Shown: positions 1 to 62,839 of the stretch, one piece after another | Layout: each line of letters opens with the position of its first letter | How positions within the stretch are numbered: the stretch's first letter is position 1 | Source of the DNA: Bacillota bacterium | GTDB taxonomy: Bacteria > Bacillota > Bacilli > Alicyclobacillales > SLC66 | Direction: 5' to 3' | Assembly: GCA_021805735.1 (NCBI GenBank) | Contig: JAJZEE010000004.1 | Coordinates: forward strand, 1 to 62,839 | DNA: 62,839 nt | Position numbers and translations under genes: made by a program | Notes under the pieces: model-generated | Database searches by the model: none | What the model was told of the DNA's origin: nothing | Seen by the model: the letters and a program-made list of their open reading frames with translations, nothing else

Positions 1-56
1 ATTTGATATAATATGAGACAAGCCGTTAAGTGCCCATACCGTTTGGAGGCCTCCAA

Positions 57-905
57 GTGACACATTCACATCTGATTCCGGCCCTTGTGGCTGGTGTAAT
101 TGAGGGTATTGTTGAATGGCTGCCCGTCAGCAGCAAAACCATGATCACGCTTTACTTCTCTGTACTAGGCATTAATGTACAAAGCGCATACAATCTGGGT
201 TTGATTGCTAATTTAGGGTCATTCTTTGCCGCTTTGTACTATTTTCGATCCGAGGCTTGGGGAGTCGTTAAAGCCCTTAGGCATCCGTTCGCGGACGAAC
301 CAAATGCCCGCCTGCTTCGCTTCTTGTTTGTCGGAACCCTTGCCACGGGCGTCGTCGGCATTCCGCTTTATGTAACCATCCTGAGTGCCTTCAGTATTGT
401 CGGCGGGTCCATTGCAATGATCATCATTGGAGTGCTTCTATTGATCACCGCATTTATTGCCAGACGCAAGGAACAGATGATGAAGAATGCCGCGACATCG
501 ACGACAAGAGGAAGACCGGTCACCGCAGTGTCGGCTCTCGTCACCGGGGCGATGCAAGGATTGGCGGCTTTGCCCGGTATAAGCCGGAGCGGGATGACCA
601 TTACCCCTCTTCTCTGGATGGGTTTTTCCGGCGAGGAATCGATACGTTTATCCTTCATGCTTGACGTGCTGGCCCTTCTTGGCGCAGGGGTCGTGCCTGT
701 TGTCATCGGCAAGGGAGGGCAAACGGCCGTTCTTCAATTCGGTTGGGGAGCTACCCTGATTATGCTGCTCGTGGCCGCTATCATCTCGTTTCTGGCCATC
801 AATGGAGTGCTGAGACTGGCAAAAAAGTTGCGAACTTCCGTCGTGACTTTTGTTATTGCAGTAATAACTCTTTTGGCGCCCATTGCAGCTCTCATCAGAC
901 TTTAA
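57..905 (+). CDS. uppP: Undecaprenyl-diphosphatase (UppP/BacA family)
   Basis: Integral membrane enzyme that dephosphorylates undecaprenyl diphosphate and so recycles the lipid carrier for peptidoglycan and other wall polymers. The protein is about 282 residues with many hydrophobic segments. Both family signatures are visible: an N-terminal EGIVEWLPVSSK stretch (the family's EG..E.LP.SS motif) and PGISRSG near residue 180, which supplies the catalytic serine/arginine loop. A GTG at 30 also opens the frame, but the GTG at 57 lies 8 nt after GGAGG and aligns better with the family N-terminus. A TATAAT-like -10 lies at 7-12 at the window edge. It is monocistronic here; the next gene has its own promoter. 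BacA overexpression gives bacitracin tolerance, but nothing here shows that role. Confidence 0.9.
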   Translation: MTHSHLIPALVAGVIEGIVEWLPVSSKTMITLYFSVLGINVQSAYNLGLIANLGSFFAALYYFRSEAWGVVKALRHPFADEPNARLLRFLFVGTLATGVVGIPLYVTILSAFSIVGGSIAMIIIGVLLLITAFIARRKEQMMKNAATSTTRGRPVTAVSALVTGAMQGLAALPGISRSGMTITPLLWMGFSGEESIRLSFMLDVLALLGAGVVPVVIGKGGQTAVLQFGWGATLIMLLVAAIISFLAINGVLRLAKKLRTSVVTFVIAVITLLAPIAALIRL

Positions 906-1037
906 TGCACTCAAATGCACTTTAATGCTCATGACGCGTTGGCATCGGCGCCATAGACCCGAAAGCGGCAGTTGTCCGGGTGCCGAGAACCCCGTCTACC
1001 CGATATTCTGACAGAACCCTGTATTTCACCGCCTCTG

Positions 1038-1086
1038 TGCATGCGAAAACTGCAACGCCATTTGTCGCTTGCAGTTTTCGCATGCA
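1038..1086. repeat. 18-bp perfect inverted repeat upstream of the ABC efflux operon
   Basis: Arms 1038-1055 and 1069-1086 are exact reverse complements (TGCATGCGAAAACTGCAA) around a 13-nt spacer. The right arm contains the -35 element of the promoter for the following operon. With no T-tract it is unlikely to be a simple uppP terminator. It could be a regulator-binding dyad or a cruciform-forming site. Confidence 0.75.
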
Positions 1087-1115
1087 TCTATATAATAATG
1101 AGTGATTACTCACTC
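1069..1115 (+). promoter_or_regulatory. Promoter and TetR-type operator of the ABC efflux operon
   Basis: The -35 TTGCAG (1069-1074) and -10 TATAAT (1091-1096) are separated by 16 bp. Immediately after the -10 is a perfect dyad, GAGTGA-TTAC-TCACTC (1100-1115), covering the expected transcription start. This placement and symmetry are typical of TetR operators, and the operon ends with a TetR gene, so autorepression is the natural inference. Confidence 0.7.
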
Positions 1116-1134
1116 TGATCGGAGGGTGGATGCG

Positions 1135-1881
1135 ATGCATGGTGAACAGACCTCGCAGCTTCAACCGGGAATTAAAGTGATTCATGTTGACAAGAAATTC
1201 GGCAAAGTCAGCGTTTTGAAGGACATCACTATGGAAGTGAAGGCCAACGAGATATTTGGCCTGCTGGGGCCGTCTGGATCGGGCAAGACGACCCTCGTAA
1301 AGCTCATTGCCGGAATGGCTGAGCCTTCAAATGGAGAGGTTTATGTGAGCGGCGTCCGAATGCCCAATTTGAACATGCTGAACAACATTGGGTATATGGC
1401 GCAATCCGATGCGCTGTACAGTGAATTGACCGCATTGGAGAACCTTGCTTTCTTTGCGGCTCTCGTTGGTTTGAATGGCGCAGTCCGCAAACAACGGATT
1501 GAGGAAGTGACGCAACTGGTCAATCTGGCCAACTTCCTCAAACGCCCCATAGCCACATACTCAGGCGGTATGAAGCGTCGTCTTTCGCTCGCCATCGCGC
1601 TGCTCCATCGCCCCGAGATTTTGATTCTGGATGAACCCACGGTAGGTATCGATCCGGTGCTTCGTAAATCGATTTGGGATGAACTACGGAATCTCAGCCA
1701 ATCCGGTACGACCATTCTTTTGACCACACACGTGATGGACGAGGCGGAAAAATGCACCCGGCTTGGCATGATTCGCGATGGACGGCTAATAGCCGTGGGG
1801 GCGCCGGATGAATTGAAGCAGAGTGCGGGATCGCAATCCTTGGAGGACGCGTTTCTGGTGTATGGGGGTGTCAGGAAATGA
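1135..1881 (+). CDS. ABC-2 type transporter, ATP-binding protein
   Basis: Cytoplasmic ATPase of a two-component exporter. It has Walker A (GPSGSGKT), a Q-loop (GYMAQSD), the signature YSGGMKRR, Walker B (LILDEPT) and the H-loop TTHVMDEAEK, an arrangement typical of DrrA/CcmA-like drug or lipid exporters. The frame is open from 1102, but ATG 1135 is preferred because GGAGGG lies 8 nt upstream and the TetR operator overlaps the upstream codons. Its stop overlaps the start of the permease by 4 nt (ATGA), showing translational coupling. The substrate cannot be read from sequence; control by the TetR gene at the operon end suggests toxic or amphiphilic compounds. Confidence 0.88.
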   Translation: MHGEQTSQLQPGIKVIHVDKKFGKVSVLKDITMEVKANEIFGLLGPSGSGKTTLVKLIAGMAEPSNGEVYVSGVRMPNLNMLNNIGYMAQSDALYSELTALENLAFFAALVGLNGAVRKQRIEEVTQLVNLANFLKRPIATYSGGMKRRLSLAIALLHRPEILILDEPTVGIDPVLRKSIWDELRNLSQSGTTILLTTHVMDEAEKCTRLGMIRDGRLIAVGAPDELKQSAGSQSLEDAFLVYGGVRK

Positions 1882-2912
1882 GAGTGCGTTCACTGATTCT
1901 GCGCATTGTCCGTCAATTCTTTCGCGACAAGCGTACGTTGGCGCTCATGATCCTGGCGCCACTGCTGATTCTGTGGTTGGTGGCGCTCATCTTTAACGGG
2001 AACACGTACCATCCCAAAATTGGCGCCGTAGATATTCCCCGGCAAATTGTTACACGCCTCGTCAATCAGGGGGCCGTCGTGGAGTCCTACTCGTCAAATG
2101 CCGCAGCGCTGAACGCTTTATCTTTGCAGAAGCTCGACGCCGCCATCAGTTTCGCAGACGGAGTTCCCCACATCACACTCGAAGGAAGTAATCCGTCAAA
2201 GAGCAAGACAGTTCTGCTTTTGGCGCAGAAGGTCCTGCTACAACCAGCCAACCCAATGCCCAGCCAAATGCAGCCCCCGGTGATTCGTTATCTGTACGGA
2301 TCCGCCAATATGTCGTCGTTCGACAACTTCGGTCCGGTGCTGATTGGAGTGTTCGCCTTCTTCTTCGTCTTCCTGATAGCCGGGATTGCATTTTTAAAAG
2401 AGCGTACCACAGGCACCCTGGAACGGCTCATGGCGACGCCGCTCAGACGCTGGGAAATGGTCGCGGGGTATGTGGTGGGCTATGGAATATTTACGATGAT
2501 TCAGGCCTGTCTCATTGCATGGTTTTCCGTGGGTGTCCTCGGGATGATGATGAATGGACAATTCTTGTACCTATTGTTAGTGACCTTATTGCTCTCCATG
2601 ACGGCATTGACACTCGGTACGCTGCTTTCGGCTTTCGCCAATTCTGAGTTTCAGATGATGCAGTTCATCCCCATCGTCATTGTGCCGCAAATCTTCTTTT
2701 CGGGATTGTTCAGCGTTGACAACATGGCGCCCTGGATGCGCCGACTGAGCGAGATTATGCCGCTGTACTACGGGGCGGACGCACTGCGCAACGTCATGAT
2801 TCGCGGCAAGGGATTTCTCGCCATCTGGCCAGATCTTTGCGTGTTGCTGGCGATGTCGCTGGTCTTTATGGCACTGAACGTCTTCGCGTTGCGCAAGTAT
2901 CGAAAAATATAG
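1878..2912 (+). CDS. ABC-2 type transporter, permease protein
   Basis: Membrane partner of the preceding ATPase (344 aa). An N-terminal transmembrane helix (about residues 20-40) is followed by an extracellular domain of roughly 110 residues, then five hydrophobic segments in the C-terminal half. The FLKERTTGTLERLMATPL stretch is the conserved coupling-helix region of ABC-2 permeases such as YhgE and DrrB. The 4-nt overlap with the ATPase and 12-nt gap to the TetR gene define a three-gene operon. The substrate is unknown. Confidence 0.85.
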   Translation: MRVRSLILRIVRQFFRDKRTLALMILAPLLILWLVALIFNGNTYHPKIGAVDIPRQIVTRLVNQGAVVESYSSNAAALNALSLQKLDAAISFADGVPHITLEGSNPSKSKTVLLLAQKVLLQPANPMPSQMQPPVIRYLYGSANMSSFDNFGPVLIGVFAFFFVFLIAGIAFLKERTTGTLERLMATPLRRWEMVAGYVVGYGIFTMIQACLIAWFSVGVLGMMMNGQFLYLLLVTLLLSMTALTLGTLLSAFANSEFQMMQFIPIVIVPQIFFSGLFSVDNMAPWMRRLSEIMPLYYGADALRNVMIRGKGFLAIWPDLCVLLAMSLVFMALNVFALRKYRKI

Positions 2913-2924
2913 GGAGGGAGCGGC

Positions 2925-3593
2925 GTGCCGGATCAAGTGGAACAATGGCTGGCAGAACTATTGCGTCTCAACGACGAAGAGGAAAAGGTTACGGAGAAAC
3001 AAATCAAGATTGTGCAGGCGGCCGTGGAAATCTTCGCGGAGAAGGGATACTCCGCGACTTCGACGAGCGAAATTGCCCAGAAAGCAGGCGTAGCCGAAGG
3101 AACGATATTTCGCCACTACAAGACGAAACAAAACTTGTTGATAGCGATCGTCACGCCGATTATGGAAAAGCTTGTGGCGCCATTTGTGATTCGCAATTTC
3201 CAGGAAGTACTCAATGTGCAGTACGAACACTTTGAAGATTTTATGAGAGCCATGTTGATCAACCGGCTTGCCTTTACTCGAAAGTATGCGCCAGTGTTGA
3301 AGGTAATGATTCACGAGATCCCTTTTAACCCCGACTTGCAAGCACAGTTCATGGAACATGTGTCAACAAATGTTGTGGAACGCGTTCGGCGGATCGTCGT
3401 TCACTTTCAAGCGCAAGGACAAATCATAGAAGCTCCCGCCGATTCCATCGTTCGGATGTGTGCTTCCACTATAGTGGGGTACGCCGTCACGCGCTATCTT
3501 TTGGCGCCTGAACGCGACTGGAATGATGACGAGGAGATCGATCTGATGGTTCGCTTCATGATGCACGGACTCTCTCTCAACCCAGTCAGATGA
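2925..3593 (+). CDS. TetR/AcrR family transcriptional regulator
   Basis: Predicted repressor of its own operon. Residues about 25-75 form the helix-turn-helix: QIKIVQAAVEIFAEKGYSAT, then TSEIAQKAGVAEGTIFRHYKTK, the classic TetR recognition helix. The remaining 150 residues are the variable helical ligand-binding and dimer domain. The GTG start is set by GGGAGG about 8 nt upstream, 12 nt after the permease stop. An extended acidic, charged N-terminus of about 22 residues precedes the HTH. The dyad at 1100-1115 is the likely target. Confidence 0.88.
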   Translation: MPDQVEQWLAELLRLNDEEEKVTEKQIKIVQAAVEIFAEKGYSATSTSEIAQKAGVAEGTIFRHYKTKQNLLIAIVTPIMEKLVAPFVIRNFQEVLNVQYEHFEDFMRAMLINRLAFTRKYAPVLKVMIHEIPFNPDLQAQFMEHVSTNVVERVRRIVVHFQAQGQIIEAPADSIVRMCASTIVGYAVTRYLLAPERDWNDDEEIDLMVRFMMHGLSLNPVR

Positions 3594-3649
3594 GCGGCAA
3601 TCGCCTCCGCGTCGGTCTGTCTGCGCGCGGAGCGGTCAAGCTCTGCGCG

Positions 3650-4333
3650 CTACAGGTACAGGTCTGATCGCCACATTTTGTGAAGCGGTTCAATGGTCAT
3701 TTGCACATCCGGGTTCATTTGGTTCACAATGCGGCGTAGCTGCAATTCATCGATGGTCGGTCCAAATTGGCTGGCATGGGCGCTGGAAGCACGCAGCTTG
3801 CGTTCAAACACCGCAGCAATATCCACATAATAGTTGGGTTCGTCGCAATTGAAGAGATACAGTTCCTGACTCCGGTGGCACAAGACATCATTGGATAGCT
3901 GCCCGTGATAATACCAGCAGTTTGCCCCTAAATGAGCAGCCTCAATCATGGCAAACCCGATGACCCGGTGATCCGAATGAATCTCGTACCGTTTCCACGG
4001 ATCAAACGTGAGCACAATGTCCGGTCGAATTGAGCGTACAAGACGAAACAACGTTTCCTTCAGGTCGGTCGCATACTGAAGCTCCCCGTCCCTGTATCCG
4101 AGTTGCACGACTTCACGGATGCCCAGATGCATTGCGGCCGACTCCATCTCCACTCTCCTGATATCGGCAATCGCCTCTGGGGTCAGCGAGGGATTGTGAC
4201 TCCCCTTTTCTCCTTGCGTACCCACCACGAGTGTGACGTCATTGCCAGAATCAGTGAGTTTCAAAATGGTGCCTGAACAAAAGACTTCATCGTCCGGATG
4301 GGCAACGCAAATGAGCACTTTCTTCCCCTGCAT
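3650..4333 (-). CDS. PIG-L family deacetylase (LmbE-like)
   Basis: Zinc-dependent N-acetyl-sugar deacetylase fold, 227 aa. The metal-binding AHPDDE motif is at residues 11-16 and the third ligand histidine lies in the SDHR motif near 130. In Bacillota this family includes BshB enzymes that deacetylate GlcNAc-malate in bacillithiol synthesis; the size suits BshB2-like proteins, but no bsh partner is nearby, so the substrate is open. AAGGGG precedes the ATG. It is monocistronic and convergent with the TetR gene. The 57-bp gap contains GC-rich inverted segments but no clear T-tract. Confidence 0.8.
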   Translation of the reverse strand: MQGKKVLICVAHPDDEVFCSGTILKLTDSGNDVTLVVGTQGEKGSHNPSLTPEAIADIRRVEMESAAMHLGIREVVQLGYRDGELQYATDLKETLFRLVRSIRPDIVLTFDPWKRYEIHSDHRVIGFAMIEAAHLGANCWYYHGQLSNDVLCHRSQELYLFNCDEPNYYVDIAAVFERKLRASSAHASQFGPTIDELQLRRIVNQMNPDVQMTIEPLHKMWRSDLYL

Positions 4334-4451
4334 GACAATTCCCCTTTACAATGAGCGCAGATGCAGATATCCCAGTCAATATATTAGTCAATATGAGGCC
4401 GCGCTCTCCCCTTGTCAAGATGACCGCCACGGTTCGGGATAACTCCTTTAT

Positions 4452-4475
4452 TATATACCCCGATCGGTATATAAT
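4452..4475 (+). promoter_or_regulatory. CsoR/CstR-type operator before the repressor gene
   Basis: Inverted repeat TATATACC (4452-4459) and GGTATATA (4466-4473) around a 6-nt centre, overlapping a TATAAT -10 at 4470-4475. The ATACC...GGTAT core matches the operator before the rhodanese gene (4837-4852), so the repressor probably controls both units. Confidence 0.65.
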
Positions 4476-4536
4476 GAGCTCATGTTCCAGAAGGACGCAG
4501 CACTACTCATCCCACCGTGAAGGATGGTGATGCATC

Positions 4537-4824
4537 GTGACGGATTCGCAGCTCAACCAGCAGGCAACGTATAGTGTGGATGAAAAGAGCAGATTGCGGG
4601 ACATTGCCGATCAAATCAGCGCAGTCCTGTCCATGATGGATCAGAAACGCAACTGTGTCGATGTGATACCACCGCTGGCGGCCATTCATTCGTCGGTGGA
4701 TTATCTCATTTTACACATTGTTGGCGAAAGCATGACACAATGCATCCGCACTGAACTGCGTACAGGCGACTCAGCGGAGGATGTGATCCGGGAGAACATC
4801 CGCATTTTGATGAAAAGTCGCTAG
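4537..4824 (+). CDS. CsoR/FrmR family repressor, CstR-like persulfide sensor
   Basis: Small all-helical repressor of the DUF156 family (95 aa). The first sensor cysteine is in the RNCVDV motif and the second in MTQCI. The histidine that sits four residues before the second cysteine in copper-sensing CsoR (DHLRHC) is replaced by serine (ESMTQC). A two-Cys, no-His pattern is the hallmark of CstR, which senses persulfides/polysulfides. The adjacent rhodanese, itself behind a matching operator, supports sulfur rather than copper sensing. GTG start at 4537 after AAGGATGG. The N-terminus of about 18 residues is longer than usual. Confidence 0.78.
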   Translation: MTDSQLNQQATYSVDEKSRLRDIADQISAVLSMMDQKRNCVDVIPPLAAIHSSVDYLILHIVGESMTQCIRTELRTGDSAEDVIRENIRILMKSR

Positions 4825-4831
4825 CAGACAT

Positions 4832-4860
4832 TTGATATACCCGTATGGGTATCATATAAT
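4832..4860 (+). promoter_or_regulatory. Promoter with CsoR/CstR-type operator before rhodanese
   Basis: -35 TTGATA (4832-4837), 17-bp spacer, -10 TATAAT (4855-4860). The spacer is almost filled by the perfect dyad ATACCC-GTAT-GGGTAT (4837-4852), the G/C-tract operator form bound by CsoR-family repressors. Repression by blocking RNA polymerase is expected. Confidence 0.75.
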
Positions 4861-4939
4861 GATCTGGCCAGCACTGTTTGCAACGCCAGGATCGCGGCTG
4901 CATGGCGCGTGATCGGGAACGATAAAGGAGGAATTCACG

Positions 4940-5242
4940 GTGAGCGGACATTGTCCAACTATTTCCATCCACGCATTGAAGAGCCGAATTTTCGGCCACG
5001 ATGCGGCCCAGATTGTTGATGTGAGAGAAATCGATGAGTACCGGGCGGGTCATATCGAAGGATCCATCCTGATCCCACTTGGCGAACTCCCTTACCGATT
5101 GCATGAAATCGATCATCGCAAGGACCTGATTGTGGTGTGCCGTTCAGGAAACCGTAGCGCGCAAGCCTGTGAGATCCTGCGAACGCATGGGTTTTCCAAT
5201 GCCCAAACCCTTACAGGCGGTTTGACAGCCTGGTCTGCCTGA
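4940..5242 (+). CDS. Single-domain rhodanese (sulfurtransferase)
   Basis: 100-residue cytoplasmic rhodanese domain that carries sulfane sulfur on a cysteine. The active-site loop CRSGNRS with its catalytic cysteine is at about residue 70, and the substrate-strand motif DVREIDEYRAGHIEGSILIP is present. AAGGAGG precedes the GTG start. The gene lies directly behind a CstR-type operator, as rhodaneses do in cst sulfide/persulfide detoxification operons; no persulfide dioxygenase or sulfide-quinone reductase is adjacent here. Confidence 0.87.
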   Translation: MSGHCPTISIHALKSRIFGHDAAQIVDVREIDEYRAGHIEGSILIPLGELPYRLHEIDHRKDLIVVCRSGNRSAQACEILRTHGFSNAQTLTGGLTAWSA

Positions 5243-5285
5243 TCCAACGGAATGGAGATGTAGAGCAAACCGCCCTGCCACGACC

Positions 5286-5331
5286 GCGCGTAAGCACCCC
5301 ATGGGCTTCTGGCCATGAGGTGCTTACGCGC
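5286..5331. terminator. Strong hairpin between convergent units
   Basis: Perfect 13-bp stem (5286-5298 with 5319-5331) and a 20-nt loop, placed between the rhodanese stop and the end of the minus-strand peptide/sugar ABC operon. No clear T-tract on either side. Position suggests a bidirectional transcription barrier. Confidence 0.55.
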
Positions 5332-5406
5332 TTATGCGATAAGACCAGCTGCGGATGTGCAGCGCAGACGCAAATCCGCGATCGACGATGCCGGGAAACC
5401 GCATGT

Positions 5407-6363
5407 CTACAGGTGACACGCCACCTGATGCTGCGCGCTCTGTTCAAGCAACGGCGGATTCTCCGTGCGGCAGATCGCCATAACATGCGGGCAGCGATCG
5501 GCAAACGGACATCCCACTCGGCCCTCCGCCAGGTTGGGAGAACGGTTGCTCGTTTCCGGCAACGGCCCCGTATGAACTGCGCCGGGAGTGGCTGCCAACA
5601 GCAAGCGCGTGTAAGGATGCCGCGGTCTTTCAACGAGTTCGTCAGCTGGCGCGGCTTCCATAATCTGACCTCCGTACATGACCATGATGCGATCGCCAAA
5701 GTAGCGGGCAGACGCCAGATCGTGAGTGATGTACAGATAGGCAAGCGAATATTCCTGCTGAAGTTGCTTTAGCAAATGCAGTATTTCGGCTCGAATGGAT
5801 ACATCCAGCATAGAGATGGGCTCATCCGCCACCAGGACCCGAGGCTTCACGGCAAGCGCCCGGGCAATGGCCACCCTTTGCCGTTGCCCACCCGACAGTT
5901 CGTGTGGAAACTTTAAACGCATTTCAGAAACAGGAGTAAGACCCACAGTTCGCAATGATTCATCAATCTGTTCGCCTATGGCGCCCTCCCTGCCCTGCCT
6001 ATGCTTGCGAATGGGCAACCGCATATGTCGTTCCACCGTCTTGACGGGATTAAGGGAACCGTAAGGGTCTTGAAAGACCATCTGGATCTGTCTTCGATAT
6101 GCGACCAAGGCTTTTCCTCTGATCTTCGTCACATCGGCCCCGCCGAGATGAATCGATCCACTGGATGGCGTCAAGATGCGAACCAGTGCTCGGCCGATGG
6201 TGGTTTTCCCACTTCCCGATTCGCCCACCAATGCGACCACTTCTCCGGGAGCGATCGTAAAACTCACATGATTCACTGGCACGATGTATTGCCGCTTCAG
6301 ACCACTGCCCACCGGAAACCGCACGACAAGATCCTTCACTTCGATCAACGGTTCATTGGCCAT
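5407..6363 (-). CDS. Oligopeptide/oligosaccharide ABC transporter ATPase (OppF/DppF type)
   Basis: Second ATPase of a nickel/peptide/opine-type importer. Walker A (GESGSGKTT), the Q-loop, LSGGQRQRVAIARAL, Walker B (VLVADEP) and the C-terminal cysteine-rich oligo_HPY tail (GCPFADRCPHVMAIC) are present. ATG 6363 is preferred to upstream codons because GGAGGAG sits 8 nt before it; it overlaps the end of the upstream ATPase gene by 11 nt. It is the last gene of the operon running from the LacI regulator, so glycan rather than peptide uptake is likely. Confidence 0.88.
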   Translation of the reverse strand: MANEPLIEVKDLVVRFPVGSGLKRQYIVPVNHVSFTIAPGEVVALVGESGSGKTTIGRALVRILTPSSGSIHLGGADVTKIRGKALVAYRRQIQMVFQDPYGSLNPVKTVERHMRLPIRKHRQGREGAIGEQIDESLRTVGLTPVSEMRLKFPHELSGGQRQRVAIARALAVKPRVLVADEPISMLDVSIRAEILHLLKQLQQEYSLAYLYITHDLASARYFGDRIMVMYGGQIMEAAPADELVERPRHPYTRLLLAATPGAVHTGPLPETSNRSPNLAEGRVGCPFADRCPHVMAICRTENPPLLEQSAQHQVACHL

Positions 6364-7348
6364 GATGAATCTCCTCCGGTACAAAGCGATGACAAGAGAT
6401 CTCGGAACCCTCTACTACCTGCAAAAGCGGGCGCATAGTCCGACACGGCTCAAAGGCATACCGACAGCGAGGATGAAACGCGCAACCGGAAGGAAGACGC
6501 AAAAGATTGGGCGGAGTCCCCGGAATCCCCTCCAGAGCCACTGACTTACCCGTAATTTTAGGAATCGCTCGCCATAGTCCTTCCGTGTACGGGTGATGCG
6601 CAACTTCCGGATCCATCAGCGAACGGGCTTTCGTGACTTCAACCACGCGACCCGCGTACATGATGGCAATACGCGAAGCGAGTTGCGACACCAGGCTGAA
6701 GTCGTGGCTGATAAACAACACGGAAAATTGAGCGCGTTGCTGAATTTCCTTAATCTGATCGAGAATGGATCTCTGTACCACCACGTCCAAAGCCGTTGTC
6801 GGTTCATCCATAATAACCAGAGAGGGTTCCAGGGCAATGGCAATGGCAATGACAATCCGCTGCCGCATGCCCCCCGATAACTCATGGGGATAACTGGTGA
6901 TTCGGCTGCGGTCAATCCGAACCAGATCCACCAGTTCATACGCCTTGTCGCGCGCTTCACTTTTGCTGAGTTGTGGTCGATGACTGAGCAACGTATCGAT
7001 AATCTGGGTCTCCACCGTCAACACGGGATTGAGCGCGTTCATCGCGCTTTGAAAAACCATCGATAGATTCGCCCAGCGAAATTGCCGCAACTCTTCCTTA
7101 TCCATCGCATAAATGTCTCTTCCAAGTATCCGGATCGATCCTTTGACAACTCGGGCAGAACCTTTGAGAAGACGCATCACGGCATAGGCGAGGGTTGATT
7201 TGCCAGACCCGGACTCTCCAATGAGACCCATAATCTCGTTGGGCAACACACGCAAATTCAAATCCTGAACGGCCAGTACGTCGCCCTTCGCCGTGCCATA
7301 CGCTACAGAAAGGTCATTGATCTCTAAAATGGCTTCATGGTTTGACAA
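6353..7348 (-). CDS. Oligopeptide/oligosaccharide ABC transporter ATPase (OppD/DppD type)
   Basis: First ATPase of the importer (331 aa): GESGSGKST Walker A, LSGGMRQRIVIAIA signature, MDEPTTALDV Walker B, and a C-terminal oligo_HPY region with FHPRCRYAFEPC. Overlaps the upstream permease by 14 nt. It pairs with the next gene as the usual heterodimeric ATPase of Opp/Dpp systems. Opp-type systems with glycosidase neighbours often import cello-, manno- or xylo-oligosaccharides. Confidence 0.88.
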   Translation of the reverse strand: MSNHEAILEINDLSVAYGTAKGDVLAVQDLNLRVLPNEIMGLIGESGSGKSTLAYAVMRLLKGSARVVKGSIRILGRDIYAMDKEELRQFRWANLSMVFQSAMNALNPVLTVETQIIDTLLSHRPQLSKSEARDKAYELVDLVRIDRSRITSYPHELSGGMRQRIVIAIAIALEPSLVIMDEPTTALDVVVQRSILDQIKEIQQRAQFSVLFISHDFSLVSQLASRIAIMYAGRVVEVTKARSLMDPEVAHHPYTEGLWRAIPKITGKSVALEGIPGTPPNLLRLPSGCAFHPRCRYAFEPCRTMRPLLQVVEGSEISCHRFVPEEIHHGQ

Positions 7349-8279
7349 CCTCTACACCCCCCGACTTTGACGATTTACGAACCTTTTCTTTGGCAGTGGT
7401 GTTTAAACGCGGATTGGTCACCTGATCGATGCCATAGTTCATCAGCGCCATACTCATACCGACGACGGCAATCGCCAGCCCTCCAGGCAACAACCACCAC
7501 CAGGCGCCCATAAGCATCGCTCCACCCGCATCAGCCCAGTACATCATGGTGCCCCAACTGATCACCGATGAGTTGCCAAGGCCAAGAAACTCCAAGAAGG
7601 CTTCACTCATAATGCCGCCGATAATGCCGCCCATCAAGACATGAATGATGAGAGACAGCATATTGGGCAGGATCTCGCCAAGCAAAATGCCGAGCTCCGA
7701 CGCACCCGACAATTTGGCTGCAGTGATAAAATCGCGATTGCGATAGGTCAGGGTTTGCGACCGCAGTGTTCTGGCCCCTCCGGCCCAGCCGGTAAATCCG
7801 ATCACAAAGACGATGACGTAAGGGCCAGAAGAATGAATATACGATGCGATCACGATGATCAGGGGCATCGAAGGGATGACCATAAAAATACTGGTTATGG
7901 TATCGAGAACATTGTCAATCCAGCCGCCGCGATACCCAGGGTACATGCCAATCAGCACCGCAACGGTCGTCGTCAGCAACCCGGCAAGCATGCCAACAGT
8001 CAGCGAGGTGCGCGACCCCCAAATGAACTGGGACAGCACATCCTCCCCATTGCCCGTTGTACCGAGCCAGTGACGCCAACTCGGCGCCGCCAGTTGCGCG
8101 AAATTCGTGTCACTCGGATTATAGGGCGCCAGCACGGGCGCAAATATCGCCATCAGAACAAAGAATAGAAAAATGATCAGGCCGACGCGCGCCTTGCCGT
8201 TGCTTAAAAATGCTTTCAGGCCCTGGAACTTTTTGCGCTTTTCCACTGCAGTCATGAGGCGAGCATTTCCTTCTGCCAC
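7335..8279 (-). CDS. ABC transporter permease (DppC type)
   Basis: Inner permease with an N-terminal OppC-like helix and a BPD_transp_1 domain. The EAA-loop region is GASELGILLGEILPNMLSLIIH, where the ATPase docks. The GTG start at 8279 shares one base with the stop of the upstream permease; an ATG at 8255 after AGAAGGAAA is an alternative start. The C-terminal tail is polar and Lys/Ser-rich. Product forms the channel with the DppB-type partner. Confidence 0.87.
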   Translation of the reverse strand: MAEGNARLMTAVEKRKKFQGLKAFLSNGKARVGLIIFLFFVLMAIFAPVLAPYNPSDTNFAQLAAPSWRHWLGTTGNGEDVLSQFIWGSRTSLTVGMLAGLLTTTVAVLIGMYPGYRGGWIDNVLDTITSIFMVIPSMPLIIVIASYIHSSGPYVIVFVIGFTGWAGGARTLRSQTLTYRNRDFITAAKLSGASELGILLGEILPNMLSLIIHVLMGGIIGGIMSEAFLEFLGLGNSSVISWGTMMYWADAGGAMLMGAWWWLLPGGLAIAVVGMSMALMNYGIDQVTNPRLNTTAKEKVRKSSKSGGVEVVKP

Positions 8280-9268
8280 TATGAATTGGCGCCCCCTTTC
8301 CGCACCCGAGGATCCAGTCTTCCATAGAGCATTTCTACGATAAAGTTAGCCAATAAAACAGCGAAAGAGATGATCAGGAACAAACCTTGCATAAGTGGAT
8401 AATCTTCATTTGTTACGGCGGCGACCAGTTGATAGCCCACTCCCGGATAGGAAAATATGTTCTCCACCAGGACAGCGCCCCCGACCACAAAACCGAGCGC
8501 CATACCAAACCCGGTGAGACTGGGAAGCATGGCGTTACGAGCCGCATAGGTAAGCATCAACCGTTTGTCTTTGACACCTTTGGCTTCTGCAAACACGACG
8601 TAATCTTCTCCGAGTATATTAATCATATTATTGCGCATGCCAAACAGCCACCCGCCAATGGCCGTGATGATCAGGGTAGCCGCAGGTAGAATAGCATGGT
8701 ACAACACATTGACGATAAATGGACCATTCCATGCAGGCATAAGAATCGTCGAATAAGAGTGCGCCGTAGGAAACCAACCGAGAGTAAAGCCAAATACGTA
8801 GAGCAACAGCAAAGCCATCCACTGGTAAGGGATTGAACTCGTAAAAGTCGTCACAAGCGGAAGAATCGAATCGATAACGCCCCCACGATGCCAGGCTGCC
8901 AAAACCCCGAGAAATACCCCCGCGACCGTGGCAATGACCGTGGCCGTGCCGGCGAGCCCCAGTGTCCAGGGCAGGCTGTTTGCGATCACATTCATAACGG
9001 GCACCGGATAATACGTGATCGACAACCCAAAATTACCGTGAAACGTATTGTTAAGATAGGAAAGAAACTGTTGCCATATAGGTTGATTGGTAACGCCAAA
9101 TTGCAGCTCCAATGAATGTAAAGCCATGGGGCTCAATCGCCCCTGGTAGCGTGCGATCATGGCCTCTGCGGGGTTCCCCGGCATCAGCCGCGGCAAGAAA
9201 AAATTGATGGAGACTGCGGCCATCAGAGAGAGTACAAAGAATCCCAGACGCTGTATAAAATATCTCAC
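8279..9268 (-). CDS. ABC transporter permease (DppB type)
   Basis: 329-aa permease: an N-terminal helix, the family motif SINFFLPRLMPGNPAEAM, a conserved periplasmic-loop region and an EAA loop (VFAEAKGVKDKRLMLTYAARNAMLPS). This is the classical OppB/DppB layout. GGAGATG precedes the ATG. It lies just after the hairpin that follows the solute-binding protein gene. Confidence 0.88.
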   Translation of the reverse strand: MRYFIQRLGFFVLSLMAAVSINFFLPRLMPGNPAEAMIARYQGRLSPMALHSLELQFGVTNQPIWQQFLSYLNNTFHGNFGLSITYYPVPVMNVIANSLPWTLGLAGTATVIATVAGVFLGVLAAWHRGGVIDSILPLVTTFTSSIPYQWMALLLLYVFGFTLGWFPTAHSYSTILMPAWNGPFIVNVLYHAILPAATLIITAIGGWLFGMRNNMINILGEDYVVFAEAKGVKDKRLMLTYAARNAMLPSLTGFGMALGFVVGGAVLVENIFSYPGVGYQLVAAVTNEDYPLMQGLFLIISFAVLLANFIVEMLYGRLDPRVRKGGANS

Positions 9269-9293
9269 GGATGTCCATCTCCTTCAAAAACTT

Positions 9294-9315
9294 CGGGGGG
9301 AGGAGTCTCCCCCCG
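9294..9315 (-). terminator. Intra-operon hairpin with T-run (attenuator) after the binding protein gene
   Basis: A 9-bp GC-rich stem (9294-9302 with 9307-9315) with a 4-nt loop, followed on the minus strand within a few bases by GAAGTTTTTG. Sited between the solute-binding protein gene and its permeases, it would give partial termination and 3'-end protection, keeping binding protein in excess. Confidence 0.65.
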
Positions 9316-9327
9316 TTGATCATGGCG

Positions 9328-10962
9328 TTACTTGGCGGGCCGCAAATGGCTCAAGATAATCCCGTTAGACGGCGCGACCCAAGGCGATCCTTGCGCGTAG
9401 GGGTTTTGCGCGTTTGGCCAGCCCACCCAGTTTTGCGTGCTGTACTCGTTCCAACCCACGCCGTACACCAATGGAATGTAGGGCAGCGAGTATACCATGG
9501 CGCTTTCCAGGGCATAGACTGCCTGGCGCTGCTTAGCTGGTGAAGACGAGTGCTCGTACGCATTCAATTCACGCGTGGTGTAAGCGTTGTTCCAGTGATC
9601 CCAGTTTCCGGGGCCATTGGGCATAAAGAGACTTTGGTACATGTAGAAAGGCGTGGGTCCAGACCCGCTCCAGCTCATGCCGAGTTGGAATTTTCCTGTC
9701 GACAGCGCCGAATAGTAAGCGCCAAACGCCAACTGCTGGACATTGACCTGGATGCCGATCTGACCGAGTTCTTTCGCGATGATCGCGCAGTCCGCATCCC
9801 AGTCGGTCCATCCGCTGACGACATCCAGGGAGAAGGATAACGGCTGGCCGCTCTTCGTTTGGAAAATACCTTGAGCATTTCGCGTAAATCCAGCCTTCTC
9901 CAGGATCGAAATGGCTTTTTGTGGGTTGTACGTAAATGCTTTGGGCAGTTTAGGATTGATCCACGATTGACCTGCGGGCGGAAGTGAATATCCACTGGGT
10001 GTAGCCGCAGGCTCATACCCATACTCGCCTAACTTGGAAATCACCTGACGATTCATGCCCAAACTGATCGCTTGTCGTACAGCGAGATTCTTCAGAAGTG
10101 GATCTTGTAAATTGGTGTACAGCATGTTCGCGCCGCCGAAATCCGAGAACCAGTAATGGTTGTTTTTCGGATTCCTGCTGACATACACCTTATTGATATG
10201 CGGGATGAACAGTCCTGTCCAGTCAATCTTGTTATTCATCAGCGCGAGCTGCGTACTCGTGTTGCCATTGTATGCAGGGAAATCGACAGTCTGTAATTTC
10301 GGTTCACCGCCCCAATACGTTGGGTTGGCGACAAATTGGTACATTTCTGGCGAGAAGGACTTCAACACAAACGGTCCAGTGCCCACTGGGCTAAAGTTTA
10401 AGGCTGTGGTTGGATTGGACACTGACTGCCAGATGCTTTGTGGCACGATGTAGACCGTGTCAAGGATGTAGTACTCATAGGAAGTGTTGGCGGTAATGAA
10501 ATCAAATTGCACAGTGTTCGGGCCTACCGCCTTGACATTGTTGATCACCTTCCAGATTCCACTTCCGTCTAACGCCGGATATTTCTTCAGTAAGTCAAAC
10601 GAATACACCACGTCTGCCGACGTCATCGCCGTTCCGTTGGAGAATTTCACGTTCTTGCGCAGGTTCACGGTCAATACAGTCGAATGGTTCGACCACGAGA
10701 AGCTAGATCCCAAGAGCGGCGTAGCCGTGCCAGACGGGTTGAAGTAAAACAGCGGTTGATAGACCAATCCCAGCGTTCCTTGCAGGGCGCCGCCGGAAAA
10801 CGGACTGAAGTTCTCTTGAAACTGGCCGCCTTGCCCAGGCACCATGACGAGCGGCGGTTGTTGCGACGCCGTTGTCGCCGCATAACTCGCTGTTCCCGCC
10901 GCGAGAGTGGTAAGCGCCACCATGCTGGACGCCAACCCATACTTCCATTTTTTGTTCCTCAT
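9328..10962 (-). CDS. Extracellular solute-binding protein, family 5 (SBP_bac_5)
   Basis: Captures the substrate for the downstream permeases. A signal peptide is clear (MRNKKWK basic start, hydrophobic core, cleavage near SYA-ATT), but there is no lipobox cysteine, which is unusual for a Gram-positive binding protein; it may be secreted or held otherwise. The mature part shows the family-5 layout, with the conserved AWSTADVVYS-like segment seen here as AMTSADVVYSFDLL and the later AVRQAISLGMNR. GGGGAG precedes the ATG. Family-5 proteins bind peptides or oligosaccharides; neighbours favour the latter. Confidence 0.85.
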   Translation of the reverse strand: MRNKKWKYGLASSMVALTTLAAGTASYAATTASQQPPLVMVPGQGGQFQENFSPFSGGALQGTLGLVYQPLFYFNPSGTATPLLGSSFSWSNHSTVLTVNLRKNVKFSNGTAMTSADVVYSFDLLKKYPALDGSGIWKVINNVKAVGPNTVQFDFITANTSYEYYILDTVYIVPQSIWQSVSNPTTALNFSPVGTGPFVLKSFSPEMYQFVANPTYWGGEPKLQTVDFPAYNGNTSTQLALMNNKIDWTGLFIPHINKVYVSRNPKNNHYWFSDFGGANMLYTNLQDPLLKNLAVRQAISLGMNRQVISKLGEYGYEPAATPSGYSLPPAGQSWINPKLPKAFTYNPQKAISILEKAGFTRNAQGIFQTKSGQPLSFSLDVVSGWTDWDADCAIIAKELGQIGIQVNVQQLAFGAYYSALSTGKFQLGMSWSGSGPTPFYMYQSLFMPNGPGNWDHWNNAYTTRELNAYEHSSSPAKQRQAVYALESAMVYSLPYIPLVYGVGWNEYSTQNWVGWPNAQNPYAQGSPWVAPSNGIILSHLRPAK

Positions 10963-11165
10963 CTTCTCAACTCCCCTTTTTCATGTTACAAGTGTGCTTC
11001 GGTTCAGTGCAAGTGCCTGCCCCAGTGCCAGTGCCTGTCGCAACACGCCCATTGCATCTGCGACTTCACATGACCCTCACCTCCCCAAGCTCAAGTGGTT
11101 GCGCGAAACTCGTCGCTGCTTAACTCACTGCTCATGCTACGAGTTTTCATGATTCGCTGGAAAAT
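10963..11165. other. Gap between GH35 and binding-protein genes
   Basis: 203 bp without a gene. It holds an imperfect direct repeat CAGTGCAAGTGCCTG (11005-11019) / CAGTGCCAGTGCCTG (11023-11037), period 18 bp. No confident promoter was found on the minus strand, so the two genes may be cotranscribed. Confidence 0.4.
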
Positions 11166-13607
11166 CTAAACGATTCGATTTTTTGCCAAAACAACGCGTA
11201 CCTCTTGTGTTCCATGAGAATCACCATGCTGAGACGTGACCGTCAGGCAATGGCGGGAAGCATCCCACGTGAAATGAGCAGAGCAATGAACCACGGTCCA
11301 CGGTCCTGACAGGACCATAATGGCCTGTCCCTGATACATGTGAAGCGTCAATCTGATCTCCTGGCTCTCTACCCGTTCCACGTGTACTTCCGCTGTGCTG
11401 TAATCAATCTGCAACTCATCGGCCAGGCGATAGTTCACAGGGAGCAAGACGCCAGATCGGGCGCGCGTACGGATGACGATTCCGTCAAACGCAATCTGTT
11501 CCCCAATGGACACGGTCGTCTGAAGATCCTCGTCCTCTACATTGATCAAGGACAAGAAAGATCCGCGCGGCCCCCGTCGAAGCGTTGCCAAGGCATGGGA
11601 GTGTGAACACTGCACCTCGGGAACGATGCCCAGTTTCGCGGCTATGTTCCGGATCAGTGCAACCTGGTAATCGTATTCGTGAGTGAGGCCAACCCCGAGA
11701 ACCAGCGCTCTGCCCTTTTGCACCGCCTGCAGATAAGCGACTGTCGCGGATGTGTTCCCTTCTTCCCACCCCCATGCGTCGTCTGGCGCTATCCGATCGA
11801 ACACGAGATGCTGCCTGGAAAAAACGGACGCCTGTCCAGCGAGATTCACCAACCGGTAGCCGCCTTTCTGTTCGATGGGATGCGCGTTCAAAGCATCGGC
11901 CAGAATGCGGCAAGCGCTTCCATCCAGGTCATACTCAGGGATTCGCGGACCGACGATCAGACACCCGCCGTTCGTGACGTAATCGACCAGAGTTGTCTGC
12001 GTTGCTCGATCCATGAATGATGTAGCGGCCACCCACAGACTCGGAACCGCTGCGGGATCAATGTGTTCCCGTTCGTACAGGTCCAGCGCCGCAAAAGATA
12101 TGTTGGCAGCCGCCAGCAGCCGCCACAAGCCATCGAAGTGAAAATGCTCTCTCTGGAAGGCAAAATAGCCGAGCAAACCGGATACATCCTCGGATTGTGG
12201 CCATGCTGTTTCCGTCATGTAGTAGGGAGAGTAAAAGGCGACATGCGTATCGATGAGTTTCGGCGCGCTGCACAGATCCTGACCGACGCCTGACAACAGC
12301 GACCCCAGATGTGACGCCGCCGCGTAGGCGGGTCGCAGGGCGCCGTCAGAAGCAATGGGCGCCTGCCATTCATGCCTCGTGCCAAACAGACCGATGTCTT
12401 CCGGGTTGTCGCCGGCACAAAACATGTAGTAGTTCAAGGCATTCATGCCATGCGCGATGCACAGCCGCGTCAGCAGATCGAGATCTCGACCTGATACCGT
12501 GGGTCGATCAGTTAACCGACCGGATTGAAACTCTGCCGAGAAGATCGGCTGTTCCGGCGAAGATATCGCAGCCGTAAATAGGGTGCTGACAATGACATCG
12601 TGAAAATTGTCGTACGTGATGTGTCCCGGGTAGAAATCCCCAGCCACAAGCGCCAGGCTGCTGCTTGCGGCCGTGCGCAGTTGACTTATCCCGATCGGAT
12701 ATTCCGTTCCTCTGCTATAAACGGAAAAGTCCTTGAAGCCATGAACATTGATTAAAAATGGAACGGACACACCCACCCTCCGGGCCGTATGTTCCAGAAA
12801 CGATACGTACTGAGCAATGTCCTCTCTGCAAAATTCCGACCACAGAAAATGTTGATTCAGTGCGTCGAACTCACGGTCAGCGATGGACTCCGCCTGGGCG
12901 ATTCCGGTTGTCGCCTCGGCGATTCCGACTGCCGCCTGCTCATGGGCTGCCGATGACAGGAGTGGAATGGCCGCTGTTTTTTTCTGCAGGAACCTTTCGT
13001 AGCGCTCCAGTGTGGCAGGATGGAAATCCGCCCCGTTTGTAACCCAGTGTAGCATCCCGATTTCATTGTCCAACTGCACGACAACGATCGGTCCGCCGCG
13101 ATCAGACATGTAAGGCAACATCGCACTCAGGACAGCCTGATACCAGGATTCCGCCAATTTTAAAAACGTCGGGTGCAGATAGGAAACCACGCGGGTCGGG
13201 TGAGACTCTCCATCCACCGTCCGGGCGATGACCTCGGGATAGTCGCGCAGCACCCATTCTGGAATGCCCTCCCGTCGCAACTCTGACATCACGTAGGGAC
13301 CGGGCCGTACAATCACATAAAACCCGAGTTCACCGCACAATTCTAGAAACTGAGTGACATTCCGGCGGGGATGCGTCATTCCCTCAAAGTCAAAATCGCC
13401 TTCCTCTGGTTCATGCCATAACCAGGGCACATATGTACTGATGAGATTGCAGCCTGCAGCCTTCACCTGCAACAGCCGTTCCCGCCAGTGCAGCGGATCA
13501 ATGCGGAAATAATGACATTCCGCGCCAAACAGGAACACTGGTTCGCTCCCCTCATAAAATGCGCCGTCGTGTATAGTAAGCAGAGGGATTCCCACCTTTA
13601 TCGTCAT
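11166..13607 (-). CDS. Glycoside hydrolase family 35-type beta-galactosidase
   Basis: 813-aa TIM-barrel glycosidase. The GH35 hallmark GGPIVVVQLDNEIG places the acid/base glutamate at residue 182, and FSAEFQSG near residue 359 is a candidate nucleophile region. The N-terminal AGCNLISTYVPWLWHEPEEGDF segment is typical of the family. No signal peptide is visible, so the enzyme should act in the cytoplasm on imported oligosaccharides. It sits between the LacI regulator (29-nt gap) and the transporter. A short in-frame repeat (GIAEATTGIAQAE, residues about 228-240) forms a linker. The exact sugar (galactose or another beta-linked residue) is not shown. Confidence 0.82.
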   Translation of the reverse strand: MTIKVGIPLLTIHDGAFYEGSEPVFLFGAECHYFRIDPLHWRERLLQVKAAGCNLISTYVPWLWHEPEEGDFDFEGMTHPRRNVTQFLELCGELGFYVIVRPGPYVMSELRREGIPEWVLRDYPEVIARTVDGESHPTRVVSYLHPTFLKLAESWYQAVLSAMLPYMSDRGGPIVVVQLDNEIGMLHWVTNGADFHPATLERYERFLQKKTAAIPLLSSAAHEQAAVGIAEATTGIAQAESIADREFDALNQHFLWSEFCREDIAQYVSFLEHTARRVGVSVPFLINVHGFKDFSVYSRGTEYPIGISQLRTAASSSLALVAGDFYPGHITYDNFHDVIVSTLFTAAISSPEQPIFSAEFQSGRLTDRPTVSGRDLDLLTRLCIAHGMNALNYYMFCAGDNPEDIGLFGTRHEWQAPIASDGALRPAYAAASHLGSLLSGVGQDLCSAPKLIDTHVAFYSPYYMTETAWPQSEDVSGLLGYFAFQREHFHFDGLWRLLAAANISFAALDLYEREHIDPAAVPSLWVAATSFMDRATQTTLVDYVTNGGCLIVGPRIPEYDLDGSACRILADALNAHPIEQKGGYRLVNLAGQASVFSRQHLVFDRIAPDDAWGWEEGNTSATVAYLQAVQKGRALVLGVGLTHEYDYQVALIRNIAAKLGIVPEVQCSHSHALATLRRGPRGSFLSLINVEDEDLQTTVSIGEQIAFDGIVIRTRARSGVLLPVNYRLADELQIDYSTAEVHVERVESQEIRLTLHMYQGQAIMVLSGPWTVVHCSAHFTWDASRHCLTVTSQHGDSHGTQEVRVVLAKNRIV

Positions 13608-13636
13608 GGTTGCTGCCGCCGACCCTTGGCCGTACG

Positions 13637-14629
13637 TTACTGTCTCGATCCTGAGGACGCCCGAATCACTACCCGCGTCTCCAGGATCACCGGAGCGATC
13701 GTCTCTTCTCCAGCCAAAGCCCGAAACAGAATCTGCGTGGCGACAGTACCCAATTCATACATGGGCTGATGCACTGTCGTCAATGCGGGCGTCGTATGCT
13801 GAGTGAGACGAATGTCATCGAACCCAACCAGCGCGATGTCCTCCGGCACCCGAATGGACCGCTCCGAAAACGCTCTCAAGACACCGATGGCCATCTCATC
13901 GTTGCCGGCAAAAATCGCCTCCGGCAGCGGGCTTTGCGACAACAGAGTCTGCGCCGCGGCATACCCGCTCTGCTCTGTGAAATCGCCGAGAATCATGAAC
14001 CGTTTCTCCAGATCGACGCCAAAGTGTTTCATAGCCCCTGTGAATCCACGGAATCGCAGTTGGCCGTCGACAGAAACGCTCGGTCCGCCAATAAACGCAA
14101 TCTGTCTGTGACCCATCTCCAGCAAATGCATGGTGACGTTAAACGCCCCGCCTTCGTGGTCCGATGTCACGCGATACACATACGATCCTTCAATATCGCG
14201 ATCCAACAGCACCAAGGGCAATGTCGGGCCTGCCACCTGCCGAATGAAATCTTCCTCGATGTACGGATCCAGTATGATCGCTCCATCGACCCTGTTCTCA
14301 GCCAACAGCCTCTCTAGCGCGACACCCTTGCCGCCTACCGAACACGCGACAATCGGACTGTATCCATGGGACAGCGCCACGTCCTGCACACCTGAAACCA
14401 GTTCCGAGTAAAAAGGGCCGCCCAGATCGTGCAGGAAGACCGCCATGGTTTGCGTCTGCTGCATTTTCAAATCGCGCGCAATGCCATTCGGTCTATACCC
14501 GAGGCTCTGGACTGCCTCAAGTATCCGCTGTCGCGTCGATTCCTTGACTCGCGGATCGCGCTTCAATGCGATGGAAACCGTGGACACTGAAACTCCAGCC
14601 CGCTCGGCCACATCCTTGATAGTCGCCAT
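13637..14629 (-). CDS. LacI family transcriptional regulator
   Basis: 330-aa repressor. The N-terminal HTH (TIKDVAERAGVSVSTVSIAL) and hinge helix (RPNGIARDLK) are followed by a periplasmic-binding-like sugar domain with the family's VGFDDIRLTQHTTPALTTV near the C-terminus. It heads the glycan-use operon and has a perfect operator in its own promoter, so it probably represses itself and the downstream genes until the oligosaccharide inducer arrives. Confidence 0.9.
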   Translation of the reverse strand: MATIKDVAERAGVSVSTVSIALKRDPRVKESTRQRILEAVQSLGYRPNGIARDLKMQQTQTMAVFLHDLGGPFYSELVSGVQDVALSHGYSPIVACSVGGKGVALERLLAENRVDGAIILDPYIEEDFIRQVAGPTLPLVLLDRDIEGSYVYRVTSDHEGGAFNVTMHLLEMGHRQIAFIGGPSVSVDGQLRFRGFTGAMKHFGVDLEKRFMILGDFTEQSGYAAAQTLLSQSPLPEAIFAGNDEMAIGVLRAFSERSIRVPEDIALVGFDDIRLTQHTTPALTTVHQPMYELGTVATQILFRALAGEETIAPVILETRVVIRASSGSRQ

Positions 14630-14652
14630 ACATTAACTCCAATCAGCGCATA

Positions 14653-14703
14653 ATCGAAACGTTTCGATAGATTCATAGTAATAGTGTGTCCGCAGTCTGT
14701 CAA
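14653..14703 (-). promoter_or_regulatory. LacI-operon promoter with 16-bp operator
   Basis: On the minus strand: -35 TTGACA (14698-14703), 17-bp spacer, -10 TACTAT (14675-14680), then a perfect palindrome ATCGAAACGTTTCGAT (14653-14668) at the expected start site. The central CG symmetry is characteristic of LacI/GalR operators. Confidence 0.85.
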
Positions 14704-14846
14704 CATCTTTTTTCACCGACAATTGGCGCATGTTCATTGACTTACTCATAGCCGTAGGCGTATTGTCATGCCTAGGGGCACATCTGCGTTGCCCGCGTGC
14801 TCGGCTAGACTTTCATCTCGGATTAAATGAAGAGGGGGATGTCGCG

Positions 14847-15065
14847 ATGTTCTTTCGCCGCCGTCGATGTGGATTTCTCGCAAAAATGTTGATGATCATG
14901 TTAGGGGTCAATTGGCTCACAAGACGCGAGTTCGGTTCAGAGGATCGTGCCGCGTATCGCAATCGCGCTCGCGCATTTCGACAGAAGCTTCGTGAAGCCG
15001 CCGCTGTTTGGGATGATGAGTCATTGGATCACCCCGAGGAAGACAGCACGGTCGTGCAGGAATAA
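14847..15065 (+). CDS. Small basic membrane-associated protein upstream of UbiB kinase
   Basis: 72 residues, not assigned to a family. An Arg-rich N-terminus (FFRRRRCGF) leads into one hydrophobic stretch (KMLMIMLGVNWL) and a charged helical tail ending in acidic residues. The frame is open from 14730, but ATG 14847 follows AGAGGGGG at good spacing and the upstream codons show no coding character. Only 17 nt separate it from the UbiB gene, suggesting an operon and possibly a helper role. Confidence 0.55.
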   Translation: MFFRRRRCGFLAKMLMIMLGVNWLTRREFGSEDRAAYRNRARAFRQKLREAAAVWDDESLDHPEEDSTVVQE

Positions 15066-15082
15066 CGGCTGATCGCACGTAA

Positions 15083-16864
15083 GTGCCTGAAGAGGCGCGA
15101 ACCGGCTCGGCACAACCCACATTTCACGCGCCGCAGGCGCACTGGTTAGGAGATCTCGTGTTCAGGCAAATTTGGCGTTCCAATCGGATCTTCGTGTTGG
15201 CATTGTCTTTTATCGGATACTACTGGCAAATCCGGTTCATACACAGATTCAGAAGCGGCAGACGTCAAGAGTTGGAGGCGCGGGTCTACGCCCGAGCTGG
15301 CGCGCGCGTTCGTCGCTCCGCGCTTCGCCTCCAGGGGCTCATAGTGAAAGTCGGCCAGTTTCTCAGCGCCCGCGCCGACGTTCTGCCGCTGTCCTTCACG
15401 CGCGAGTTGACCCAACTTCAGGACGCCGTACCGGGGGCGCCCTACCAAAAGATCCGCGTTCAGATCGAGCGGGAGTTCGGTGCGGATCTGGACGCTCTTT
15501 TCACATCATTCGCGCCTGCAGCGACCGCTGCCGCGTCCCTCGGCCAAGTACACCGCGCCACGCTGTCGGACGGCAGAGATGTGGCCGTTAAAGTATTGCG
15601 ACCGGGCATTGTAAAACTCGCTGCCGCCGATTTATCCGCTTTACGGAAAATCACATGGCTGCTGCAACACTTCACAAAATTCGGTCGGCGACTCCAGATG
15701 GTACAGATTTATCGTGAATTCTCCCGCAGTGTGACCAATGAACTCGATTATCGCGTCGAAGCCGATTTCCTGCAGCGCTTTCGCAAGCAATTTGAAGACA
15801 ACCGCGACATCGTAGTTCCGTCTGTGATCGATCGCCTCGTCACCAAGTCAGTTCTCGTCATGGACTATATCGAAGGCGCGAAAGTTACGGACTCGCGCCA
15901 ATTGAGTGAATGGCATGTGCAGCCGTCAGTGATTGTGGACCGCCTTCTTGACTCGTATTTGCGGCAATTGCTTCAGTACGGACTGGTCCACGTAGACCCG
16001 CATCCAGGCAATTTGCTGGTTCTTCCCGATGGTCGGCTCTGCTTTCTTGACTTTGGCATGATGGCGGAGGTGCCTTCGGCCGACGTACAGACCTTCGCCA
16101 AACTCGTTCAGGCTGCCATTGCGCGCAACCTGGACGGTATCGTCGACGCGGTGGACAAACTTGGTTTTCTGCAGCCGCATGCCAACCGCGCCATTTTGAA
16201 ACGAGCGATCGGCATGATGCTCGATCGCTTAAGCGGATTTCAGTTGGCCAAAGGTCCGGAACTCGATCAGTTTATCGAGGACTTCCAGGTCTTCCTGCAC
16301 GATGAACCGCTGGTTCTTCAGGCCAAGTATCTGTTTATCGGTCGCGCCATCGGCATGCTTTCAGGGCTGCTGACCACCCTTCAACCTACGATCGACTGGT
16401 GGACGCTGCTCAAAGAGCGCGCCCTTCCCCTGCTCGGCGCCAGCGCCAATCGCAATGGAGACAAGAGCAACTGGCGCACTTCAGCGCGCACACTCGTGCA
16501 ACAACTGTTTGGCGACACAGGCGCAGTCGCCTTTGATGTGATTCTCGATCAGGCGCAGGAAACCGGTCTCTCCATGTTGCGCATCCCATCCCAACTGGAT
16601 CGTGTCCTGCAGAAAGTGGAACGCAATGAATTGACCATTCAACTGGATTTGCAGGCGGCTCTGGTCCGCATCGATCGCCAGCAACGGTTGCTGACTAGAC
16701 TGTTGTGGATTGTGCTGTTTGGCGTCACGGCCGCCTTTGGCCTATGGCTGCAATCGCGCCGATTGCTCATGGCGACTGATGCGGCCTTTGTACTGTCCGG
16801 GCTGTTTCTCCTCGCCGCGCTGCTGTCGGGCGCGGGGCGTTCACGCAGGCGCTGGCGCAGATAA
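15083..16864 (+). CDS. ABC1/UbiB (AarF) family atypical kinase
   Basis: 593-aa ADCK/UbiB-like protein. The family's KxGQ motif (KVGQFLSARADVLP), Ala-rich nucleotide loop (AAASLGQVHRA), VAVKVLRP lysine, catalytic VHVDPHPGNLLV and metal-binding LDFGMM are all present. Two C-terminal hydrophobic helices (around 540-560 and 570-590) anchor it in the membrane, as in UbiB. The family supports isoprenoid quinone synthesis or lipid homeostasis through ATPase activity; a menaquinone link would be expected in Bacillota but no men/ubi gene is adjacent. GTG start. Confidence 0.88.
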   Translation: MPEEARTGSAQPTFHAPQAHWLGDLVFRQIWRSNRIFVLALSFIGYYWQIRFIHRFRSGRRQELEARVYARAGARVRRSALRLQGLIVKVGQFLSARADVLPLSFTRELTQLQDAVPGAPYQKIRVQIEREFGADLDALFTSFAPAATAAASLGQVHRATLSDGRDVAVKVLRPGIVKLAAADLSALRKITWLLQHFTKFGRRLQMVQIYREFSRSVTNELDYRVEADFLQRFRKQFEDNRDIVVPSVIDRLVTKSVLVMDYIEGAKVTDSRQLSEWHVQPSVIVDRLLDSYLRQLLQYGLVHVDPHPGNLLVLPDGRLCFLDFGMMAEVPSADVQTFAKLVQAAIARNLDGIVDAVDKLGFLQPHANRAILKRAIGMMLDRLSGFQLAKGPELDQFIEDFQVFLHDEPLVLQAKYLFIGRAIGMLSGLLTTLQPTIDWWTLLKERALPLLGASANRNGDKSNWRTSARTLVQQLFGDTGAVAFDVILDQAQETGLSMLRIPSQLDRVLQKVERNELTIQLDLQAALVRIDRQQRLLTRLLWIVLFGVTAAFGLWLQSRRLLMATDAAFVLSGLFLLAALLSGAGRSRRRWRR

Positions 16865-16896
16865 CGTCGCCACTATGTACCCTGGGGTATCAGTAT

Positions 16897-17235
16897 CTAC
16901 GATTGAGACTCCACTGGCCAGCGCCGCTCATTGATCAGAACCTTGTCGACAATCGACCGGGCGGGATCGATGCCCAGAGCGTTGCAAAAACTGAGCAGAT
17001 AAATCATGATGTCGGCGACCTCCAGTCGAATCTCTTCGAGATTATCGGGAGCGATAAGACCCTTCCCATAGTCTGAGCGCTCTCCCCACTGAAAGTGCTC
17101 CATAAGTTCAGCCGCTTCAATGGCGACTGACATGGCCAAATTCTTCGGATCATGCGCGGGCGTCCACCCGCGCGCCTCCGTAAAATCGTGAACCATCCGC
17201 TGCAACCTGGCAAGCGTCATTTCCGAAGCGCTCAA
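16897..17235 (-). CDS. MazG-like nucleotide pyrophosphohydrolase
   Basis: 112 residues of the all-alpha NTP pyrophosphatase fold (iMazG/RS21-C6 type). The metal-binding pattern is seen in IEAAELMEHFQW and further on in LEVADIMIYLLSF (E..E...E..D). Such enzymes hydrolyse dCTP or damaged nucleotides as house-cleaning. The TTG start at 17235 has AGAAGGAGA 8 nt upstream, which decides it. Stands alone. Confidence 0.85.
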   Translation of the reverse strand: MSASEMTLARLQRMVHDFTEARGWTPAHDPKNLAMSVAIEAAELMEHFQWGERSDYGKGLIAPDNLEEIRLEVADIMIYLLSFCNALGIDPARSIVDKVLINERRWPVESQS

Positions 17236-17374
17236 GGCGTTAGTCTCCTTCTGTCATCGCAGCACGGATCTCACAGATCTCCCGCTTCCCCGTGCGCAGA
17301 ATCAGTTTCTCCCTGCACCAGATTCCTGCTCGCCTGCCTGCCTCCCCGCCCGACTCCTGCCCGTTTGGAACCCT

Positions 17375-18349
17375 CTACTCCCAGGCCAGAACCTGCTCGA
17401 TTCGTTCCAACTCTTCAGGCGCGAACGAAAGCTTGTCCAAAATCCGCAGACTGTCGTTCAGTTGTTCCAGACTGGACACCGCGGTTAGCACCGACGTCAC
17501 TTGCGGATGCCGCAAGATCCACGCCAGAGCCATCTGAGCGAGGCTTTGACCCCTCTCTTGCGCGATTTCGTCGAGGCCCCTGATCTTCGCCAACTGGCTC
17601 TCGGACAGTACACTCTCCCGACCCTGCGCGCCAAAGCGCGATTCTGCAGGCACCCCGTTCAGGTAGCGGTTAGACAGCAATCCCTGGGCCAGCGGACTGA
17701 ACGCAATGATACCGTACTTGTGTTTGGCGGCGCTCTGAAGCAGTCCGTCTTCAATCCAGCGGTTCAGCATGTTGTACACCGGCTGATGAATGGTCATCGG
17801 GAACCATTTTTTCTTATCGCGCAGGCGGATCGTCGCATCGGTCATGTCCGCCGGATAGCTCGACACGCCCGCATACAGCACCTTCCCCTGCTGAATCAAC
17901 GTTTCCAGCGCGCCATGCGTTTCTTCGAGGGGGATGTCCGGGCACGGCCGATGATGATAGAAGATATCAAAGTAGTCAAGACCCATGCGTTTCAGACTCT
18001 GATCGCAGGAAGCGATGATGTACTTGCGACTGCCCCATTCACCGTAAGGACCCGGCCACATATAGTAGCCAGCCTTGCTTGAGATGATCAGTTCATCGCG
18101 CGGCAACTCACGCAGGATCTTACCTCCTTTGATCTCTCCGTTGCCGGGGGGCGTACCGTAGTTATTGGCAAAATCAAAATGCGTAATGCCAGCGTCAAAC
18201 GCGGCGAAAAAGCTCTCTTTCGCCTCACCCTTGCGCTCGTAACCCCCTACTGTCTGCCATCCGCCCAGTGAAATGACGGGCAGTTTGAGACCCCACTTGC
18301 CGCACGTTCTGTACTGCATGTCTTTATATCGATCCGGATTCAATGTCAT
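17375..18349 (-). CDS. Aldo/keto reductase (YghZ-like)
   Basis: 324-aa (beta/alpha)8 NADPH-dependent oxidoreductase. An N-terminal YRTCGKWGLKLPVISLGGW strand, catalytic-type DFANNYG with the conserved Tyr, DYFDIFYHHRP, and the C-terminal cofactor-binding segment HPQVTSVLTAVSSLEQL identify the family. The GPYGEWGSRKYIIASCDQSLKRM stretch matches the L-glyceraldehyde 3-phosphate reductase/voltage-gated potassium channel beta subgroup. It is separated from the acetate permease gene by a hairpin. Confidence 0.85.
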   Translation of the reverse strand: MTLNPDRYKDMQYRTCGKWGLKLPVISLGGWQTVGGYERKGEAKESFFAAFDAGITHFDFANNYGTPPGNGEIKGGKILRELPRDELIISSKAGYYMWPGPYGEWGSRKYIIASCDQSLKRMGLDYFDIFYHHRPCPDIPLEETHGALETLIQQGKVLYAGVSSYPADMTDATIRLRDKKKWFPMTIHQPVYNMLNRWIEDGLLQSAAKHKYGIIAFSPLAQGLLSNRYLNGVPAESRFGAQGRESVLSESQLAKIRGLDEIAQERGQSLAQMALAWILRHPQVTSVLTAVSSLEQLNDSLRILDKLSFAPEELERIEQVLAWE

Positions 18350-18392
18350 CGGAGCACCCCTTCATCACATGCTTCCCATGGCTCCATCATAG

Positions 18393-18427
18393 CATGAAAC
18401 GCAGGGAACGGGCCCCTGCGTTTCATG
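18393..18427. terminator. Hairpin between acetate permease and aldo/keto reductase genes
   Basis: A perfect 14-bp stem (18393-18406 with 18414-18427), 7-nt loop. It follows the permease gene on the minus strand and probably ends that transcript, though no long T-tract follows. Confidence 0.6.
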
Positions 18428-18490
18428 ATTAAACTGCGTCGCTCAACTTGCGCTGCAATTGCCAGGCTTCAAGGGGCCCGACGCTAACAG

Positions 18491-19051
18491 TTATGCACCC
18501 GGCGTCCGGAACGACTTGCCAAGCGGCATGACAATCTTGCCTGCCGTCGTATTGATCACAGTGGCAAACGATGTGTACAACGCCAACAGCCCACAAACGA
18601 GGCCTACCCAACCGCCCGCCTGCGAACTCATGACGCCAAATCCACCGAGCGCAAGCAGGAAAAAGGCGATCCACAATGTCAGGAAAACGAAAAACAGCGC
18701 CCTGTTCAAATAAAATGTGGCAAACCACAGGAATAGCGTCAAGATGCCGAAAAACAGCAGGAACCAACCAAGACCAGCCTTCGGAGCCGTATTAATGGTA
18801 TAGCACAATGCCAGCCAAAATGCGCCGTACGAAGAAAATGCGGTGGCGCCAAAGGTATTGCCTTTGCGAAACTCCCACATGCCCGCCAGAAGTTGTACGC
18901 CGCCTCCATACACGAGAGCCAGCCCGAGCACGACGCCGAGTTCACTCGCGCTCGCGACGCCTGCGTTAATCAAGCTGAGAATACAAGTCGTAATACCAAA
19001 TCCCGCCAATCCAAGTGGCCCCGGATCGGCAATCTTGATTTGATCACCCAT
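18491..19051 (-). CDS. Acetate permease, GPR1/FUN34/YaaH (SatP) family
   Basis: About 186 residues with six hydrophobic helices. The N-terminal signature ADPGPLGLAGFGITT is the family's NPxPLGLxGF motif with Asn replaced by Asp. Members import acetate/succinate with protons. The start at 19051 is favoured by the GGGGGG Shine-Dalgarno 10 nt upstream; the frame is open to 19087. It lies 125 nt downstream of acsA on the same strand, a functional pair for acetate uptake and activation. Confidence 0.85.
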   Translation of the reverse strand: MGDQIKIADPGPLGLAGFGITTCILSLINAGVASASELGVVLGLALVYGGGVQLLAGMWEFRKGNTFGATAFSSYGAFWLALCYTINTAPKAGLGWFLLFFGILTLFLWFATFYLNRALFFVFLTLWIAFFLLALGGFGVMSSQAGGWVGLVCGLLALYTSFATVINTTAGKIVMPLGKSFRTPGA

Positions 19052-19176
19052 CTGACCTGTTCCCCCCTTCAGCATTGAACCAGGCAAAATGCCCCACCTG
19101 CGACGCGCGAAGAAGCCGTTAGCCCTGATCTGCGGTTCCCACCCCCTTTACACTGATACGACTCGCGACCGCAAGT

Positions 19177-21132
19177 TCACTCGGATTCCCTGTACTGGGC
19201 TTTTAGCGACTCGACCACTGACGGATCCGCGAGCGTAGTCGTGTCTCCCAACACACGACCCTCTGCAATGTCTCGCAACAGGCGGCGCATGATCTTCCCG
19301 CTGCGCGTCTTGGGCAGTTCCGCCGTGAAAATAATCTCCTCGGGACGGGCCATGGCCCCGATGCTTTCCGCGACATGCTGCTTCAACTCGGCAACCAGAC
19401 TTTCGCCTGTCGCTATTCCTTCCTTAACTGTCACAAACGCGGTAATCGCCTGTCCTTTGATGTCGTGCGATCGACCAATAACTGCCGCTTCCGCCACCAT
19501 GTGATGCGAGACGAGCGCACTCTCCACTTCCATGGTGCCGATGCGGTGGCCCGATACATTGATGACATCGTCAATCCGGCCCAAAATCCACACATAGCCG
19601 TCCGCATCCTTGTGCGCCCCGTCGCCGGGCAGATAAATGCCGTCAAACTTCCCGTAATAGGTCTTGCGAAACCGCTCGTCATCGCCCCAAATCGTGCGCA
19701 ACATCGACGGCCAGGGCTTGCGGATCACCAGATAGCCGCCATTGCCCGGCGCAACCGACTGTCCGTTTTCGTCCACAACATCTGCGTCAATCCCTGGCAC
19801 GGGTCTTGTCGCAGACCCTGGTTTCGTTGCCGTCAGGCCCGGCAGCGGCGCGATCATCGCCGCGCCTGTCTCTGTCTGCCACCATGTGTCGACGATGGGA
19901 CATCGCCCGTGCCCAATGTGCTCGTGATACCACATCCACGCTTCGGGGTTGATGGGTTCCCCCACCGTTCCGAGCAGTCGCAGCGAACTTAGATTGTGCG
20001 CCTTTGGATACTGCGCGCCCCACTTCATGAATGTTCGGATGGATGTCGGAGCGGTGTACAGAATACTTACTCCATACTTCTCCACGATGTCCCAGAAACG
20101 GTCGCGGCCCGGAAAATCCGGAGATCCTTCATACATGACGACGGTGGCGCCCGCCGACAGCGGGCCGTATACAATGTACGTGTGACCTGTTACCCATCCA
20201 ATATCGGCGGTGCAAAAAAAGACATCGTCGTCTTTCATATCAAAAACACTGCGCACCGACGTATTGGCCACCGTCAGATAGCCGCCGGTCGTATGCACAA
20301 TCCCTTTGGGTTTGCCGGTCGTTCCGGATGTATAGAGCAGAAAGAGTATGTCCTCAGCATCCATTTCTGCGGCCGGGAACGGTGCGCTGGGGGCTTTCGC
20401 CATCGCTTCGTGCCAATACACATCGCGACCCGCCTGCATGGTGACGCCTGCTTTCTCGCCCACCCTTTGAACGACAACCACCGTTTCCGTCGGTGTATCG
20501 ACGACCGCTTCATCGGCGTTAGCCTTAAGCGGAATGAGAGCGCCCCGACGCCATCCGGCGTCGGCTGTAATCAGAAGTTTCGCGTCAGCGTCGATGATCC
20601 GTTCACGCAGCGCTTTGGATGAAAAACCGCCAAATACGACCGAGTGAATGGCGCCAATTTTTGCGCAGGCCAACAGTGAAATGGGCAGTTCAGGGATCAT
20701 CGGCAGATAGATGGTCACCCGATCCCCTCTCTGTACCCCCAGGCTCTGCAGCATATGAGCCGCCCTGTCCACCTCGCGGCCCAGCATATCGTAGGTGAAC
20801 ACACGGCTGTCGCCCGGTTCCCCCTCCCACATGATAGCCGCCTTGTTCTTGCGCGGTCCCTGACGATGACGGTCTACACAATTATACGTTACGTTCAGTT
20901 TGCCCCCTTCAAACCACTTGGCGTGAGGCGGCTCCCAACTGAGAACGTTTTCAAAGGGCGTAAACCAACTCAGGTGCTGAGCCTGCTCGGACCAAAATCC
21001 TTCGGGATCTTGCTGCGCGCGATCATAGACGGAATCGTCATTGAAATTAGCGTCTTTGCGGAAGGATTCGGAAGGAGGAAACAGTCTCGTTTCGTGAAGC
21101 AGGTTGGCCAGACGGCTGTCGTCATTCGGCAT
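19177..21132 (-). CDS. acsA: Acetyl-CoA synthetase
   Basis: 651 aa, the usual length. It activates acetate with ATP and CoA via acetyl-AMP. Visible motifs: the N-terminal ACAS_N region with YNCVDRH, the P-loop [47 protein letters not shown] (hinge and adenylate binding) and the C-terminal [11 protein letters not shown] lysine that is acetylated to control activity in this family. GAGAGGGG precedes the ATG. Paired with the downstream acetate permease. Confidence 0.95.
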
Positions 21133-21209
21133 GGCAGGTACCCCTCTCAGATTAAATCGCCAACTATTTTGTTACATTTTATCTCAATATATATATATCA
21201 GCAACACGC

Positions 21210-21307
21210 ATTATATACGAGCTTCTTCAATGTCTTTATTTCCGAAGGAGAGGAAAATTGTCGCGTCAGCGGTCGGCATGCACTGTTACAAATGTTACAT
21301 GAACATT
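21210..21307. promoter_or_regulatory. Divergent promoter region of acsA and SGNH genes
   Basis: AT-rich in contrast to flanks. On the minus strand TATAAT (21210-21215) is a candidate -10 for acsA, with a weak -35. A dyad AATGTT-ACATG-AACATT (21291-21307) lies between the two genes among TGTTACAAAT-like repeats and may be an operator. Neither assignment is firm. Confidence 0.4.
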
Positions 21308-21372
21308 ACAAATAGATATCGCCCGCCATTCCGAGAGAAAGCTGCGAGATAATAGGGAAAAAGGAAAAGGGG

Positions 21373-22173
21373 ATGTCCGCAATCAGACGACGCACTAGCC
21401 TCATCACACTCTTCATCGCGGCTGCCATGCTCGCGGGAATCTACGGAGCGCGCGAGGCGGCGATCAACCACGCGCAAAGCGCCCAACCAACCTCGGCCGC
21501 CAGGATTGCCGCGCCAGCGGCGCCAGAGCGCGTGATGACCATCGGAGGCTCCATCGCAAAAGGCTGGATGGACACAGGGTGGCAAAACTGGCGAAAAGGT
21601 TGGCATGGGGGCTATCTGTTACGGGCCTTCACATCGTTGTCACAGACCACAAAAACCCGTTATACGATCTATGACCGTACGATCGTCGGAGCGAACGCGC
21701 GCCAACTGGCCACCATGTACGCGGGTCGTTATCCGCACTGGCTAAAATCCATTCGCCCGCAGATCGTGGTGATCTCCTGGGGTGGGTTGAACGATGCGCT
21801 GCCAAAGACCCCGATCGGCATCTACCGCGAGGACATTCTGAGCGAGATTCGCCAGGCGCTCGCCGCCCACGCGGTCGTGCTCATCGTGACGCCGCCCATT
21901 ACCGAAGCCGCCCTGACCATATACCGGACTGCCGTGCCGTTTTATCTCAATAACGAACTGAGCGTAGCTCGCTCGGTTCACAGCCCGAATGTCTACACAT
22001 TTGATGTGTTCAATCAAATGAAAGCCTATCTGGCGGCGCATCATTTGACCTATCGTCCATTCATGGCCAATGCGTGGCATCCGAACGCTCGCGGCCATCA
22101 ACTCGCCGGCAAACTCCTGTTTCAGGACCTTTCCAAACGCTTCGGATCGCAACCGATCCGCTTCGTTCGGTAA
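21373..22173 (+). CDS. Secreted/membrane-anchored SGNH hydrolase (copy 1)
   Basis: 266 aa. After a basic start, a hydrophobic N-terminal segment (about 10-25) exports or anchors it. SGNH blocks: MTIGGSIAKGW carries the nucleophile Ser (GGS replaces the usual GDS), WGGLNDAL is block III with Asn, and WHPNARGHQLAG holds the catalytic His with the expected upstream Asn/Asp. Probably an esterase acting on the cell wall or an exopolysaccharide. The next gene is a close paralogue, so this is a tandem duplication. Confidence 0.78.
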   Translation: MSAIRRRTSLITLFIAAAMLAGIYGAREAAINHAQSAQPTSAARIAAPAAPERVMTIGGSIAKGWMDTGWQNWRKGWHGGYLLRAFTSLSQTTKTRYTIYDRTIVGANARQLATMYAGRYPHWLKSIRPQIVVISWGGLNDALPKTPIGIYREDILSEIRQALAAHAVVLIVTPPITEAALTIYRTAVPFYLNNELSVARSVHSPNVYTFDVFNQMKAYLAAHHLTYRPFMANAWHPNARGHQLAGKLLFQDLSKRFGSQPIRFVR

Positions 22174-22203
22174 CAGAGCCTGCCCCGCGTTAAGACGAAA
22201 CGA

Positions 22204-23079
22204 ATGTTTGTCGAGTATGGTTCCCTTAGCGCTACTAACATGAGCGGGGGGATCAGTATTGAATTCGCGGTGGAACATGCATTGAGACGCAGTCGCTATT
22301 CCCTCATCCTGGGTGGTCTGGCCCTTGTCGGAATCGTTGCCACCAGCGGCGTTCGACCCGCGGTTTATGGCCGCCCGTCTCCCAAAGATCCGGGCGCGCC
22401 AACGACATCCCGTTTTGCGTCTCGCCTTCCCCTCCAGCGAAGCGCGCAAAACGCGCAAAAACCGATTACCGTGATGACGATTGGCGGTTCCGTCGCTCAT
22501 GGATGGGTTGACACAAAGCAGGGCGGAGGATATCTGGTGCGGGCTTTTCGGTCACTATCCGCCAGCACGGACGTCAAATACCAGATCGTGGACCGAACGG
22601 TCATCGGCTCAAACGCCGTTCAAATCGCCACACAGTATCCGACGTGGCTAAAAACCGTTCGGCCCCAAGTGGTGGTGATCTCCTGGGGCGGGCTCAACGA
22701 CGCATGGCCGCGAACTCCTTTTTCACGATACGAAGCGGAAGTCAACAGGGAGATTCACCTGGCGTTGGCGGTCAAGGCATCCGTTTTCATCGTGACGCCT
22801 CCTGTAACTCGCGCCTCCTACACCAAGTACCGAGTGGCGGAGCCGCTGTATCTGGATCGTGAGATGAATGTCGCTCTGAGTTTCCACAATCCGAACGTCC
22901 ACGTCTTTGATGTCTTTGACCAAATGAAGACGTACCTGAAAGAGCATCATCAGACTTATGTTCCTTATATGGCCGACGGGTGGCACCCGAACAGCCGCGG
23001 CCACATTCTGGCGGGTCGCATTCTGTATCACGACATGCGCGCGGCCTTTGGCCGCTCGCCCATTCGATTGGAGGCCTAA
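22204..23079 (+). CDS. Secreted/membrane-anchored SGNH hydrolase (copy 2)
   Basis: Paralogue of the preceding gene: MTIGGSVAHGWVD, ISWGGLNDAWP and WHPNSRGHILAG align block for block. A hydrophobic segment (SLILGGLALVGIVA) lies near residue 35, so either the listed ATG gives a long cytoplasmic tail or a later unusual start is used (a GGGGGG sequence lies at about 22244-22249). It ends one base before the ATG of the next gene, indicating one transcript for three genes. Confidence 0.75.
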   Translation: MFVEYGSLSATNMSGGISIEFAVEHALRRSRYSLILGGLALVGIVATSGVRPAVYGRPSPKDPGAPTTSRFASRLPLQRSAQNAQKPITVMTIGGSVAHGWVDTKQGGGYLVRAFRSLSASTDVKYQIVDRTVIGSNAVQIATQYPTWLKTVRPQVVVISWGGLNDAWPRTPFSRYEAEVNREIHLALAVKASVFIVTPPVTRASYTKYRVAEPLYLDREMNVALSFHNPNVHVFDVFDQMKTYLKEHHQTYVPYMADGWHPNSRGHILAGRILYHDMRAAFGRSPIRLEA

Positions 23080-23080
23080 G

Positions 23081-24682
23081 ATGAGAAACGCCGTGATGAA
23101 GGCCCTGGCGGCGCTCACAGCGACCAGTGCTCTCGTATCGTCGCAATCGCTCGCTCCCGGCGCTCCCCCTGTATCCACCGCGTATATGATTCAGAAACTG
23201 GCGACTCTGTTGCCAAGTTCCCCGCCGAGCGCCCTTCGACCTGATCCCTACTGGGATGTCCAGGAAGCAGGACCAACTCTGTGGAATGACATCGCTTTCA
23301 TGCAAGACAACGGCTGGCTTGCCAATATTCCAGCTTCAGGAACCTATACCTTTGGCACAACAAGACCTTTTAGCCGTCGCGAAGCGGCCGTTCTGGTCTC
23401 GCGCATGTTCGGTCTGGCCGGGTCCGCGCAGGCGTATGGACTCCTCGACAAGGTCGGCGCCTTTCGCGGAGTGAGTCAGAATGGCAGTGGCTTCACCGCG
23501 AACGGAGCCGCCCGGTTTGTCCACAACGTCGACCTGTATGCAAAACGGCACAGTTGGCATGTCGTCCTCTCTGCACAGGGCAAGACGGATCTGAAAAATC
23601 CACCACTCACGACGCAGGCGGGCATGGCGGCGGGACTTCTCGACACGTTTTCCCGCTTGCCGGTATGGCCAAAGTCTCTGTCCATGAACGCCCCGTTCTC
23701 CGCGCGCTCATGGATTCCTCCCTCGCCGCAGGCGTGGATCGGCCTGCGCGCCGTCTTTCCAGGACAGCCGAGCCATCGCTACGCGGCGCTTCTCGGTATT
23801 TCCGCACCACGTCCAAACGCCCCCGCAACGGCAGGCCAAGCAGCCCAGTGGATCGCGAGTTGGGCTGTGATCGCGCGCAAAATCAATTTGCAAACGAGCG
23901 TGTCCCAAAATCCCTTTGAGTGGGCGAAAACATTCTCCCTCTTTCACGGAACGAACGTGCAGTCGCCGGCGACCGTCCTGACGACGGCGGACGCCCAGCG
24001 CATTTTGTCCAATCTTGTCGACAGCGCGCGCGGTTTTCGCATATTGGACGCGAATCGGATCGCCTTTCTGGCTCCCATCGTGACGCTGGGAAAACCAGGC
24101 GCCGTGCCGAATTCCCTGTACTCGACGGCGGTCGCGGTGCTCAGACAACTGCAGGCGCATACGGGGCGCACGTATACGTGGAGCGACTGGCCGGGGCTCT
24201 ACAAAGACGCGGTCGAAATCCAGAACAGCACGCAGGTGACCCTGACGCCGAACGGCGCCCTCTACTCCAGGCAAACGGGCAACCGCTATGGCGTGGGAAG
24301 CAATTTTCAGTGGGTTTCCAGCGCAGGCGTCGTCACCGGGGAATGGAACCAGTCCATGACCGCCATTAACTCTGGCAATCCTCATGCTGCGTTTGGCCTG
24401 CACTATCCCGTCGCGATTAATTCCCACACCTTTTACGATGGCGCCGCGGCGATCAGCGGAGCCAAACCGCAGATTCCCGGCGCACAAATCCTCAACTACA
24501 CCTCGGATCCGTTCTCCAGCGCCACAAGTCCCTATTTTGGCGTCCTCTTGCGCGGCCCCAACTACCAAGTTCTCTATAAGAGGGGCACGATTCTGAATGT
24601 CTCGTACGGCCCCAGCTTCATATCCAAATCCATTTCGCTTCGCACCGATTATCCCGCATGGGCGGCCAATCAGTTGGGCTGA
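23081..24682 (+). CDS. Exported protein with SLH-like N-terminal region
   Basis: 533 aa starting at ATG 23081, directly after the SGNH stop. It begins with an Ala-rich signal-like segment. Residues about 55-105 (YWDVQEAGPTLWNDIAFM ... FGTTRPFSRREAAVLVSRMF) resemble one S-layer homology motif, used for attachment to pyruvylated wall polymers. The rest is not recognised. The operon with two SGNH esterases suggests a role in wall polysaccharide modification or display. Confidence 0.6.
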   Translation: MRNAVMKALAALTATSALVSSQSLAPGAPPVSTAYMIQKLATLLPSSPPSALRPDPYWDVQEAGPTLWNDIAFMQDNGWLANIPASGTYTFGTTRPFSRREAAVLVSRMFGLAGSAQAYGLLDKVGAFRGVSQNGSGFTANGAARFVHNVDLYAKRHSWHVVLSAQGKTDLKNPPLTTQAGMAAGLLDTFSRLPVWPKSLSMNAPFSARSWIPPSPQAWIGLRAVFPGQPSHRYAALLGISAPRPNAPATAGQAAQWIASWAVIARKINLQTSVSQNPFEWAKTFSLFHGTNVQSPATVLTTADAQRILSNLVDSARGFRILDANRIAFLAPIVTLGKPGAVPNSLYSTAVAVLRQLQAHTGRTYTWSDWPGLYKDAVEIQNSTQVTLTPNGALYSRQTGNRYGVGSNFQWVSSAGVVTGEWNQSMTAINSGNPHAAFGLHYPVAINSHTFYDGAAAISGAKPQIPGAQILNYTSDPFSSATSPYFGVLLRGPNYQVLYKRGTILNVSYGPSFISKSISLRTDYPAWAANQLG

Positions 24683-24722
24683 CCAGCAGCTCCCCTGCGG
24701 CCCGCCTTGGCTGGCCTGCAAC

Positions 24723-26306
24723 TTATCGGCCGGCCTGCGCAGCATCCGCCAGCGCATCCGCTTCCGCGCGCAAAGCCAGATCCGCGCGCACGGCCTGGTT
24801 GCAGGCAGACATAAAGGCGCGCGACACTGCGATGATGATATCTCGGTCAATGCCGATGCCGCGGTACTTCTCCCCGTCGACAGACACAGTGACAATGGCC
24901 TCCCCGCTCGCCGTCTCACCCGAAGAGATCGAGTGCAGTTCCAGATCCTCAAATTCGACCGGGAGCGGCACAGCCTGTTTGAGACAATGGATAATCGCCT
25001 CTACGGGTCCAGCACCGGTTCCTGATAGAGTTTCTTCTCGTCCGCTCTCGTTGTGGCGCACCTTGACCGACGCCATCCTGTCCATCTGGTTGCTGGTGAA
25101 CACCTGAATGTCGACCAGGGAATACGGGTCAATGTGCATATCCACCGTTTCGCCTACCAGCGCGATGATGTCGTCGTCAGACACCCGCTTGTTCGCGTCC
25201 GCCAATTCTTTGAACCGGGTAAACATGTCATCCAGTTGTGTGTCAGTCACATGCACATCGAATTCGCCGATGCGATTTTTTAGCGCGTGCCGGCCAGAAT
25301 GCTTGCCTAGGATGATCATGTTGCGCGGCACCCCCAATCGTTCGGGGTCCATGATCTCGTATGTGGCGCGGTTTTTCAGCAGTCCGTCCTGATGGATGCC
25401 CGCTTCATGCTGAAACGCGTTGCGGCCCACAATCGCTTTGTTGTACGCGATCGGAAAATTCATCAGTCGGCTGACCACCCGTGATGTCTCGTAAATTTCC
25501 TCCAAATGTACACCGGTTCCCATCGCCAATGTGTTTTTTCGCGTGTCAAGAGCCATCACGAGTTCTTCGAGGGCGCAATTGCCAGCCCGTTCCCCCACGC
25601 CATTGATCGTGACTTCAACCTGACTGGCTCCCGCCTGAATCGCGGCCAGGCTGTTTGCCACGGCAAGACCGAGATCATTGTGACAGTGTGCGCTGTACTC
25701 CGCCCGATCACCCCCGCGCGCCTGCGCGCGAACGGTGGCAAACATGCGGCCATATTCTTCGGGCAGCGCATAACCCACCGTGTCCGGGATGTTGATGATG
25801 GAGGCGCCTTCCGCAATCGCCGCCTCAACCATTTGCACCAAAAACTCCATCCCTGTGCGCGTGGCGTCCATAGGCGAAAACTCGATACGATCCACAAATT
25901 GCCGGCCATAGGCAATCATCTCGCGTGCGAGTTCGAGCACCTGGTCCCGCGACTTTTTCAGTTGAAAGTCCAAATGAATTTGCGAAGACGAAATAAACAG
26001 ATGCAGTCTGCGGTGTTCCGCCTCACTGGTAGCGGCCACAGCCGCGTCGATGTCCTCGCGGATGGCGCGGGCAAATCCGCAGATCTCCACGCCATGAACG
26101 GTCCGCGCAATCTGCTGCACGGCAGCGAAGTCCCCTGGGCTGGAGGCGGGGAAACCCGGTTCGATGACGTCAACGCCCAGCGCCGCAAGACGGTGCGCGA
26201 CACGAATCTTCTCGGTCGGGAACAGGGAAGCGCCCGGCGACTGTTCGCCATCGCGCAGCGTCGTGTCAAAAATGCTGATTCTCCTGTGGTTCGATGTGCT
26301 TTGCAT
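24723..26306 (-). CDS. leuA: 2-Isopropylmalate synthase
   Basis: First committed enzyme of leucine synthesis: condenses acetyl-CoA with 2-oxoisovalerate. 527 aa from ATG 26306, chosen for GGAGG 8 nt upstream; the frame runs on into the leader. The catalytic DTTLRDGEQSPGASL, the metal-binding HCHNDLGLAVANSLAA, NGVGERAGN and the C-terminal leucine-binding regulatory domain (with GTGAGPVEA) are present. Other leu genes are not in the window. Control by the T-box leader and by leucine feedback is expected. Confidence 0.95.
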   Translation of the reverse strand: MQSTSNHRRISIFDTTLRDGEQSPGASLFPTEKIRVAHRLAALGVDVIEPGFPASSPGDFAAVQQIARTVHGVEICGFARAIREDIDAAVAATSEAEHRRLHLFISSSQIHLDFQLKKSRDQVLELAREMIAYGRQFVDRIEFSPMDATRTGMEFLVQMVEAAIAEGASIINIPDTVGYALPEEYGRMFATVRAQARGGDRAEYSAHCHNDLGLAVANSLAAIQAGASQVEVTINGVGERAGNCALEELVMALDTRKNTLAMGTGVHLEEIYETSRVVSRLMNFPIAYNKAIVGRNAFQHEAGIHQDGLLKNRATYEIMDPERLGVPRNMIILGKHSGRHALKNRIGEFDVHVTDTQLDDMFTRFKELADANKRVSDDDIIALVGETVDMHIDPYSLVDIQVFTSNQMDRMASVKVRHNESGREETLSGTGAGPVEAIIHCLKQAVPLPVEFEDLELHSISSGETASGEAIVTVSVDGEKYRGIGIDRDIIIAVSRAFMSACNQAVRADLALRAEADALADAAQAGR

Positions 26307-26448
26307 GCGGGTTCCTCCACTCTTTTTTATCTCTCTTTGACTCGGTGCTCTGTGCGCCGCGCTGCTGCACCGCCGTGCCATGCAGCGAAAGACAGGACTA
26401 GCGTGTTGCCTTTCAAGACCCCGAGCGCCTGTCCGCAAAATAAAAATA

Positions 26449-26770
26449 GCCATCGTCTCTTTCAAGAGACGATGGCCAGCATCGCGGTACCACTCTTGTT
26501 GATCCGAGCCATGCCCGAATCCACTCAGTCGCAGTCAGGGGTTTTCCCATGCGCACGCCTTATAACGGAGGCTCCCGTCAAGACGTAGGGCGCCCTCGCG
26601 CCTTTCGCCCTGCCGCTCCCGGACGAGTTCGGACTCCCACGGGCTGCATTGCACCACTCTGCAGCTCTCTGAACGCATGGGTTCTGTCCTACTGCTTCCG
26701 TTCTGCGCGTTCTCCAACACCCAGTGACAACTTCTCACGCGCCGATATGGCTCCGATGGGTATTTTGGAA
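26449..26770 (-). ncRNA. T-box leader (leucine-type) before leuA
   Basis: On the minus strand, the T-box sequence AGAGTGGTACCGCG (26483-26496) pairs with uncharged tRNA acceptor ends. It is followed by a terminator (stem 26449-26461 with 26464-26476) and a run ATTTTTATTTT. The triplet CTC at 26625-26627, in the context GAACTCGTCC, is a good candidate leucine specifier. The leader is about 320 nt, normal for T-boxes. Low charged tRNA-Leu should favour the antiterminator and leuA expression. Confidence 0.9.
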
Positions 26771-26799
26771 ATTGTATCACCACTTCTGAGCCGCGTCAA
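26771..26799 (-). promoter_or_regulatory. Promoter of the leuA T-box transcript
   Basis: Minus strand -35 TTGACG (26794-26799), 17-bp spacer, -10 TACAAT (26771-26776), just upstream of the leader. Confidence 0.75.
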
Positions 26800-26877
26800 C
26801 CACATTTGACCCGTTGATCCGTTTGAATCCGTCTCCGTTTGCCTGCCCATTCGCGGCCCCGTGGCCTTGACCAGACG

Positions 26878-28359
26878 CTAAATGCCCGCCGCGAACACGC
26901 GATACTGCGCTTCCCAGACGTCCTGATCGCGAGGTTCATACTCCGTCGCGCGCGACGAACGACGGATGATGTCCCTCATCTCGGCGATGCCGTTCACCTC
27001 GCCGAACGAGTGCAATTGCATGGCCATACTGCCGAACACAGTGGCCTCGACCGGTCCGGCGACTACGAGTCTACCCGTTGCATTGGCCGTCCACTGACAC
27101 AGCAATCGATTGTTCGCTCCCCCGCCCACCAGGTGAATGACGGAAAGCCCATAGCCCAGAACATCCTCCAACTGATCCAACACCACCCGATACTTGCAGG
27201 CCAGACTCTCCAGGATGCACCGCGTAACCTCCCCGGGGGAATGCGGAGGCTGTATGGCGCGCTCCCGACACCACTGCTGAATGCGCGCCACCATGTTGCC
27301 AGGCGTCAGAAACGCGACGTCATCGGGATCAAAATAGGACTCAAACGGCTGGCACTCCTCCGCCTGATGCAGCAGCGACTCGTACGTCACATCGAGACCG
27401 TCCGCGATCCAGTTGCGAACGCACTCCTGCAAAATCCACAGACCCATGATATTTTTCAGCAGCCGAATGCTTCCCTCCACCCCGCCCTCGTTGCTGACGT
27501 TCAGACGCAGAGCTTTGTCATTCCTGATGGGCTGCGCGATTTCCGCCCCCATGAGGGACCATGTGCCGCATGAGATATACGCAAAACGGGTTCCAGCCTG
27601 TGCAGGCGCTCCGAGGACCGCCGACGCCGTGTCATGCGTTCCAACGGCAATCACACTGGTATTGGCCAACCCTATGGCCGCGGCAATATCAGTCCGCAGC
27701 GCCCCCAAAATCGAGCCAGGATGCACAATGTCGCCAAACAGACGCCGTGGAAGTTCGAGGTCCGCGATGAGCGAGTCATCCCAGAGTTTCCGTTGCGCAT
27801 CCAATAATTGAGAAGTCGACGCGATCGTATATTCCGACGCAACGACTCCCGTCAGGAAATAGTGAAATAAGTCCGGCATAAACAGTAAATGACGCGCGGC
27901 CTCCAGCAGGTACGGACGCTGCATTTGCATCACGGCAAGCTGATATACAGTGTTGACCTGCATAAACTGAATCGCTGTACTGCGAAAGATGCGTTCTCGC
28001 GAATGGCGCGCAAGTACATGGTCCATGCCAAGCGCGTTGCGCTCATCGCGGTGATGACCGGGCAACGCGAGCAAATCGCCCGCCTCGCCCACCAGACCAA
28101 AATCAAGCCCCCACGTGTCCACTCCGATGGATCGCACGGGTCCATCAGCGGCGGCGCGCCCCATTCCATAGAGCAACTCCTGAAACAGTCGCGGAAAATT
28201 CCAATGCAAAAATCCAGCCAGCCGCACTGGCTCATTGGCAAACCGATGAATCTGCGCAATCTGTAACGCGTCGCCATCATAGGCGCCAGAAAATACGCGC
28301 CCGCTGCCGGCGCCAAAATCCGCGGCAACAAACTTGGACAGAGCGCTTGACACCAACAT
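26878..28359 (-). CDS. rhaB: Rhamnulokinase
   Basis: FGGY-family kinase (493 aa) that phosphorylates L-rhamnulose at C1. The N-terminal phosphate-binding FVAADFGAGSGRVF matches rhamnulokinases (DLGASSGRV), with GVDTWGLDFGLV and VIAVGTHDTASAV in the substrate region and HLVGGGANNRLLCQ near the adenosine site. AAGGGGG precedes the ATG. It is the last gene of a four-gene unit starting at the class II aldolase and 8 nt after the phosphatase gene. Confidence 0.87.
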   Translation of the reverse strand: MLVSSALSKFVAADFGAGSGRVFSGAYDGDALQIAQIHRFANEPVRLAGFLHWNFPRLFQELLYGMGRAAADGPVRSIGVDTWGLDFGLVGEAGDLLALPGHHRDERNALGMDHVLARHSRERIFRSTAIQFMQVNTVYQLAVMQMQRPYLLEAARHLLFMPDLFHYFLTGVVASEYTIASTSQLLDAQRKLWDDSLIADLELPRRLFGDIVHPGSILGALRTDIAAAIGLANTSVIAVGTHDTASAVLGAPAQAGTRFAYISCGTWSLMGAEIAQPIRNDKALRLNVSNEGGVEGSIRLLKNIMGLWILQECVRNWIADGLDVTYESLLHQAEECQPFESYFDPDDVAFLTPGNMVARIQQWCRERAIQPPHSPGEVTRCILESLACKYRVVLDQLEDVLGYGLSVIHLVGGGANNRLLCQWTANATGRLVVAGPVEATVFGSMAMQLHSFGEVNGIAEMRDIIRRSSRATEYEPRDQDVWEAQYRVFAAGI

Positions 28360-28366
28360 CGCCCCC

Positions 28367-29074
28367 TTAAAAAGCGATCGGAAGAGTCCTCATATTGACG
28401 CCATAAATGTGCACGGCGTCGCCATGCAAGTCGAGAATATTCACACAGGCGTTAGACTGTACGATCCTTCTGTATGAGTCGATCGGCGCGTCCAGCAGAC
28501 CGGTCAGCAACAGGCGATTCAAGGTGCTGTGCGCGACGATGGCCACATGTTCCCGGCCGTGCCGCCGCGCCGCTCTCCTGACGGCAACGAGCGCCCGACG
28601 CTGCGCATCCATCACCGGCGCCGCCCCAGGAACTGCAGTTGTTCCCGGCTGAGACTCCCACGCCGCGAACACTAGCGGATCACGAACAGCCACCTGCTTT
28701 TTCGTCAGTCCCTCCCAGGCGCCAAAGTCAACCTCGCGGAAATCTCGATCTTCCATGAGCACCGCGTGCGCCTTTCCCGTCGCCGACACCAGTCCCCCCT
28801 CGTCGATGGAGTTCGCAGTGTGTTGATCCGTACCGTCGGGGCCGATGGCAACTTTGCCTGTCGTCCATTGTTCGCTCACAATGGCTGCGGCGGTGGCCCG
28901 CGATCGCTGCATACCCGAGTGGTAGACCGCCGCCAGCGGCACGGCGCTGAGCACTCGACCCAGTTGCTGCGCCTGCCGCAAACCCTCATTGCTAAGAGGA
29001 ATATCCGAGGAACCGCAGAATCGATCGCCGTCCGCATTCCACTCCGTCTGTCCATGACGCACGAGATAGATCAC
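28367..29074 (-). CDS. Histidine phosphatase family protein (phosphoglycerate mutase-like)
   Basis: About 235 aa. The catalytic LVRHGQTEWN motif is at the very N-terminus, with the partner FGAWEGL and the second histidine in IVAHSTLNRLLLTG. The frame extends upstream into the neighbouring kinase gene, but GTG 29074, 9 nt after GGGGG, puts the RHG motif where the family has it. Its place between two sugar kinases suggests a sugar-phosphate phosphatase, perhaps relieving phosphosugar stress; the substrate is not shown. Confidence 0.8.
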   Translation of the reverse strand: MIYLVRHGQTEWNADGDRFCGSSDIPLSNEGLRQAQQLGRVLSAVPLAAVYHSGMQRSRATAAAIVSEQWTTGKVAIGPDGTDQHTANSIDEGGLVSATGKAHAVLMEDRDFREVDFGAWEGLTKKQVAVRDPLVFAAWESQPGTTAVPGAAPVMDAQRRALVAVRRAARRHGREHVAIVAHSTLNRLLLTGLLDAPIDSYRRIVQSNACVNILDLHGDAVHIYGVNMRTLPIAF

Positions 29075-29099
29075 CCCAGCCAACCCCCATTCACCGGTG

Positions 29100-30560
29100 T
29101 CACCGCACATAACCCCGACCTTCCAGTTCCCCGACAAACCGCCCATACAGTTCATCATAGCGACCAGCCGTCTCGATGCGCGGTTCCACAGGAGCGCCGT
29201 AGCTCACCATGTGCGAGACGGCCTCCAGCAAATCGCCAAATACGCTGGCAGACGCTGCGTTGATCGCGCTCCCCATGGCCCCATCCACGCGCAAAGCGGG
29301 CACAAACGTCCGCTGCAGCACATCCGCGCGAATTTGCAGCCATACCCGACTCTTTGCCCCGCCGCCTGAAGCCAGGATGACGTCCGAAGTCGCCACCCCC
29401 AACTCCCGGATCACGTCATACGAGAGCCGTTCCACATAGGCCACACCTTCCAGATGCGCGGCGTAATCTTCGACCTCATTGGCTGGCGTTCCCAGTTGAA
29501 AGCGTTCTGCGCGCGACGCCATAAAGGGAAAGCGTTCGCCTGTTCGCTCCAGTGGATACAATACGATCCCCGAAGGCGTGACAGTAGGAACCTGCTCATC
29601 AAGCTTGACCAGTTGCGACCTTCCGAAACGCCTCTCGATCGCCTCGCCGCCCGTGTTGCTCGCCCCGCCAAGAATCCACCACCCCATCGGATGCCTGTGG
29701 CTGTAGAGACGCTGCTTGCTGTCAACGACAAGTTCCTCAGTCACTCCCTTAATCACAAGCGTGGTGCCAAGCGTCGAGTTCCAATCGCCGAGTTTCACGG
29801 CGCCCGCCGCAATCTGCGATGCGACGCCGTCAGTCATCCCTGCGATGACAAATGTCCTCGCGCTTAACCCCAGTTCCCTTGCCACGCTGTGGCTCACATA
29901 ATCGATCAGCGTTCCGGAGGGCACGACCTTGGGCAACTGCGCGATATCGAGCCCAAGTTCCCGTTCCAGCGCAGGCGGCCACTCCTTTCGCACGAGATCG
30001 TAGCCGGACTTTAGCGCGTTGGCCTCATCGGTCACATCATATCGTCCTGTCAATTTGCCCACAATAAAGTCCGCAGCATGCACGTAGCGACATCCCCTGA
30101 GATCCTTGCCGTGCCTCGACAGCCACACCATCTTGGGCAACCCGAACGACGTCGAGAATCGGTACCCCATACGGCTCGCCAGATCTCCAAGCACATGGTT
30201 GCACATGACCGCTTCCGCGTCGGCGCGCGCGTCATTGTACATGATCGCGGGCGTTCGCAGTTCCCCCTGTTCCGTTACCGCACTGACGGTTCCAGACGTG
30301 GACGAAACGGACAGCGCGACAACGTCTGCGGCCGTATAACCCTTCATCCGGATCGCCGCCAGCACATCCCCGACGCAGATCTTGACACTGTTCCACCACT
30401 CGCCTGGATCCTGCTCCCTATGCCCTGCCACCTGAGAGCGGGTCGCTGCCGCAAGTGGAAAAATCCGCTCCGCCCGCGCCATGATGTTCCCCGCATCGTC
30501 CGCGACAATCATGCGTACTCCCTGGGTGCCCACATCGATGCCAGCTACAAACACGCGCAT
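29100..30560 (-). CDS. FGGY-family carbohydrate kinase (second sugar kinase)
   Basis: 486 aa from ATG 30560, whose A is also the last base of the aldolase stop. N-terminal AGIDVGTQGVRMIVAD phosphate loop, SVSSTSGTVSAV, GMTDGVASQIAAGAVKLGDWNSTLGTTL and the C-terminal ILASGGGAKSRVWLQIRADVL nucleotide site define the FGGY fold. It resembles xylulokinase/fuculokinase subgroups more than RhaB. Coupled to a class II aldolase, it may serve L-fuculose or another ketose. The specificity is uncertain. Confidence 0.8.
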   Translation of the reverse strand: MRVFVAGIDVGTQGVRMIVADDAGNIMARAERIFPLAAATRSQVAGHREQDPGEWWNSVKICVGDVLAAIRMKGYTAADVVALSVSSTSGTVSAVTEQGELRTPAIMYNDARADAEAVMCNHVLGDLASRMGYRFSTSFGLPKMVWLSRHGKDLRGCRYVHAADFIVGKLTGRYDVTDEANALKSGYDLVRKEWPPALERELGLDIAQLPKVVPSGTLIDYVSHSVARELGLSARTFVIAGMTDGVASQIAAGAVKLGDWNSTLGTTLVIKGVTEELVVDSKQRLYSHRHPMGWWILGGASNTGGEAIERRFGRSQLVKLDEQVPTVTPSGIVLYPLERTGERFPFMASRAERFQLGTPANEVEDYAAHLEGVAYVERLSYDVIRELGVATSDVILASGGGAKSRVWLQIRADVLQRTFVPALRVDGAMGSAINAASASVFGDLLEAVSHMVSYGAPVEPRIETAGRYDELYGRFVGELEGRGYVR

Positions 30561-31222
30561 TACCCCTTCATCCGCTGCAATAGACTCACCCGATACTCTT
30601 CGGATTCCAGTGCCTGAACCTCGGCGCATTCCGCGCGACTCAGCACCCGCGGCGCGCCCATGAGACTCGCAATCACAAATACTTTTGCCGCATCCTCGAG
30701 GATTTCCGTACGAAAATACGCTTCCTTCAATGTCGCGCCCACCGTGATGGCCCCATGGTTGCGCAGCAGTACCCCGGCAGCGGATCCAATCGCCTGAGAC
30801 ACTCTGTCCGCCAGTTCTGCCGTCGTCGGCAGCACGTAATCGAGACACGGAAGATCCCCCAAAATGGCGGCGTGATCCGCGAACATGACGGGGATATCGC
30901 GCCCGGCGCTGATCACTCCGATGCAATACACCGGATGGGTATGCACAATCGCATTGACATCAGGCCGATTCCTGTACAGTTGCAGATGCATCAGCACCTC
31001 TGAGGAAGGGCGCAGACCGCTGACCACGACGCCGCTCTGGACATCCACCTCAACCCAACCTTCTTGCGTGATGTCATCAAGCGCGAACCCCGACGGAGAA
31101 ATGTACATCGATCCGCCCTCGCGGGCGCTGATGTTGCCGCCAGGCCCCGCCACCAGACCGTGCTGGCACAATTTACCGGCGATCCGGGACAGTTGTTGCC
31201 TCACTTCGTGTGACCCATTCAT
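30560..31222 (-). CDS. Class II aldolase/adducin family protein (L-fuculose-phosphate aldolase-like)
   Basis: 220 aa from ATG 31222, preferred because GGAGAGG lies upstream; the frame extends to 31327. Zinc-dependent fold: GLVAGPGGNISAR, the catalytic and zinc-site region (HLQLYRNRPDVNAIVHTHPVY) and LLRNHGAITVGATLKEA with the third His. Cleaves a ketose 1-phosphate to DHAP and an aldehyde, or acts as an epimerase. A bifunctional aldolase for rhamnulose-1-P is also encoded nearby (33506-35569), so this one may serve a different sugar such as fucose. Confidence 0.82.
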   Translation of the reverse strand: MNGSHEVRQQLSRIAGKLCQHGLVAGPGGNISAREGGSMYISPSGFALDDITQEGWVEVDVQSGVVVSGLRPSSEVLMHLQLYRNRPDVNAIVHTHPVYCIGVISAGRDIPVMFADHAAILGDLPCLDYVLPTTAELADRVSQAIGSAAGVLLRNHGAITVGATLKEAYFRTEILEDAAKVFVIASLMGAPRVLSRAECAEVQALESEEYRVSLLQRMKG

Positions 31223-31387
31223 AGAAACCCTCTCCATCCAGCGCCGACTTGAACTCACATTTTCAAACTTAACCCCACTAGAGCACAGACATACAGTCAG
31301 AGAATCGCTTTTGTTTGTCACCAACATCTCGGCAATTTATGATTTCAACAAGCAGCCAGTCAACTCACCGGAGTTCATTTCTGGCGA

Positions 31388-31490
31388 TTGTGCGGGTTCT
31401 GCGCCATTTGCTATAATGGTATTCAACGCAACCAATCAATCGGCAACGATCCCGTGCTAACAAAGAAATTTACACATAAATACGGGATCG
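31388..31490 (+). promoter_or_regulatory. Promoter and repeats in front of the DeoR regulator
   Basis: -35 TTGTGC (31388-31393), 18-bp spacer, -10 TATAAT (31412-31417). Just downstream is ATTCAACGCAACCAA, similar to one arm of the inverted repeat before the importer genes (ATTCAACCGAAACCAA at 42166-42181). A 9-bp perfect inverted repeat CGATCCCGT (31447-31455) / ACGGGATCG (31482-31490) lies in the 5' untranslated region. Both are candidate DeoR sites. Confidence 0.5.
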
Positions 31491-31514
31491 CTCTATAACC
31501 AGGAGGTACTTCCC

Positions 31515-32273
31515 ATGCTAGCCATTGAACGCCACCGTAAGATCATCAGCATGCTAGCGCAACATGGACTCGTGAAAGTATCGAGTCTCGCCGATACACT
31601 ATCCGTCACCGAGGAGACGATCCGGCGCGATCTTGAGAAGCTGGAGAGCACCGGGCAGATCACCCGCATTCATGGCGGAGCGATTCCCGCCAATGTCAAC
31701 GAGATGGAAGCGCCATTCGCCGAGCGTGAAGTCCGTAACCTGGGGGCCAAGGCCCAACTGGCGGGTGCGGCTCTCACGCTCATTGAACCCGGCGACTCAA
31801 TCGCCCTTGACGCCAGCACCACGATCCTGCAAATGGCCAGAATCATGCCGAATGAACCGCATCTGGTTCTGAGTTATTCGATAGGCGTACAGATGGATCT
31901 ATGCGAGCGCGACGCCATCTCAGTCATTTCCTGCGGCGGTCGCCTATTGCCGCGATCGCTGTCTTACGGCGGGTCCATGGCCGAAAAATTTGTCGAACAG
32001 TTCCATGTCGACAAGTTTTTCTTCTCCTGCCGCGGCCTTAGCATTGAGCGTGGAATCAGCGACGCCAACGACATGCAGGCGCACATCAAGCAAAAGCTGA
32101 TGTCCATCGCCGATCAATCGATTCTTGTGGTGGATCACAGCAAGTTCGACCAAGAAGGCTTTGCCCGCATCGCTTCACTCGAACAGGTCAGCGTCGTCGT
32201 CACCAACGCCCCTATGCCGGAAGCGTACACCGCATGGTTCGCAGACAAGGGGATCCGTGTCATCGAAGCATAG
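31515..32273 (+). CDS. DeoR family regulator of the rhamnose locus
   Basis: 252 aa. N-terminal HTH (VKVSSLADTLSVTEETIRRDLEKLE followed by ITRIHGGAI, the DeoR signature), then a sugar-phosphate-binding DeoRC domain with ALDASTT and SCRGLS. GGAGGT precedes the ATG. It is divergent from the aldolase-kinase genes and stands between the two halves of the rhamnose locus, so it is the likely local repressor, induced by a phosphorylated sugar intermediate. Confidence 0.87.
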   Translation: MLAIERHRKIISMLAQHGLVKVSSLADTLSVTEETIRRDLEKLESTGQITRIHGGAIPANVNEMEAPFAEREVRNLGAKAQLAGAALTLIEPGDSIALDASTTILQMARIMPNEPHLVLSYSIGVQMDLCERDAISVISCGGRLLPRSLSYGGSMAEKFVEQFHVDKFFFSCRGLSIERGISDANDMQAHIKQKLMSIADQSILVVDHSKFDQEGFARIASLEQVSVVVTNAPMPEAYTAWFADKGIRVIEA

Positions 32274-32282
32274 CGGTCCCGG

Positions 32283-33494
32283 TCAGTTCCACCCCTGCCC
32301 GCCCATGCCCCGCGCGAGGATGCGCTGCGGATAGTCGCTTCGCAGATACGCCTGCAACGGATCAGGCGGAGCGCCCGCGAGTTCTCTCACTCGCCTCAGC
32401 AGCGGCCGCACATCCAGCTCAAACGCATCGCGCACGACGCCTTCCGCCGCCAGCACGTCACCGCTGGCCTGCGCCGTCGCCAGTGCTCCGAAATCGATCA
32501 GGAGCGCCTTTGCGAGCGCCGTCTGCACATTCATGACAGATCGGATCATCGCCGGAATCTTCGGTTCAATCGCGTGACTCTGGTCAATCATGTAGGCGAT
32601 CTGGCGTGCGTCATCCTGCAAATCTGTATGCACAAACTCCGCCTTCACCAACTCGGCAAAGATCAGGAACAGCTCATAAGGATCGGCCGCGCCCACGATA
32701 AGGTCGTCGTCCGCATAGCGCCGCGAGTTGAAGTGAAAACCTCCCAGCTTCCTTTCGTCCAGAAGATTGACCACGATCTGTTCGACATTGGCGCCATGAG
32801 GATGGTGGCCCAAATCCACCAGCACCTGCGCCTGTGGCCCCAGGCGCCGCGCCAGCAACAGGGCTGTACCCCAGTCGGGAATGTCGGTGTGGTAAAACGC
32901 GGGCTCGAAGTACTTGTACTCGATGAGCAGGCGCATCCCGACAGGCAGTTTTCCATACACACGGGACAGCGTTTCGAGCAGACGGTGTTTGCGCGCCCGA
33001 AAGTCATCCTGCCCAGGATAATTGGTCCCGTCGGCCAGCCACAGACTGATCGTGTCCGACCCCACCTCACCCGCCGCCGCAATACACTCTTCGATATGCG
33101 CGACAGCCTTCTCGCGCACTCGCGCATCCGGGTGGCACAGACTCCCCAAGCGATAATCGTCATCCTGAAACAGATTCGGGTTGACAGCCCCGATCGTCAA
33201 TCCCACCTCCTGCGCATACGCGCGCAAATTGGCGTACTCATCCACGCGATCCCACGGAATATGGATGGCGACTTTGGAACACGCGCCTGTCAGACGATGG
33301 ACTACAGCGGCGTCTTCCAATTTTTCCAGTGGCGTTCGCGGCACGCCAGCCTGCCTGAAGACCTTGAACCGAGTGCCAGAATCCCCGTAGCCCCAGGACG
33401 GCGTCTCAATCTGAAAACGTCCCAGAAACGCCTGCGCACGCGCCACATCGAGACCGCGCTCCTCCTGTTCTGAAAACCAGTTCCTGTCACCCAC
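32283..33494 (-). CDS. rhaI: L-rhamnose isomerase (RhaI type)
   Basis: 403-aa xylose-isomerase-like TIM barrel converting L-rhamnose to L-rhamnulose. The N-terminal QIETPSWGYGDSGTRFKVF and GRFQIE stretches, VAIHIPWD, AVNPNLFQDDDYRLGSL and VLVDLGHHPHGANVEQIV (metal ligands) match the Pseudomonas-type isomerase rather than E. coli RhaA. GTG start 11 nt after the aldolase/dehydrogenase gene. End of the long minus-strand operon that starts at the binding protein. Confidence 0.87.
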   Translation of the reverse strand: MGDRNWFSEQEERGLDVARAQAFLGRFQIETPSWGYGDSGTRFKVFRQAGVPRTPLEKLEDAAVVHRLTGACSKVAIHIPWDRVDEYANLRAYAQEVGLTIGAVNPNLFQDDDYRLGSLCHPDARVREKAVAHIEECIAAAGEVGSDTISLWLADGTNYPGQDDFRARKHRLLETLSRVYGKLPVGMRLLIEYKYFEPAFYHTDIPDWGTALLLARRLGPQAQVLVDLGHHPHGANVEQIVVNLLDERKLGGFHFNSRRYADDDLIVGAADPYELFLIFAELVKAEFVHTDLQDDARQIAYMIDQSHAIEPKIPAMIRSVMNVQTALAKALLIDFGALATAQASGDVLAAEGVVRDAFELDVRPLLRRVRELAGAPPDPLQAYLRSDYPQRILARGMGGQGWN

Positions 33495-33505
33495 GCCCTA
33501 ACCCC

Positions 33506-35569
33506 CTACCTGGTGTACGCTCCGACCACTCCGCCATCCACTGTCAATATGCACCCCGTCGTCTTGGCCGACCGACTTGAAGCGAAATAGGCAATGGCCT
33601 CGGCGACATCCTCTGGATATACGCTCTCCTTGAGCGTCGTGCGCTTGCGGTAGAAGTCTTGCAACTCATCGACCCCGATGCCATAATTGCGGGCGCGTTC
33701 TTCCTTCCACTCCGAAGACCAGATGGCCGATCCCTGCAGCACAGCGTCAGGACACACAGAGTTGACCCGGATACCATACGCGCCGCCCTCTTCCGCGAGA
33801 CATCTCGCCAAGTGCAGTTCAGCCGCCTTTGACGCGCTGTACGCCGCCGCGTTTTTGCCGGCAAACAGACCGTTTTTCGACGCCACAAAGACGAGGTTTC
33901 CGCCCGTTCCCTGTTGTTTGAACAGTGAAACGGCCGTGCGCGACACCAGAAAATACCCGGTGGCGAGCACGCTTATATTGAGCTGCCACTCATCCAGGGA
34001 TGTCTCGTCCACAGGGTGCGACGTCGATATTCCCGCATTGGACACGACGATGTCGACGCCCCCATACCGCCTGACCGTCTGCTGATACGCCTTTCGCACG
34101 CTATCCTCGCTGGTCACGTCAAGCCCCACCGCGAAGCAGCGTCCCGCGCCGTGCCTGCTCTGCGCCTCGTCGGATGCCGTCTGCGCTCCCGATGCGTTCA
34201 GATCGGCGAGGACGACATGCGCGCCGTCTTGCAAAAATCGTTCAGCGCTCGCCTTGCCGATGCCCCCCGCTCCCCCGGTGACAAAGACGACGCGGCGGGA
34301 AAATTCCCGTTCCGGCGGCGCCAGCGTCATTTTGTAGAGCTCAAGCGGCCAGTATTCCACCGCGTATGCCTCTGCTTCAGTCAGCGAGACAAACTCGTCA
34401 ACGGCAGATGTCCGTTTCATCACCTCAATGGCGCGATGATACAGTTGCGCACTGACGTCCGCCATCTCGTCGGACTTGCCCGTCGCGATCATCCCGATCC
34501 CAGGGATCAACACAACCCGTGGATACGGATCGCCCTCAGGATCCCCCGGATCTCTGTGACGCTCCTGATACTCTCGATCGGCGGACACGTACTCCTCCAT
34601 CTGTTCCCGCAACCGCTCCACCAGCACGCTCGCGCTGTCACCGGGGGTAAAATCCGCAAACAGCGGCGTCCGTTTGGTGTGCACCAAGTGGTCCGGACAC
34701 GCCGCGCCCACCTGAGACAACTCCCTGCTGTCACTGGCGCAGACAAACTCCATCACCTCTGGCGAGTCGTCATAACGCAGAATCATCCGCTTGCCTTGCG
34801 ACACCATGCCGCGAACGGCAGGAAGCACCGTGAACAGCAGTTCATCGCGAACAGCCGCCGGCAGCGGCTCTACCAGTTGTCCGCCAAATGGCGCCTTCCC
34901 CTCCATCTGTCCGGCAAAATACTCCTCCGCCCGTCTGATCGCCCAAAGTGTATTGCGATACGCGTCTAAAGAGGTGTCGCCCCAGGTGATCAGTCCGTGT
35001 TTGCCCAGCAGCACAAGCCGCGCCTGTGGGTTGTCGCGCACTGCCAACGCCACCTCTTTGGAGAGCGCGAAACCCGGTCGCTGATAGGGAATCCAGATCG
35101 CCTCGCCGCCATACAACCGCTCCGCAATCTCTCGCCCGCCCTGCGCGCAGCACAAGGCAATAATCGCATCCGGGTGCGTGTGGTCCACTTCCTTAAAGGG
35201 CAGGAACGCATGCAACAGCGTCTCGATAGACGCGCGCGGGAAGCCCGGACCTGTGACGCAGTGAGACAGATAGTCCACCATCTCCTGATCGGACAGCGAC
35301 TCGCGCTCCAGCAGCGGCAGTACGTCAGCAAGGCGCAGGGGTGTAAATCCGCGTTCCGTGATCGTCGCCAGATCCGACCCGCTGCCCTTCACGTACAGCG
35401 TCTGCTGCGGCTCGCCCTTAAAATCGTTTACTGTCGCCTTGCTCGAAGTGTTGCCTCCACCCCAATTGGCTACGCGGCGATCCGCCCCCAGCAGGTTGGA
35501 ACGATACCGTAGTGATGACACTGTGTCCAAATCTCTTGCTGCTTCGTCGTTCCAGAGGTCATGGATCAA
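33506..35569 (-). CDS. rhaD: Bifunctional rhamnulose-1-phosphate aldolase / lactaldehyde dehydrogenase
   Basis: 687-aa fusion of the YuxG type. Residues about 1-400 are class II aldolase (VDHTHPDAIIAL zinc site, LLGKHGLITWGDT). Residues about 430-687 are a short-chain dehydrogenase: TGGAGGIGKA NAD-binding loop, NAG, and YSASKAAE with the catalytic Tyr/Lys. It cleaves rhamnulose-1-P to DHAP and lactaldehyde and oxidises the latter. A TTG start is supported by GGGAGG 8 nt upstream. Confidence 0.9.
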   Translation of the reverse strand: MIHDLWNDEAARDLDTVSSLRYRSNLLGADRRVANWGGGNTSSKATVNDFKGEPQQTLYVKGSGSDLATITERGFTPLRLADVLPLLERESLSDQEMVDYLSHCVTGPGFPRASIETLLHAFLPFKEVDHTHPDAIIALCCAQGGREIAERLYGGEAIWIPYQRPGFALSKEVALAVRDNPQARLVLLGKHGLITWGDTSLDAYRNTLWAIRRAEEYFAGQMEGKAPFGGQLVEPLPAAVRDELLFTVLPAVRGMVSQGKRMILRYDDSPEVMEFVCASDSRELSQVGAACPDHLVHTKRTPLFADFTPGDSASVLVERLREQMEEYVSADREYQERHRDPGDPEGDPYPRVVLIPGIGMIATGKSDEMADVSAQLYHRAIEVMKRTSAVDEFVSLTEAEAYAVEYWPLELYKMTLAPPEREFSRRVVFVTGGAGGIGKASAERFLQDGAHVVLADLNASGAQTASDEAQSRHGAGRCFAVGLDVTSEDSVRKAYQQTVRRYGGVDIVVSNAGISTSHPVDETSLDEWQLNISVLATGYFLVSRTAVSLFKQQGTGGNLVFVASKNGLFAGKNAAAYSASKAAELHLARCLAEEGGAYGIRVNSVCPDAVLQGSAIWSSEWKEERARNYGIGVDELQDFYRKRTTLKESVYPEDVAEAIAYFASSRSAKTTGCILTVDGGVVGAYTR

Positions 35570-35707
35570 CGGGACAACCTCCCTCGCAAAGTTTTAGAAT
35601 CGCACAAAAACCCGCACGCACACGTCTTGACAGGGCGCGCATCTACGAACCGGCCACCCGTCTTGCCGCCGTCTGTCCGCCCGTCTTGCCGCCGCCTGTC
35701 CGCCTGT

Positions 35708-36709
35708 TCAATTGTTGTCCAGTCGCAGCCCCATCCCTGGCGCCAGTTCCAGTGGCGCCATCCAGTCGCGAGCCGCGTTTCTCGCGGTCATCTCAGCCAT
35801 GACCTCAGCGCGCCCTGGGCATGCATTCGCCACCCCGCGAACCGTCGCGGACAGACCCGCGGCGCAATTCGCAAATTGCGCCGCCGCCAGCGCGTCGCCG
35901 CCCGACTCAAGAATCGCCGCCAGCGCCGCCAGGTACACATCGCCCGCGCCTGTGGCGTCAACCGCATCGACCGGCATCGCGGGCGCCAGCAGACACCGCC
36001 CATCACGCTGGACGATCACCGAGCCGTGTCTCCCCATCTTGACAAATAGCGTACACATCGGCCCGCCGGACAAACTGTCGCCCTCAATCCTCCCGCGCAA
36101 TCTGTCAATCGCGCAGAGGAGCGCGTCACTGTCCGGGATGTCCATATCTGTCAGCGCGCCGAGTTCACCCAGGTTGGGCGAGTAGACAAACGCCCTTGAC
36201 AGCAAAGCCACATCGCGAATCGGAAACGGTCCGCCGTCGAGATAGACTCGCGAAACGCCTGACGCGCGCTGCAGCACCGCTTCCACCAGATCTGGCGGCG
36301 TCTCCATCTGCAACAGCAGGGGTCCTGCATGCTCATGTAGCGCCTGCAGGACGAACTGGCGGGAGAGCGCCGCATTGGCCCCCGGATCAACAAGGATAAA
36401 ATTTTGACCCTGCGCGTCCACGACGACAAACGCTTGCCCCGTCGCGCAGTCGGCCACGAACAGTTCCGCTTCGATGCCGAGCGCAGCGAGTTCCTCGCGC
36501 ACCCGATCGCCGGCCCTGTCCTTCCCGATCCCGCAGACAAACCGCACATCGACCCCGAGTCGACGCAGCGCCCGCGCCTGGTTTAACCCTTTACCGCCCA
36601 CTTCCGAGGCGGACAGCGCCGCCCTCGTCGTCATGCCAAACTGCGGAAACTGTTCCACGCGCCACGAATAGTCAATATTGACACTGCCGATAACCAAAGC
36701 CGCTGGCAC
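35708..36709 (-). CDS. PfkB family carbohydrate kinase (ribokinase-like)
   Basis: 333 aa from GTG 36709, 4 nt after the epimerase stop with GGGAGGTGGGG upstream; the longer frame overlaps that gene. Signatures: VGGKGLNQARALRRLGVDV (PfkB 1, monovalent-ion/sugar region) and DAVDATGAGDVYLAALAAI (PfkB 2, catalytic Asp). Probably phosphorylates ribose or a related pentose. With an epimerase beside it and an Rbs-like importer, it could feed a pentose into the pentose phosphate pathway. Confidence 0.82.
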   Translation of the reverse strand: MPAALVIGSVNIDYSWRVEQFPQFGMTTRAALSASEVGGKGLNQARALRRLGVDVRFVCGIGKDRAGDRVREELAALGIEAELFVADCATGQAFVVVDAQGQNFILVDPGANAALSRQFVLQALHEHAGPLLLQMETPPDLVEAVLQRASGVSRVYLDGGPFPIRDVALLSRAFVYSPNLGELGALTDMDIPDSDALLCAIDRLRGRIEGDSLSGGPMCTLFVKMGRHGSVIVQRDGRCLLAPAMPVDAVDATGAGDVYLAALAAILESGGDALAAAQFANCAAGLSATVRGVANACPGRAEVMAEMTARNAARDWMAPLELAPGMGLRLDNN

Positions 36710-36713
36710 TGTA

Positions 36714-37436
36714 TTACCCCACCTCCCGCGCGAAAGTCGCCATACTCTCCGCATAGCTGCGGTCTGCGCGAAACAGCCCCGAAGTGCCCAGCACAAATCC
36801 ACTGCCGCCGCACAACCAAAGACGCTGCGCACGGTGTTCGTTTATCGCGCCGTCGATCCAGATGGGCAATGCCGGGTAGTGTCCGTGGATGGCCTCGACG
36901 AGCGGGTACACATTCTCATCAAACGGCTGTCCCGCAAACCCCGGCGGCACAGACATGCACAGCACATAATCCGGCGCCACAGCCGCAATCCTGTCCACTT
37001 CGGCGAGAGAGGTGAGCGCCAACCCCGTTTTCACTCCATGGTCCTGCAAAGTCGCCTTCAATCGCTCCGCCTGCACATGCGGCTCAAGATGAAACGCGAT
37101 TGCGTGCGGATGTTCGCCGACCAGTCGAGCGACGTAGTCCTCCGGATCGTCCACCATGAGATGAATGTCAATCGGCAGACGCGTCGCCTGACGGACCTTG
37201 GCAGCCAGATCGAGCGACAGCGCCAGATTGGGAACAAAGTGTCCATCCATGATGTCAATGTGCAGTCCGTCGATGCCCGCGTCCTCCAGTTGCCGGATCT
37301 CCTCGCCGATGCGCAACGGATCCGCGCACATCAGAGACGCGCTCAAGTACAACTTGCGGCCCGGCGACCACTCGCGCGCTGGCTGCGCTGACTCAGCCTC
37401 GTGTTCCGCCTCGTGTTCCGCATCACGCTTTGGCAC
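36714..37436 (-). CDS. rpe: Ribulose-phosphate 3-epimerase family protein
   Basis: TIM barrel of about 240 aa: LSASLMCADPLRIGEEI, GLHIDIMDGHFVPNLAL (catalytic Asp and metal site), DIHLMVDDPEDYV, and WIDGAINEH near the C-terminus where family members have D-G-G-I. An extra N-terminal tail of about 25 residues, with a small EHEAEHEAE repeat, precedes the fold. The GTG at 37436 follows GGGGGGAG and overlaps the permease gene by 14 nt. May be a D-allulose-6-P or other ketose-P epimerase variant rather than the housekeeping enzyme. Confidence 0.82.
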   Translation of the reverse strand: MPKRDAEHEAEHEAESAQPAREWSPGRKLYLSASLMCADPLRIGEEIRQLEDAGIDGLHIDIMDGHFVPNLALSLDLAAKVRQATRLPIDIHLMVDDPEDYVARLVGEHPHAIAFHLEPHVQAERLKATLQDHGVKTGLALTSLAEVDRIAAVAPDYVLCMSVPPGFAGQPFDENVYPLVEAIHGHYPALPIWIDGAINEHRAQRLWLCGGSGFVLGTSGLFRADRSYAESMATFAREVG

Positions 37437-38412
37437 TGGCTCTCCCCCCACGGGCAAACCACCGGACCAGATAGCCCTGGAATAGAATCACGACGATCAG
37501 GACACCGCCGATCGTGCCCGTTTCAATCACCGAGTTGATATTGGCCAGGCTGAAACTGTAGCTGACAAGCGTGATGACAAGCGTGGCAATCGCCGTGCCC
37601 CACACGCTCCCCTTGCCGCCAAAGATGCTTGTGCCTCCCAGGACGGCGATCGTGATCGCGGCCAGGTTGGCGGTCGCTCCGGCGTCCGGACGGGCTGTCA
37701 CCAGTCGCGAACTGTCCACCACGCCCGCGACGGCGGCCAGAAAGCCGGTGATCACATACGTCCACATGCGCACCTGCTTAACGTTGATCCCAGAGAGTAC
37801 GGCCGCCAGCTGGTTGGTGCCAGTCAGATACAGTTGCTGTCCGTACACCGTTTTGCTCAGCACAACCCACAGAAGCAGCGCCGCCGGAACATACAGCAGC
37901 ACAAACTGCGCCGGCAGGCCCCAGATCAACCCCTGGCCGATAAAGCTGTACGACGCCGGAAAAGCCGACACATCGATGCCGTCTGTCAGCAACAGCGCAA
38001 CGCCGCTAAACGCGTACATCGTTGCGAGCGTCGTAATAATGGCGGGAATCTTCACGCGCGTGACAAGCAAACCATTGACAAACCCCATGACGACGCCCGC
38101 AGCCAGTCCGGCGGCGACCGCCAGCAAAATGTTCACATGGCCTTGCGCGAGCAGACCCACAACGACCTGGGAAACGGCGTACATGGAACCGACCGACAGA
38201 TCGATGCCGCCGCCTCCGCCCAGAATGACAAGCGTCTCACCCAGGGCGATCAGACCGATCTCGACGCCAAACGTGATCATCGAGGACACGTTCTGGAGAC
38301 TGAGAATGCCTGGTTGCAGGATATTGGCGCCCACCACCGTGAAAACCAGCACGAGAATGAGGACACCGTAATTTTCACCGATCTTTCGAAACACCCCTGC
38401 GCCCCTACTCAT
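37423..38412 (-). CDS. Sugar ABC transporter permease (RbsC type, second)
   Basis: 329 aa, about nine to ten hydrophobic helices, with GGGGGIDLSVGSMYAVS and the later AAITIAVLGGTSIFGGKGSVWGT loops typical of BPD_transp_2 (ribose/rhamnose) permeases. ATG 38412 after GAGGTG; it overlaps the upstream permease stop by 8 nt. Forms a heterodimer with that permease, as in rhamnose (RhaP/RhaQ) importers. Confidence 0.87.
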   Translation of the reverse strand: MSRGAGVFRKIGENYGVLILVLVFTVVGANILQPGILSLQNVSSMITFGVEIGLIALGETLVILGGGGGIDLSVGSMYAVSQVVVGLLAQGHVNILLAVAAGLAAGVVMGFVNGLLVTRVKIPAIITTLATMYAFSGVALLLTDGIDVSAFPASYSFIGQGLIWGLPAQFVLLYVPAALLLWVVLSKTVYGQQLYLTGTNQLAAVLSGINVKQVRMWTYVITGFLAAVAGVVDSSRLVTARPDAGATANLAAITIAVLGGTSIFGGKGSVWGTAIATLVITLVSYSFSLANINSVIETGTIGGVLIVVILFQGYLVRWFARGGRASAKA

Positions 38413-39415
38413 GTGCAGCACCTCGCTGATTCAGCAAGCTCATGATGACCGCGATGATGATCATGGCGCCCGTCACAACCCCATTCCAGAACGGCTGGAT
38501 CTGAAACAGAATGACCCCGTCCGAAATGAGTTGCGTCAGGATCGCGCCTAACAGACTGCCGATCACCGTGCCGCGACCACCGAGGATGCTCGTTCCGCCG
38601 ATCACCACGGCCGCGATCACGTCGAGTTCAAAACCGCTCCCTGTCGTCGCCTGCACGAGCGGACTCTGACCGAGCGTCATGAGCGCCGCGATCGCCGTCA
38701 AAGCGCCAAGGAATACGTAGGCCATGTATTTGACCCGTTTGGTCGGCAGACCCAGTACACCCGCCGCCTCTTCATTGCTTCCGATCGCGTAGACGTGACG
38801 ACCCATCGGACGCCTGCGCAGCATATACGCCGCAACCAGGACGATCGCGACCGTCAGGACAAACGACCAGGGGATAACCCACAATTTGTCGAGCACAAAC
38901 CAGGTGGTGAGCGTCATCGGAATCGTGGAGATCCAGTTGCCGCCGAGCAGCGCGTACACGACGGCCCGCCAGATGCTCATCGTGCCCAGAGTCACGATGA
39001 TCGGCGGCAATTTGCGCGAAGCGATGAACCACGCATTGATGAGTCCAGCTATGGCGCCCGTGACAAGCGTCAACACTACGACGAGAGCGATGGGCCAGTT
39101 CTGTTCAAAGGCGAGACCGGCGACCGTAGCGGTAAGGCCCACAACGGAGCCGATCGACACGTCGATGCCGCCCATGACGATCACCATAGTCATGCCGATG
39201 GCGGGCACAGCCGTAATGGCTGCATTGACAAAAAGGCTGGTCAGGTTGGAGGAGGACCAGAAGTTGCCGTGCGAGCCGATCGCAATGATCACCACGACCG
39301 CCGCGACGATGATCAGGAGGATCGTTTCGTAGCGCACGCTGCGCTTCCCGGATTGCTGCGACTGATTGACCGACAGAGTCCCTGTGCTCTGTGTTGCGAT
39401 AGCAAGTGGTTTCAT
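38405..39415 (-). CDS. Sugar ABC transporter permease (RbsC type, first)
   Basis: 336-aa BPD_transp_2 permease with VMGGIDVSIGSVVGL and VIAAVVIGGTSILGGRGTVIGS loops. The start ATGA overlaps the ATPase stop. Translationally coupled partner of the next gene; together the transmembrane channel of the importer. Confidence 0.87.
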   Translation of the reverse strand: MKPLAIATQSTGTLSVNQSQQSGKRSVRYETILLIIVAAVVVIIAIGSHGNFWSSSNLTSLFVNAAITAVPAIGMTMVIVMGGIDVSIGSVVGLTATVAGLAFEQNWPIALVVVLTLVTGAIAGLINAWFIASRKLPPIIVTLGTMSIWRAVVYALLGGNWISTIPMTLTTWFVLDKLWVIPWSFVLTVAIVLVAAYMLRRRPMGRHVYAIGSNEEAAGVLGLPTKRVKYMAYVFLGALTAIAALMTLGQSPLVQATTGSGFELDVIAAVVIGGTSILGGRGTVIGSLLGAILTQLISDGVILFQIQPFWNGVVTGAMIIIAVIMSLLNQRGAAHE

Positions 39416-40938
39416 TGCGCCTCCTCCTGCGCGGGCATGCCGATCGCGGCCCCCAGAATGTCTTCGGCCAGCGCGTCGGTCACTTCCTCATACGACGCAA
39501 CGATCGACCCGCGATTCATGACCATAATGCGCGAACTCACTGCCAACACTTCCGGCAGATCCGAAGAAATGACGATGATGGCGAGCCCCTGTTCCGCCAA
39601 ACTGCGGATCAGATCGTGGATGTCTCGCTTTGTCACCACATCGATCCCGCGAGTCGGTTCGTCGAGAATCGCAACCGTCAGATTTTCCGCCATCCAGCGA
39701 GCGATCATGACCTTTTGCTGCCCGCCGCCAGAGAGACTGATGATCGAGTCGCTGGGCGCGCCCATTTTGATATTGAGCTCAGTGCGAAAGCGATTCACAA
39801 CTTTGGCGACTTCCCGCCAGCGGATATTGGAAAGGGGCCCTGCAAGCCGTGGAAGCACAGTGCTGACAAGGTTGCTTGAGATCGACTGAAACGAGAATAT
39901 ACCCTGCAATTTGCGATCCTCAGGCAGATAGCCAATGCCCTGCGCAATCGCCTGACGCGGAGAGCGGATGCGCACTTCTTGCCCCCGCAGCCGCACGGTG
40001 CCGGATTTTGGCCGCAGATAGCCAAATAGACTCAGCGCCACTTCGGATCGTCCTGCGCCCACCTGGCCATAGAGGCCGAGCACTTCCCCCTGACGAACAG
40101 CGAATGACACGTTCGCGTACAGAGGATCAAGCGTGAGCTGCTCCACCTCAAGCACTGGTGGTTCTTCGGATTGCACGGACAGCTTGCGCTCCCTGGGCGC
40201 CGCATAGTCGCGAGTCGCCTTTCCAGCCATCAGAGCCAGCAGGCGTTCCGGTTCGAGTTCCGAGCGGTCCGTATGGCCCACCACCCGCCCATCCGTCAGC
40301 ACGGTCGCTTCATCCGCGATCACCAGAAGCTCCTCAAGACGATGTGAAATATAGACGACGGCTTTTCCGGACTGTCGCAAAAATGTGATCACATTAAACA
40401 GATGATCCGTCTCCGCACCGGACAAAATGGAAGTCGGTTCATCAAACATGATCAGCCGCGAGTCGTAGACAAGCGCCTGCGCGATCAGCACAAGCTGCTG
40501 ATACCCGAGGCGCAGTTTGCTGATCGAAACGGGCAGAATGTCTGGGTCGAGTCCCAGGCTCTCAAAGATCGGCAACGCCTTTTCACGCATGGCCGCCGTG
40601 TCAAAGTTGCCGAACCGGTCGAGAATGGGGTGGCCGATGAAGATATTTTCCAAAACGGATAAGTGTGGAAAGATAAGGGGTTCCTGATACACGCAGGAAA
40701 ATCCCAGTCGCCTTGCTTCTTAAGGCATCGAGACCGCCACGTCTTTGCCATCGAGCACGATCTGTCCGGAATCCGGCTGCAGCACGCCCATGATAATTTT
40801 GATCAGTGTGGACTTGCCCGCCCCGTTCTCTCCGACAATCGCATGCACGCGCCCGGCGCTCAGTTCAATGCTCGCGTTGCTCAGAGCCTGCGTACCGCCA
40901 AACGCCTTGCTGATGTTCTGCAATGCCAGCAAACTCAT
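39412..40938 (-). pseudogene. Sugar ABC transporter ATPase (RbsA/RhaT type) with in-frame stop
   Basis: Two-domain sugar ATPase split by one in-frame TAA (40720-40722). The 5' part from ATG 40938 has the first Walker A (GENGAGKSTLIK) and ends ...VAVSMP-stop. Reading on in the same frame gives EARRLGFSC then VYQEPLIFPHLSV, which is exactly how intact RbsA proteins continue (A...G...VYQE). The remainder is complete: LIMFDEPTS, the second domain with GQVGAGRSEV, the signature LSGGGQQKVMIARW, ILDEPTRGIDV. Nothing else is damaged, so the lesion is recent, a sequencing error, or read through. A GTG at 40692 could restart translation but lacks a ribosome site. Without the first ATPase half the importer should be weak or dead. 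Confidence 0.82.
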
Positions 40939-40960
40939 GCGCATCCCCATCCCCATGTAG

Positions 40961-40990
40961 GCAGCACGCCCGGAGATCCGGGCGTGCTGC
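40961..40990 (-). terminator. Hairpin between binding-protein and ATPase genes
   Basis: Perfect 13-bp GC-rich stem (40961-40973 with 40978-40990), 4-nt loop, immediately after the binding protein stop. No T-tract, so it probably protects the upstream mRNA 3' end or attenuates downstream expression. Confidence 0.6.
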
Positions 40991-40999
40991 ACGCAAGCA

Positions 41000-41992
41000 T
41001 CAGAAGTTCAAGCCGATGTTCGATTTGTCGATGATCAGCGGAGGCCCAAGCAGGAGCATTTTCCGACTTGGGAAGTATTCAATCCGACCGAGGCCGGGAA
41101 CGTTGTTCCAAGTCTTGAACTTGTGGTGTTCGAGGACCTGCAGCACGCCCCACACCGTCAGATACCCTAGCTGTACAGGATTCCAGAGAACGGCCTGCTT
41201 GATCACGCCGTCATTGACATACGGACGGATGGTGTTTGGATCGCTGACGCCTGTGACTGCGATCTGCTTTTGTTTGCCTGCTTCGATCACAGCCTGCGCT
41301 TCTCCCGGCGGAATGGTGGAAGCCACGCCGATAAAGCCTTTCAGATTCGGATAGGCGGCGATCATGCGGCTGGCAATCTGCGTGGCGCCAGTCACGCTTT
41401 CACCCGCGTACTGAATGGGCAACAGTTTGATCTTTGGATATTTTTTCAGGCGAATCTCCATGTATTTGATCCATGTATTGAGGTTGGTGGCCGTTGGGCC
41501 GGCTGAAATGATCGCCAACTGTCCGCTGCCGTGCATTTGCTTTGCAATGATATCCACGGCGTCGAAGCCGATGGCCTGACTGCGGGCCTGCTCGACCCAG
41601 AGTTGGTTCAGCGGACTGGACACGTTTGAGTCGGAAGCGTAAAACACGATCTTCTGGTGTCTTGCCTTGGCAACCAGAGGATTCAACGCAGTCGGACTGT
41701 TGGCCGATACCCCAACCGCATCGACATGCTGGTTGATCAGACTGGTGACATACTCCGCCTGACCGGACACAGACGCTGTCGTCGGTCCTTCGTAGATAAA
41801 ATTGACGCCAAACCGTTTTGCAGCCTGCTGTCCGCCGACTTGCATCGCGGTGAAATACGGGATACCCACGAGTTTTGGCACAAACGCGATAGAATACTTA
41901 CGCGGCGCCGCGTAGGAAGCAGTACTCAGAAGCCCTGTGACCATTCCGGCCGCCATCAGCGTCATGGCAATCTTTGCGAAGCGTCCTTTCAC
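41000..41992 (-). CDS. Rhamnose/ribose ABC transporter substrate-binding protein
   Basis: 330 aa from GTG 41992 (AAGGGGG 7 nt upstream; the frame extends to 42055). Signal peptide with a cleavage site near SYA-APR and no lipobox. The mature Peripla_BP_4 fold starts KYSIAFVPKLVGIPYFTAMQ and continues with INQHVDAVGVSANSP and FIGVASTIPPGEAQAV, close to RhaS/LsrB-like proteins. First gene of the import/catabolic operon and expected to be its most abundant product. Confidence 0.85.
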   Translation of the reverse strand: MKGRFAKIAMTLMAAGMVTGLLSTASYAAPRKYSIAFVPKLVGIPYFTAMQVGGQQAAKRFGVNFIYEGPTTASVSGQAEYVTSLINQHVDAVGVSANSPTALNPLVAKARHQKIVFYASDSNVSSPLNQLWVEQARSQAIGFDAVDIIAKQMHGSGQLAIISAGPTATNLNTWIKYMEIRLKKYPKIKLLPIQYAGESVTGATQIASRMIAAYPNLKGFIGVASTIPPGEAQAVIEAGKQKQIAVTGVSDPNTIRPYVNDGVIKQAVLWNPVQLGYLTVWGVLQVLEHHKFKTWNNVPGLGRIEYFPSRKMLLLGPPLIIDKSNIGLNF

Positions 41993-42161
41993 TCCAATGC
42001 CCCCTTCTTGTATACGTTCATCAGGCATAGCCACTTGCGCAGGTCGTCGAGGCACATCTACGAAAACCGTTCAATCCCACCCTTCCAACACGCCTTAGAA
42101 CGACCCTGCTCCCCTGAGAAGATGGAGATCGATCCGATCCTCCCATTCAGACAAAATAAAA

Positions 42162-42236
42162 TATAATTCAACCGAAACCAAACGCCGTGTATCCGGTTTC
42201 AGTTGAATTATACAGACTAACCTCCCGATCAATCAA
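42162..42236 (-). promoter_or_regulatory. Promoter and operator of the rhamnose import operon
   Basis: Minus strand -35 TTGATT (42231-42236), 18-bp spacer, -10 TATAAT (42207-42212). An 18-bp inverted repeat with one mismatch (42162-42179 and 42195-42212; TATAATTCAACCGAAACC type) overlaps the -10 and start site. A related half-site lies before the DeoR gene, which supports DeoR control. The surrounding 42056-42371 gap is otherwise empty. Confidence 0.65.
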
Positions 42237-42371
42237 GAGGTTAGCGATATTTTTATGTGGTAATGTGTTTTAACTTGGGTTATGATCACACAATGCTTTG
42301 TTTCTGTTGGGGGAATTGTCGAAGTGGGGAGGACCGCATCGAAACGAAGCGTTGCACCCGCCAGTCAGCGC

Positions 42372-43340
42372 TTACACGCCCCGGCATCCAAAGCTCCGCA
42401 GCACGTCAGCCAGCGTCTGCCGCATCGGCAGACCAGGACGCCAACCGAGCTCTCGGCGAATCTTGGCGGCGCTTCCGACCAGCGCAGGCACTTCTACCGG
42501 GCGAAACTTCGCTTCGTTCACCCGCACATCCACGCGCAGGCCGCTGACGGCGATCATCATATCGAGCAGAGCGCGCACCGACAGCCCCTTTCCACTGCAC
42601 ACGTTGTACACGTCTCCGGCGCGCCCTCCCTGCAGGAGCGCCACGTACGCGCGGACAATGTCGCGGACGTCAGTAAAGTCGCGGACCGCCTCAAGATTGC
42701 CCACAGACAGCGTCGGCTCATGCTCTCCCCGGCTGATCGCGGCCAGTTGTTCGGCAAAGTCCGTCACCACAAAGCCCACCCGTTGTCCAGGTCCGATGTG
42801 ATTGAAGGGACGCGCATGAACCACGGAAAGCGAATACGCCGCATAAAACTGGCGCGCCAGCAGCCAGACCGCATACTTGGACAATGCGTACGGATTCGCG
42901 GGCATACACAAGGAGTCTTCATCGAGAGTTTCGGAACCGGACTCTGAGCCCCTGGACGGACTCGCGTACTCTTCTGCCGATCCGATCGTAAGCACACGGC
43001 AGCGGGGTGCAACATCGCGAATCGCGCCGAGCAGATTCGCAGTGCCCGCGAGGTTCGCGGCCATCGTCTCACCCGGCCTCTGCCAAGACTCAGCAACCGA
43101 ACTCTGCGCCGCCAAGTGAATCACGGCGTCCGGCGACACATCACGCAGCATATGCAAGACTGCCGTTTCATCGCGCAGATCGCAGGTCACGCCTGGGGCC
43201 ACGCCAACAGGCGTGACCCCGCGCTGACCCAGTGTATGTTCCACCGCCTCATAGCCGGCGCGCCGTAGCGCAGCGACCAGATGATCGCCGACAAATCCTC
43301 CGGCGCCCGTCACCAACACCCTGTTCCCCACACCCGTCAT
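42372..43340 (-). CDS. NAD(P)-dependent nucleotide-sugar reductase (RMD/RmlD-like)
   Basis: About 322 aa from ATG 43340 (AAGGTG upstream). Extended SDR: VLVTGAGGFVGDHLV, HLAAQSSV, the catalytic pair in YALSKYA, and VVHARPFNHIGPGQ as in GDP-4-keto-6-deoxy-D-mannose reductase and dTDP-4-keto enzymes. At the end of an rmlA-rmlC-rmlB cluster that lacks a canonical rmlD, it most likely performs the final reduction to dTDP-L-rhamnose, or makes a related 6-deoxyhexose. Confidence 0.75.
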   Translation of the reverse strand: MTGVGNRVLVTGAGGFVGDHLVAALRRAGYEAVEHTLGQRGVTPVGVAPGVTCDLRDETAVLHMLRDVSPDAVIHLAAQSSVAESWQRPGETMAANLAGTANLLGAIRDVAPRCRVLTIGSAEEYASPSRGSESGSETLDEDSLCMPANPYALSKYAVWLLARQFYAAYSLSVVHARPFNHIGPGQRVGFVVTDFAEQLAAISRGEHEPTLSVGNLEAVRDFTDVRDIVRAYVALLQGGRAGDVYNVCSGKGLSVRALLDMMIAVSGLRVDVRVNEAKFRPVEVPALVGSAAKIRRELGWRPGLPMRQTLADVLRSFGCRGV

Positions 43341-43396
43341 CGGTTCACCTTCCATTTGACACGTCGCAGACGATCCCCTCATAAGTTGAACGCCAG

Positions 43397-43531
43397 CTAT
43401 CCACACGTACGATGGCTGGACCTCGCCAAAGAGCGCCCATCGGACTGCAAATGCCGTGTTACCTCATCCAGCGCCGCGTCTCCAGACAGTGATTGGGCGA
43501 GTGCCTTCATGAGCGTGTCCTGTCCTGGCAT
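43397..43531 (-). CDS. Small hypothetical ORF, related to 55042-55143
   Basis: 44-residue frame starting MPGQDTLMKALAQSLSG, after AGAGGTGG, in the gap between rmlB and the reductase gene. Its first 16 codons, start region and upstream TATAT/TATAC promoter-like sequence recur at about 55042-55195 (VARQDTLMKALASSLSG). Recurrence suggests a real but truncated gene family; no function recognised. Confidence 0.4.
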   Translation of the reverse strand: MPGQDTLMKALAQSLSGDAALDEVTRHLQSDGRSLARSSHRTCG

Positions 43532-43622
43532 TGCGCCACCTCTTTGACTGTAGTATATCGCGCTTGCCTACGGTTGCCAATCATTGCACCTAAGACCCCG
43601 TCCGCGCCCACCCTACTGCCGC

Positions 43623-44630
43623 CTACAACCCAACCCCATACTGGCGCTCATAATACTCCCGATAAGCGCCCGACAGGATGCCCTCCCACCACTGCCGATG
43701 CGCGACATACCACGCGACCGTTTCCGCCAGCCCGCGCTCCAGATCATACGCGGGCGTCCAGCCCAATTCGCGTTTCATCTTCGAGGCGTCGATGGCGTAA
43801 CGCCGATCATGCCCTGGCCTGTCTTTGACAAACGTGATCAGCGACTCGTCACGACCCATGAAGCGGAGAATCATCTTTACAATCTCCAGATTGGTCCGTT
43901 CATTGTGGCCGCCGATGTTATACACCTCTCCGACCGCGCCCTCGCGCAGCACAGCCTCAAGAGCGCTGCAGTGATCCGCTACGTGCAGCCAGTCGCGCAC
44001 GTTGCCGCCGTCGCCATAGACCGGCAGCGCACGCCCCTCCAGCGCGTGGATGATCATCAGCGGGATCAGTTTCTCCGGAAATTGATACGGTCCGTAGTTG
44101 TTCGAGCAGCGCGTGATGACCACCGGCAGGCCGTATGTCTCACAATACGCCCGCGCCAATAAGTCCGATCCAGCTTTTGACGCGCTGTAGGGGCTATTTG
44201 GCGCCAGGCAGGATTCCTCAGTAAAATATCCAGTGGCGCCCAGACTGCCATAGACTTCATCGGTCGACACGTGGACAAACTTCTGCACCCCGCACTCCCG
44301 CGCCGCTTCCAGAAGCACCCGCGTTCCCTCGATATTCGTCCGAACAAACGGCGCGCTCGTCGCAATGGAGCGATCCACATGGCTCTCCGCCGCAAAATGA
44401 ACGACAGCATCGGCGCCAGCCATCGCCTTTGTCACCGCGTCCGCGTCACAGATGTCGCCCCTGATAAACGCGTGGCGCCCTGCGAGTCCTTCCAGATCGC
44501 CCAGATTCACCAGATTTCCGGCGTATGTAAGCGCGTCAAACGTCACCACTTCCACATTCGGGCGGGCAACCATCCTGCGGACAAAGTTGCTCCCGATAAA
44601 CCCCGCGCCTCCCGTGACAAATATGCGCAT
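43623..44630 (-). CDS. rmlB: dTDP-glucose 4,6-dehydratase
   Basis: 335 aa from ATG 44630 (GGAGG 7 nt upstream; a GTG one codon earlier is also open). Extended SDR: FVTGGAGFIGSNFV, HFAAESHVDRSI, STDEVYGSLG, the catalytic YSASKAGSD and VITRCSNNYGPYQFPEKLIPL. Converts dTDP-glucose to dTDP-4-keto-6-deoxyglucose. Part of the minus-strand rmlA-rmlC-rmlB cluster. An internal piece of a paralogue is found at 58084-58545. Confidence 0.95.
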   Translation of the reverse strand: MRIFVTGGAGFIGSNFVRRMVARPNVEVVTFDALTYAGNLVNLGDLEGLAGRHAFIRGDICDADAVTKAMAGADAVVHFAAESHVDRSIATSAPFVRTNIEGTRVLLEAARECGVQKFVHVSTDEVYGSLGATGYFTEESCLAPNSPYSASKAGSDLLARAYCETYGLPVVITRCSNNYGPYQFPEKLIPLMIIHALEGRALPVYGDGGNVRDWLHVADHCSALEAVLREGAVGEVYNIGGHNERTNLEIVKMILRFMGRDESLITFVKDRPGHDRRYAIDASKMKRELGWTPAYDLERGLAETVAWYVAHRQWWEGILSGAYREYYERQYGVGL

Positions 44631-44697
44631 CACTTAACCTCCACATCTCAAAGTACACGCCGCCCGCGCGACTCCGCGATCAGCAGCGTACGGCGCT

Positions 44698-45153
44698 CTA
44701 CCGATTGCGTGTGGTCCAGTCGAATCCGATCAAGGGATCGTTCCAGGGAATCCGCTTCTCGTCCGGATCTGCGGGATCGTATGATTTCGTGGTGAAATAC
44801 ATGATGACGGCGGGTTCCTGCCCCAGCACGCGATAGCCGTGAGCGACGCCAATCGGGATCAACAGCAGGAGCGGGTTGTCCTCCCCCATGTACACGACTT
44901 GCGTCTCTCCCTTGGTCGCTGACTCATCCCGAAAGTCAAAGAGAACAACCTGCGCGTTGCCGGAGGGAAAGAACCACAGATCGTCCTGTTTTTCGTGATA
45001 GTGAAACGCTTTGATCACGCCCGGATATGACTTGGAAAACGATGCCTGTCCAAAACGAGACAGCAACTGATCATCATCCCGCAACACTTCCATGAAAAAG
45101 CCGCGATCATCGCAGTGACGAATCAACTTCTTAATCACAACGCCTTCTATCAT
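44698..45153 (-). CDS. rmlC: dTDP-4-dehydrorhamnose 3,5-epimerase family protein
   Basis: 151-aa cupin, shorter than classical RmlC (about 180). The catalytic-type HYHEKQDDLWFFPSGNAQVVLFDFR and IPIGVAHGYRVLG segments are present, as is the N-terminal RHCDDRGFFMEVLR. Between rmlA and rmlB, it most likely epimerises the 4-keto sugar; a sugar 3,4-ketoisomerase of related fold is an alternative. Confidence 0.8.
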   Translation of the reverse strand: MIEGVVIKKLIRHCDDRGFFMEVLRDDDQLLSRFGQASFSKSYPGVIKAFHYHEKQDDLWFFPSGNAQVVLFDFRDESATKGETQVVYMGEDNPLLLLIPIGVAHGYRVLGQEPAVIMYFTTKSYDPADPDEKRIPWNDPLIGFDWTTRNR

Positions 45154-45227
45154 ACTGTCGATATCCCCTCACCGTTGCCGTTCTCTGGGCCGCATGGTTC
45201 ATCGTGTCTTGCACTTTCAAACTTGCG

Positions 45228-46286
45228 CTAAAACTCGCAGCGGGAGTCGTCGCCGAGCACGAGGTGTATCGTCTTTGGCTTATTGACCGCAGGCACGATC
45301 TGCACCCTGCGGCCGATCAGCGAGCCGTCGATCCGATACGCGCTCTCGATGTGACTCTCTTCCAGCACCACGCTGTTCTCGATTTCCGTTCTATAAATCT
45401 TCGCTCGATCGCTGATCGATGTAAATGGCCCGATGTACGCGTCTTCAATCACCACATTGTCGCCGATCACGATCGGACCGCGCAGCGTGCTGCGCACAAC
45501 GCGGGAGCCCGCGCCGATCTGCACGCGTCCCACAACATGCGAATGCTCGTCCACCTCGCCGCGCACGTCGCGTTCCAGCGCCTCCAGCATCAGCCGGTTG
45601 GCGTCCAGCACATCATCCGGTCGACCGGTGTCTTTCCACCAGCCGCGAATCTGATGCGGTTCCACCGTGTGTCCGTTGTCCACGAGCCACTGGATGGCGT
45701 CCGTGATCTCCAACTCTCCCCGCGCGGAGGGTTGGATCGCGTCGACGGCGCGAAAGATGTCGGATTGAAAGAGATACACGCCCACCAGGGCAAGATTGCT
45801 GGGCGGTACTTTGGGCTTCTCAACCAATCGCTTCACGCGGCCGTCCTCCAGTTCCACAACGCCAAAATGCTGCGGTTCCGGAACTTCCGACAGCAACACG
45901 AGGGCAGCGGGCGACGACGAGAGAAACTGGCGCACGAACGAATCCACGCCGCCACGGACGAGATTGTCTCCCAGAAACATGATAAACGAGTCATCGCCGA
46001 GGAAGTCCTGCGCGATCTTCACCGCATGCGCCAGGCCGAGCGGCCGTTCCTGCTCGATAAACGTGATCCGCGCCCCAAACGCCGACCCATCCCCTACCGC
46101 CGCGCGAATCTCTGCGCGCGTGTCGCCGACGATGATCGCGATGTCAGTCACACCGCTGTCGCGCAGCGCCTCAATGGCATAAAACAAAATCGGCTTGTTG
46201 CCCACTGGAATCAACTGCTTGGCTCCCGTGTAGGTCAGAGGCCGCAAGCGCGACCCCGTGCCGCCAGACAGAATCAATCCTTTCAT
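45228..46286 (-). CDS. rmlA: Glucose-1-phosphate thymidylyltransferase (long form)
   Basis: 352 aa. N-terminal nucleotidyltransferase: LILSGGTGSRLRPLTYTGAKQLIPVGNKPI, EQERPLGLAHAVK, FLGDNL. The C-terminal 110 residues form left-handed beta-helix hexapeptide repeats (VVRSTLRGPIVIGDNVVIEDAYIGPF), as in StrD-like long RmlA proteins. Starts the dTDP-rhamnose cluster. A TATAAT-like -10 lies upstream at 46333-46338 on the minus strand. Confidence 0.92.
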   Translation of the reverse strand: MKGLILSGGTGSRLRPLTYTGAKQLIPVGNKPILFYAIEALRDSGVTDIAIIVGDTRAEIRAAVGDGSAFGARITFIEQERPLGLAHAVKIAQDFLGDDSFIMFLGDNLVRGGVDSFVRQFLSSSPAALVLLSEVPEPQHFGVVELEDGRVKRLVEKPKVPPSNLALVGVYLFQSDIFRAVDAIQPSARGELEITDAIQWLVDNGHTVEPHQIRGWWKDTGRPDDVLDANRLMLEALERDVRGEVDEHSHVVGRVQIGAGSRVVRSTLRGPIVIGDNVVIEDAYIGPFTSISDRAKIYRTEIENSVVLEESHIESAYRIDGSLIGRRVQIVPAVNKPKTIHLVLGDDSRCEF

Positions 46287-46441
46287 TCCACGCCCCCCCG
46301 ACTCTCATCCCCGCTCCCAGTCTTACCAGTCCATTATACTGTAGACTGTGCTACTATTAGGCAATCAAGAAACGTTTTTCTTACCTTTTATCTCGTAACT
46401 CACTGCGGTCGCCACCCAAATCCAGCGAGGAAGGTTATGGC

Positions 46442-46888
46442 ATGGATGATCAGAACTCCCGTTCCCAATCGTTTGCGCGCGCTGCACATACAGCCGACCA
46501 CGCGACTCGCGTGGTATCGTCTGTCACGGTATATGGAAGGGGTCGAACAAGAGCGTCCAGGACTTCCTGGGTATTCCTCTTGATTGTTGTCGCTTCCGGC
46601 GTGATCTCCCTGCTGCTGAGAAACTACCTGACTCACCCCGGCTTGCATGTCGCAGGATCCACACTGCTTCTCGATGTTGTTGGCATACGCCCGTTGCGAT
46701 CGACTTACCTGCGTGCCCGGCGTACCCTCTCATCCCCAATCGTCGCTTCGATCGCGATCATGCTCCTGCTAAATGGGATGGGTCTCCTGGCTATTGTATT
46801 GGCGAATGACGATGCGTTCGCTATGACCATCTCAGCAGTCCAGGGAGTCATTGCGCTTCTTTTGCTGCTGGTTGCGGCGCGCGCCTGA
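46442..46888 (+). CDS. Small membrane protein of unknown function
   Basis: 148 aa, with AGGAAGG 8 nt before the ATG. A polar N-terminal 45 residues, then three hydrophobic helices (about 46-60, 95-115 and 125-145). Arg-rich loop between helices 1 and 2. No family recognised. Divergent from rmlA. Confidence 0.6.
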   Translation: MDDQNSRSQSFARAAHTADHATRVVSSVTVYGRGRTRASRTSWVFLLIVVASGVISLLLRNYLTHPGLHVAGSTLLLDVVGIRPLRSTYLRARRTLSSPIVASIAIMLLLNGMGLLAIVLANDDAFAMTISAVQGVIALLLLLVAARA

Positions 46889-47036
46889 CGTCGTCCATAA
46901 TAGAATAGACTGTGGTTGCGCTCACCGCCATGACGCCTCCGTGAGAAGCGAGACATTGCGTGAGAGCCGATGAGAGTGCGGCGGTACAGGCTTCTGAGTA
47001 CCTCCGCGCATGTTCGAGAGAGATAGGGTGGTAACC

Positions 47037-47888
47037 ATGATAGCTCTCCAAAGCGTCACCAAGCACATCACCGACGGTCGCCGCAAGATTCCCATCCTGG
47101 ACGATGTCAACTTGTTCATCGACAAGGGAGAGTTCGTGTCCGTCATCGGCCCGTCCGGATCCGGCAAGTCCACCCTGCTCAACATCCTTGGTCTTTTGGA
47201 CAAGCCTGCGACCGGTAGCTACGTATTTGCGGGCGAGTCAGTGCTCAGTCTGTCTTCCGGGAGATTGGCCGCTTTTCGCAACCAGCGCATCGGTTTTGTA
47301 TTTCAAATGTTCATGCTGTTGCCGCGCATGAACGTCCTGGAAAACGTGGAGTTGCCCTTGCTGTACTCGTCGCTCTCACGCCGCGAACGGCGGCGGCGAA
47401 GCAAAGAGGCGCTCGCTCAGGTGGGAATGCTCGAAAAGACTGGGCAACGGGCCATCCACCTGTCCGGAGGCGAAAAGCAACGCGTCGCCATCGCCAGGGC
47501 ACTCGTGAACAATCCTGAGCTAATCCTCGCAGATGAGCCGACCGGCAATCTCGATGACGACGCCAAGCACGCCATTCTCCATATCTTTTCACAACTGAGA
47601 CGGCAGGGCCGAACCATCGTCATGGTGACGCACGACGTCGAGTCCGCGCGCATCGCGGATCGCTGTCTGCGCATCCACGGCGGTCGCATATCCGCGTATG
47701 ACTTCGGGGTGGGTTCGCCCGCTCCCGCTGGTCTGGCTGCTTTGGCTTCTCCGTCGGCCGCGGCTTCCGCGACTGTTCCAGACGGCGCGAGTGATCGAGC
47801 TGCTGCGACTGCTTCCGACGGTTCGGCTGCCCCAGGTTTGACGTCAGCCGGCGCACGGCCGGACGACCGGGAGGAGGCTCGTCCATGA
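47037..47888 (+). CDS. MacB-type ABC transporter ATP-binding protein
   Basis: 283 aa from ATG 47037 (AGGGTGG upstream). LolD/MacB-like: GPSGSGKSTLLNILGLLDKPATG, Q-loop FQMFMLLPRMNVLENVELPLLY, LSGGEKQRVAIARALVNNP, ADEPTGNLDD. After the ATPase domain comes a tail of about 60 residues rich in Ala, Ser, Pro and Gly, unusual for this family and possibly a flexible linker. The stop overlaps the permease start (ATGA). Likely exports peptides or works on envelope substrates. Confidence 0.88.
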   Translation: MIALQSVTKHITDGRRKIPILDDVNLFIDKGEFVSVIGPSGSGKSTLLNILGLLDKPATGSYVFAGESVLSLSSGRLAAFRNQRIGFVFQMFMLLPRMNVLENVELPLLYSSLSRRERRRRSKEALAQVGMLEKTGQRAIHLSGGEKQRVAIARALVNNPELILADEPTGNLDDDAKHAILHIFSQLRRQGRTIVMVTHDVESARIADRCLRIHGGRISAYDFGVGSPAPAGLAALASPSAAASATVPDGASDRAAATASDGSAAPGLTSAGARPDDREEARP

Positions 47889-49108
47889 GGCTGGCGCGCA
47901 GCTTTTCGGCGGCTTTGCACAGTATGTGGGACTACAAGGGGCGCACGTTCCTCGCGCTTATCGGGATGCTGGTCAGTTCGCTCTTGCTCGCTTTTCTGCT
48001 CGCATTGCTGCACAACTTCCAGACCAGCATCGAGGGTCAGGTGCAGGGCTTCGGCCTGCGGCAGATCGTGGCGATGCCAGGGCGCGTGCTCAACCGCAAG
48101 ATTGGACAGTTTGATTTGAGCACCCTGCTGTCGATTACGACGCTGAACAGCACCCTCACCTACCAGGATGCTGTCAACGTCAAGAAACGGGTGCCCGGCG
48201 TCGTAGCGGCGGTTCCGCAGACCGAGATCGTCGCCAGCGCCCACTACGGCCAGAAATCGACAGAAATCCTCTACACGGGTACGACGCCTGCCTTTGACAA
48301 GGTGTTTCGCCTCACGCTCGCGGAAGGCCGATGGCTCGACCAGACCGATCTGCAAAAAATGGCGCAGTCCATTGTGCTTGGCGCGCAGACCAAGCAGGCG
48401 TTATTTGGCAAAGCGGACGCCGTGGGCAAAACCGTCGTCATCAAGGGTGTACCCTTTCGGGTGGTCGGCGTGCTCGCGCCCAAAGAGCTGATCGGATTCA
48501 ATTTTGACGAGCGGGCCTATACCGAGTATCCGATGGTGATCGATACCACGAATGTCAGGCACGCCTCGATGATCTTCTTCACCGTCAGCAATCACGCGCA
48601 TGTCGATGCGGTCTCAGGACAGATTGACGCTGTGATTTCGAGCGATCACCACGGCACGAAGGACTACATGCTCGTGAAGGCGGACGAGGCCCTGCACATC
48701 GTGAGCATCTTGATGAAACTCGTCACCGCGGTTACAGTCGGCATTGCGGGAGTGTCGTTTCTTGTGAGCGGCATTGGAATCATGAATGTGATGCTGCTAG
48801 TCGTCAATGAGCGCACCCGCGAGATCGGTCTTCGCAAAGCTGTGGGCGCCAAGTCGTATCAGGTGCTGCTGCAGTTTTTGGCGGAGGCGCTCATCATCAG
48901 TTTGGCAGGTTCGGGCATCGGTCTTGGCGTCAGTTATGGCCTGCTCAAGTTGTTGGGGTACTATTTCGCCGCTATTTCCACGCAAATGCCGGGCTATGTA
49001 GTAGAATACAGCCTTCTGTTCTCCATCATCACCGGGTTGGTGTTCGGGTTGGCGCCAGCCTTGAAGGCGGTGCGCGTCCAGCCAGTGGATGCTTTGCGCT
49101 ATGAATAG
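47885..49108 (+). CDS. MacB-type ABC transporter permease (FtsX domain)
   Basis: 407 aa: one N-terminal helix, a MacB_PCD extracytoplasmic domain of about 220 residues, then three helices of the FtsX domain with SGIGIMNVMLLVVNERTREIGLRKAVGA and LALKAVRVQPVDALRYE-like end. Mechanotransmission-type exporter with the preceding ATPase. The lipoprotein gene overlaps its stop by 8 nt. Confidence 0.88.
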   Translation: MRLARSFSAALHSMWDYKGRTFLALIGMLVSSLLLAFLLALLHNFQTSIEGQVQGFGLRQIVAMPGRVLNRKIGQFDLSTLLSITTLNSTLTYQDAVNVKKRVPGVVAAVPQTEIVASAHYGQKSTEILYTGTTPAFDKVFRLTLAEGRWLDQTDLQKMAQSIVLGAQTKQALFGKADAVGKTVVIKGVPFRVVGVLAPKELIGFNFDERAYTEYPMVIDTTNVRHASMIFFTVSNHAHVDAVSGQIDAVISSDHHGTKDYMLVKADEALHIVSILMKLVTAVTVGIAGVSFLVSGIGIMNVMLLVVNERTREIGLRKAVGAKSYQVLLQFLAEALIISLAGSGIGLGVSYGLLKLLGYYFAAISTQMPGYVVEYSLLFSIITGLVFGLAPALKAVRVQPVDALRYE

Positions 49109-49889
49109 GGCCGGGTGGACGCGGCGAATCGGCGCGATTGCAGTCGGCGCGATGCTCCTGACAACGGGGTGCGGCCTATTTGCCTCTTCCGCCGCGCACA
49201 AGCCTACGGAGCGCCCTGCGGCGACTTCCTCTGCGCACGCAGGCAGTACACGAGCCTCTCATCAAGACCATGGCGGGAGCGCCGCGCCGGTCGGACCGAC
49301 GGCCTCCAAGAGGCTAACCGCGTCCTCGACGGGCGCCGCGACCAATCATTCTCATGCGCCAGCGCCGCGCGCCCACGGTGCTGCAGCCAGCGCATCTTCG
49401 GTGGCAGGCGCGGTGCAATCAATGTTCCGCCAGATCGCTCAGTCCAGCGGCGCACAGACAAGTGTTGCGGAACCGGGGAAGTCCACCGGAACGACGTCGA
49501 CATCCGCCGGCCAATCGTCGGCACAGAGCGGAGTGTTGCAAAACGCAGCCCAAAGCAGATCTCTCAAGCCTTCTGAAGCAAAGATTGTGCAGCCCTATGT
49601 CGCAGCGCTCGAATCTCTCCGCGCCCAGTATCTGGCCTCCCTGAGCGCGCTGTACAATCAGGCGCGGGCAGACTATCACCAAGGCAAAGGATCGAAGCTC
49701 GCGATAGAAGCCAAGTATATCCCGCAAATTGTGTCCTTGGAAAACAGCGCGCAGGACCAGGTGAACAGTATTTTGTTTGCGCTGCGGAGTCAACTCGAGG
49801 CGCACGGTTACCCCACGACAGAAATGGATACGCTCCGAACCGACTTTTATAGCGAGGTTCAGCAGGAGATCGCGACGCTCAGAGGGTAG
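49101..49889 (+). CDS. Lipoprotein coupled to the MacB-type transporter
   Basis: 262 aa from ATG 49101, inside the end of the permease gene. Lipobox LLTTGC at about residues 20-25. Then about 120 residues of low-complexity Ala/Ser/Thr, followed by a helical C-terminal domain (about 160-262) with LRAQYLASLSALYNQARADYHQGKG. In this position MacA-like adaptors are usual, but no HlyD/biotinyl-lipoyl motifs are seen, so it is a different accessory protein. Function unknown. Confidence 0.65.
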   Translation: MNRAGWTRRIGAIAVGAMLLTTGCGLFASSAAHKPTERPAATSSAHAGSTRASHQDHGGSAAPVGPTASKRLTASSTGAATNHSHAPAPRAHGAAASASSVAGAVQSMFRQIAQSSGAQTSVAEPGKSTGTTSTSAGQSSAQSGVLQNAAQSRSLKPSEAKIVQPYVAALESLRAQYLASLSALYNQARADYHQGKGSKLAIEAKYIPQIVSLENSAQDQVNSILFALRSQLEAHGYPTTEMDTLRTDFYSEVQQEIATLRG

Positions 49890-50047
49890 GGGCGAGAATC
49901 TAGCGATCCACTGCGCGTACCGCTTTTCGCAGGATGGAAAATGGCAACGTCCAAAAGTTTTTTGAAATTTAGCTAGAATAAGAATTGGTCATTGTGGTAG
50001 TATATTCTTAAGAAACTATGCACATAAGGTGCAGAAGGGGGCAGTTT

Positions 50048-52552
50048 ATGTCAGTACCCTATCGGATATTGTCAAAACGCGCGTTACTTAATATAGGCGC
50101 CAGCATTATGATGACGACCGGCGCGATCGGGCTCACATCGGTAACCGTTGCGCCAACGGCGTATGCGGCGACGCAACAAGCGACGAACTTGGCTCAATTC
50201 ACAAAATTGGTGGGATATCTTAATCAATTCAATGCAGCTTTACAGAACGAAGGATCAACCACTTATACCAACGTTGAAACTTTTGCTGATAGCGTCTTCC
50301 AAGCCAATGATACGGTGTGGGGCCCCGTACTGTATGGCACTAATTACTCCGGTTCGCCGGCTCAAACAGCAGCCATTAAGTTTATAAAAGACATGGTGAG
50401 TCTCGTGTTGCCCACACCGTCGTCCGGCGTCAAATATCCATTGAAGGCCAGCGTCGCCATGGAGCATCAGATCACCAGTATGTTAAACACGGATTTAAGT
50501 GGGTATATCCCCACCACCACTTTGACTGGCACTGATCTTTACAACTTCTATGAATCCTTCCGAGCGGCCATCATAAATCAATTGCCCAGTGTATTGATTC
50601 ATGGCTCAGCCGGTCAATCGTTGACACAGACCGTTCTCGACCCGGCGCTCGAATCTGCGGTTGCAAGCAATCCGGAATTCAAGGGCATACTTGGCAACCT
50701 AGGACTTTCTGTTAGTCAGATCGCCAATTATCGGCAAAACTTTACCAATACCTTCACATCTCCTACTTACGGAATTGGCGCGGCTGCGGCATTGAACGAC
50801 GCCATTGAAGCCTCTATCAATCCACAATTCAATGGCGCTTCCATCACCGGCAACACCCTCTCTATGACGAGCGGTAGTTCCGGACAGTTCACAGTGATGC
50901 CTGCAAGCGATACTGGATCGACGCTCCAGACATTCTCAATCCCTGGATCCTGGTACACGCTCACCTCTGATAATCCCGGCGCGGTCACTGTATCCCAAAA
51001 CCCGACCACCAAAAGCTGGACGATCAGTGCCGTCGGCGCAGGAACCGCGCACATTCAACTTACACTACGCGGATATCAGCTTAACCAGATCACAGTGAAT
51101 GTCAGTTCTTCAGGAAGCGGAAGTACAACACCACCCCCATCGTCATCGCCGACTTCTCCCACCACCAGCGTGACGGGGGTTGCGGGACAACCGCTGGCAG
51201 CCGCTGTGCTCGGGAACAACGGCACACAAATTCAGGTGACCGTTCCTGCTGAAGACGTCACCCAACCCATTCAGGTCAATATGCAGGCGCTTACGTCACT
51301 GCCAGCCAACGTGACGGCAATCGGCAATGTGTTTCAGGCCATTGAACTGTCTGCTGTTTTGCAGAACGGCGCGGGATCCAGCGGTACCAGTACCCCCGTC
51401 AACTACTTCACCAAGCCGGTGACCATCACATTTACGTTGTCTGGCGCGCCGACGACACCGCTTGTCATCGTATTTTGGAACTCGTTGACACAATCATGGC
51501 AACCGATCTCCAACTTCTCGGTGAGTCAAAACAAGATTACGATGACCACGACGCACTTTACCACCTTTGCCGTGGTGAATGCGAGCAGCGTGCAATCTGT
51601 GAACCGCATCGCAGGTCAAAGAGCGCTTGACACCTCAATTCAGGCAGCGGAAGCAGCGTATCCGGACGGCGCCAGTTCTGTAGTGCTTGCCTTTGCCGGC
51701 CATAAGTTGCCAAGTCCTGACGCGCTTTCCGCCGCAGGGCTTGCTGGCGCTCTTCATGCGCCACTGCTCCTGACGGCGCAAAATCAATTGGATCCGGCGG
51801 TATTGAAAGCGATTCAAGCGCTCGGCGCCAAAACCGTCTATGCGCTCGGCGGCAATCAGGCCATCAGCGACACTGTCGTGAACGCGTTGACGTCAGCGGG
51901 ATTGACCGTAGTACGAAGCTTTGAAGGGAAAACGCTGTACGACACCTCCATGATGATTGACCAGTACATGTATCAGAACAAGCTGACGAGTGCGCAAACG
52001 GTGTTTATCGCCAATGGCCAAACCATGATCGACGCGGTGTCGGCGAGTCCTGTGGCCTACCAGCAGGGCGCGCCCATCATGCTGGTGAAGACAGGACAGA
52101 GCCAACTGACCGCCAGTCAACTCGCCTTCCTGCAATCGGCAGGCATAAAGAACGCCGTAGTGCTTGGCGGCAATTATGTGGTCTCCACGAGTATTGAGAG
52201 TCAGTTGACCCAAACACTCGGCGCCGCCAATGTCTCGCGTCTTGGCGGAAAAACCATGAACGACACTGCCGCGGCCATTGACCAACACTACTTCCCCAAT
52301 GCCTCGGGCGCCGTGCTTTCTTCCAATGGCTCCCCATCAGGCACGTTTGTTGACGCGCTTTCGGCATCCGCTTTTGCCGCCAACAACAATGTGCCAATTC
52401 TCCTGACCAACCAAAATGGCCTGCCTGCTTCGACCGCGCAGTACCTTGCCGGTCAAACCGGACTTCACGCCATTTGGGTCATGGGTGGTCCGAAAGCCGT
52501 AGTGGCCAGTCTGGATCAAACACTGAACGGCAACATCAGTACCACCAACTGA
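50048..52552 (+). CDS. Cell-wall-anchored protein with three CWB2 repeats
   Basis: 834 aa; ATG 50048 follows AGAAGGGGG. Signal peptide cleaved near AYA-ATQ. The N-terminal helical region (about 30-260) is followed by a beta domain with a Big2-like end (VSQNPTTKSWTISAVGAGTAHIQL), a Ser/Pro/Thr linker, a second beta domain (about 400-510) and three CWB2 repeats (about 520-834; VNRIAGQRALDTSIQAAEA, VVRSFEGKTLYDTSMMI, VSRLGGKTMNDTAAAI). CWB2 triplets bind wall polymers non-covalently, so this is a surface or S-layer-like protein. Confidence 0.85.
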   Translation: MSVPYRILSKRALLNIGASIMMTTGAIGLTSVTVAPTAYAATQQATNLAQFTKLVGYLNQFNAALQNEGSTTYTNVETFADSVFQANDTVWGPVLYGTNYSGSPAQTAAIKFIKDMVSLVLPTPSSGVKYPLKASVAMEHQITSMLNTDLSGYIPTTTLTGTDLYNFYESFRAAIINQLPSVLIHGSAGQSLTQTVLDPALESAVASNPEFKGILGNLGLSVSQIANYRQNFTNTFTSPTYGIGAAAALNDAIEASINPQFNGASITGNTLSMTSGSSGQFTVMPASDTGSTLQTFSIPGSWYTLTSDNPGAVTVSQNPTTKSWTISAVGAGTAHIQLTLRGYQLNQITVNVSSSGSGSTTPPPSSSPTSPTTSVTGVAGQPLAAAVLGNNGTQIQVTVPAEDVTQPIQVNMQALTSLPANVTAIGNVFQAIELSAVLQNGAGSSGTSTPVNYFTKPVTITFTLSGAPTTPLVIVFWNSLTQSWQPISNFSVSQNKITMTTTHFTTFAVVNASSVQSVNRIAGQRALDTSIQAAEAAYPDGASSVVLAFAGHKLPSPDALSAAGLAGALHAPLLLTAQNQLDPAVLKAIQALGAKTVYALGGNQAISDTVVNALTSAGLTVVRSFEGKTLYDTSMMIDQYMYQNKLTSAQTVFIANGQTMIDAVSASPVAYQQGAPIMLVKTGQSQLTASQLAFLQSAGIKNAVVLGGNYVVSTSIESQLTQTLGAANVSRLGGKTMNDTAAAIDQHYFPNASGAVLSSNGSPSGTFVDALSASAFAANNNVPILLTNQNGLPASTAQYLAGQTGLHAIWVMGGPKAVVASLDQTLNGNISTTN

Positions 52553-52590
52553 TCGACTGTGGCTGCTCAAGGCCGATGATCGCATCGCGT

Positions 52591-52630
52591 CAAGGCTCCG
52601 CCTCCTTAAGGAGGCAGAGCCTTGATTTTT
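52591..52630 (+). terminator. Rho-independent terminator of the CWB2 protein gene
   Basis: Stem CAAGGCTC...GAGCCTTG with an inner CCTCC/GGAGG helix (52591-52624, one internal mismatch) followed by ATTTTT (52625-52630). Confidence 0.85.
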
Positions 52631-52647
52631 GTTACGCCTTAACCGAG

Positions 52648-54240
52648 TTACTGCGGCGTCGTGACCGACCACACCTTGCCATTCCACGCGCTGGCAATGC
52701 TGAGTCGCCCCACAACCTGCATGATCGAAGCAATCGGCATATATGTCGTTTTGTCTCGTGTCAAAGGATCCAGCGCCACCATGCCAGGCAGACGAAGAAC
52801 CGCCTGTGAACCTATGTCAATGGCGTATGCCCCGCGACCTGGCGCTAGATTCGTGAGCCGCTGCGGCGTTCCAGAAGGCACAGAGAGTGTCCAGACGCCC
52901 TGATTCCAAGTAGAGCCTACGCCGAAGCCGCGCAGCATCTGCATCACGCTCCAGACGGGCATATACGTCGTACCGCCTCGGACCAGCGCGGGCACGATCG
53001 CCTGCGCTTTACCGTTCACGTAGATAGCGCGTTGCCAAGCCTTCAGCGCCGGCATATGTGTAGGGAACGACGGTTTGGTCAATGGCGGCGGGGTGAGCAG
53101 CACGATGTCTTGCGATGCTTGCACGGTCAGCGAGAGTTTTCCCGGTACAACATCGGCGCCAGCGACAGGCACGACGCCCTTCGCCGTGGCTTCATAGACC
53201 AGCGTATCGCGCGTGATAGCGGGATTCGTCAGGGTCACGATGAGCGATTTGCCCGCCGTCGTGTTCGGAAACTCAAAAGCCAGGGACGTCAGAGTATGCG
53301 TCTTTACGGGCAGAGATACGCTCCCCGGTAGCGTATAGGGCGTCACCGTGAACGTGCCCCCGCTCAAAAAGGCGCCGGCCGGCGCAGTGACATTCAGCGT
53401 GCCATATCCGGACAACTGCAACTGCCAATTCCCACCCATCGTCGTCAGTAGTTGCTGAAACAGTGTGCCCGCACCAGACGCGCCTGACGCGCTGGCGCCT
53501 GAGGACGAACCCGACGCGGACGACCCGCCCCCACCCGTCGACGTTCCACCGCTCCCGGAAGCGGCGCCTGTCGTCGAGCCCGAGCCCGACGATCCGCTGC
53601 CGCTCGCGCTGGTTGTTGACCCAAATAGAGACTGGATCGCACTACTAGCGCCTGCAAGGTAGATGACAAACGCTTGGTGCAGGTTCGCGGCGAGCGTTTG
53701 GGCATTGAGCGGAGTCAGCCCCACTAAGTTAAGCATCTCCGAGGGCCCGCCTTCCACGATACTGTTCAGATACGCGACGACATCCGCCGGTTGCACCGCC
53801 GGGTTAATCGCCTGCATGGACGTGATAACAGAATTGACAAGCGACGCCGCCTGCGTCTCTGTAGTCACTTGCTGCGTAAACAGCAGGGTCAAATCCGGCG
53901 TCAGACTCGACGCCGTTTGCGACTCCGTGGCGCTCAGCGTATCCGTACCAAAGAGCACCTCGTTCCAGTCAAACTGCGGACTCGACAGAACGGTCAAAAC
54001 CGGCGCGGATAACTTTTGCGCGAGCCCCCCGTCGTGCGTCTTGGCGGCGTCAGCCGCGATCAGCGCAGCGAGCGCCGTGATACTCGCCTGCAGTGTCGTC
54101 GACGTCTGCGCGGTGGCCGCTTGTGCCGCAGGCGCATATGAACCTGCGACCGCCAGCGCGGTCAGCAGCCACATGTGCGCGGGCCTCATGCGCGGTGTAG
54201 ACTTTCCTATAGGCTTGCGGGCAGATCGGCGTGTATCCAA
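52648..54240 (-). CDS. Exported protein with copper-amine-oxidase-N-like C-terminal domain
   Basis: 530 aa; the TTG start at 54240 is supported by GGAGG at 54252-54256. Signal peptide ends near AQA-ATA. The helical N-domain (about 45-195) resembles that of the convergent CWB2 protein (FDWNEVLFGTDTLSATESQTA against NDTVWGPVLYGTNYSGSPAQTA). Then a Ser/Gly linker (about 200-245), a beta domain and two copies of a YVNGK...GTTYMPVWSVMQMLRGF...TWNQGVWTL-type motif as in Cu_amine_oxidN1 (PF07833) domains. Probably wall-associated; function unknown. Confidence 0.75.
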   Translation of the reverse strand: MDTRRSARKPIGKSTPRMRPAHMWLLTALAVAGSYAPAAQAATAQTSTTLQASITALAALIAADAAKTHDGGLAQKLSAPVLTVLSSPQFDWNEVLFGTDTLSATESQTASSLTPDLTLLFTQQVTTETQAASLVNSVITSMQAINPAVQPADVVAYLNSIVEGGPSEMLNLVGLTPLNAQTLAANLHQAFVIYLAGASSAIQSLFGSTTSASGSGSSGSGSTTGAASGSGGTSTGGGGSSASGSSSGASASGASGAGTLFQQLLTTMGGNWQLQLSGYGTLNVTAPAGAFLSGGTFTVTPYTLPGSVSLPVKTHTLTSLAFEFPNTTAGKSLIVTLTNPAITRDTLVYEATAKGVVPVAGADVVPGKLSLTVQASQDIVLLTPPPLTKPSFPTHMPALKAWQRAIYVNGKAQAIVPALVRGGTTYMPVWSVMQMLRGFGVGSTWNQGVWTLSVPSGTPQRLTNLAPGRGAYAIDIGSQAVLRLPGMVALDPLTRDKTTYMPIASIMQVVGRLSIASAWNGKVWSVTTPQ

Positions 54241-54504
54241 AATAACGTGAACCTCCTATGATATTCTGCTTTGTACCTGTGGTTACCCCGGGCAATAAGT
54301 GACGTTGAATAATAACCACGGAAGTCCCATTGATTCCTCATTGTAAACGTCCGTGGCGAACATCCTCAATCAAGATATGGGATTTACCCACAACTCTCTT
54401 TCCAACAATATGGGGCGTATCCGAACTATTCTGTACTCAAGATCGTCCGAATTGCGCGACCGAAACTCCGAGCCCCCACGCTACCTAACTCAGTTCGATA
54501 ACTC
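54241..54504. other. Intergenic boundary before the mosaic region
   Basis: 264 bp with no gene seen. Contains the ribosome site of the exported protein gene and a lower-GC stretch; no clear repeat. Marks the left border of the Rpn/toxin-antitoxin mosaic. Confidence 0.5.
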
Positions 54505-54852
54505 TTAGCGAAGCTGCTCCAGTTCTTCTGCGGGCAACCCCGTCACCTCAGACACCAGCGCAATACCCAACCCTTTCGCCAGCATCGCCCGAGCCACGGC
54601 TATCGCCTTCTTGGCTTCACCTTCCTCCCGGCCTTCCTCGCGCAACTCCTGTGCGATCTTGGACACATTTCTCAGCTCCTTTCTCAGTCGCTCCCTCTGT
54701 GCATCGCCCAGTTCCGTGTCGCCAAACGCCAATAACGCAGCCACCACAAGTTCCCTCTCTGCCTCGTCTGACACCTTTGGCACCAGTGCCAGCACCCTCT
54801 CAAATCCCTGCTCACGATCGGCGACCGTTTTGCATGCGCCAAGCCATATCGA
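54505..54852 (-). pseudogene. Rpn-family nuclease, C-terminal remnant
   Basis: C-terminal part of a PD-(D/E)XK Rpn/putative transposase: ...ACKTVADREQGFERVLALVPKVSDEAERELVVAA, a charged helix REEGREEGEAKK and the family tail MLAKGLGIALVSEVTGLPAEELEQL. The catalytic N-terminal portion is absent. Upstream the frame runs straight into a MazF-like coding fragment at about 54850, so the gene was cut and joined there. A GTG at 54795 could start a 96-aa peptide. Confidence 0.65.
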
Positions 54853-54929
54853 GCCCCGGATTGTTCATGGCCCACACGAGGGTCGAACACCATCCAGACG
54901 AGATCTCCGCGCTTGGGACAATAGGGCAT
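54849..54929 (-). pseudogene. MazF/PemK toxin, N-terminal remnant
   Basis: ATG 54929 opens MPYCPKRGDLVWMVFDPRVGHEQSG, the very characteristic MazF N-terminus (P.RGDLVW..FDP..GHEQ.G). After about 27 codons homology ends and Rpn-derived sequence begins in another frame. Six bases separate it from the mazE-like stop, as in true mazEF operons. The RNase core is missing, so no toxin is made. Confidence 0.72.
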
Positions 54930-54934
54930 GTCGT

Positions 54935-55105
54935 TCACCACGTCTCTCTTCCCATCGGCTTGCCCCAATCGGTCTCTGAGTGCGTGTTTTCCACAGTCAC
55001 TTGGTCTAATAACTCTTCGAGACTGTATTGTTTTCGGCGTATCACAATTTCATTGTCTCGTTCCACCACTTCAACGGGTGTTCCTTCGCGCCGCCGGATA
55101 AGGAA
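54935..55105 (-). pseudogene. MazE antitoxin, C-terminal remnant
   Basis: Read in its own frame the strand gives REGTPVEVV, NEIVIRRKQYSLEELLDQV and DWGKPMGRETW-stop, matching MazE/PemI C-termini (toxin-wrapping segment). The DNA-binding N-terminus (QKWGNS-like) is missing and no start codon exists in frame; instead the sequence joins the small ORF family of 55042-55143. Confidence 0.68.
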
Positions 55106-55143
55106 CTGGCGAGGGCCTTCATCAGCGTGTCTTGTCGCGCCAC
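55042..55143 (-). pseudogene. Small ORF (33 aa) related to 43397-43531, joined to mazE remnant
   Basis: GTG start, VARQDTLMKALASSLSGG, then continues out of frame through mazE-derived sequence. The first half and its upstream promoter-like region (TATACT near 55167) match the small ORF in the rml cluster. Likely the 5' end of another gene fused to mazE. Confidence 0.45.
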
Positions 55144-55342
55144 TGCGTCACCTCTTTGCCTGTAGTATACCGCGCGGATCTGCGACTGCCAATCGTCGAC
55201 GCACATCGAGCTTCCAGCGCCGTCGCACCCGTTTCCCACGCTTCTGACAGCCGCCAGTGTCATCTTTCAATGGAAGATTCTCCGTGCATCTGCTATACTT
55301 GCGCCAACTTGTCCACCGATGATAGGGAGAGGAAGTGAGATC

Positions 55343-56089
55343 GTGTCAATAGTACATAAACCCCTACGCCTCGCTTCTGCGCTGGCCCTGTCGACTTTCC
55401 TGATCATGGGAACCGCTTCATCCGCGCTGGCGCAAGCAAACAGCCAAAACCACGTCGCGCAGAAGCACGAAACGCACAAATCTGTGGACGCAAAGCAGCC
55501 GGCGCACAAGCACGTTGCTAACAAGCACGTTGTTAACAAACACGCGGGCACGAAACACCCTCACGGTAAGCATCCAGCCGCAATCAGCCCCATGATCAAG
55601 ATGAGACGGGAGGCCTTGGCGCTCGAGGATGCACTCTTAACCCTTAACACCAATCGCATTGATCTGTTATACGCCTATCTGCAAAGTGTCTCCCTGACGC
55701 AAGGGGAAGTCAACCAAATCAAAGTCAACGCCCGGCAGATGGAACAGATTGTCGGCAACGCCACCGGAGCCGCGTCCCTGACCGAAACGCAAAAGCTGGA
55801 ATTGATCCGCCTATTTGCCTCGAGCATCGACCAAGCACACCTGCGAGTGGCCTTCGTGTCGCTCGATGGGAAACCGATCAATATCGCCGATTACAAGCTG
55901 AGCGTGAAAAATCACATGAAAGTGTTGCTCGAGGACAGCCGCGGAAGGCAATTGGCCGCCATGCGCCCGCACCCCGGCGATCTCTCGTCAGGCGTGATCG
56001 TGGGCTATGTGAGAGCCGTGGATATAGCAGTACAGGCTGCGTATGAGTTGGAGCGGTATCACCACTTCGTGCCCATGCCGCGTTTTTGA
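55343..56089 (+). CDS. Exported His/Lys-rich protein of unknown function
   Basis: 248 aa from GTG 55343 (AGAGGAAG upstream). Signal peptide ends near ALA-QAN. Residues about 35-80 are a low-complexity segment rich in His and Lys (repeats such as HKHVANKHVVNKHA), a possible metal- or polyanion-binding tail. The remaining 165 residues are helical, without a known domain. The next gene, a degenerate sortase-fold protein, starts 38 nt downstream, suggesting a two-gene unit. Confidence 0.65.
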   Translation: MSIVHKPLRLASALALSTFLIMGTASSALAQANSQNHVAQKHETHKSVDAKQPAHKHVANKHVVNKHAGTKHPHGKHPAAISPMIKMRREALALEDALLTLNTNRIDLLYAYLQSVSLTQGEVNQIKVNARQMEQIVGNATGAASLTETQKLELIRLFASSIDQAHLRVAFVSLDGKPINIADYKLSVKNHMKVLLEDSRGRQLAAMRPHPGDLSSGVIVGYVRAVDIAVQAAYELERYHHFVPMPRF

Positions 56090-56127
56090 GACGGTCGACT
56101 AAACTACGTGTCCGGAGGCAACCGCTT

Positions 56128-56772
56128 ATGAACAGGAAATCGACCGCAGCCGAATTGCCGATCGCTGGCCCAGATGGAACGCGTTCAAAGAAACGCCGAC
56201 GCAAGTGGCCTTGGTTGATCGTCGCCGTTCCCACGGGCCTGATCGTGTTGGCGCTGGCGGGCGCCACGCTCCGGTACGGCTTTGCCACCGTGCAGCAGGC
56301 GGCTATCCTGGGTTATACTCTCATCTTTCCTTATACCCCTTCCACCGCCCCCAACACCTTCGCAGGGCCGTGGACATACCTTCCTGAGCCCCGGCAGCAC
56401 ATCGGCCACTTGCGCATCGCGACCCTGGGCATTGATCTGCCCATCGTCCAAGGAACGTATGCCAATCAGACCGCGCAGGTAGGGCACTTCGCAGGAAGCA
56501 CGCTGCCGGGCCAAGGCAGCGACGCCATACTCGTGACGGAGAATCCCACGCTGCGCAAAGCCGGAAGCCTGCGGCCAGGCACCGTGATTCAGTGGATTGC
56601 GCCACAGGGCGTCTTTGCCTACCGCGTAACGGGTTCCGCGCCGATTCGGTCGCTCGGCAACCTGAGCGGCGTGAATCGCGAATCATTGGCGCTCGTCGAG
56701 CAGTCGATCACAAGAAAGGGCAAAACCCAACTCTTCGCCGTCTTCGCCAGTCCAGAGTTCTCTAGCAAATAG
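56128..56772 (+). CDS. Sortase-fold (class D-like) protein lacking catalytic residues
   Basis: 214 aa from ATG 56128 (GGAGG 9 nt upstream). A basic N-terminus and one transmembrane helix (about 28-48), then the sortase beta-barrel: IGHLRIATLGIDLPIVQGT, VGHFAGSTLPGQGSDAILV, LRPGTVIQW and FAYRVTGSAPI. In active class D/E sortases the barrel carries GNVVLAGHR, TCYP and a late Arg. Here the His position reads ILVTENPT, the Cys position LFAVFASP, and no late Arg is seen. It should therefore be inactive as a transpeptidase and may act as a structural or binding protein. Pieces of paralogues recur at 56895 and 62689. Confidence 0.68.
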   Translation: MNRKSTAAELPIAGPDGTRSKKRRRKWPWLIVAVPTGLIVLALAGATLRYGFATVQQAAILGYTLIFPYTPSTAPNTFAGPWTYLPEPRQHIGHLRIATLGIDLPIVQGTYANQTAQVGHFAGSTLPGQGSDAILVTENPTLRKAGSLRPGTVIQWIAPQGVFAYRVTGSAPIRSLGNLSGVNRESLALVEQSITRKGKTQLFAVFASPEFSSK

Positions 56773-56806
56773 GCGTTGACAAATGTTCCAGATACAAATC
56801 AAGTAG

Positions 56807-56892
56807 TGTACGGGTTCGCGACTTAAGTATCCCAGGCTCAGTGAGCGAGAAGATGTTGGATATCCTCCAGCGACAACCCCGTCACTTCAGAC
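56807..56892 (-). pseudogene. Rpn-family 3'-end remnant
   Basis: Encodes only SEVTGLSLEDIQHLLAH-stop plus about 31 nt of conserved 3' flank (to TGTACGGG at 56807). Nearly identical to the ends of the genes at 58626 and 61229. Breaks off within a few bases of a sortase-like fragment. Confidence 0.7.
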
Positions 56893-56894
56893 AA

Positions 56895-57014
56895 CTGGGC
56901 GCCCTTAGCGGCATCAACCGAGAGGAATTGACGCCTGTCGATCAGAGCGGCTCCCGGAAAGGCGGCAGCCCGCTATTCGCCGTCTTGGCGCGGCCGCTGC
57001 GCCCTATGGGATAG
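56895..57014 (+). pseudogene. Sortase-like C-terminal remnant
   Basis: 39 codons, LGALSGINREELTPV...LFAVLARPL then stop, colinear with the end of the intact protein (LGNLSGVNRESLALV...LFAVFASPE). No start. Abuts the Rpn 3' remnant on its left, showing a direct recombination join. Confidence 0.7.
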
Positions 57015-57124
57015 CGCCGACTCACATACGACATACGTGCGGCAAAAGCGCCAACGCGAAACGCAAACGTACCTCTGTACGCTAGAATGTGTGTGGCGTA
57101 TAATGGGAGAGGGCGGGGGGAATC

Positions 57125-58036
57125 GTGGTGATACCGCGAAATAGCAAGGACTTGGTGCTCAAACATCTTGCACTGGCGTTGGGTGATCATGCGCTGAGTG
57201 CGTTTGGCGTCGCGCGACAGGCCGAGGTGAGACGGGCGCTGCCTACGGAATTGGACAGCGTGGATCTGCGGACCGATTTTCTGGACTTTGTCCTTGAAAT
57301 GTCCGATCGGACGATTCTGCACCTGGAGTTTCAGTCGAAAGTGGAAAAGACGCTGCACCGCTTCCTGCTGTATGACGCGCGGTTGCATCAGCAGATGCTG
57401 CGTCCAGTGCGGACGGTTGTGTTGTATACAAGCGGCGTCAAGCACGCGCAAAGCATACTCGATATTGGAACAGCGGTCTATCACGTTGAGAATGTGTTTC
57501 TGAGCGAGCGAGACGGCAATGCGGTACTTTCACGCATTGAAACGCATCTGGACGAAGGTCGGTGGATTCCAGAAGATCGAATCGAACTCGCGTTTGTGTT
57601 GCACATGCGACATCAAGGGGTCACGCGCAAACAGGTTTTGCGGCGCTGTCTGGACACGGTAGACCGAATACCGGATCGGACAGAACAGGCATATGTGATC
57701 GCGCTGTTCCTGGGAATGAGCGCGAAACGGCTCACGGCGAAGGAACAAAAAGACTTTGAGAGGAGGATGGACGACATGTTTCAAAGAATGGTGGACGCCG
57801 TTGAAGAGCGACTGGTGCAAATCGACGCCAAGTTGGCTGCTGCTGCCATGAAGGCGCGGGAGGAAGGCGAAGAGCAAGGCATCGAGAAGGGCCGGGAGGA
57901 AGGTCGACAGGAAGGCCGCAATGAGGAAAGGCTTGCTCTTGCAAAGCGTCTGCTTGAAATGGGAGACGGCGTGGAGAAGGTTTCCAAAGTGACAGGATTG
58001 TCGCTCGATGAAGTCCAACGTCTTGTTTCCCACTGA
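57125..58036 (+). CDS. Rpn family recombination-promoting nuclease / putative transposase
   Basis: 303 aa, apparently complete. PD-(D/E)XK core: VDLRTDFLDFVLEM then TILHLEFQSK (the D...ExQ pair of the family), LVLYTSG-like strand VVLYTSGVKHA, a helical middle and a charged REEGEEQGIEKGREEGRQEG coiled region, ending VTGLSLDEVQRLVSH. Rpn proteins such as E. coli RpnA are DNA endonucleases that raise RecA-independent recombination. The promoter TATAAT lies just upstream and the 5' flank is shared with the copy at 61229. Confidence 0.82.
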   Translation: MVIPRNSKDLVLKHLALALGDHALSAFGVARQAEVRRALPTELDSVDLRTDFLDFVLEMSDRTILHLEFQSKVEKTLHRFLLYDARLHQQMLRPVRTVVLYTSGVKHAQSILDIGTAVYHVENVFLSERDGNAVLSRIETHLDEGRWIPEDRIELAFVLHMRHQGVTRKQVLRRCLDTVDRIPDRTEQAYVIALFLGMSAKRLTAKEQKDFERRMDDMFQRMVDAVEERLVQIDAKLAAAAMKAREEGEEQGIEKGREEGRQEGRNEERLALAKRLLEMGDGVEKVSKVTGLSLDEVQRLVSH

Positions 58037-58056
58037 GCCTGTGATGCTGAACCACG

Positions 58057-58084
58057 AACCCGGCCAGAGCGGTGCGGGTTTTTT
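58057..58084 (+). terminator. Terminator after the Rpn gene
   Basis: AACCCG (58057-58062) pairs with CGGGTT (58075-58080) and is followed by TTTT. The rmlB fragment starts directly after it. Confidence 0.65.
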
Positions 58085-58545
58085 GCCATACACGGGAAGC
58101 GGCTGGCCTTCCAGAGCATGGATGATCATCAGGGGAATCAGCTTCTCAGGAAACTGATACGGCCCATAGTTGTTCGAACAGCGCGTGATCACAACCGGCA
58201 GCCCGTATGTTTCATGGTACGCCCGCGCCGACAGATCCGGCCCGGCCTTGGACGCACTATAGGGGGAATTCGGCGCAAGCGCCGTCTCTTCGGTAAAATA
58301 GCCCTCCTGGCCAAGCGTGCTGTACACCTCGTCCGTCGACAGATGCACGAACTTCTGAACGCGAAGCTCCTGCGCGACGGCGAGCAGCACACGCGTGCCT
58401 TCGACATTGGTCCGCACAAACTCCGCGCTGGACGCAATGGACCGATCCACGTGGCTCTCGGCCGCAAAGTGTACGATCGCCTGCACTCCCCGCATGGCGC
58501 TGCGCACCGCAGTCACATCGCAAATGTCGCCGCGAACGAACAGAC
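58084..58545 (-). pseudogene. Internal fragment of a second rmlB
   Basis: Encodes RmlB residues of roughly 55-210: RGDICDV, HFAAESHVDRSI, HLSTDEVYSTLG, NSPYSASKAG, VITRCSNNYGPYQFPEKLIPLMI, then stops matching at both ends. It lacks the Rossmann loop and the C-terminus, so it is not functional. It is diverged from the intact rmlB, so it came from a paralogue rather than a recent copy. Confidence 0.82.
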
Positions 58546-58625
58546 GACCTCTTCCACATACAAGCGGACGACAAGAAACCCGCACAGCACGCTCCGGCCA
58601 GGTTCGCGATTCAAGTATCCCAGGG

Positions 58626-59339
58626 TCAGTGGGCGAGAAGGCGTTGGATATCCTCCGGCGACAACCCCGTCACTTCAGACACCAGCGCAACGTCCATGCC
58701 TCTCGCCAACATCACTCTTGCCACTTCCCTGCGCCCTTCCTCCCGGCCCTTCTCGATCCCCATCTCTTCGCCTTCTCCTCGCCCTTCAGCCCGCGCCTTC
58801 TCGGCCGCCTCCGCCAACTCGGCGTCGATTTGCACCAGCCGCTTTTCAACGGCGTCTGTCATCATCTTAAACGTATTTGCCATCCGCCCCTCGACCTCCT
58901 TCCATTCCTTTTCCCGGAGTCGTTTTGCACTCATTCCAAGGAACAACGCGATCACATACGACCGCTCCACCTGATCTGGAATCCGGTCCACCGCGTCCAG
59001 ACAACGGCGCAAAACCTGTCTCCGCGTGGCCCCCTGGTGTCGCATGTGCATCGCAAACGCCAGTTCGATGCGGTCTTCCGGTTCCCATCGGTCTTCGTCC
59101 AAATGCGTTTCGATTCGTCTGAGCACCGCAAGGCCATCGCGTTCGATCAAGAACACATTCTCGACGCGATACATCGCCGACCCGATATCGAGTATGGTTG
59201 GCGCGTGCTTGACGCCGCTTGTATAAAGCACCACCGTCCGCACTGACCGCAGAATCTGCTGGTGCAGCCGCGCGTCATACAGCAAGAATCGATGCAGCGT
59301 TTTTTCTTCTTTCGATTGAAACTCGAGGTGCAAAATCGT
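58626..59339 (-). pseudogene. Rpn-family nuclease, 5'-truncated
   Basis: Nearly identical to the copy at 61229 from ETILHLEFQSKEEKTLHRFLL to the end (LSPEDIQRLLAH), but about 80 N-terminal residues including the first catalytic Asp are missing. Homology starts abruptly at 59339, where a 37-nt sequence also found at 62427-62463 is attached. An open frame continues to 59402 through unrelated sequence. Confidence 0.8.
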
Positions 59340-59376
59340 TTCAACTGTATCCGTCACCGCAATCAGACTCCACCTT
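59340..59376. repeat. 37-nt exact repeat, copy 1
   Basis: Begins TTCAACTGTATCCGTCACCG and is identical to 62427-62463. It sits exactly at the break of the truncated Rpn gene; on its other side is unrelated sequence. Candidate recombination site or the edge of a lost element. Confidence 0.7.
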
Positions 59377-59566
59377 CTGGGGCGAAACAATCTGGCGGCC
59401 ATTTCTTTCAGTTGGTGGGAGCCCGAGGCGGCGGACAGTTGCCTGCGCGCCGAGATCGCGACAAGTATCCTTCACGAACACGCCTGTAATACGGTATGAT
59501 GAGAAGGACAAATGGACGATGCCGCCTTACGCCGTGTCATGCACGCATTCGGGGAGAGGGAAGCCG

Positions 59567-59734
59567 ATGACGGTTCGTGTAGGAGTAAAGGGGGAACTTA
59601 TCGCTTGGGCGATCGAGCGTTCGAGGTTGCCTCTTGAAGATCTCTTGTTCCGTTTCCCCTCGCTCACAAAATGGGGGCATGGAGACGCAAATCCTACACT
59701 TCGAGTACTCGCGCACCATCTGGGGGTTGTGTGA
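59567..59734 (+). pseudogene. XRE/ImmA-associated HTH protein, N-terminal fragment
   Basis: 55 codons after GGGGAGAGGGAAG: VKGELIAWAIERSRLPLEDL, KFP-like FRFPSLTKW and NPTLRVLAHHLGV, the N-terminal pattern of proteins with a helix-turn-helix followed by an ImmA/IrrE peptidase (toxin-antitoxin or stress systems). The peptidase domain is missing; the frame stops at TGA/TAG right after the HTH. Confidence 0.55.
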
Positions 59735-59943
59735 TAGGGGGAGGTTCTCCCCGAACCCGGTTGGGTGCGGTTGTCAGTCTTCGTTTGGCAGCATGATGGT
59801 GATCACCGGTTCCATGGCATCGCCCGCAGGACACACGGACTGAAATATGAGGATCCGTTGTGCCGGGCGCCGCAGTTTCGTGTCCGTCATAAAGCCCACC
59901 TCAAATCTCAGTCGTGACGTGGACGATCCGCCTCGTTTGATCA
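59735..59943. other. Gap without a recognisable gene
   Basis: About 210 bp. No ORF with coding character or repeat was recognised; probably debris of the broken HTH gene and its former neighbour. Confidence 0.4.
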
Positions 59944-60807
59944 TCAGTGATGTTCTTCTTGCAGGCGCTCCAACTCCTCAACCGGAATGCCTGTCAGCCG
60001 GGATACTCTCACCACATCCAAGCCATCCTCCAGCATGGCCTTAGCCGTTTCCAGCTTGCCTTTCAGCTTGCCTCTGTCAAAGGCTGTTTCAGCGTGTTTC
60101 TGGAGGTTGTACAGATCGCGCAACTCCTTATCCCGCGAAATGTAAGCCGCCCAGTTATCCGGATCACGACTGATCTCCTCCCACAAGTCAAGCGCTTTTC
60201 CCATTGTTGGATCGGACATTGCGATCGCCTCCAGACCTGTCCTGATTTCCTTGTGCTGGTTGGCATCCAGCAACAACAGCCAGCGCTCCAGCGGATGCTG
60301 CAGACAGACGCTCAACTGTGTGTGATACAAATGTCTGAATTTGGGCAGTTCTATAAAGTGGATCTCCAGCACATCTGACAAGCGGAAATGTTCCACATCC
60401 TCGCATACATGATACGACGTGTGATACCGATTTGTCGAGGCAAAGACCGTGAAATCCACAATATTGATGGTGATCGTCTGCGGAAAGTTCGTCCACTGGG
60501 CGTTTTTCCTGATCTGCGCTTTGAAAATGGTCGCCCAGTAGAACAGCGTCCGTTTGGCAATATCTTGTTCAGCGATCTGAATCTCGATATTGATGTGTTC
60601 CCCCGCATCCGTGCGTACATAGACATCCAACCGGGACCCACGATCTTTCTTGTGGTCGCCTGCAAATTCCGAGTCGGCAAACTCAATGGCCGTGATCCTG
60701 TCGGCGCCCGTTCGATGCAGCAAGGCGTTAAGAAACGCCATCAATATCTCAGCGCTTCCCGGTTGACCAAACAGCAGTTTAAACGCAACGTCGTTCTTTG
60801 GATCCAT
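59944..60807 (-). CDS. Rpn family nuclease / putative transposase (PDDEXK_2 type)
   Basis: 287 aa from ATG 60807 (frame open to 60945; GTG 60825 is another option). MDPKNDVAFKLLFGQP start, SRLDVYVRTDAGEHINIEIQIAEQ (D...ExQ catalytic pattern), KRTLFYWATIF, and a tail KLKGKLETAKAMLEDGLDVVRVSRLTGIPVEELERL. A different subfamily from the 57125/61229 copies, closer to classical PD-(D/E)XK transposase-like proteins. It may be intact. Upstream frame sequence (60808-60945) looks foreign and may be the end of another broken gene. Confidence 0.8.
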   Translation of the reverse strand: MDPKNDVAFKLLFGQPGSAEILMAFLNALLHRTGADRITAIEFADSEFAGDHKKDRGSRLDVYVRTDAGEHINIEIQIAEQDIAKRTLFYWATIFKAQIRKNAQWTNFPQTITINIVDFTVFASTNRYHTSYHVCEDVEHFRLSDVLEIHFIELPKFRHLYHTQLSVCLQHPLERWLLLLDANQHKEIRTGLEAIAMSDPTMGKALDLWEEISRDPDNWAAYISRDKELRDLYNLQKHAETAFDRGKLKGKLETAKAMLEDGLDVVRVSRLTGIPVEELERLQEEHH

Positions 60808-60945
60808 CAGTGGATGTTCTTTCACCAGTATCACCTGGCCCAGTTCGTCCGCCAACTGCCGCAGCAGCGCCACCTTGGCGTTGTGCGCCCGGTTGGCAAA
60901 CCCCTGTTGCACCTGCGGCATTTCGTCACGCGCCAAGCGATGCAA

Positions 60946-61197
60946 GGCGCGCCCCAGCTCGCCATATTCCCCTCGCAGCGGGACGCCACAAAGGTTGTCC
61001 CATTCCGAGAAGTGTTCCAGAAACCACAGGAACTGCGGGGATGAATGGACGGCGAAACATCATAATACCGAACGTAGAGGCCCGTCCTGTTTTGATAGTC
61101 ATTGACCTCTTCGAGCAGTTTCATGGTGCCGCTGTGGTTGCTCACTCTAACTGGCGGTGAAGAGGTTGCCGCCAGCTTGGTGCGCCTTATCAAATAT
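60946..61197. other. Segment with broken coding sequence, unassigned
   Basis: About 250 bp between two Rpn genes. Several short open frames on both strands, none matching a family I know. Ends at the conserved Rpn 3' flank (TGTACGGG at 61198). Confidence 0.35.
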
Positions 61198-61228
61198 TGT
61201 ACGGGTTCGCGATTTAAGTATCCCTGGC

Positions 61229-62182
61229 TCAGTGGGCGAGAAGGCGTTGGATATCCTCCGGCGACAACCCCGTCACTTCAGACACCAGCGCAACATCCAT
61301 GCCTCTCGCCAACATCACTCTTGCCACTTCCCTGCGGCCTTCCTCCCGGCCCTTCTCGATGCCCTTCTGCATGCCCTCCTCGATCCCCTTCTCTTCGCCT
61401 TCCCCTCGCCCTTCAGCCCGCGCCTTCTCCGCCGCCTCCGCCAACTCGGCGTCGATTTGCACCAGCCGCTTTTCAACGGCGTCTGTCATCATCTTAAACG
61501 TATTTTCCATCCGCCCCTCGACCTCCTTCCATTCCTTTTCCCTGAGTCGTTTTGCACTCATTCCGAGAAACAATGCGATCACATACGACCGCTCCGCCTG
61601 ATCTGGAATCCGGTCCACCGCGTCCAGACAACGGCGCAAAACCTGTCTCCGCGTGGCCCCCCGGTGTCGCATGTGCATCGCAAACGCCAGTTCGATTCGG
61701 TCTTCCGGTTCCCATCGGTCTTCGTCCAAATGCGTTTCGATTCGTCTGAGCACCGCATGGCCGTCCCGTTCGATCAAAAACACATTCTCGACGCGATACA
61801 TCGCCGACCCGATATCGAGTATGCTTGGCGCGTGCTTGACGCCGCTTGTATAAAGCACCACCGTCCGAACTGACCGCAGAATCTGCTGGTGCAGCCGCGC
61901 GTCATACAGCAGGAATCGATGCAGCGTTTTTTCTTCTTTCGCTTGAAACTCGAGGTGCAGAATCGTATGATCGGACATTTCAAGCACGAAGTCCAGAAAA
62001 TCGGTTCGCAGATCCACGCTGTCCAGTTCCGTGGGAAGCGCCCGTTTCACCTCAGCCTGTCGCGCGACGCCAAACGCAGTGAGCGCATGGTCACCAAACG
62101 CCAGCGCAAGATGTTTGAGTACCAGGTCCTTGCTGTTACGCGGTATTATTGCGATTCCTCCGCTTCTTCCATTATACGTCAC
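61229..62182 (-). CDS. Rpn family recombination-promoting nuclease / putative transposase
   Basis: 317 aa, close paralogue of the 57125 product with the same RNSKDLVLKHLALAFGDHALTAFGV start, DLRTDFLDFVLEM and TILHLEFQAK core. The C-terminal charged region is longer (EGEEKGIEEGMQKGIEKGREEGR). Where the 57125 gene has its GTG start, this copy has ATA codons, so it must start at the upstream ATG 62182 or is poorly translated. The upstream TATAATGG and spacing are conserved. Confidence 0.8.
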   Translation of the reverse strand: MTYNGRSGGIAIIPRNSKDLVLKHLALAFGDHALTAFGVARQAEVKRALPTELDSVDLRTDFLDFVLEMSDHTILHLEFQAKEEKTLHRFLLYDARLHQQILRSVRTVVLYTSGVKHAPSILDIGSAMYRVENVFLIERDGHAVLRRIETHLDEDRWEPEDRIELAFAMHMRHRGATRRQVLRRCLDAVDRIPDQAERSYVIALFLGMSAKRLREKEWKEVEGRMENTFKMMTDAVEKRLVQIDAELAEAAEKARAEGRGEGEEKGIEEGMQKGIEKGREEGRREVARVMLARGMDVALVSEVTGLSPEDIQRLLAH

Positions 62183-62426
62183 ACCCGTCGCAGCGTACAG
62201 CGAGACGCTTGCGAGGTTCCATGACGGACATATTCAAACTCCTCTTCACGACGAGCACGCTCCAGGTCAGAAGCGACCAGCATGCCAACGTTTATTGTGA
62301 TCGCAGACTAACTATATTAGGAAACAAACCAAAAAACAATCGTATTTTGCATACATTATAATGTTATCAAATATACTGCATCGTAGTTTCGTGAGTGTAT
62401 ACTGTCGCAAACGTCAACGACGGCCA
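62183..62426. other. Gap upstream of the Rpn copy
   Basis: Holds the Rpn promoter region (conserved GTACGCTG...TATAATGG on the minus strand near 62170-62205) and a lower-GC stretch around 62290-62400. No gene recognised. Confidence 0.4.
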
Positions 62427-62463
62427 TTCAACTGTATCCGTCACCGCAATCAGACTCCACCTT
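62427..62463. repeat. 37-nt exact repeat, copy 2
   Basis: Identical to 59340-59376. Followed at once by a truncated antitoxin gene. Same orientation as copy 1. Confidence 0.7.
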
Positions 62464-62467
62464 ATAG

Positions 62468-62581
62468 TTCGAGGACGCTTGGTGGGGAGAGCAGGCCCGA
62501 CAGGCGGCGGAAGGATTTATGGACGCAAAAGAAACAGCATCCTGGATCGCGGAGCGCATGAATGAAACTCCTACTGAGTAA
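62468..62581 (+). pseudogene. RelB/DinJ-like antitoxin, C-terminal fragment
   Basis: Frame EDAWWGEQARQAAEGFMDA, KETASWIAERMNETPTE then TAA. Matches the C-terminal toxin-binding end of RelB-type antitoxins (WW..A..A..EG......). An in-frame TAG at 62465 and the 37-nt repeat replace its N-terminus. The stop overlaps the toxin start by 20 nt, as in intact modules. Confidence 0.6.
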
Positions 62582-62688
62582 TGCGGCGCGCGACTTTCTG
62601 GACACCCCGCCGCCAAAGCAATTCCGGCAGGTTGTCACAACGGTTTTTAGTCTCTTGTCTGAGCCGTATCCATACGATTCCAAGCAGT
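62562..62688 (+). pseudogene. RelE/ParE-like toxin, N-terminal fragment
   Basis: ATG 62562: MKLLLSNAARDFLDTPPPKQ, FSLLSEPYPYDSKQ, the start pattern of RelE/ParE toxins (S..A..FL......I...I..L...P.P.DSK.L). At 62688/62689 it changes, without a gap and in frame, into sortase-like sequence. The catalytic C-terminal half of the toxin is gone. Confidence 0.62.
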
Positions 62689-62839
62689 CAGGAAGCACGC
62701 TGCCTGGCCAAGGCAGCGACGCCATTCTCGTGACGGAGAATCCCACGCTGCGCAAAGCCGGAAGCCTGCGGCCGGGCACCGTGATTCAGTGGGTTGCGCC
62801 ACAGGGCGTTTTTGCCTACCGAGTGAAGGGTTCCGCGCC
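62689..62839 (+). pseudogene. Sortase-like fragment fused to RelE remnant (runs off window)
   Basis: Nearly identical in DNA to 56492-56642 (GSTLPGQGSDAILVTENPTL onward), with a few substitutions. It carries the same His-less, degenerate catalytic region. It continues past the window end, so its 3' extent is unknown. Confidence 0.78.

Follow-up and report, generated by a model that had tools for sequence, protein, structure and literature searches.

Two neighbouring, convergent genes in the window (the whole 62,839-nt stretch of DNA analysed here) encode secreted proteins, P0001 and P0002, whose tails differ and whose N-terminal domains (N-domains, or heads) are, by profile comparison, related beyond chance. 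We think it rather probable that both would be wall-attached surface proteins built on a plan of head plus anchor, with P0001 the CWB2-anchored counterpart of an SLH-anchored surface protein and P0002 a stalk-tailed member of a sister lineage. Head homology, the difference in tails, gene linkage and the distribution of CsaB were computed here. Below, A-type denotes P0001-like and B-type P0002-like N-domains. The features are as follows.

50048..52552, + strand: P0001, secreted protein, 834 aa; signal peptide, N-domain, Ig-like region, linker, beta domain, three CWB2 repeats
50168..50827, + strand: P0001 N-domain, residues 41-260; all-helical by prediction, model pLDDT 46.8
50831..51121, + strand: P0001 Ig-like (Big_2-type) region, directly C-terminal of the N-domain
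51161..51592, + strand: P0001 beta domain, preceding the anchor
51611..52528, + strand: three tandem CWB2 repeats (PF04122), wall-anchor type
52592..52623, no strand assigned: inverted repeat followed by a T run, terminator-like in sequence, between the convergent genes
52648..54240, - strand: P0002, secreted protein, 530 aa; signal peptide, N-domain, Gly/Ser linker, beta domain, two stalk-like repeats
52654..53031, - strand: two stalk (Cu_amine_oxidN1-like) repeats, possible wall anchor
53086..53463, - strand: P0002 beta domain
53617..54117, - strand: P0002 N-domain, residues 42-208; confident helical bundle, pLDDT 90.4, pTM 0.85

Two secreted proteins with different tails

Both ORFs were located where the initial annotation had placed a convergent pair, and the signal peptides that it described were recognized by eye, a signal-peptide-like stretch opening each protein. 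The start codon of P0002 is TTG, and the ATG at residue 18 is a possible alternative. A terminator scan, which found 8 matches in total against 5.3 expected, gave one at 52611-52623.

The three CWB2 repeats claimed for one of the proteins were borne out. P0001 passed PF04122 in 3 stretches (E 5.2e-42; 142.7 bits, cut-off 24.9), and a genome search found CWB2 matches solely in this protein. SLH repeats (PF00395) were absent from P0001 at E 1, and the model for SlpA-type S-layer proteins, NF033435, reached 70.1 bits against a curated cut-off of 650. As described in PMC4973711, CWB2 is a wall anchor of which three repeats are required, and its motif is P[ILV][ILV][LV]. P0001 carries PLLL in repeat 1, PIML in repeat 2 and PILL in repeat 3, the second of these departing from the published form. 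Like the Cwp2 and Cwp66 proteins of Clostridioides difficile in PMC4973711, P0001 is secreted and has three tandem CWB2 repeats, which are C-terminal as they are in Cwp2. In contrast to the C. difficile proteins, which number 29 by that account, P0001 has an N-domain of no described family and is the only CWB2 protein found in its genome.

Upstream of the anchor, the Ig-like region of P0001 matched the equivalent region of 6 relatives (hhalign E 6.2e-6, score 34.5; 100 block shuffles reached at most 24.9). Big_2 was not called by Pfam in P0001 itself and exceeded the cut-off in the relatives L113, L140, L142 and L078. The P0001 beta domain showed a weak match over 47 columns to the region preceding the SLH repeats in 7 SLH-bearing relatives (E 5.2e-4, score 29.4, with no score above 23.3 in 60 block shuffles).

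The tail of P0002 had been annotated as copper-amine-oxidase-N-like, a claim that stood in part: it fell under the Pfam cut-off for PF07833 (13.8 vs 24.2 bits), and a stalk-repeat profile of relatives, from which P0002 had been left out, matched both repeats (3.5e-16 and 8.8e-16). Thus described, the tail has tandem repeats similar to those of Stalk/Cu_amine_oxidN1 proteins, and differs from them in lying under the cut-off and in that an amine oxidase part was not found. One relative, L078, passed PF07833 at 27.6 bits, and its stalk repeats are adjoined by PG_binding_1. With a profile built from P0002's own and three other B-type sequences, the P0002-type beta domain was also detected in 7 of 8 further B-type ORFs that are complete or nearly so, the exception being L077. 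A beta domain common to P0001 and P0002, as initially annotated, was not supported (hhalign E 0.015, score 19.8, 60 shuffles reaching 21.3), nor was a relation of the P0002-type beta domain to the pre-SLH region (E 0.055).

Homology of the N-terminal domains

Direct BLASTP of P0001 against P0002 gave nothing significant (E 1.0 for the N-domain piece). Yet a profile of 11 A-type relatives, built with no B-type sequence and without P0001 or its orthologue in G008, found both P0001 (7.7e-23) and P0002 (2.7e-7) among 1313 ORFs. The annotated W..VL(Y/F)GT region lies within this related N-domain. With hhalign, 4 A-type against 8 B-type N-domains gave E 1.6e-7 and a score of 51.6, as compared with 18.9 for the reversed control and at most 20.3 and 27.9 for 200 column and 200 block shuffles, respectively; a comparison of 13 against 8 N-domains gave E 4e-11 and a score of 72.9 (100 block shuffles at most 34.2). 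In this last alignment the LGL...N..Q.F segments, which had also been proposed as shared, did not occupy equivalent positions.

It is very improbable that these similarities reflect chance or composition in two unrelated Ala/Ser/Thr-rich helical regions. Such an explanation would accommodate the BLASTP result, the weak comparison of P0001 and its two orthologues, the three CWB2-type heads, with B-type heads (hhalign E 0.0021, score 26.7), and the failure of a B-type profile made without P0002 and its G008 orthologue to find P0001. It does not accommodate a single profile that excludes both proteins and finds both, scores far in excess of the column, block and reversal controls, or the compatible helix order of the two models: by our own position matching, all eight P0002 helices have P0001 counterparts in identical order, the P0001 model having as extras one four-residue helix and two at the end. 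The same B-type profile found other A-type proteins (8.1e-10, 1.1e-9 and 5.6e-6), and the A-type profile recovered 4 of the 10 B-type ORFs. The homology of the P0001 and P0002 heads thus runs via intermediates.

The initial annotation had named unrelated predicted folds as grounds for rejecting a shared domain; the confident helical model of P0002 did not supply such grounds, and the all-helical P0001 model was poor (pLDDT 46.8). A Foldseek search with the P0002 N-domain returned no match at E <=0.001, and the best VIA-align 2 match, to an Entamoeba serine acetyltransferase (Z 7.8, rmsd 3.8, 133 residues), was in a range common for helical bundles; we neither claim nor exclude a known fold for this domain.

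That the N-domain was undescribed, as first proposed, agrees with our searches, in which no Pfam or NCBIfam model exceeded its cut-off and no PDB sequence matched at E below 0.1. We took as chance the matches to PhageMin_Tail (3.3e-4, in 1 of 8 B members), nSTAND_NTPase4 (0.034, in 1 of 3 A members) and DUF2408 (0.0027, in L078, under cut-off), and two PDB chains at E 0.1 and 0.24. The domain was not named in titles or abstract openings on CWB2, SLH, S-layer, CsaB, Alicyclobacillus or Cu_amine_oxidN1, a body of text that covers few subscription papers, and no literature was found there that joins copper amine oxidase N-terminal domains, the cell wall and Alicyclobacillus. To judge from sequence, then, the N-domain, which a profile made without either protein detects in both, would constitute a new, uncatalogued family.

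The head on other tails and the distribution of CsaB

In distant Bacillota we found the head atop SLH-anchored proteins (L113, L114, L133, L134, L135, L137, L140 and L143), and relatives outside the order of the window carry head, Ig-like region and three SLH repeats. The three CWB2-type heads matched 13 outside-order heads with E 2.3e-8 and a score of 57.4 (hhalign; 100 block shuffles at most 35.4), a comparison biased toward a match by the gathering of the 13 with profiles that included P0001. The B head compared directly with outside-order heads was undetected (E 0.029, score 20.1, with 100 shuffles reaching 19.9), and so its link to them runs solely through the A-type heads of the order. 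Within the order, the head occurs on CWB2 repeats in this genus and one related genus, and Alicyclobacillus heads come with tandem stalk domains. The two attachment modes initially suggested thus fit with relatives whose sequences join the head to CWB2, SLH or stalk domains.

The tree computed from 34 N-domains placed the B-type rows in one group (100/99) and separated order from outside rows weakly (84/70), so that the direction of anchor change is an assumption. Rows from G033 (E 0.002) and G020 (E 0.008) were left out, and a phage-type-like protein of G487 (L138) was dropped as chance despite a profile value of 5.4e-6. Among viral contigs, 42 candidate stretches yielded 0 confirmed.

SLH repeats bind wall polysaccharide that has been pyruvylated by CsaB. 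We observed CsaB above cut-off in all 8 of the genomes with SLH-anchored heads, in 0 of 14 order genomes and in 0 of 59 order-wide, a contrast that may reflect one evolutionary event. Genomes with SLH-anchored proteins would be expected to have CsaB regardless. Absence of CsaB does not mean absence of SLH, because the window's own genome, in which no CsaB was found, keeps 6 SLH matches, one of them inside a 999-aa open frame.

P0001 shares with the SLH-anchored proteins a signal peptide, N-domain, Ig-like region, linker, beta region and an anchor placed last; it differs from them in having CWB2 with CsaB not found, where theirs is SLH with CsaB. Since the order has the head on CWB2 or stalk domains and CsaB was not found there, P0001 would be the CWB2-anchored counterpart of the SLH surface protein.

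The gene just downstream of the SLH-anchored head protein encodes a secreted protein with a short helical head in 4 of 8 cases (G112, G386, G624 and G671). Trimmed by hand and then aligned, these four short heads gave an hhalign match to the second half of the N-domain from outside the order (E 9.7e-6, score 38.4, against no more than 25.4 in 200 block shuffles). No match was seen to the B head (E 0.037) or to the A heads of the order (E 0.039), and we claim no orthology to P0002. In G624, the gene directly after that of the SLH-anchored head protein encodes a secreted protein whose tail is of Cu_amine_oxidN1 type, and Pfam called PF07833 in one G624 protein at 4.8e-31. The Alicyclobacillales stalk profile did not match the tails of the G624 proteins, so that sameness of the P0002 and G624 tails is unsupported.

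Possible attachment and roles at the surface

On the reading that we favour, an uncatalogued helical head, followed in P0001 by an Ig-like region, would be held to the wall by the tail in both proteins; in other Bacillota this head and its Ig-like module are found on three SLH repeats. P0002 would represent a sister lineage confined to the order, one with a stalk-like tail whose genes mostly lie close to a P0001-type gene. Of the 9 genomes with a B-type gene, 7 have an A-type gene within ~4 kb of it, the two being convergent or following one another as A-B or B-A, and Alicyclobacillus acidiphilus NBRC 100859 carries such a pair. The loss of CsaB may be linked to the change of anchor, and the two heads may act together at the surface.

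That the pair jointly builds an S-layer lattice held in two ways appears unlikely to us. The head is identical in kind to that of SLH-anchored surface proteins, the A and B genes are linked, and the G624 arrangement described above would also agree with a lattice. Against it, G002, of the same genus, matches neither head in a draft that is 91% complete, so that the pair may be dispensable; the 999-aa SLH-bearing frame is a rival S-layer candidate in the same genome; and heads also occur on ORFs of a different kind. In a 959-aa ORF of G021, the head follows the signal peptide and precedes an enzyme part with a weak NCBIfam arabinosylfuranosidase match (32.4 bits vs 625). PMC5901876 gives the CelB endoglucanase of Alicyclobacillus acidocaldarius as Aaci_0048, 959 aa, and the G021 ORF, judged by length and type, is probably CelB. 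It has the N-domain in common with P0001 and P0002, and differs from them in its enzyme part. No CWB2, SLH or stalk match, and hence no anchor, was detected in the CelB-type ORFs.

These ORFs, in which the head precedes an enzyme part, also bear on a somewhat less doubtful alternative, namely that the N-domain serves in docking or carbohydrate binding, brings secreted proteins to wall or substrate and takes no part in a lattice. The head occurs alongside stalk and PG_binding modules, and PMC5901876 describes the N-terminal domain of CelB, a stretch that may differ from the one considered here, as homologous to carbohydrate-binding domains. The all-helical prediction speaks against such a role, as does the lack of a binding-module match above cut-off in Pfam/NCBIfam or significant in PDB.

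A broader form of the head-plus-anchor plan, which we put forward tentatively, is that the head was kept across Bacillota and its anchor exchanged among three unrelated systems, SLH, CWB2 and stalk domains, that the change to CWB2 or stalk domains came after loss of CsaB, and that the head is an assembly interface by which partner proteins, and even enzymes of the CelB kind, join the surface coat. Because one head sits on different tails in neighbours and in distant relatives, our observations suggest that bacterial surface proteins can change anchors and retain the outer part. Surface proteins of the SLH type, paired proteins of the wall type and what is probably a secreted endoglucanase are connected by the uncatalogued family. 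In a lineage in which no CsaB was found, it also supplies a natural example of a surface protein whose wall-holding part was apparently exchanged and whose outer part stayed, and this example makes it testable how surface proteins outlast the loss of their wall ligand.

N-terminal domains of the two secreted proteins

The two convergent genes occupy the positions given in the initial annotation, as we confirmed by checking the ORF coordinates:

50048-52552, plus strand: P0001, 834 aa, ending in three CWB2 repeats that scored far over the Pfam cut-off
52648-54240, minus strand: P0002, 530 aa, ending in two stalk-like repeats that resemble Cu_amine_oxidN1, under that model's cut-off in a Pfam scan

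The P0001 repeats were the sole CWB2 matches found in its genome, G000 (3758482 bases, 170 contigs, 96.75% complete), and both P0002 tail repeats were recovered by a profile of relatives' repeats built without P0002.

Direct BLASTP did not reveal an N-terminal relationship between P0001 and P0002. We made hhalign comparisons of N-domain profiles from whole-genome relatives, initially 4 on the P0001 side (A-type) and 8 on the P0002 side (B-type), which gave a score of 51.6 (E 1.6e-7) as compared with 18.9 for a reversed profile and maxima of 20.3 and 27.9 for column and block shuffles, respectively (200 each). With 13 A-type sequences the score was 72.9 (E 4e-11; 100 block shuffles, at most 34.2). 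In the cleanest test, an 11-sequence A-type profile that excluded P0001, its orthologue in genome G008 and any B-type sequence was run on 1313 ORFs from the window and 18 fetched loci; it matched P0001 at 7.7e-23 and P0002 at 2.7e-7, and all 20 matches at independent E <0.1 were A- or B-type, including 4 of the 10 B-type ORFs. A B-type profile made without P0002 and its G008 orthologue matched three A-type proteins (8.1e-10, 1.1e-9 and 5.6e-6) and did not find P0001; P0001 and its two orthologues alone matched the B-type at only E 0.0021. A direct link between the types came from B-profile matches to A-type proteins in G022 and G046, and as second matches in G036 and G047 (6.1e-6, 1.9e-10, 8.6e-7 and 2.4e-6, respectively). 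The P0001-P0002 link is thus real, and it runs via intermediates such as those at loci L078 and L007/L081.

In the alignment of the 13 A-type sequences with the B-type, the W..VL(Y/F)GT motif attributed to both proteins was indeed in register. The "LGL" segment also described as shared did not align, and comparison did not support a common beta domain.

AlphaFold2 predicted the P0002 N-domain (8 sequences) as a confident bundle of eight helices (pLDDT 90.4, pTM 0.85), for which a structure search found no clear PDB relative. The P0001 N-domain model (6 sequences) was poor (pLDDT 46.8, pTM 0.46); by our own matching on this poor model, eight of its eleven helical elements correspond to those of P0002 in order and position, the others being one four-residue helix and two elements at the end.

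Pairing and tails within the Alicyclobacillales

Among 59 genomes of the order, a 3-sequence A profile matched 16 at E 0.01, two of them weakly (0.002 and 0.008), and an 8-sequence B profile matched 11; G002, from the window's genus, matched neither. Strong B-type genes were present in nine genomes (G000, G001, G008, G030, G036, G047, G049, G053 and G056). Named B-type carriers are A. hesperidum, A. acidiphilus, A. tolerans and A. mengziensis, and three further carriers are MAGs. The A and B types are linked in 7 of the 9, with an A-type gene within ~4 kb of the B-type gene: convergent in the window and in G001 (where the B gene is split across two contig ends, L072 and L086), B then A in G008, and A then B in G047, G049, G056 and G036, the last with ~4 kb between. 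In G030 a contig end ~350 bases away hides one flank of the B gene, and no A-type gene was found near the G053 B gene in 19.9 kb.

The A-type head was observed ahead of CWB2 repeats (G000, G001, G008), ahead of stalk repeats (G046, G049, G056), behind stalk repeats (G036, G047, G049) and ahead of a CelB-type part (G021, G028, G047, G052; mutual likeness by eye, with the family scan on the G021 ORF only). The G021 ORF is 959 aa, the same length as CelB (Aaci_0048), a secreted endoglucanase described in PMC5901876, and is probably CelB.

Several other genes surround the window pair. The 57125-58036 ORF fell near the cut-off of an Rpn nuclease/putative transposase model (48.6 bits, cut-off 52.1); partly similar ORFs lie on the opposite strand (58629-59402, 59947-60945 and 61232-62182), and a similar end was seen by eye upstream of P0002, near 54500. 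Possibly, these ORFs (57125-62182) helped invert P0002. A dTDP-glucose 4,6-dehydratase-like ORF (57530-58585) matches model positions 53-210 only, and a full-length-looking copy is at 43626-44633. The 55319-56772 stretch encodes one protein that looks secreted and one that resembles sortases (37 bits to the class D model, cut-off 140), with G001 homologues on L086, which also carries the B-gene start. Upstream of P0001 (47010-49889) lie LolD/MacB-like ABC transporter genes and a lipoprotein-like gene; these are kept in G001, and the two ABC genes in G008 lie ~5 kb from the A/B pair.

SLH-anchored relatives outside the order

Of 348 genomes in the class, 13 matched a 13-sequence profile, and two of these lie outside the order. 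A 12-sequence profile made with these two members added matched 8 of 398 phylum genomes, G000 itself included. Among 101 relatives of G087 it matched 12, five of which belong to the order. The outside-order total was 14 genomes, of which 13 were kept; G487 was removed as a chance match.

Eight of the 13 outside-order ORFs carry SLH repeats, seven by Pfam (three repeats each) and that of G671 by an SLH search; the other five (L136, L139, L141, L142, L144) are short or run to a contig end, and a Pfam scan of L142 showed Big_2 and no anchor. The eight share one layout: a signal peptide, the N-domain, an Ig-like region (Big_2 over cut-off in L113 and L140, by eye in the others), a linker, a beta region and SLH. 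P0001 follows the same plan, with CWB2 where they have SLH. For its Ig-like region, six relatives gave a match at E 6.2e-6 (score 34.5; shuffles at most 24.9), and for its beta domain the match to the region before SLH in seven SLH relatives was weak (E 5.2e-4). The three CWB2-type heads matched the 13 outside-order heads, themselves gathered with P0001-containing profiles, at E 2.3e-8 (score 57.4; shuffles at most 35.4). The B-type sequences clustered together (100/99) in a tree of 34 N-domains, and the 13 from outside the order formed a second cluster (84/70), the deep split being weak and the root arbitrary; this sequence tree is consistent with a B lineage arising inside the order.

Four of the eight SLH-anchored genomes (G112, G386, G624, G671) have another secreted protein encoded by the gene that follows the head-protein gene. 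This protein combines a short helical head with a beta region, recognised by eye, and carries an anchor-type tail of its own, which is SLH in three cases and Cu_amine_oxidN1 in G624 (E 4.8e-31). The short head matches the latter half of the N-domain from outside the order and gave no match to the B head. The window is therefore not unique in having adjacent head proteins with differing anchors. In G624, the gene for the SLH-anchored head protein is flanked by two secreted genes (L134 4223-5797 and L134 3-1775) that have stalk-type C-terminal repeats, detected by Pfam in the downstream gene and by eye in the upstream one. In G712 the contig ends downstream. The remaining three (G059, G077, G087; loci L113, L140, L143) have a Wzz/GNVR-type chain-length determinant gene downstream, ~0.9 kb away in G087, which hints at a tie of the head protein to a surface polysaccharide locus.

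CsaB and a possible change of anchor

The ligand of SLH is a wall polysaccharide pyruvylated by CsaB; PMC4973711 likewise describes the SLH ligand as pyruvylated, citing csaB work. All 8 SLH-anchored genomes scored over the cut-off of the CsaB model, as compared with 0 of 14 order genomes tested alongside. Order-wide, none of 59 did so, and two gave weak matches (49 and 57 bits, cut-off 213). SLH matches numbered 1 to 7 in 10 of the 14 order genomes and 11 to 54 in the eight SLH-anchored genomes, and in G000 itself a 999-aa open frame carries SLH repeats (contig C48, L145 4720-7716). Because of these remaining matches and this frame, lack of CsaB goes along with few SLH repeats, not zero.

The 999-aa frame, which by eye contains Ig-like repeats, lies in a genome that gave no CsaB above cut-off and is a rival candidate for a main surface-layer protein. 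An S-layer built of P0001 and P0002, as had been proposed for the pair, is possible and is not the reading we favour. The analysis shows a new domain family, common to both window proteins and carried on exchangeable tails, with the two types linked in 7 of 9 genomes. In the reading we infer from this, the tails would hold the wall, the order would have changed anchors on losing CsaB, and the heads may meet at the cell surface.
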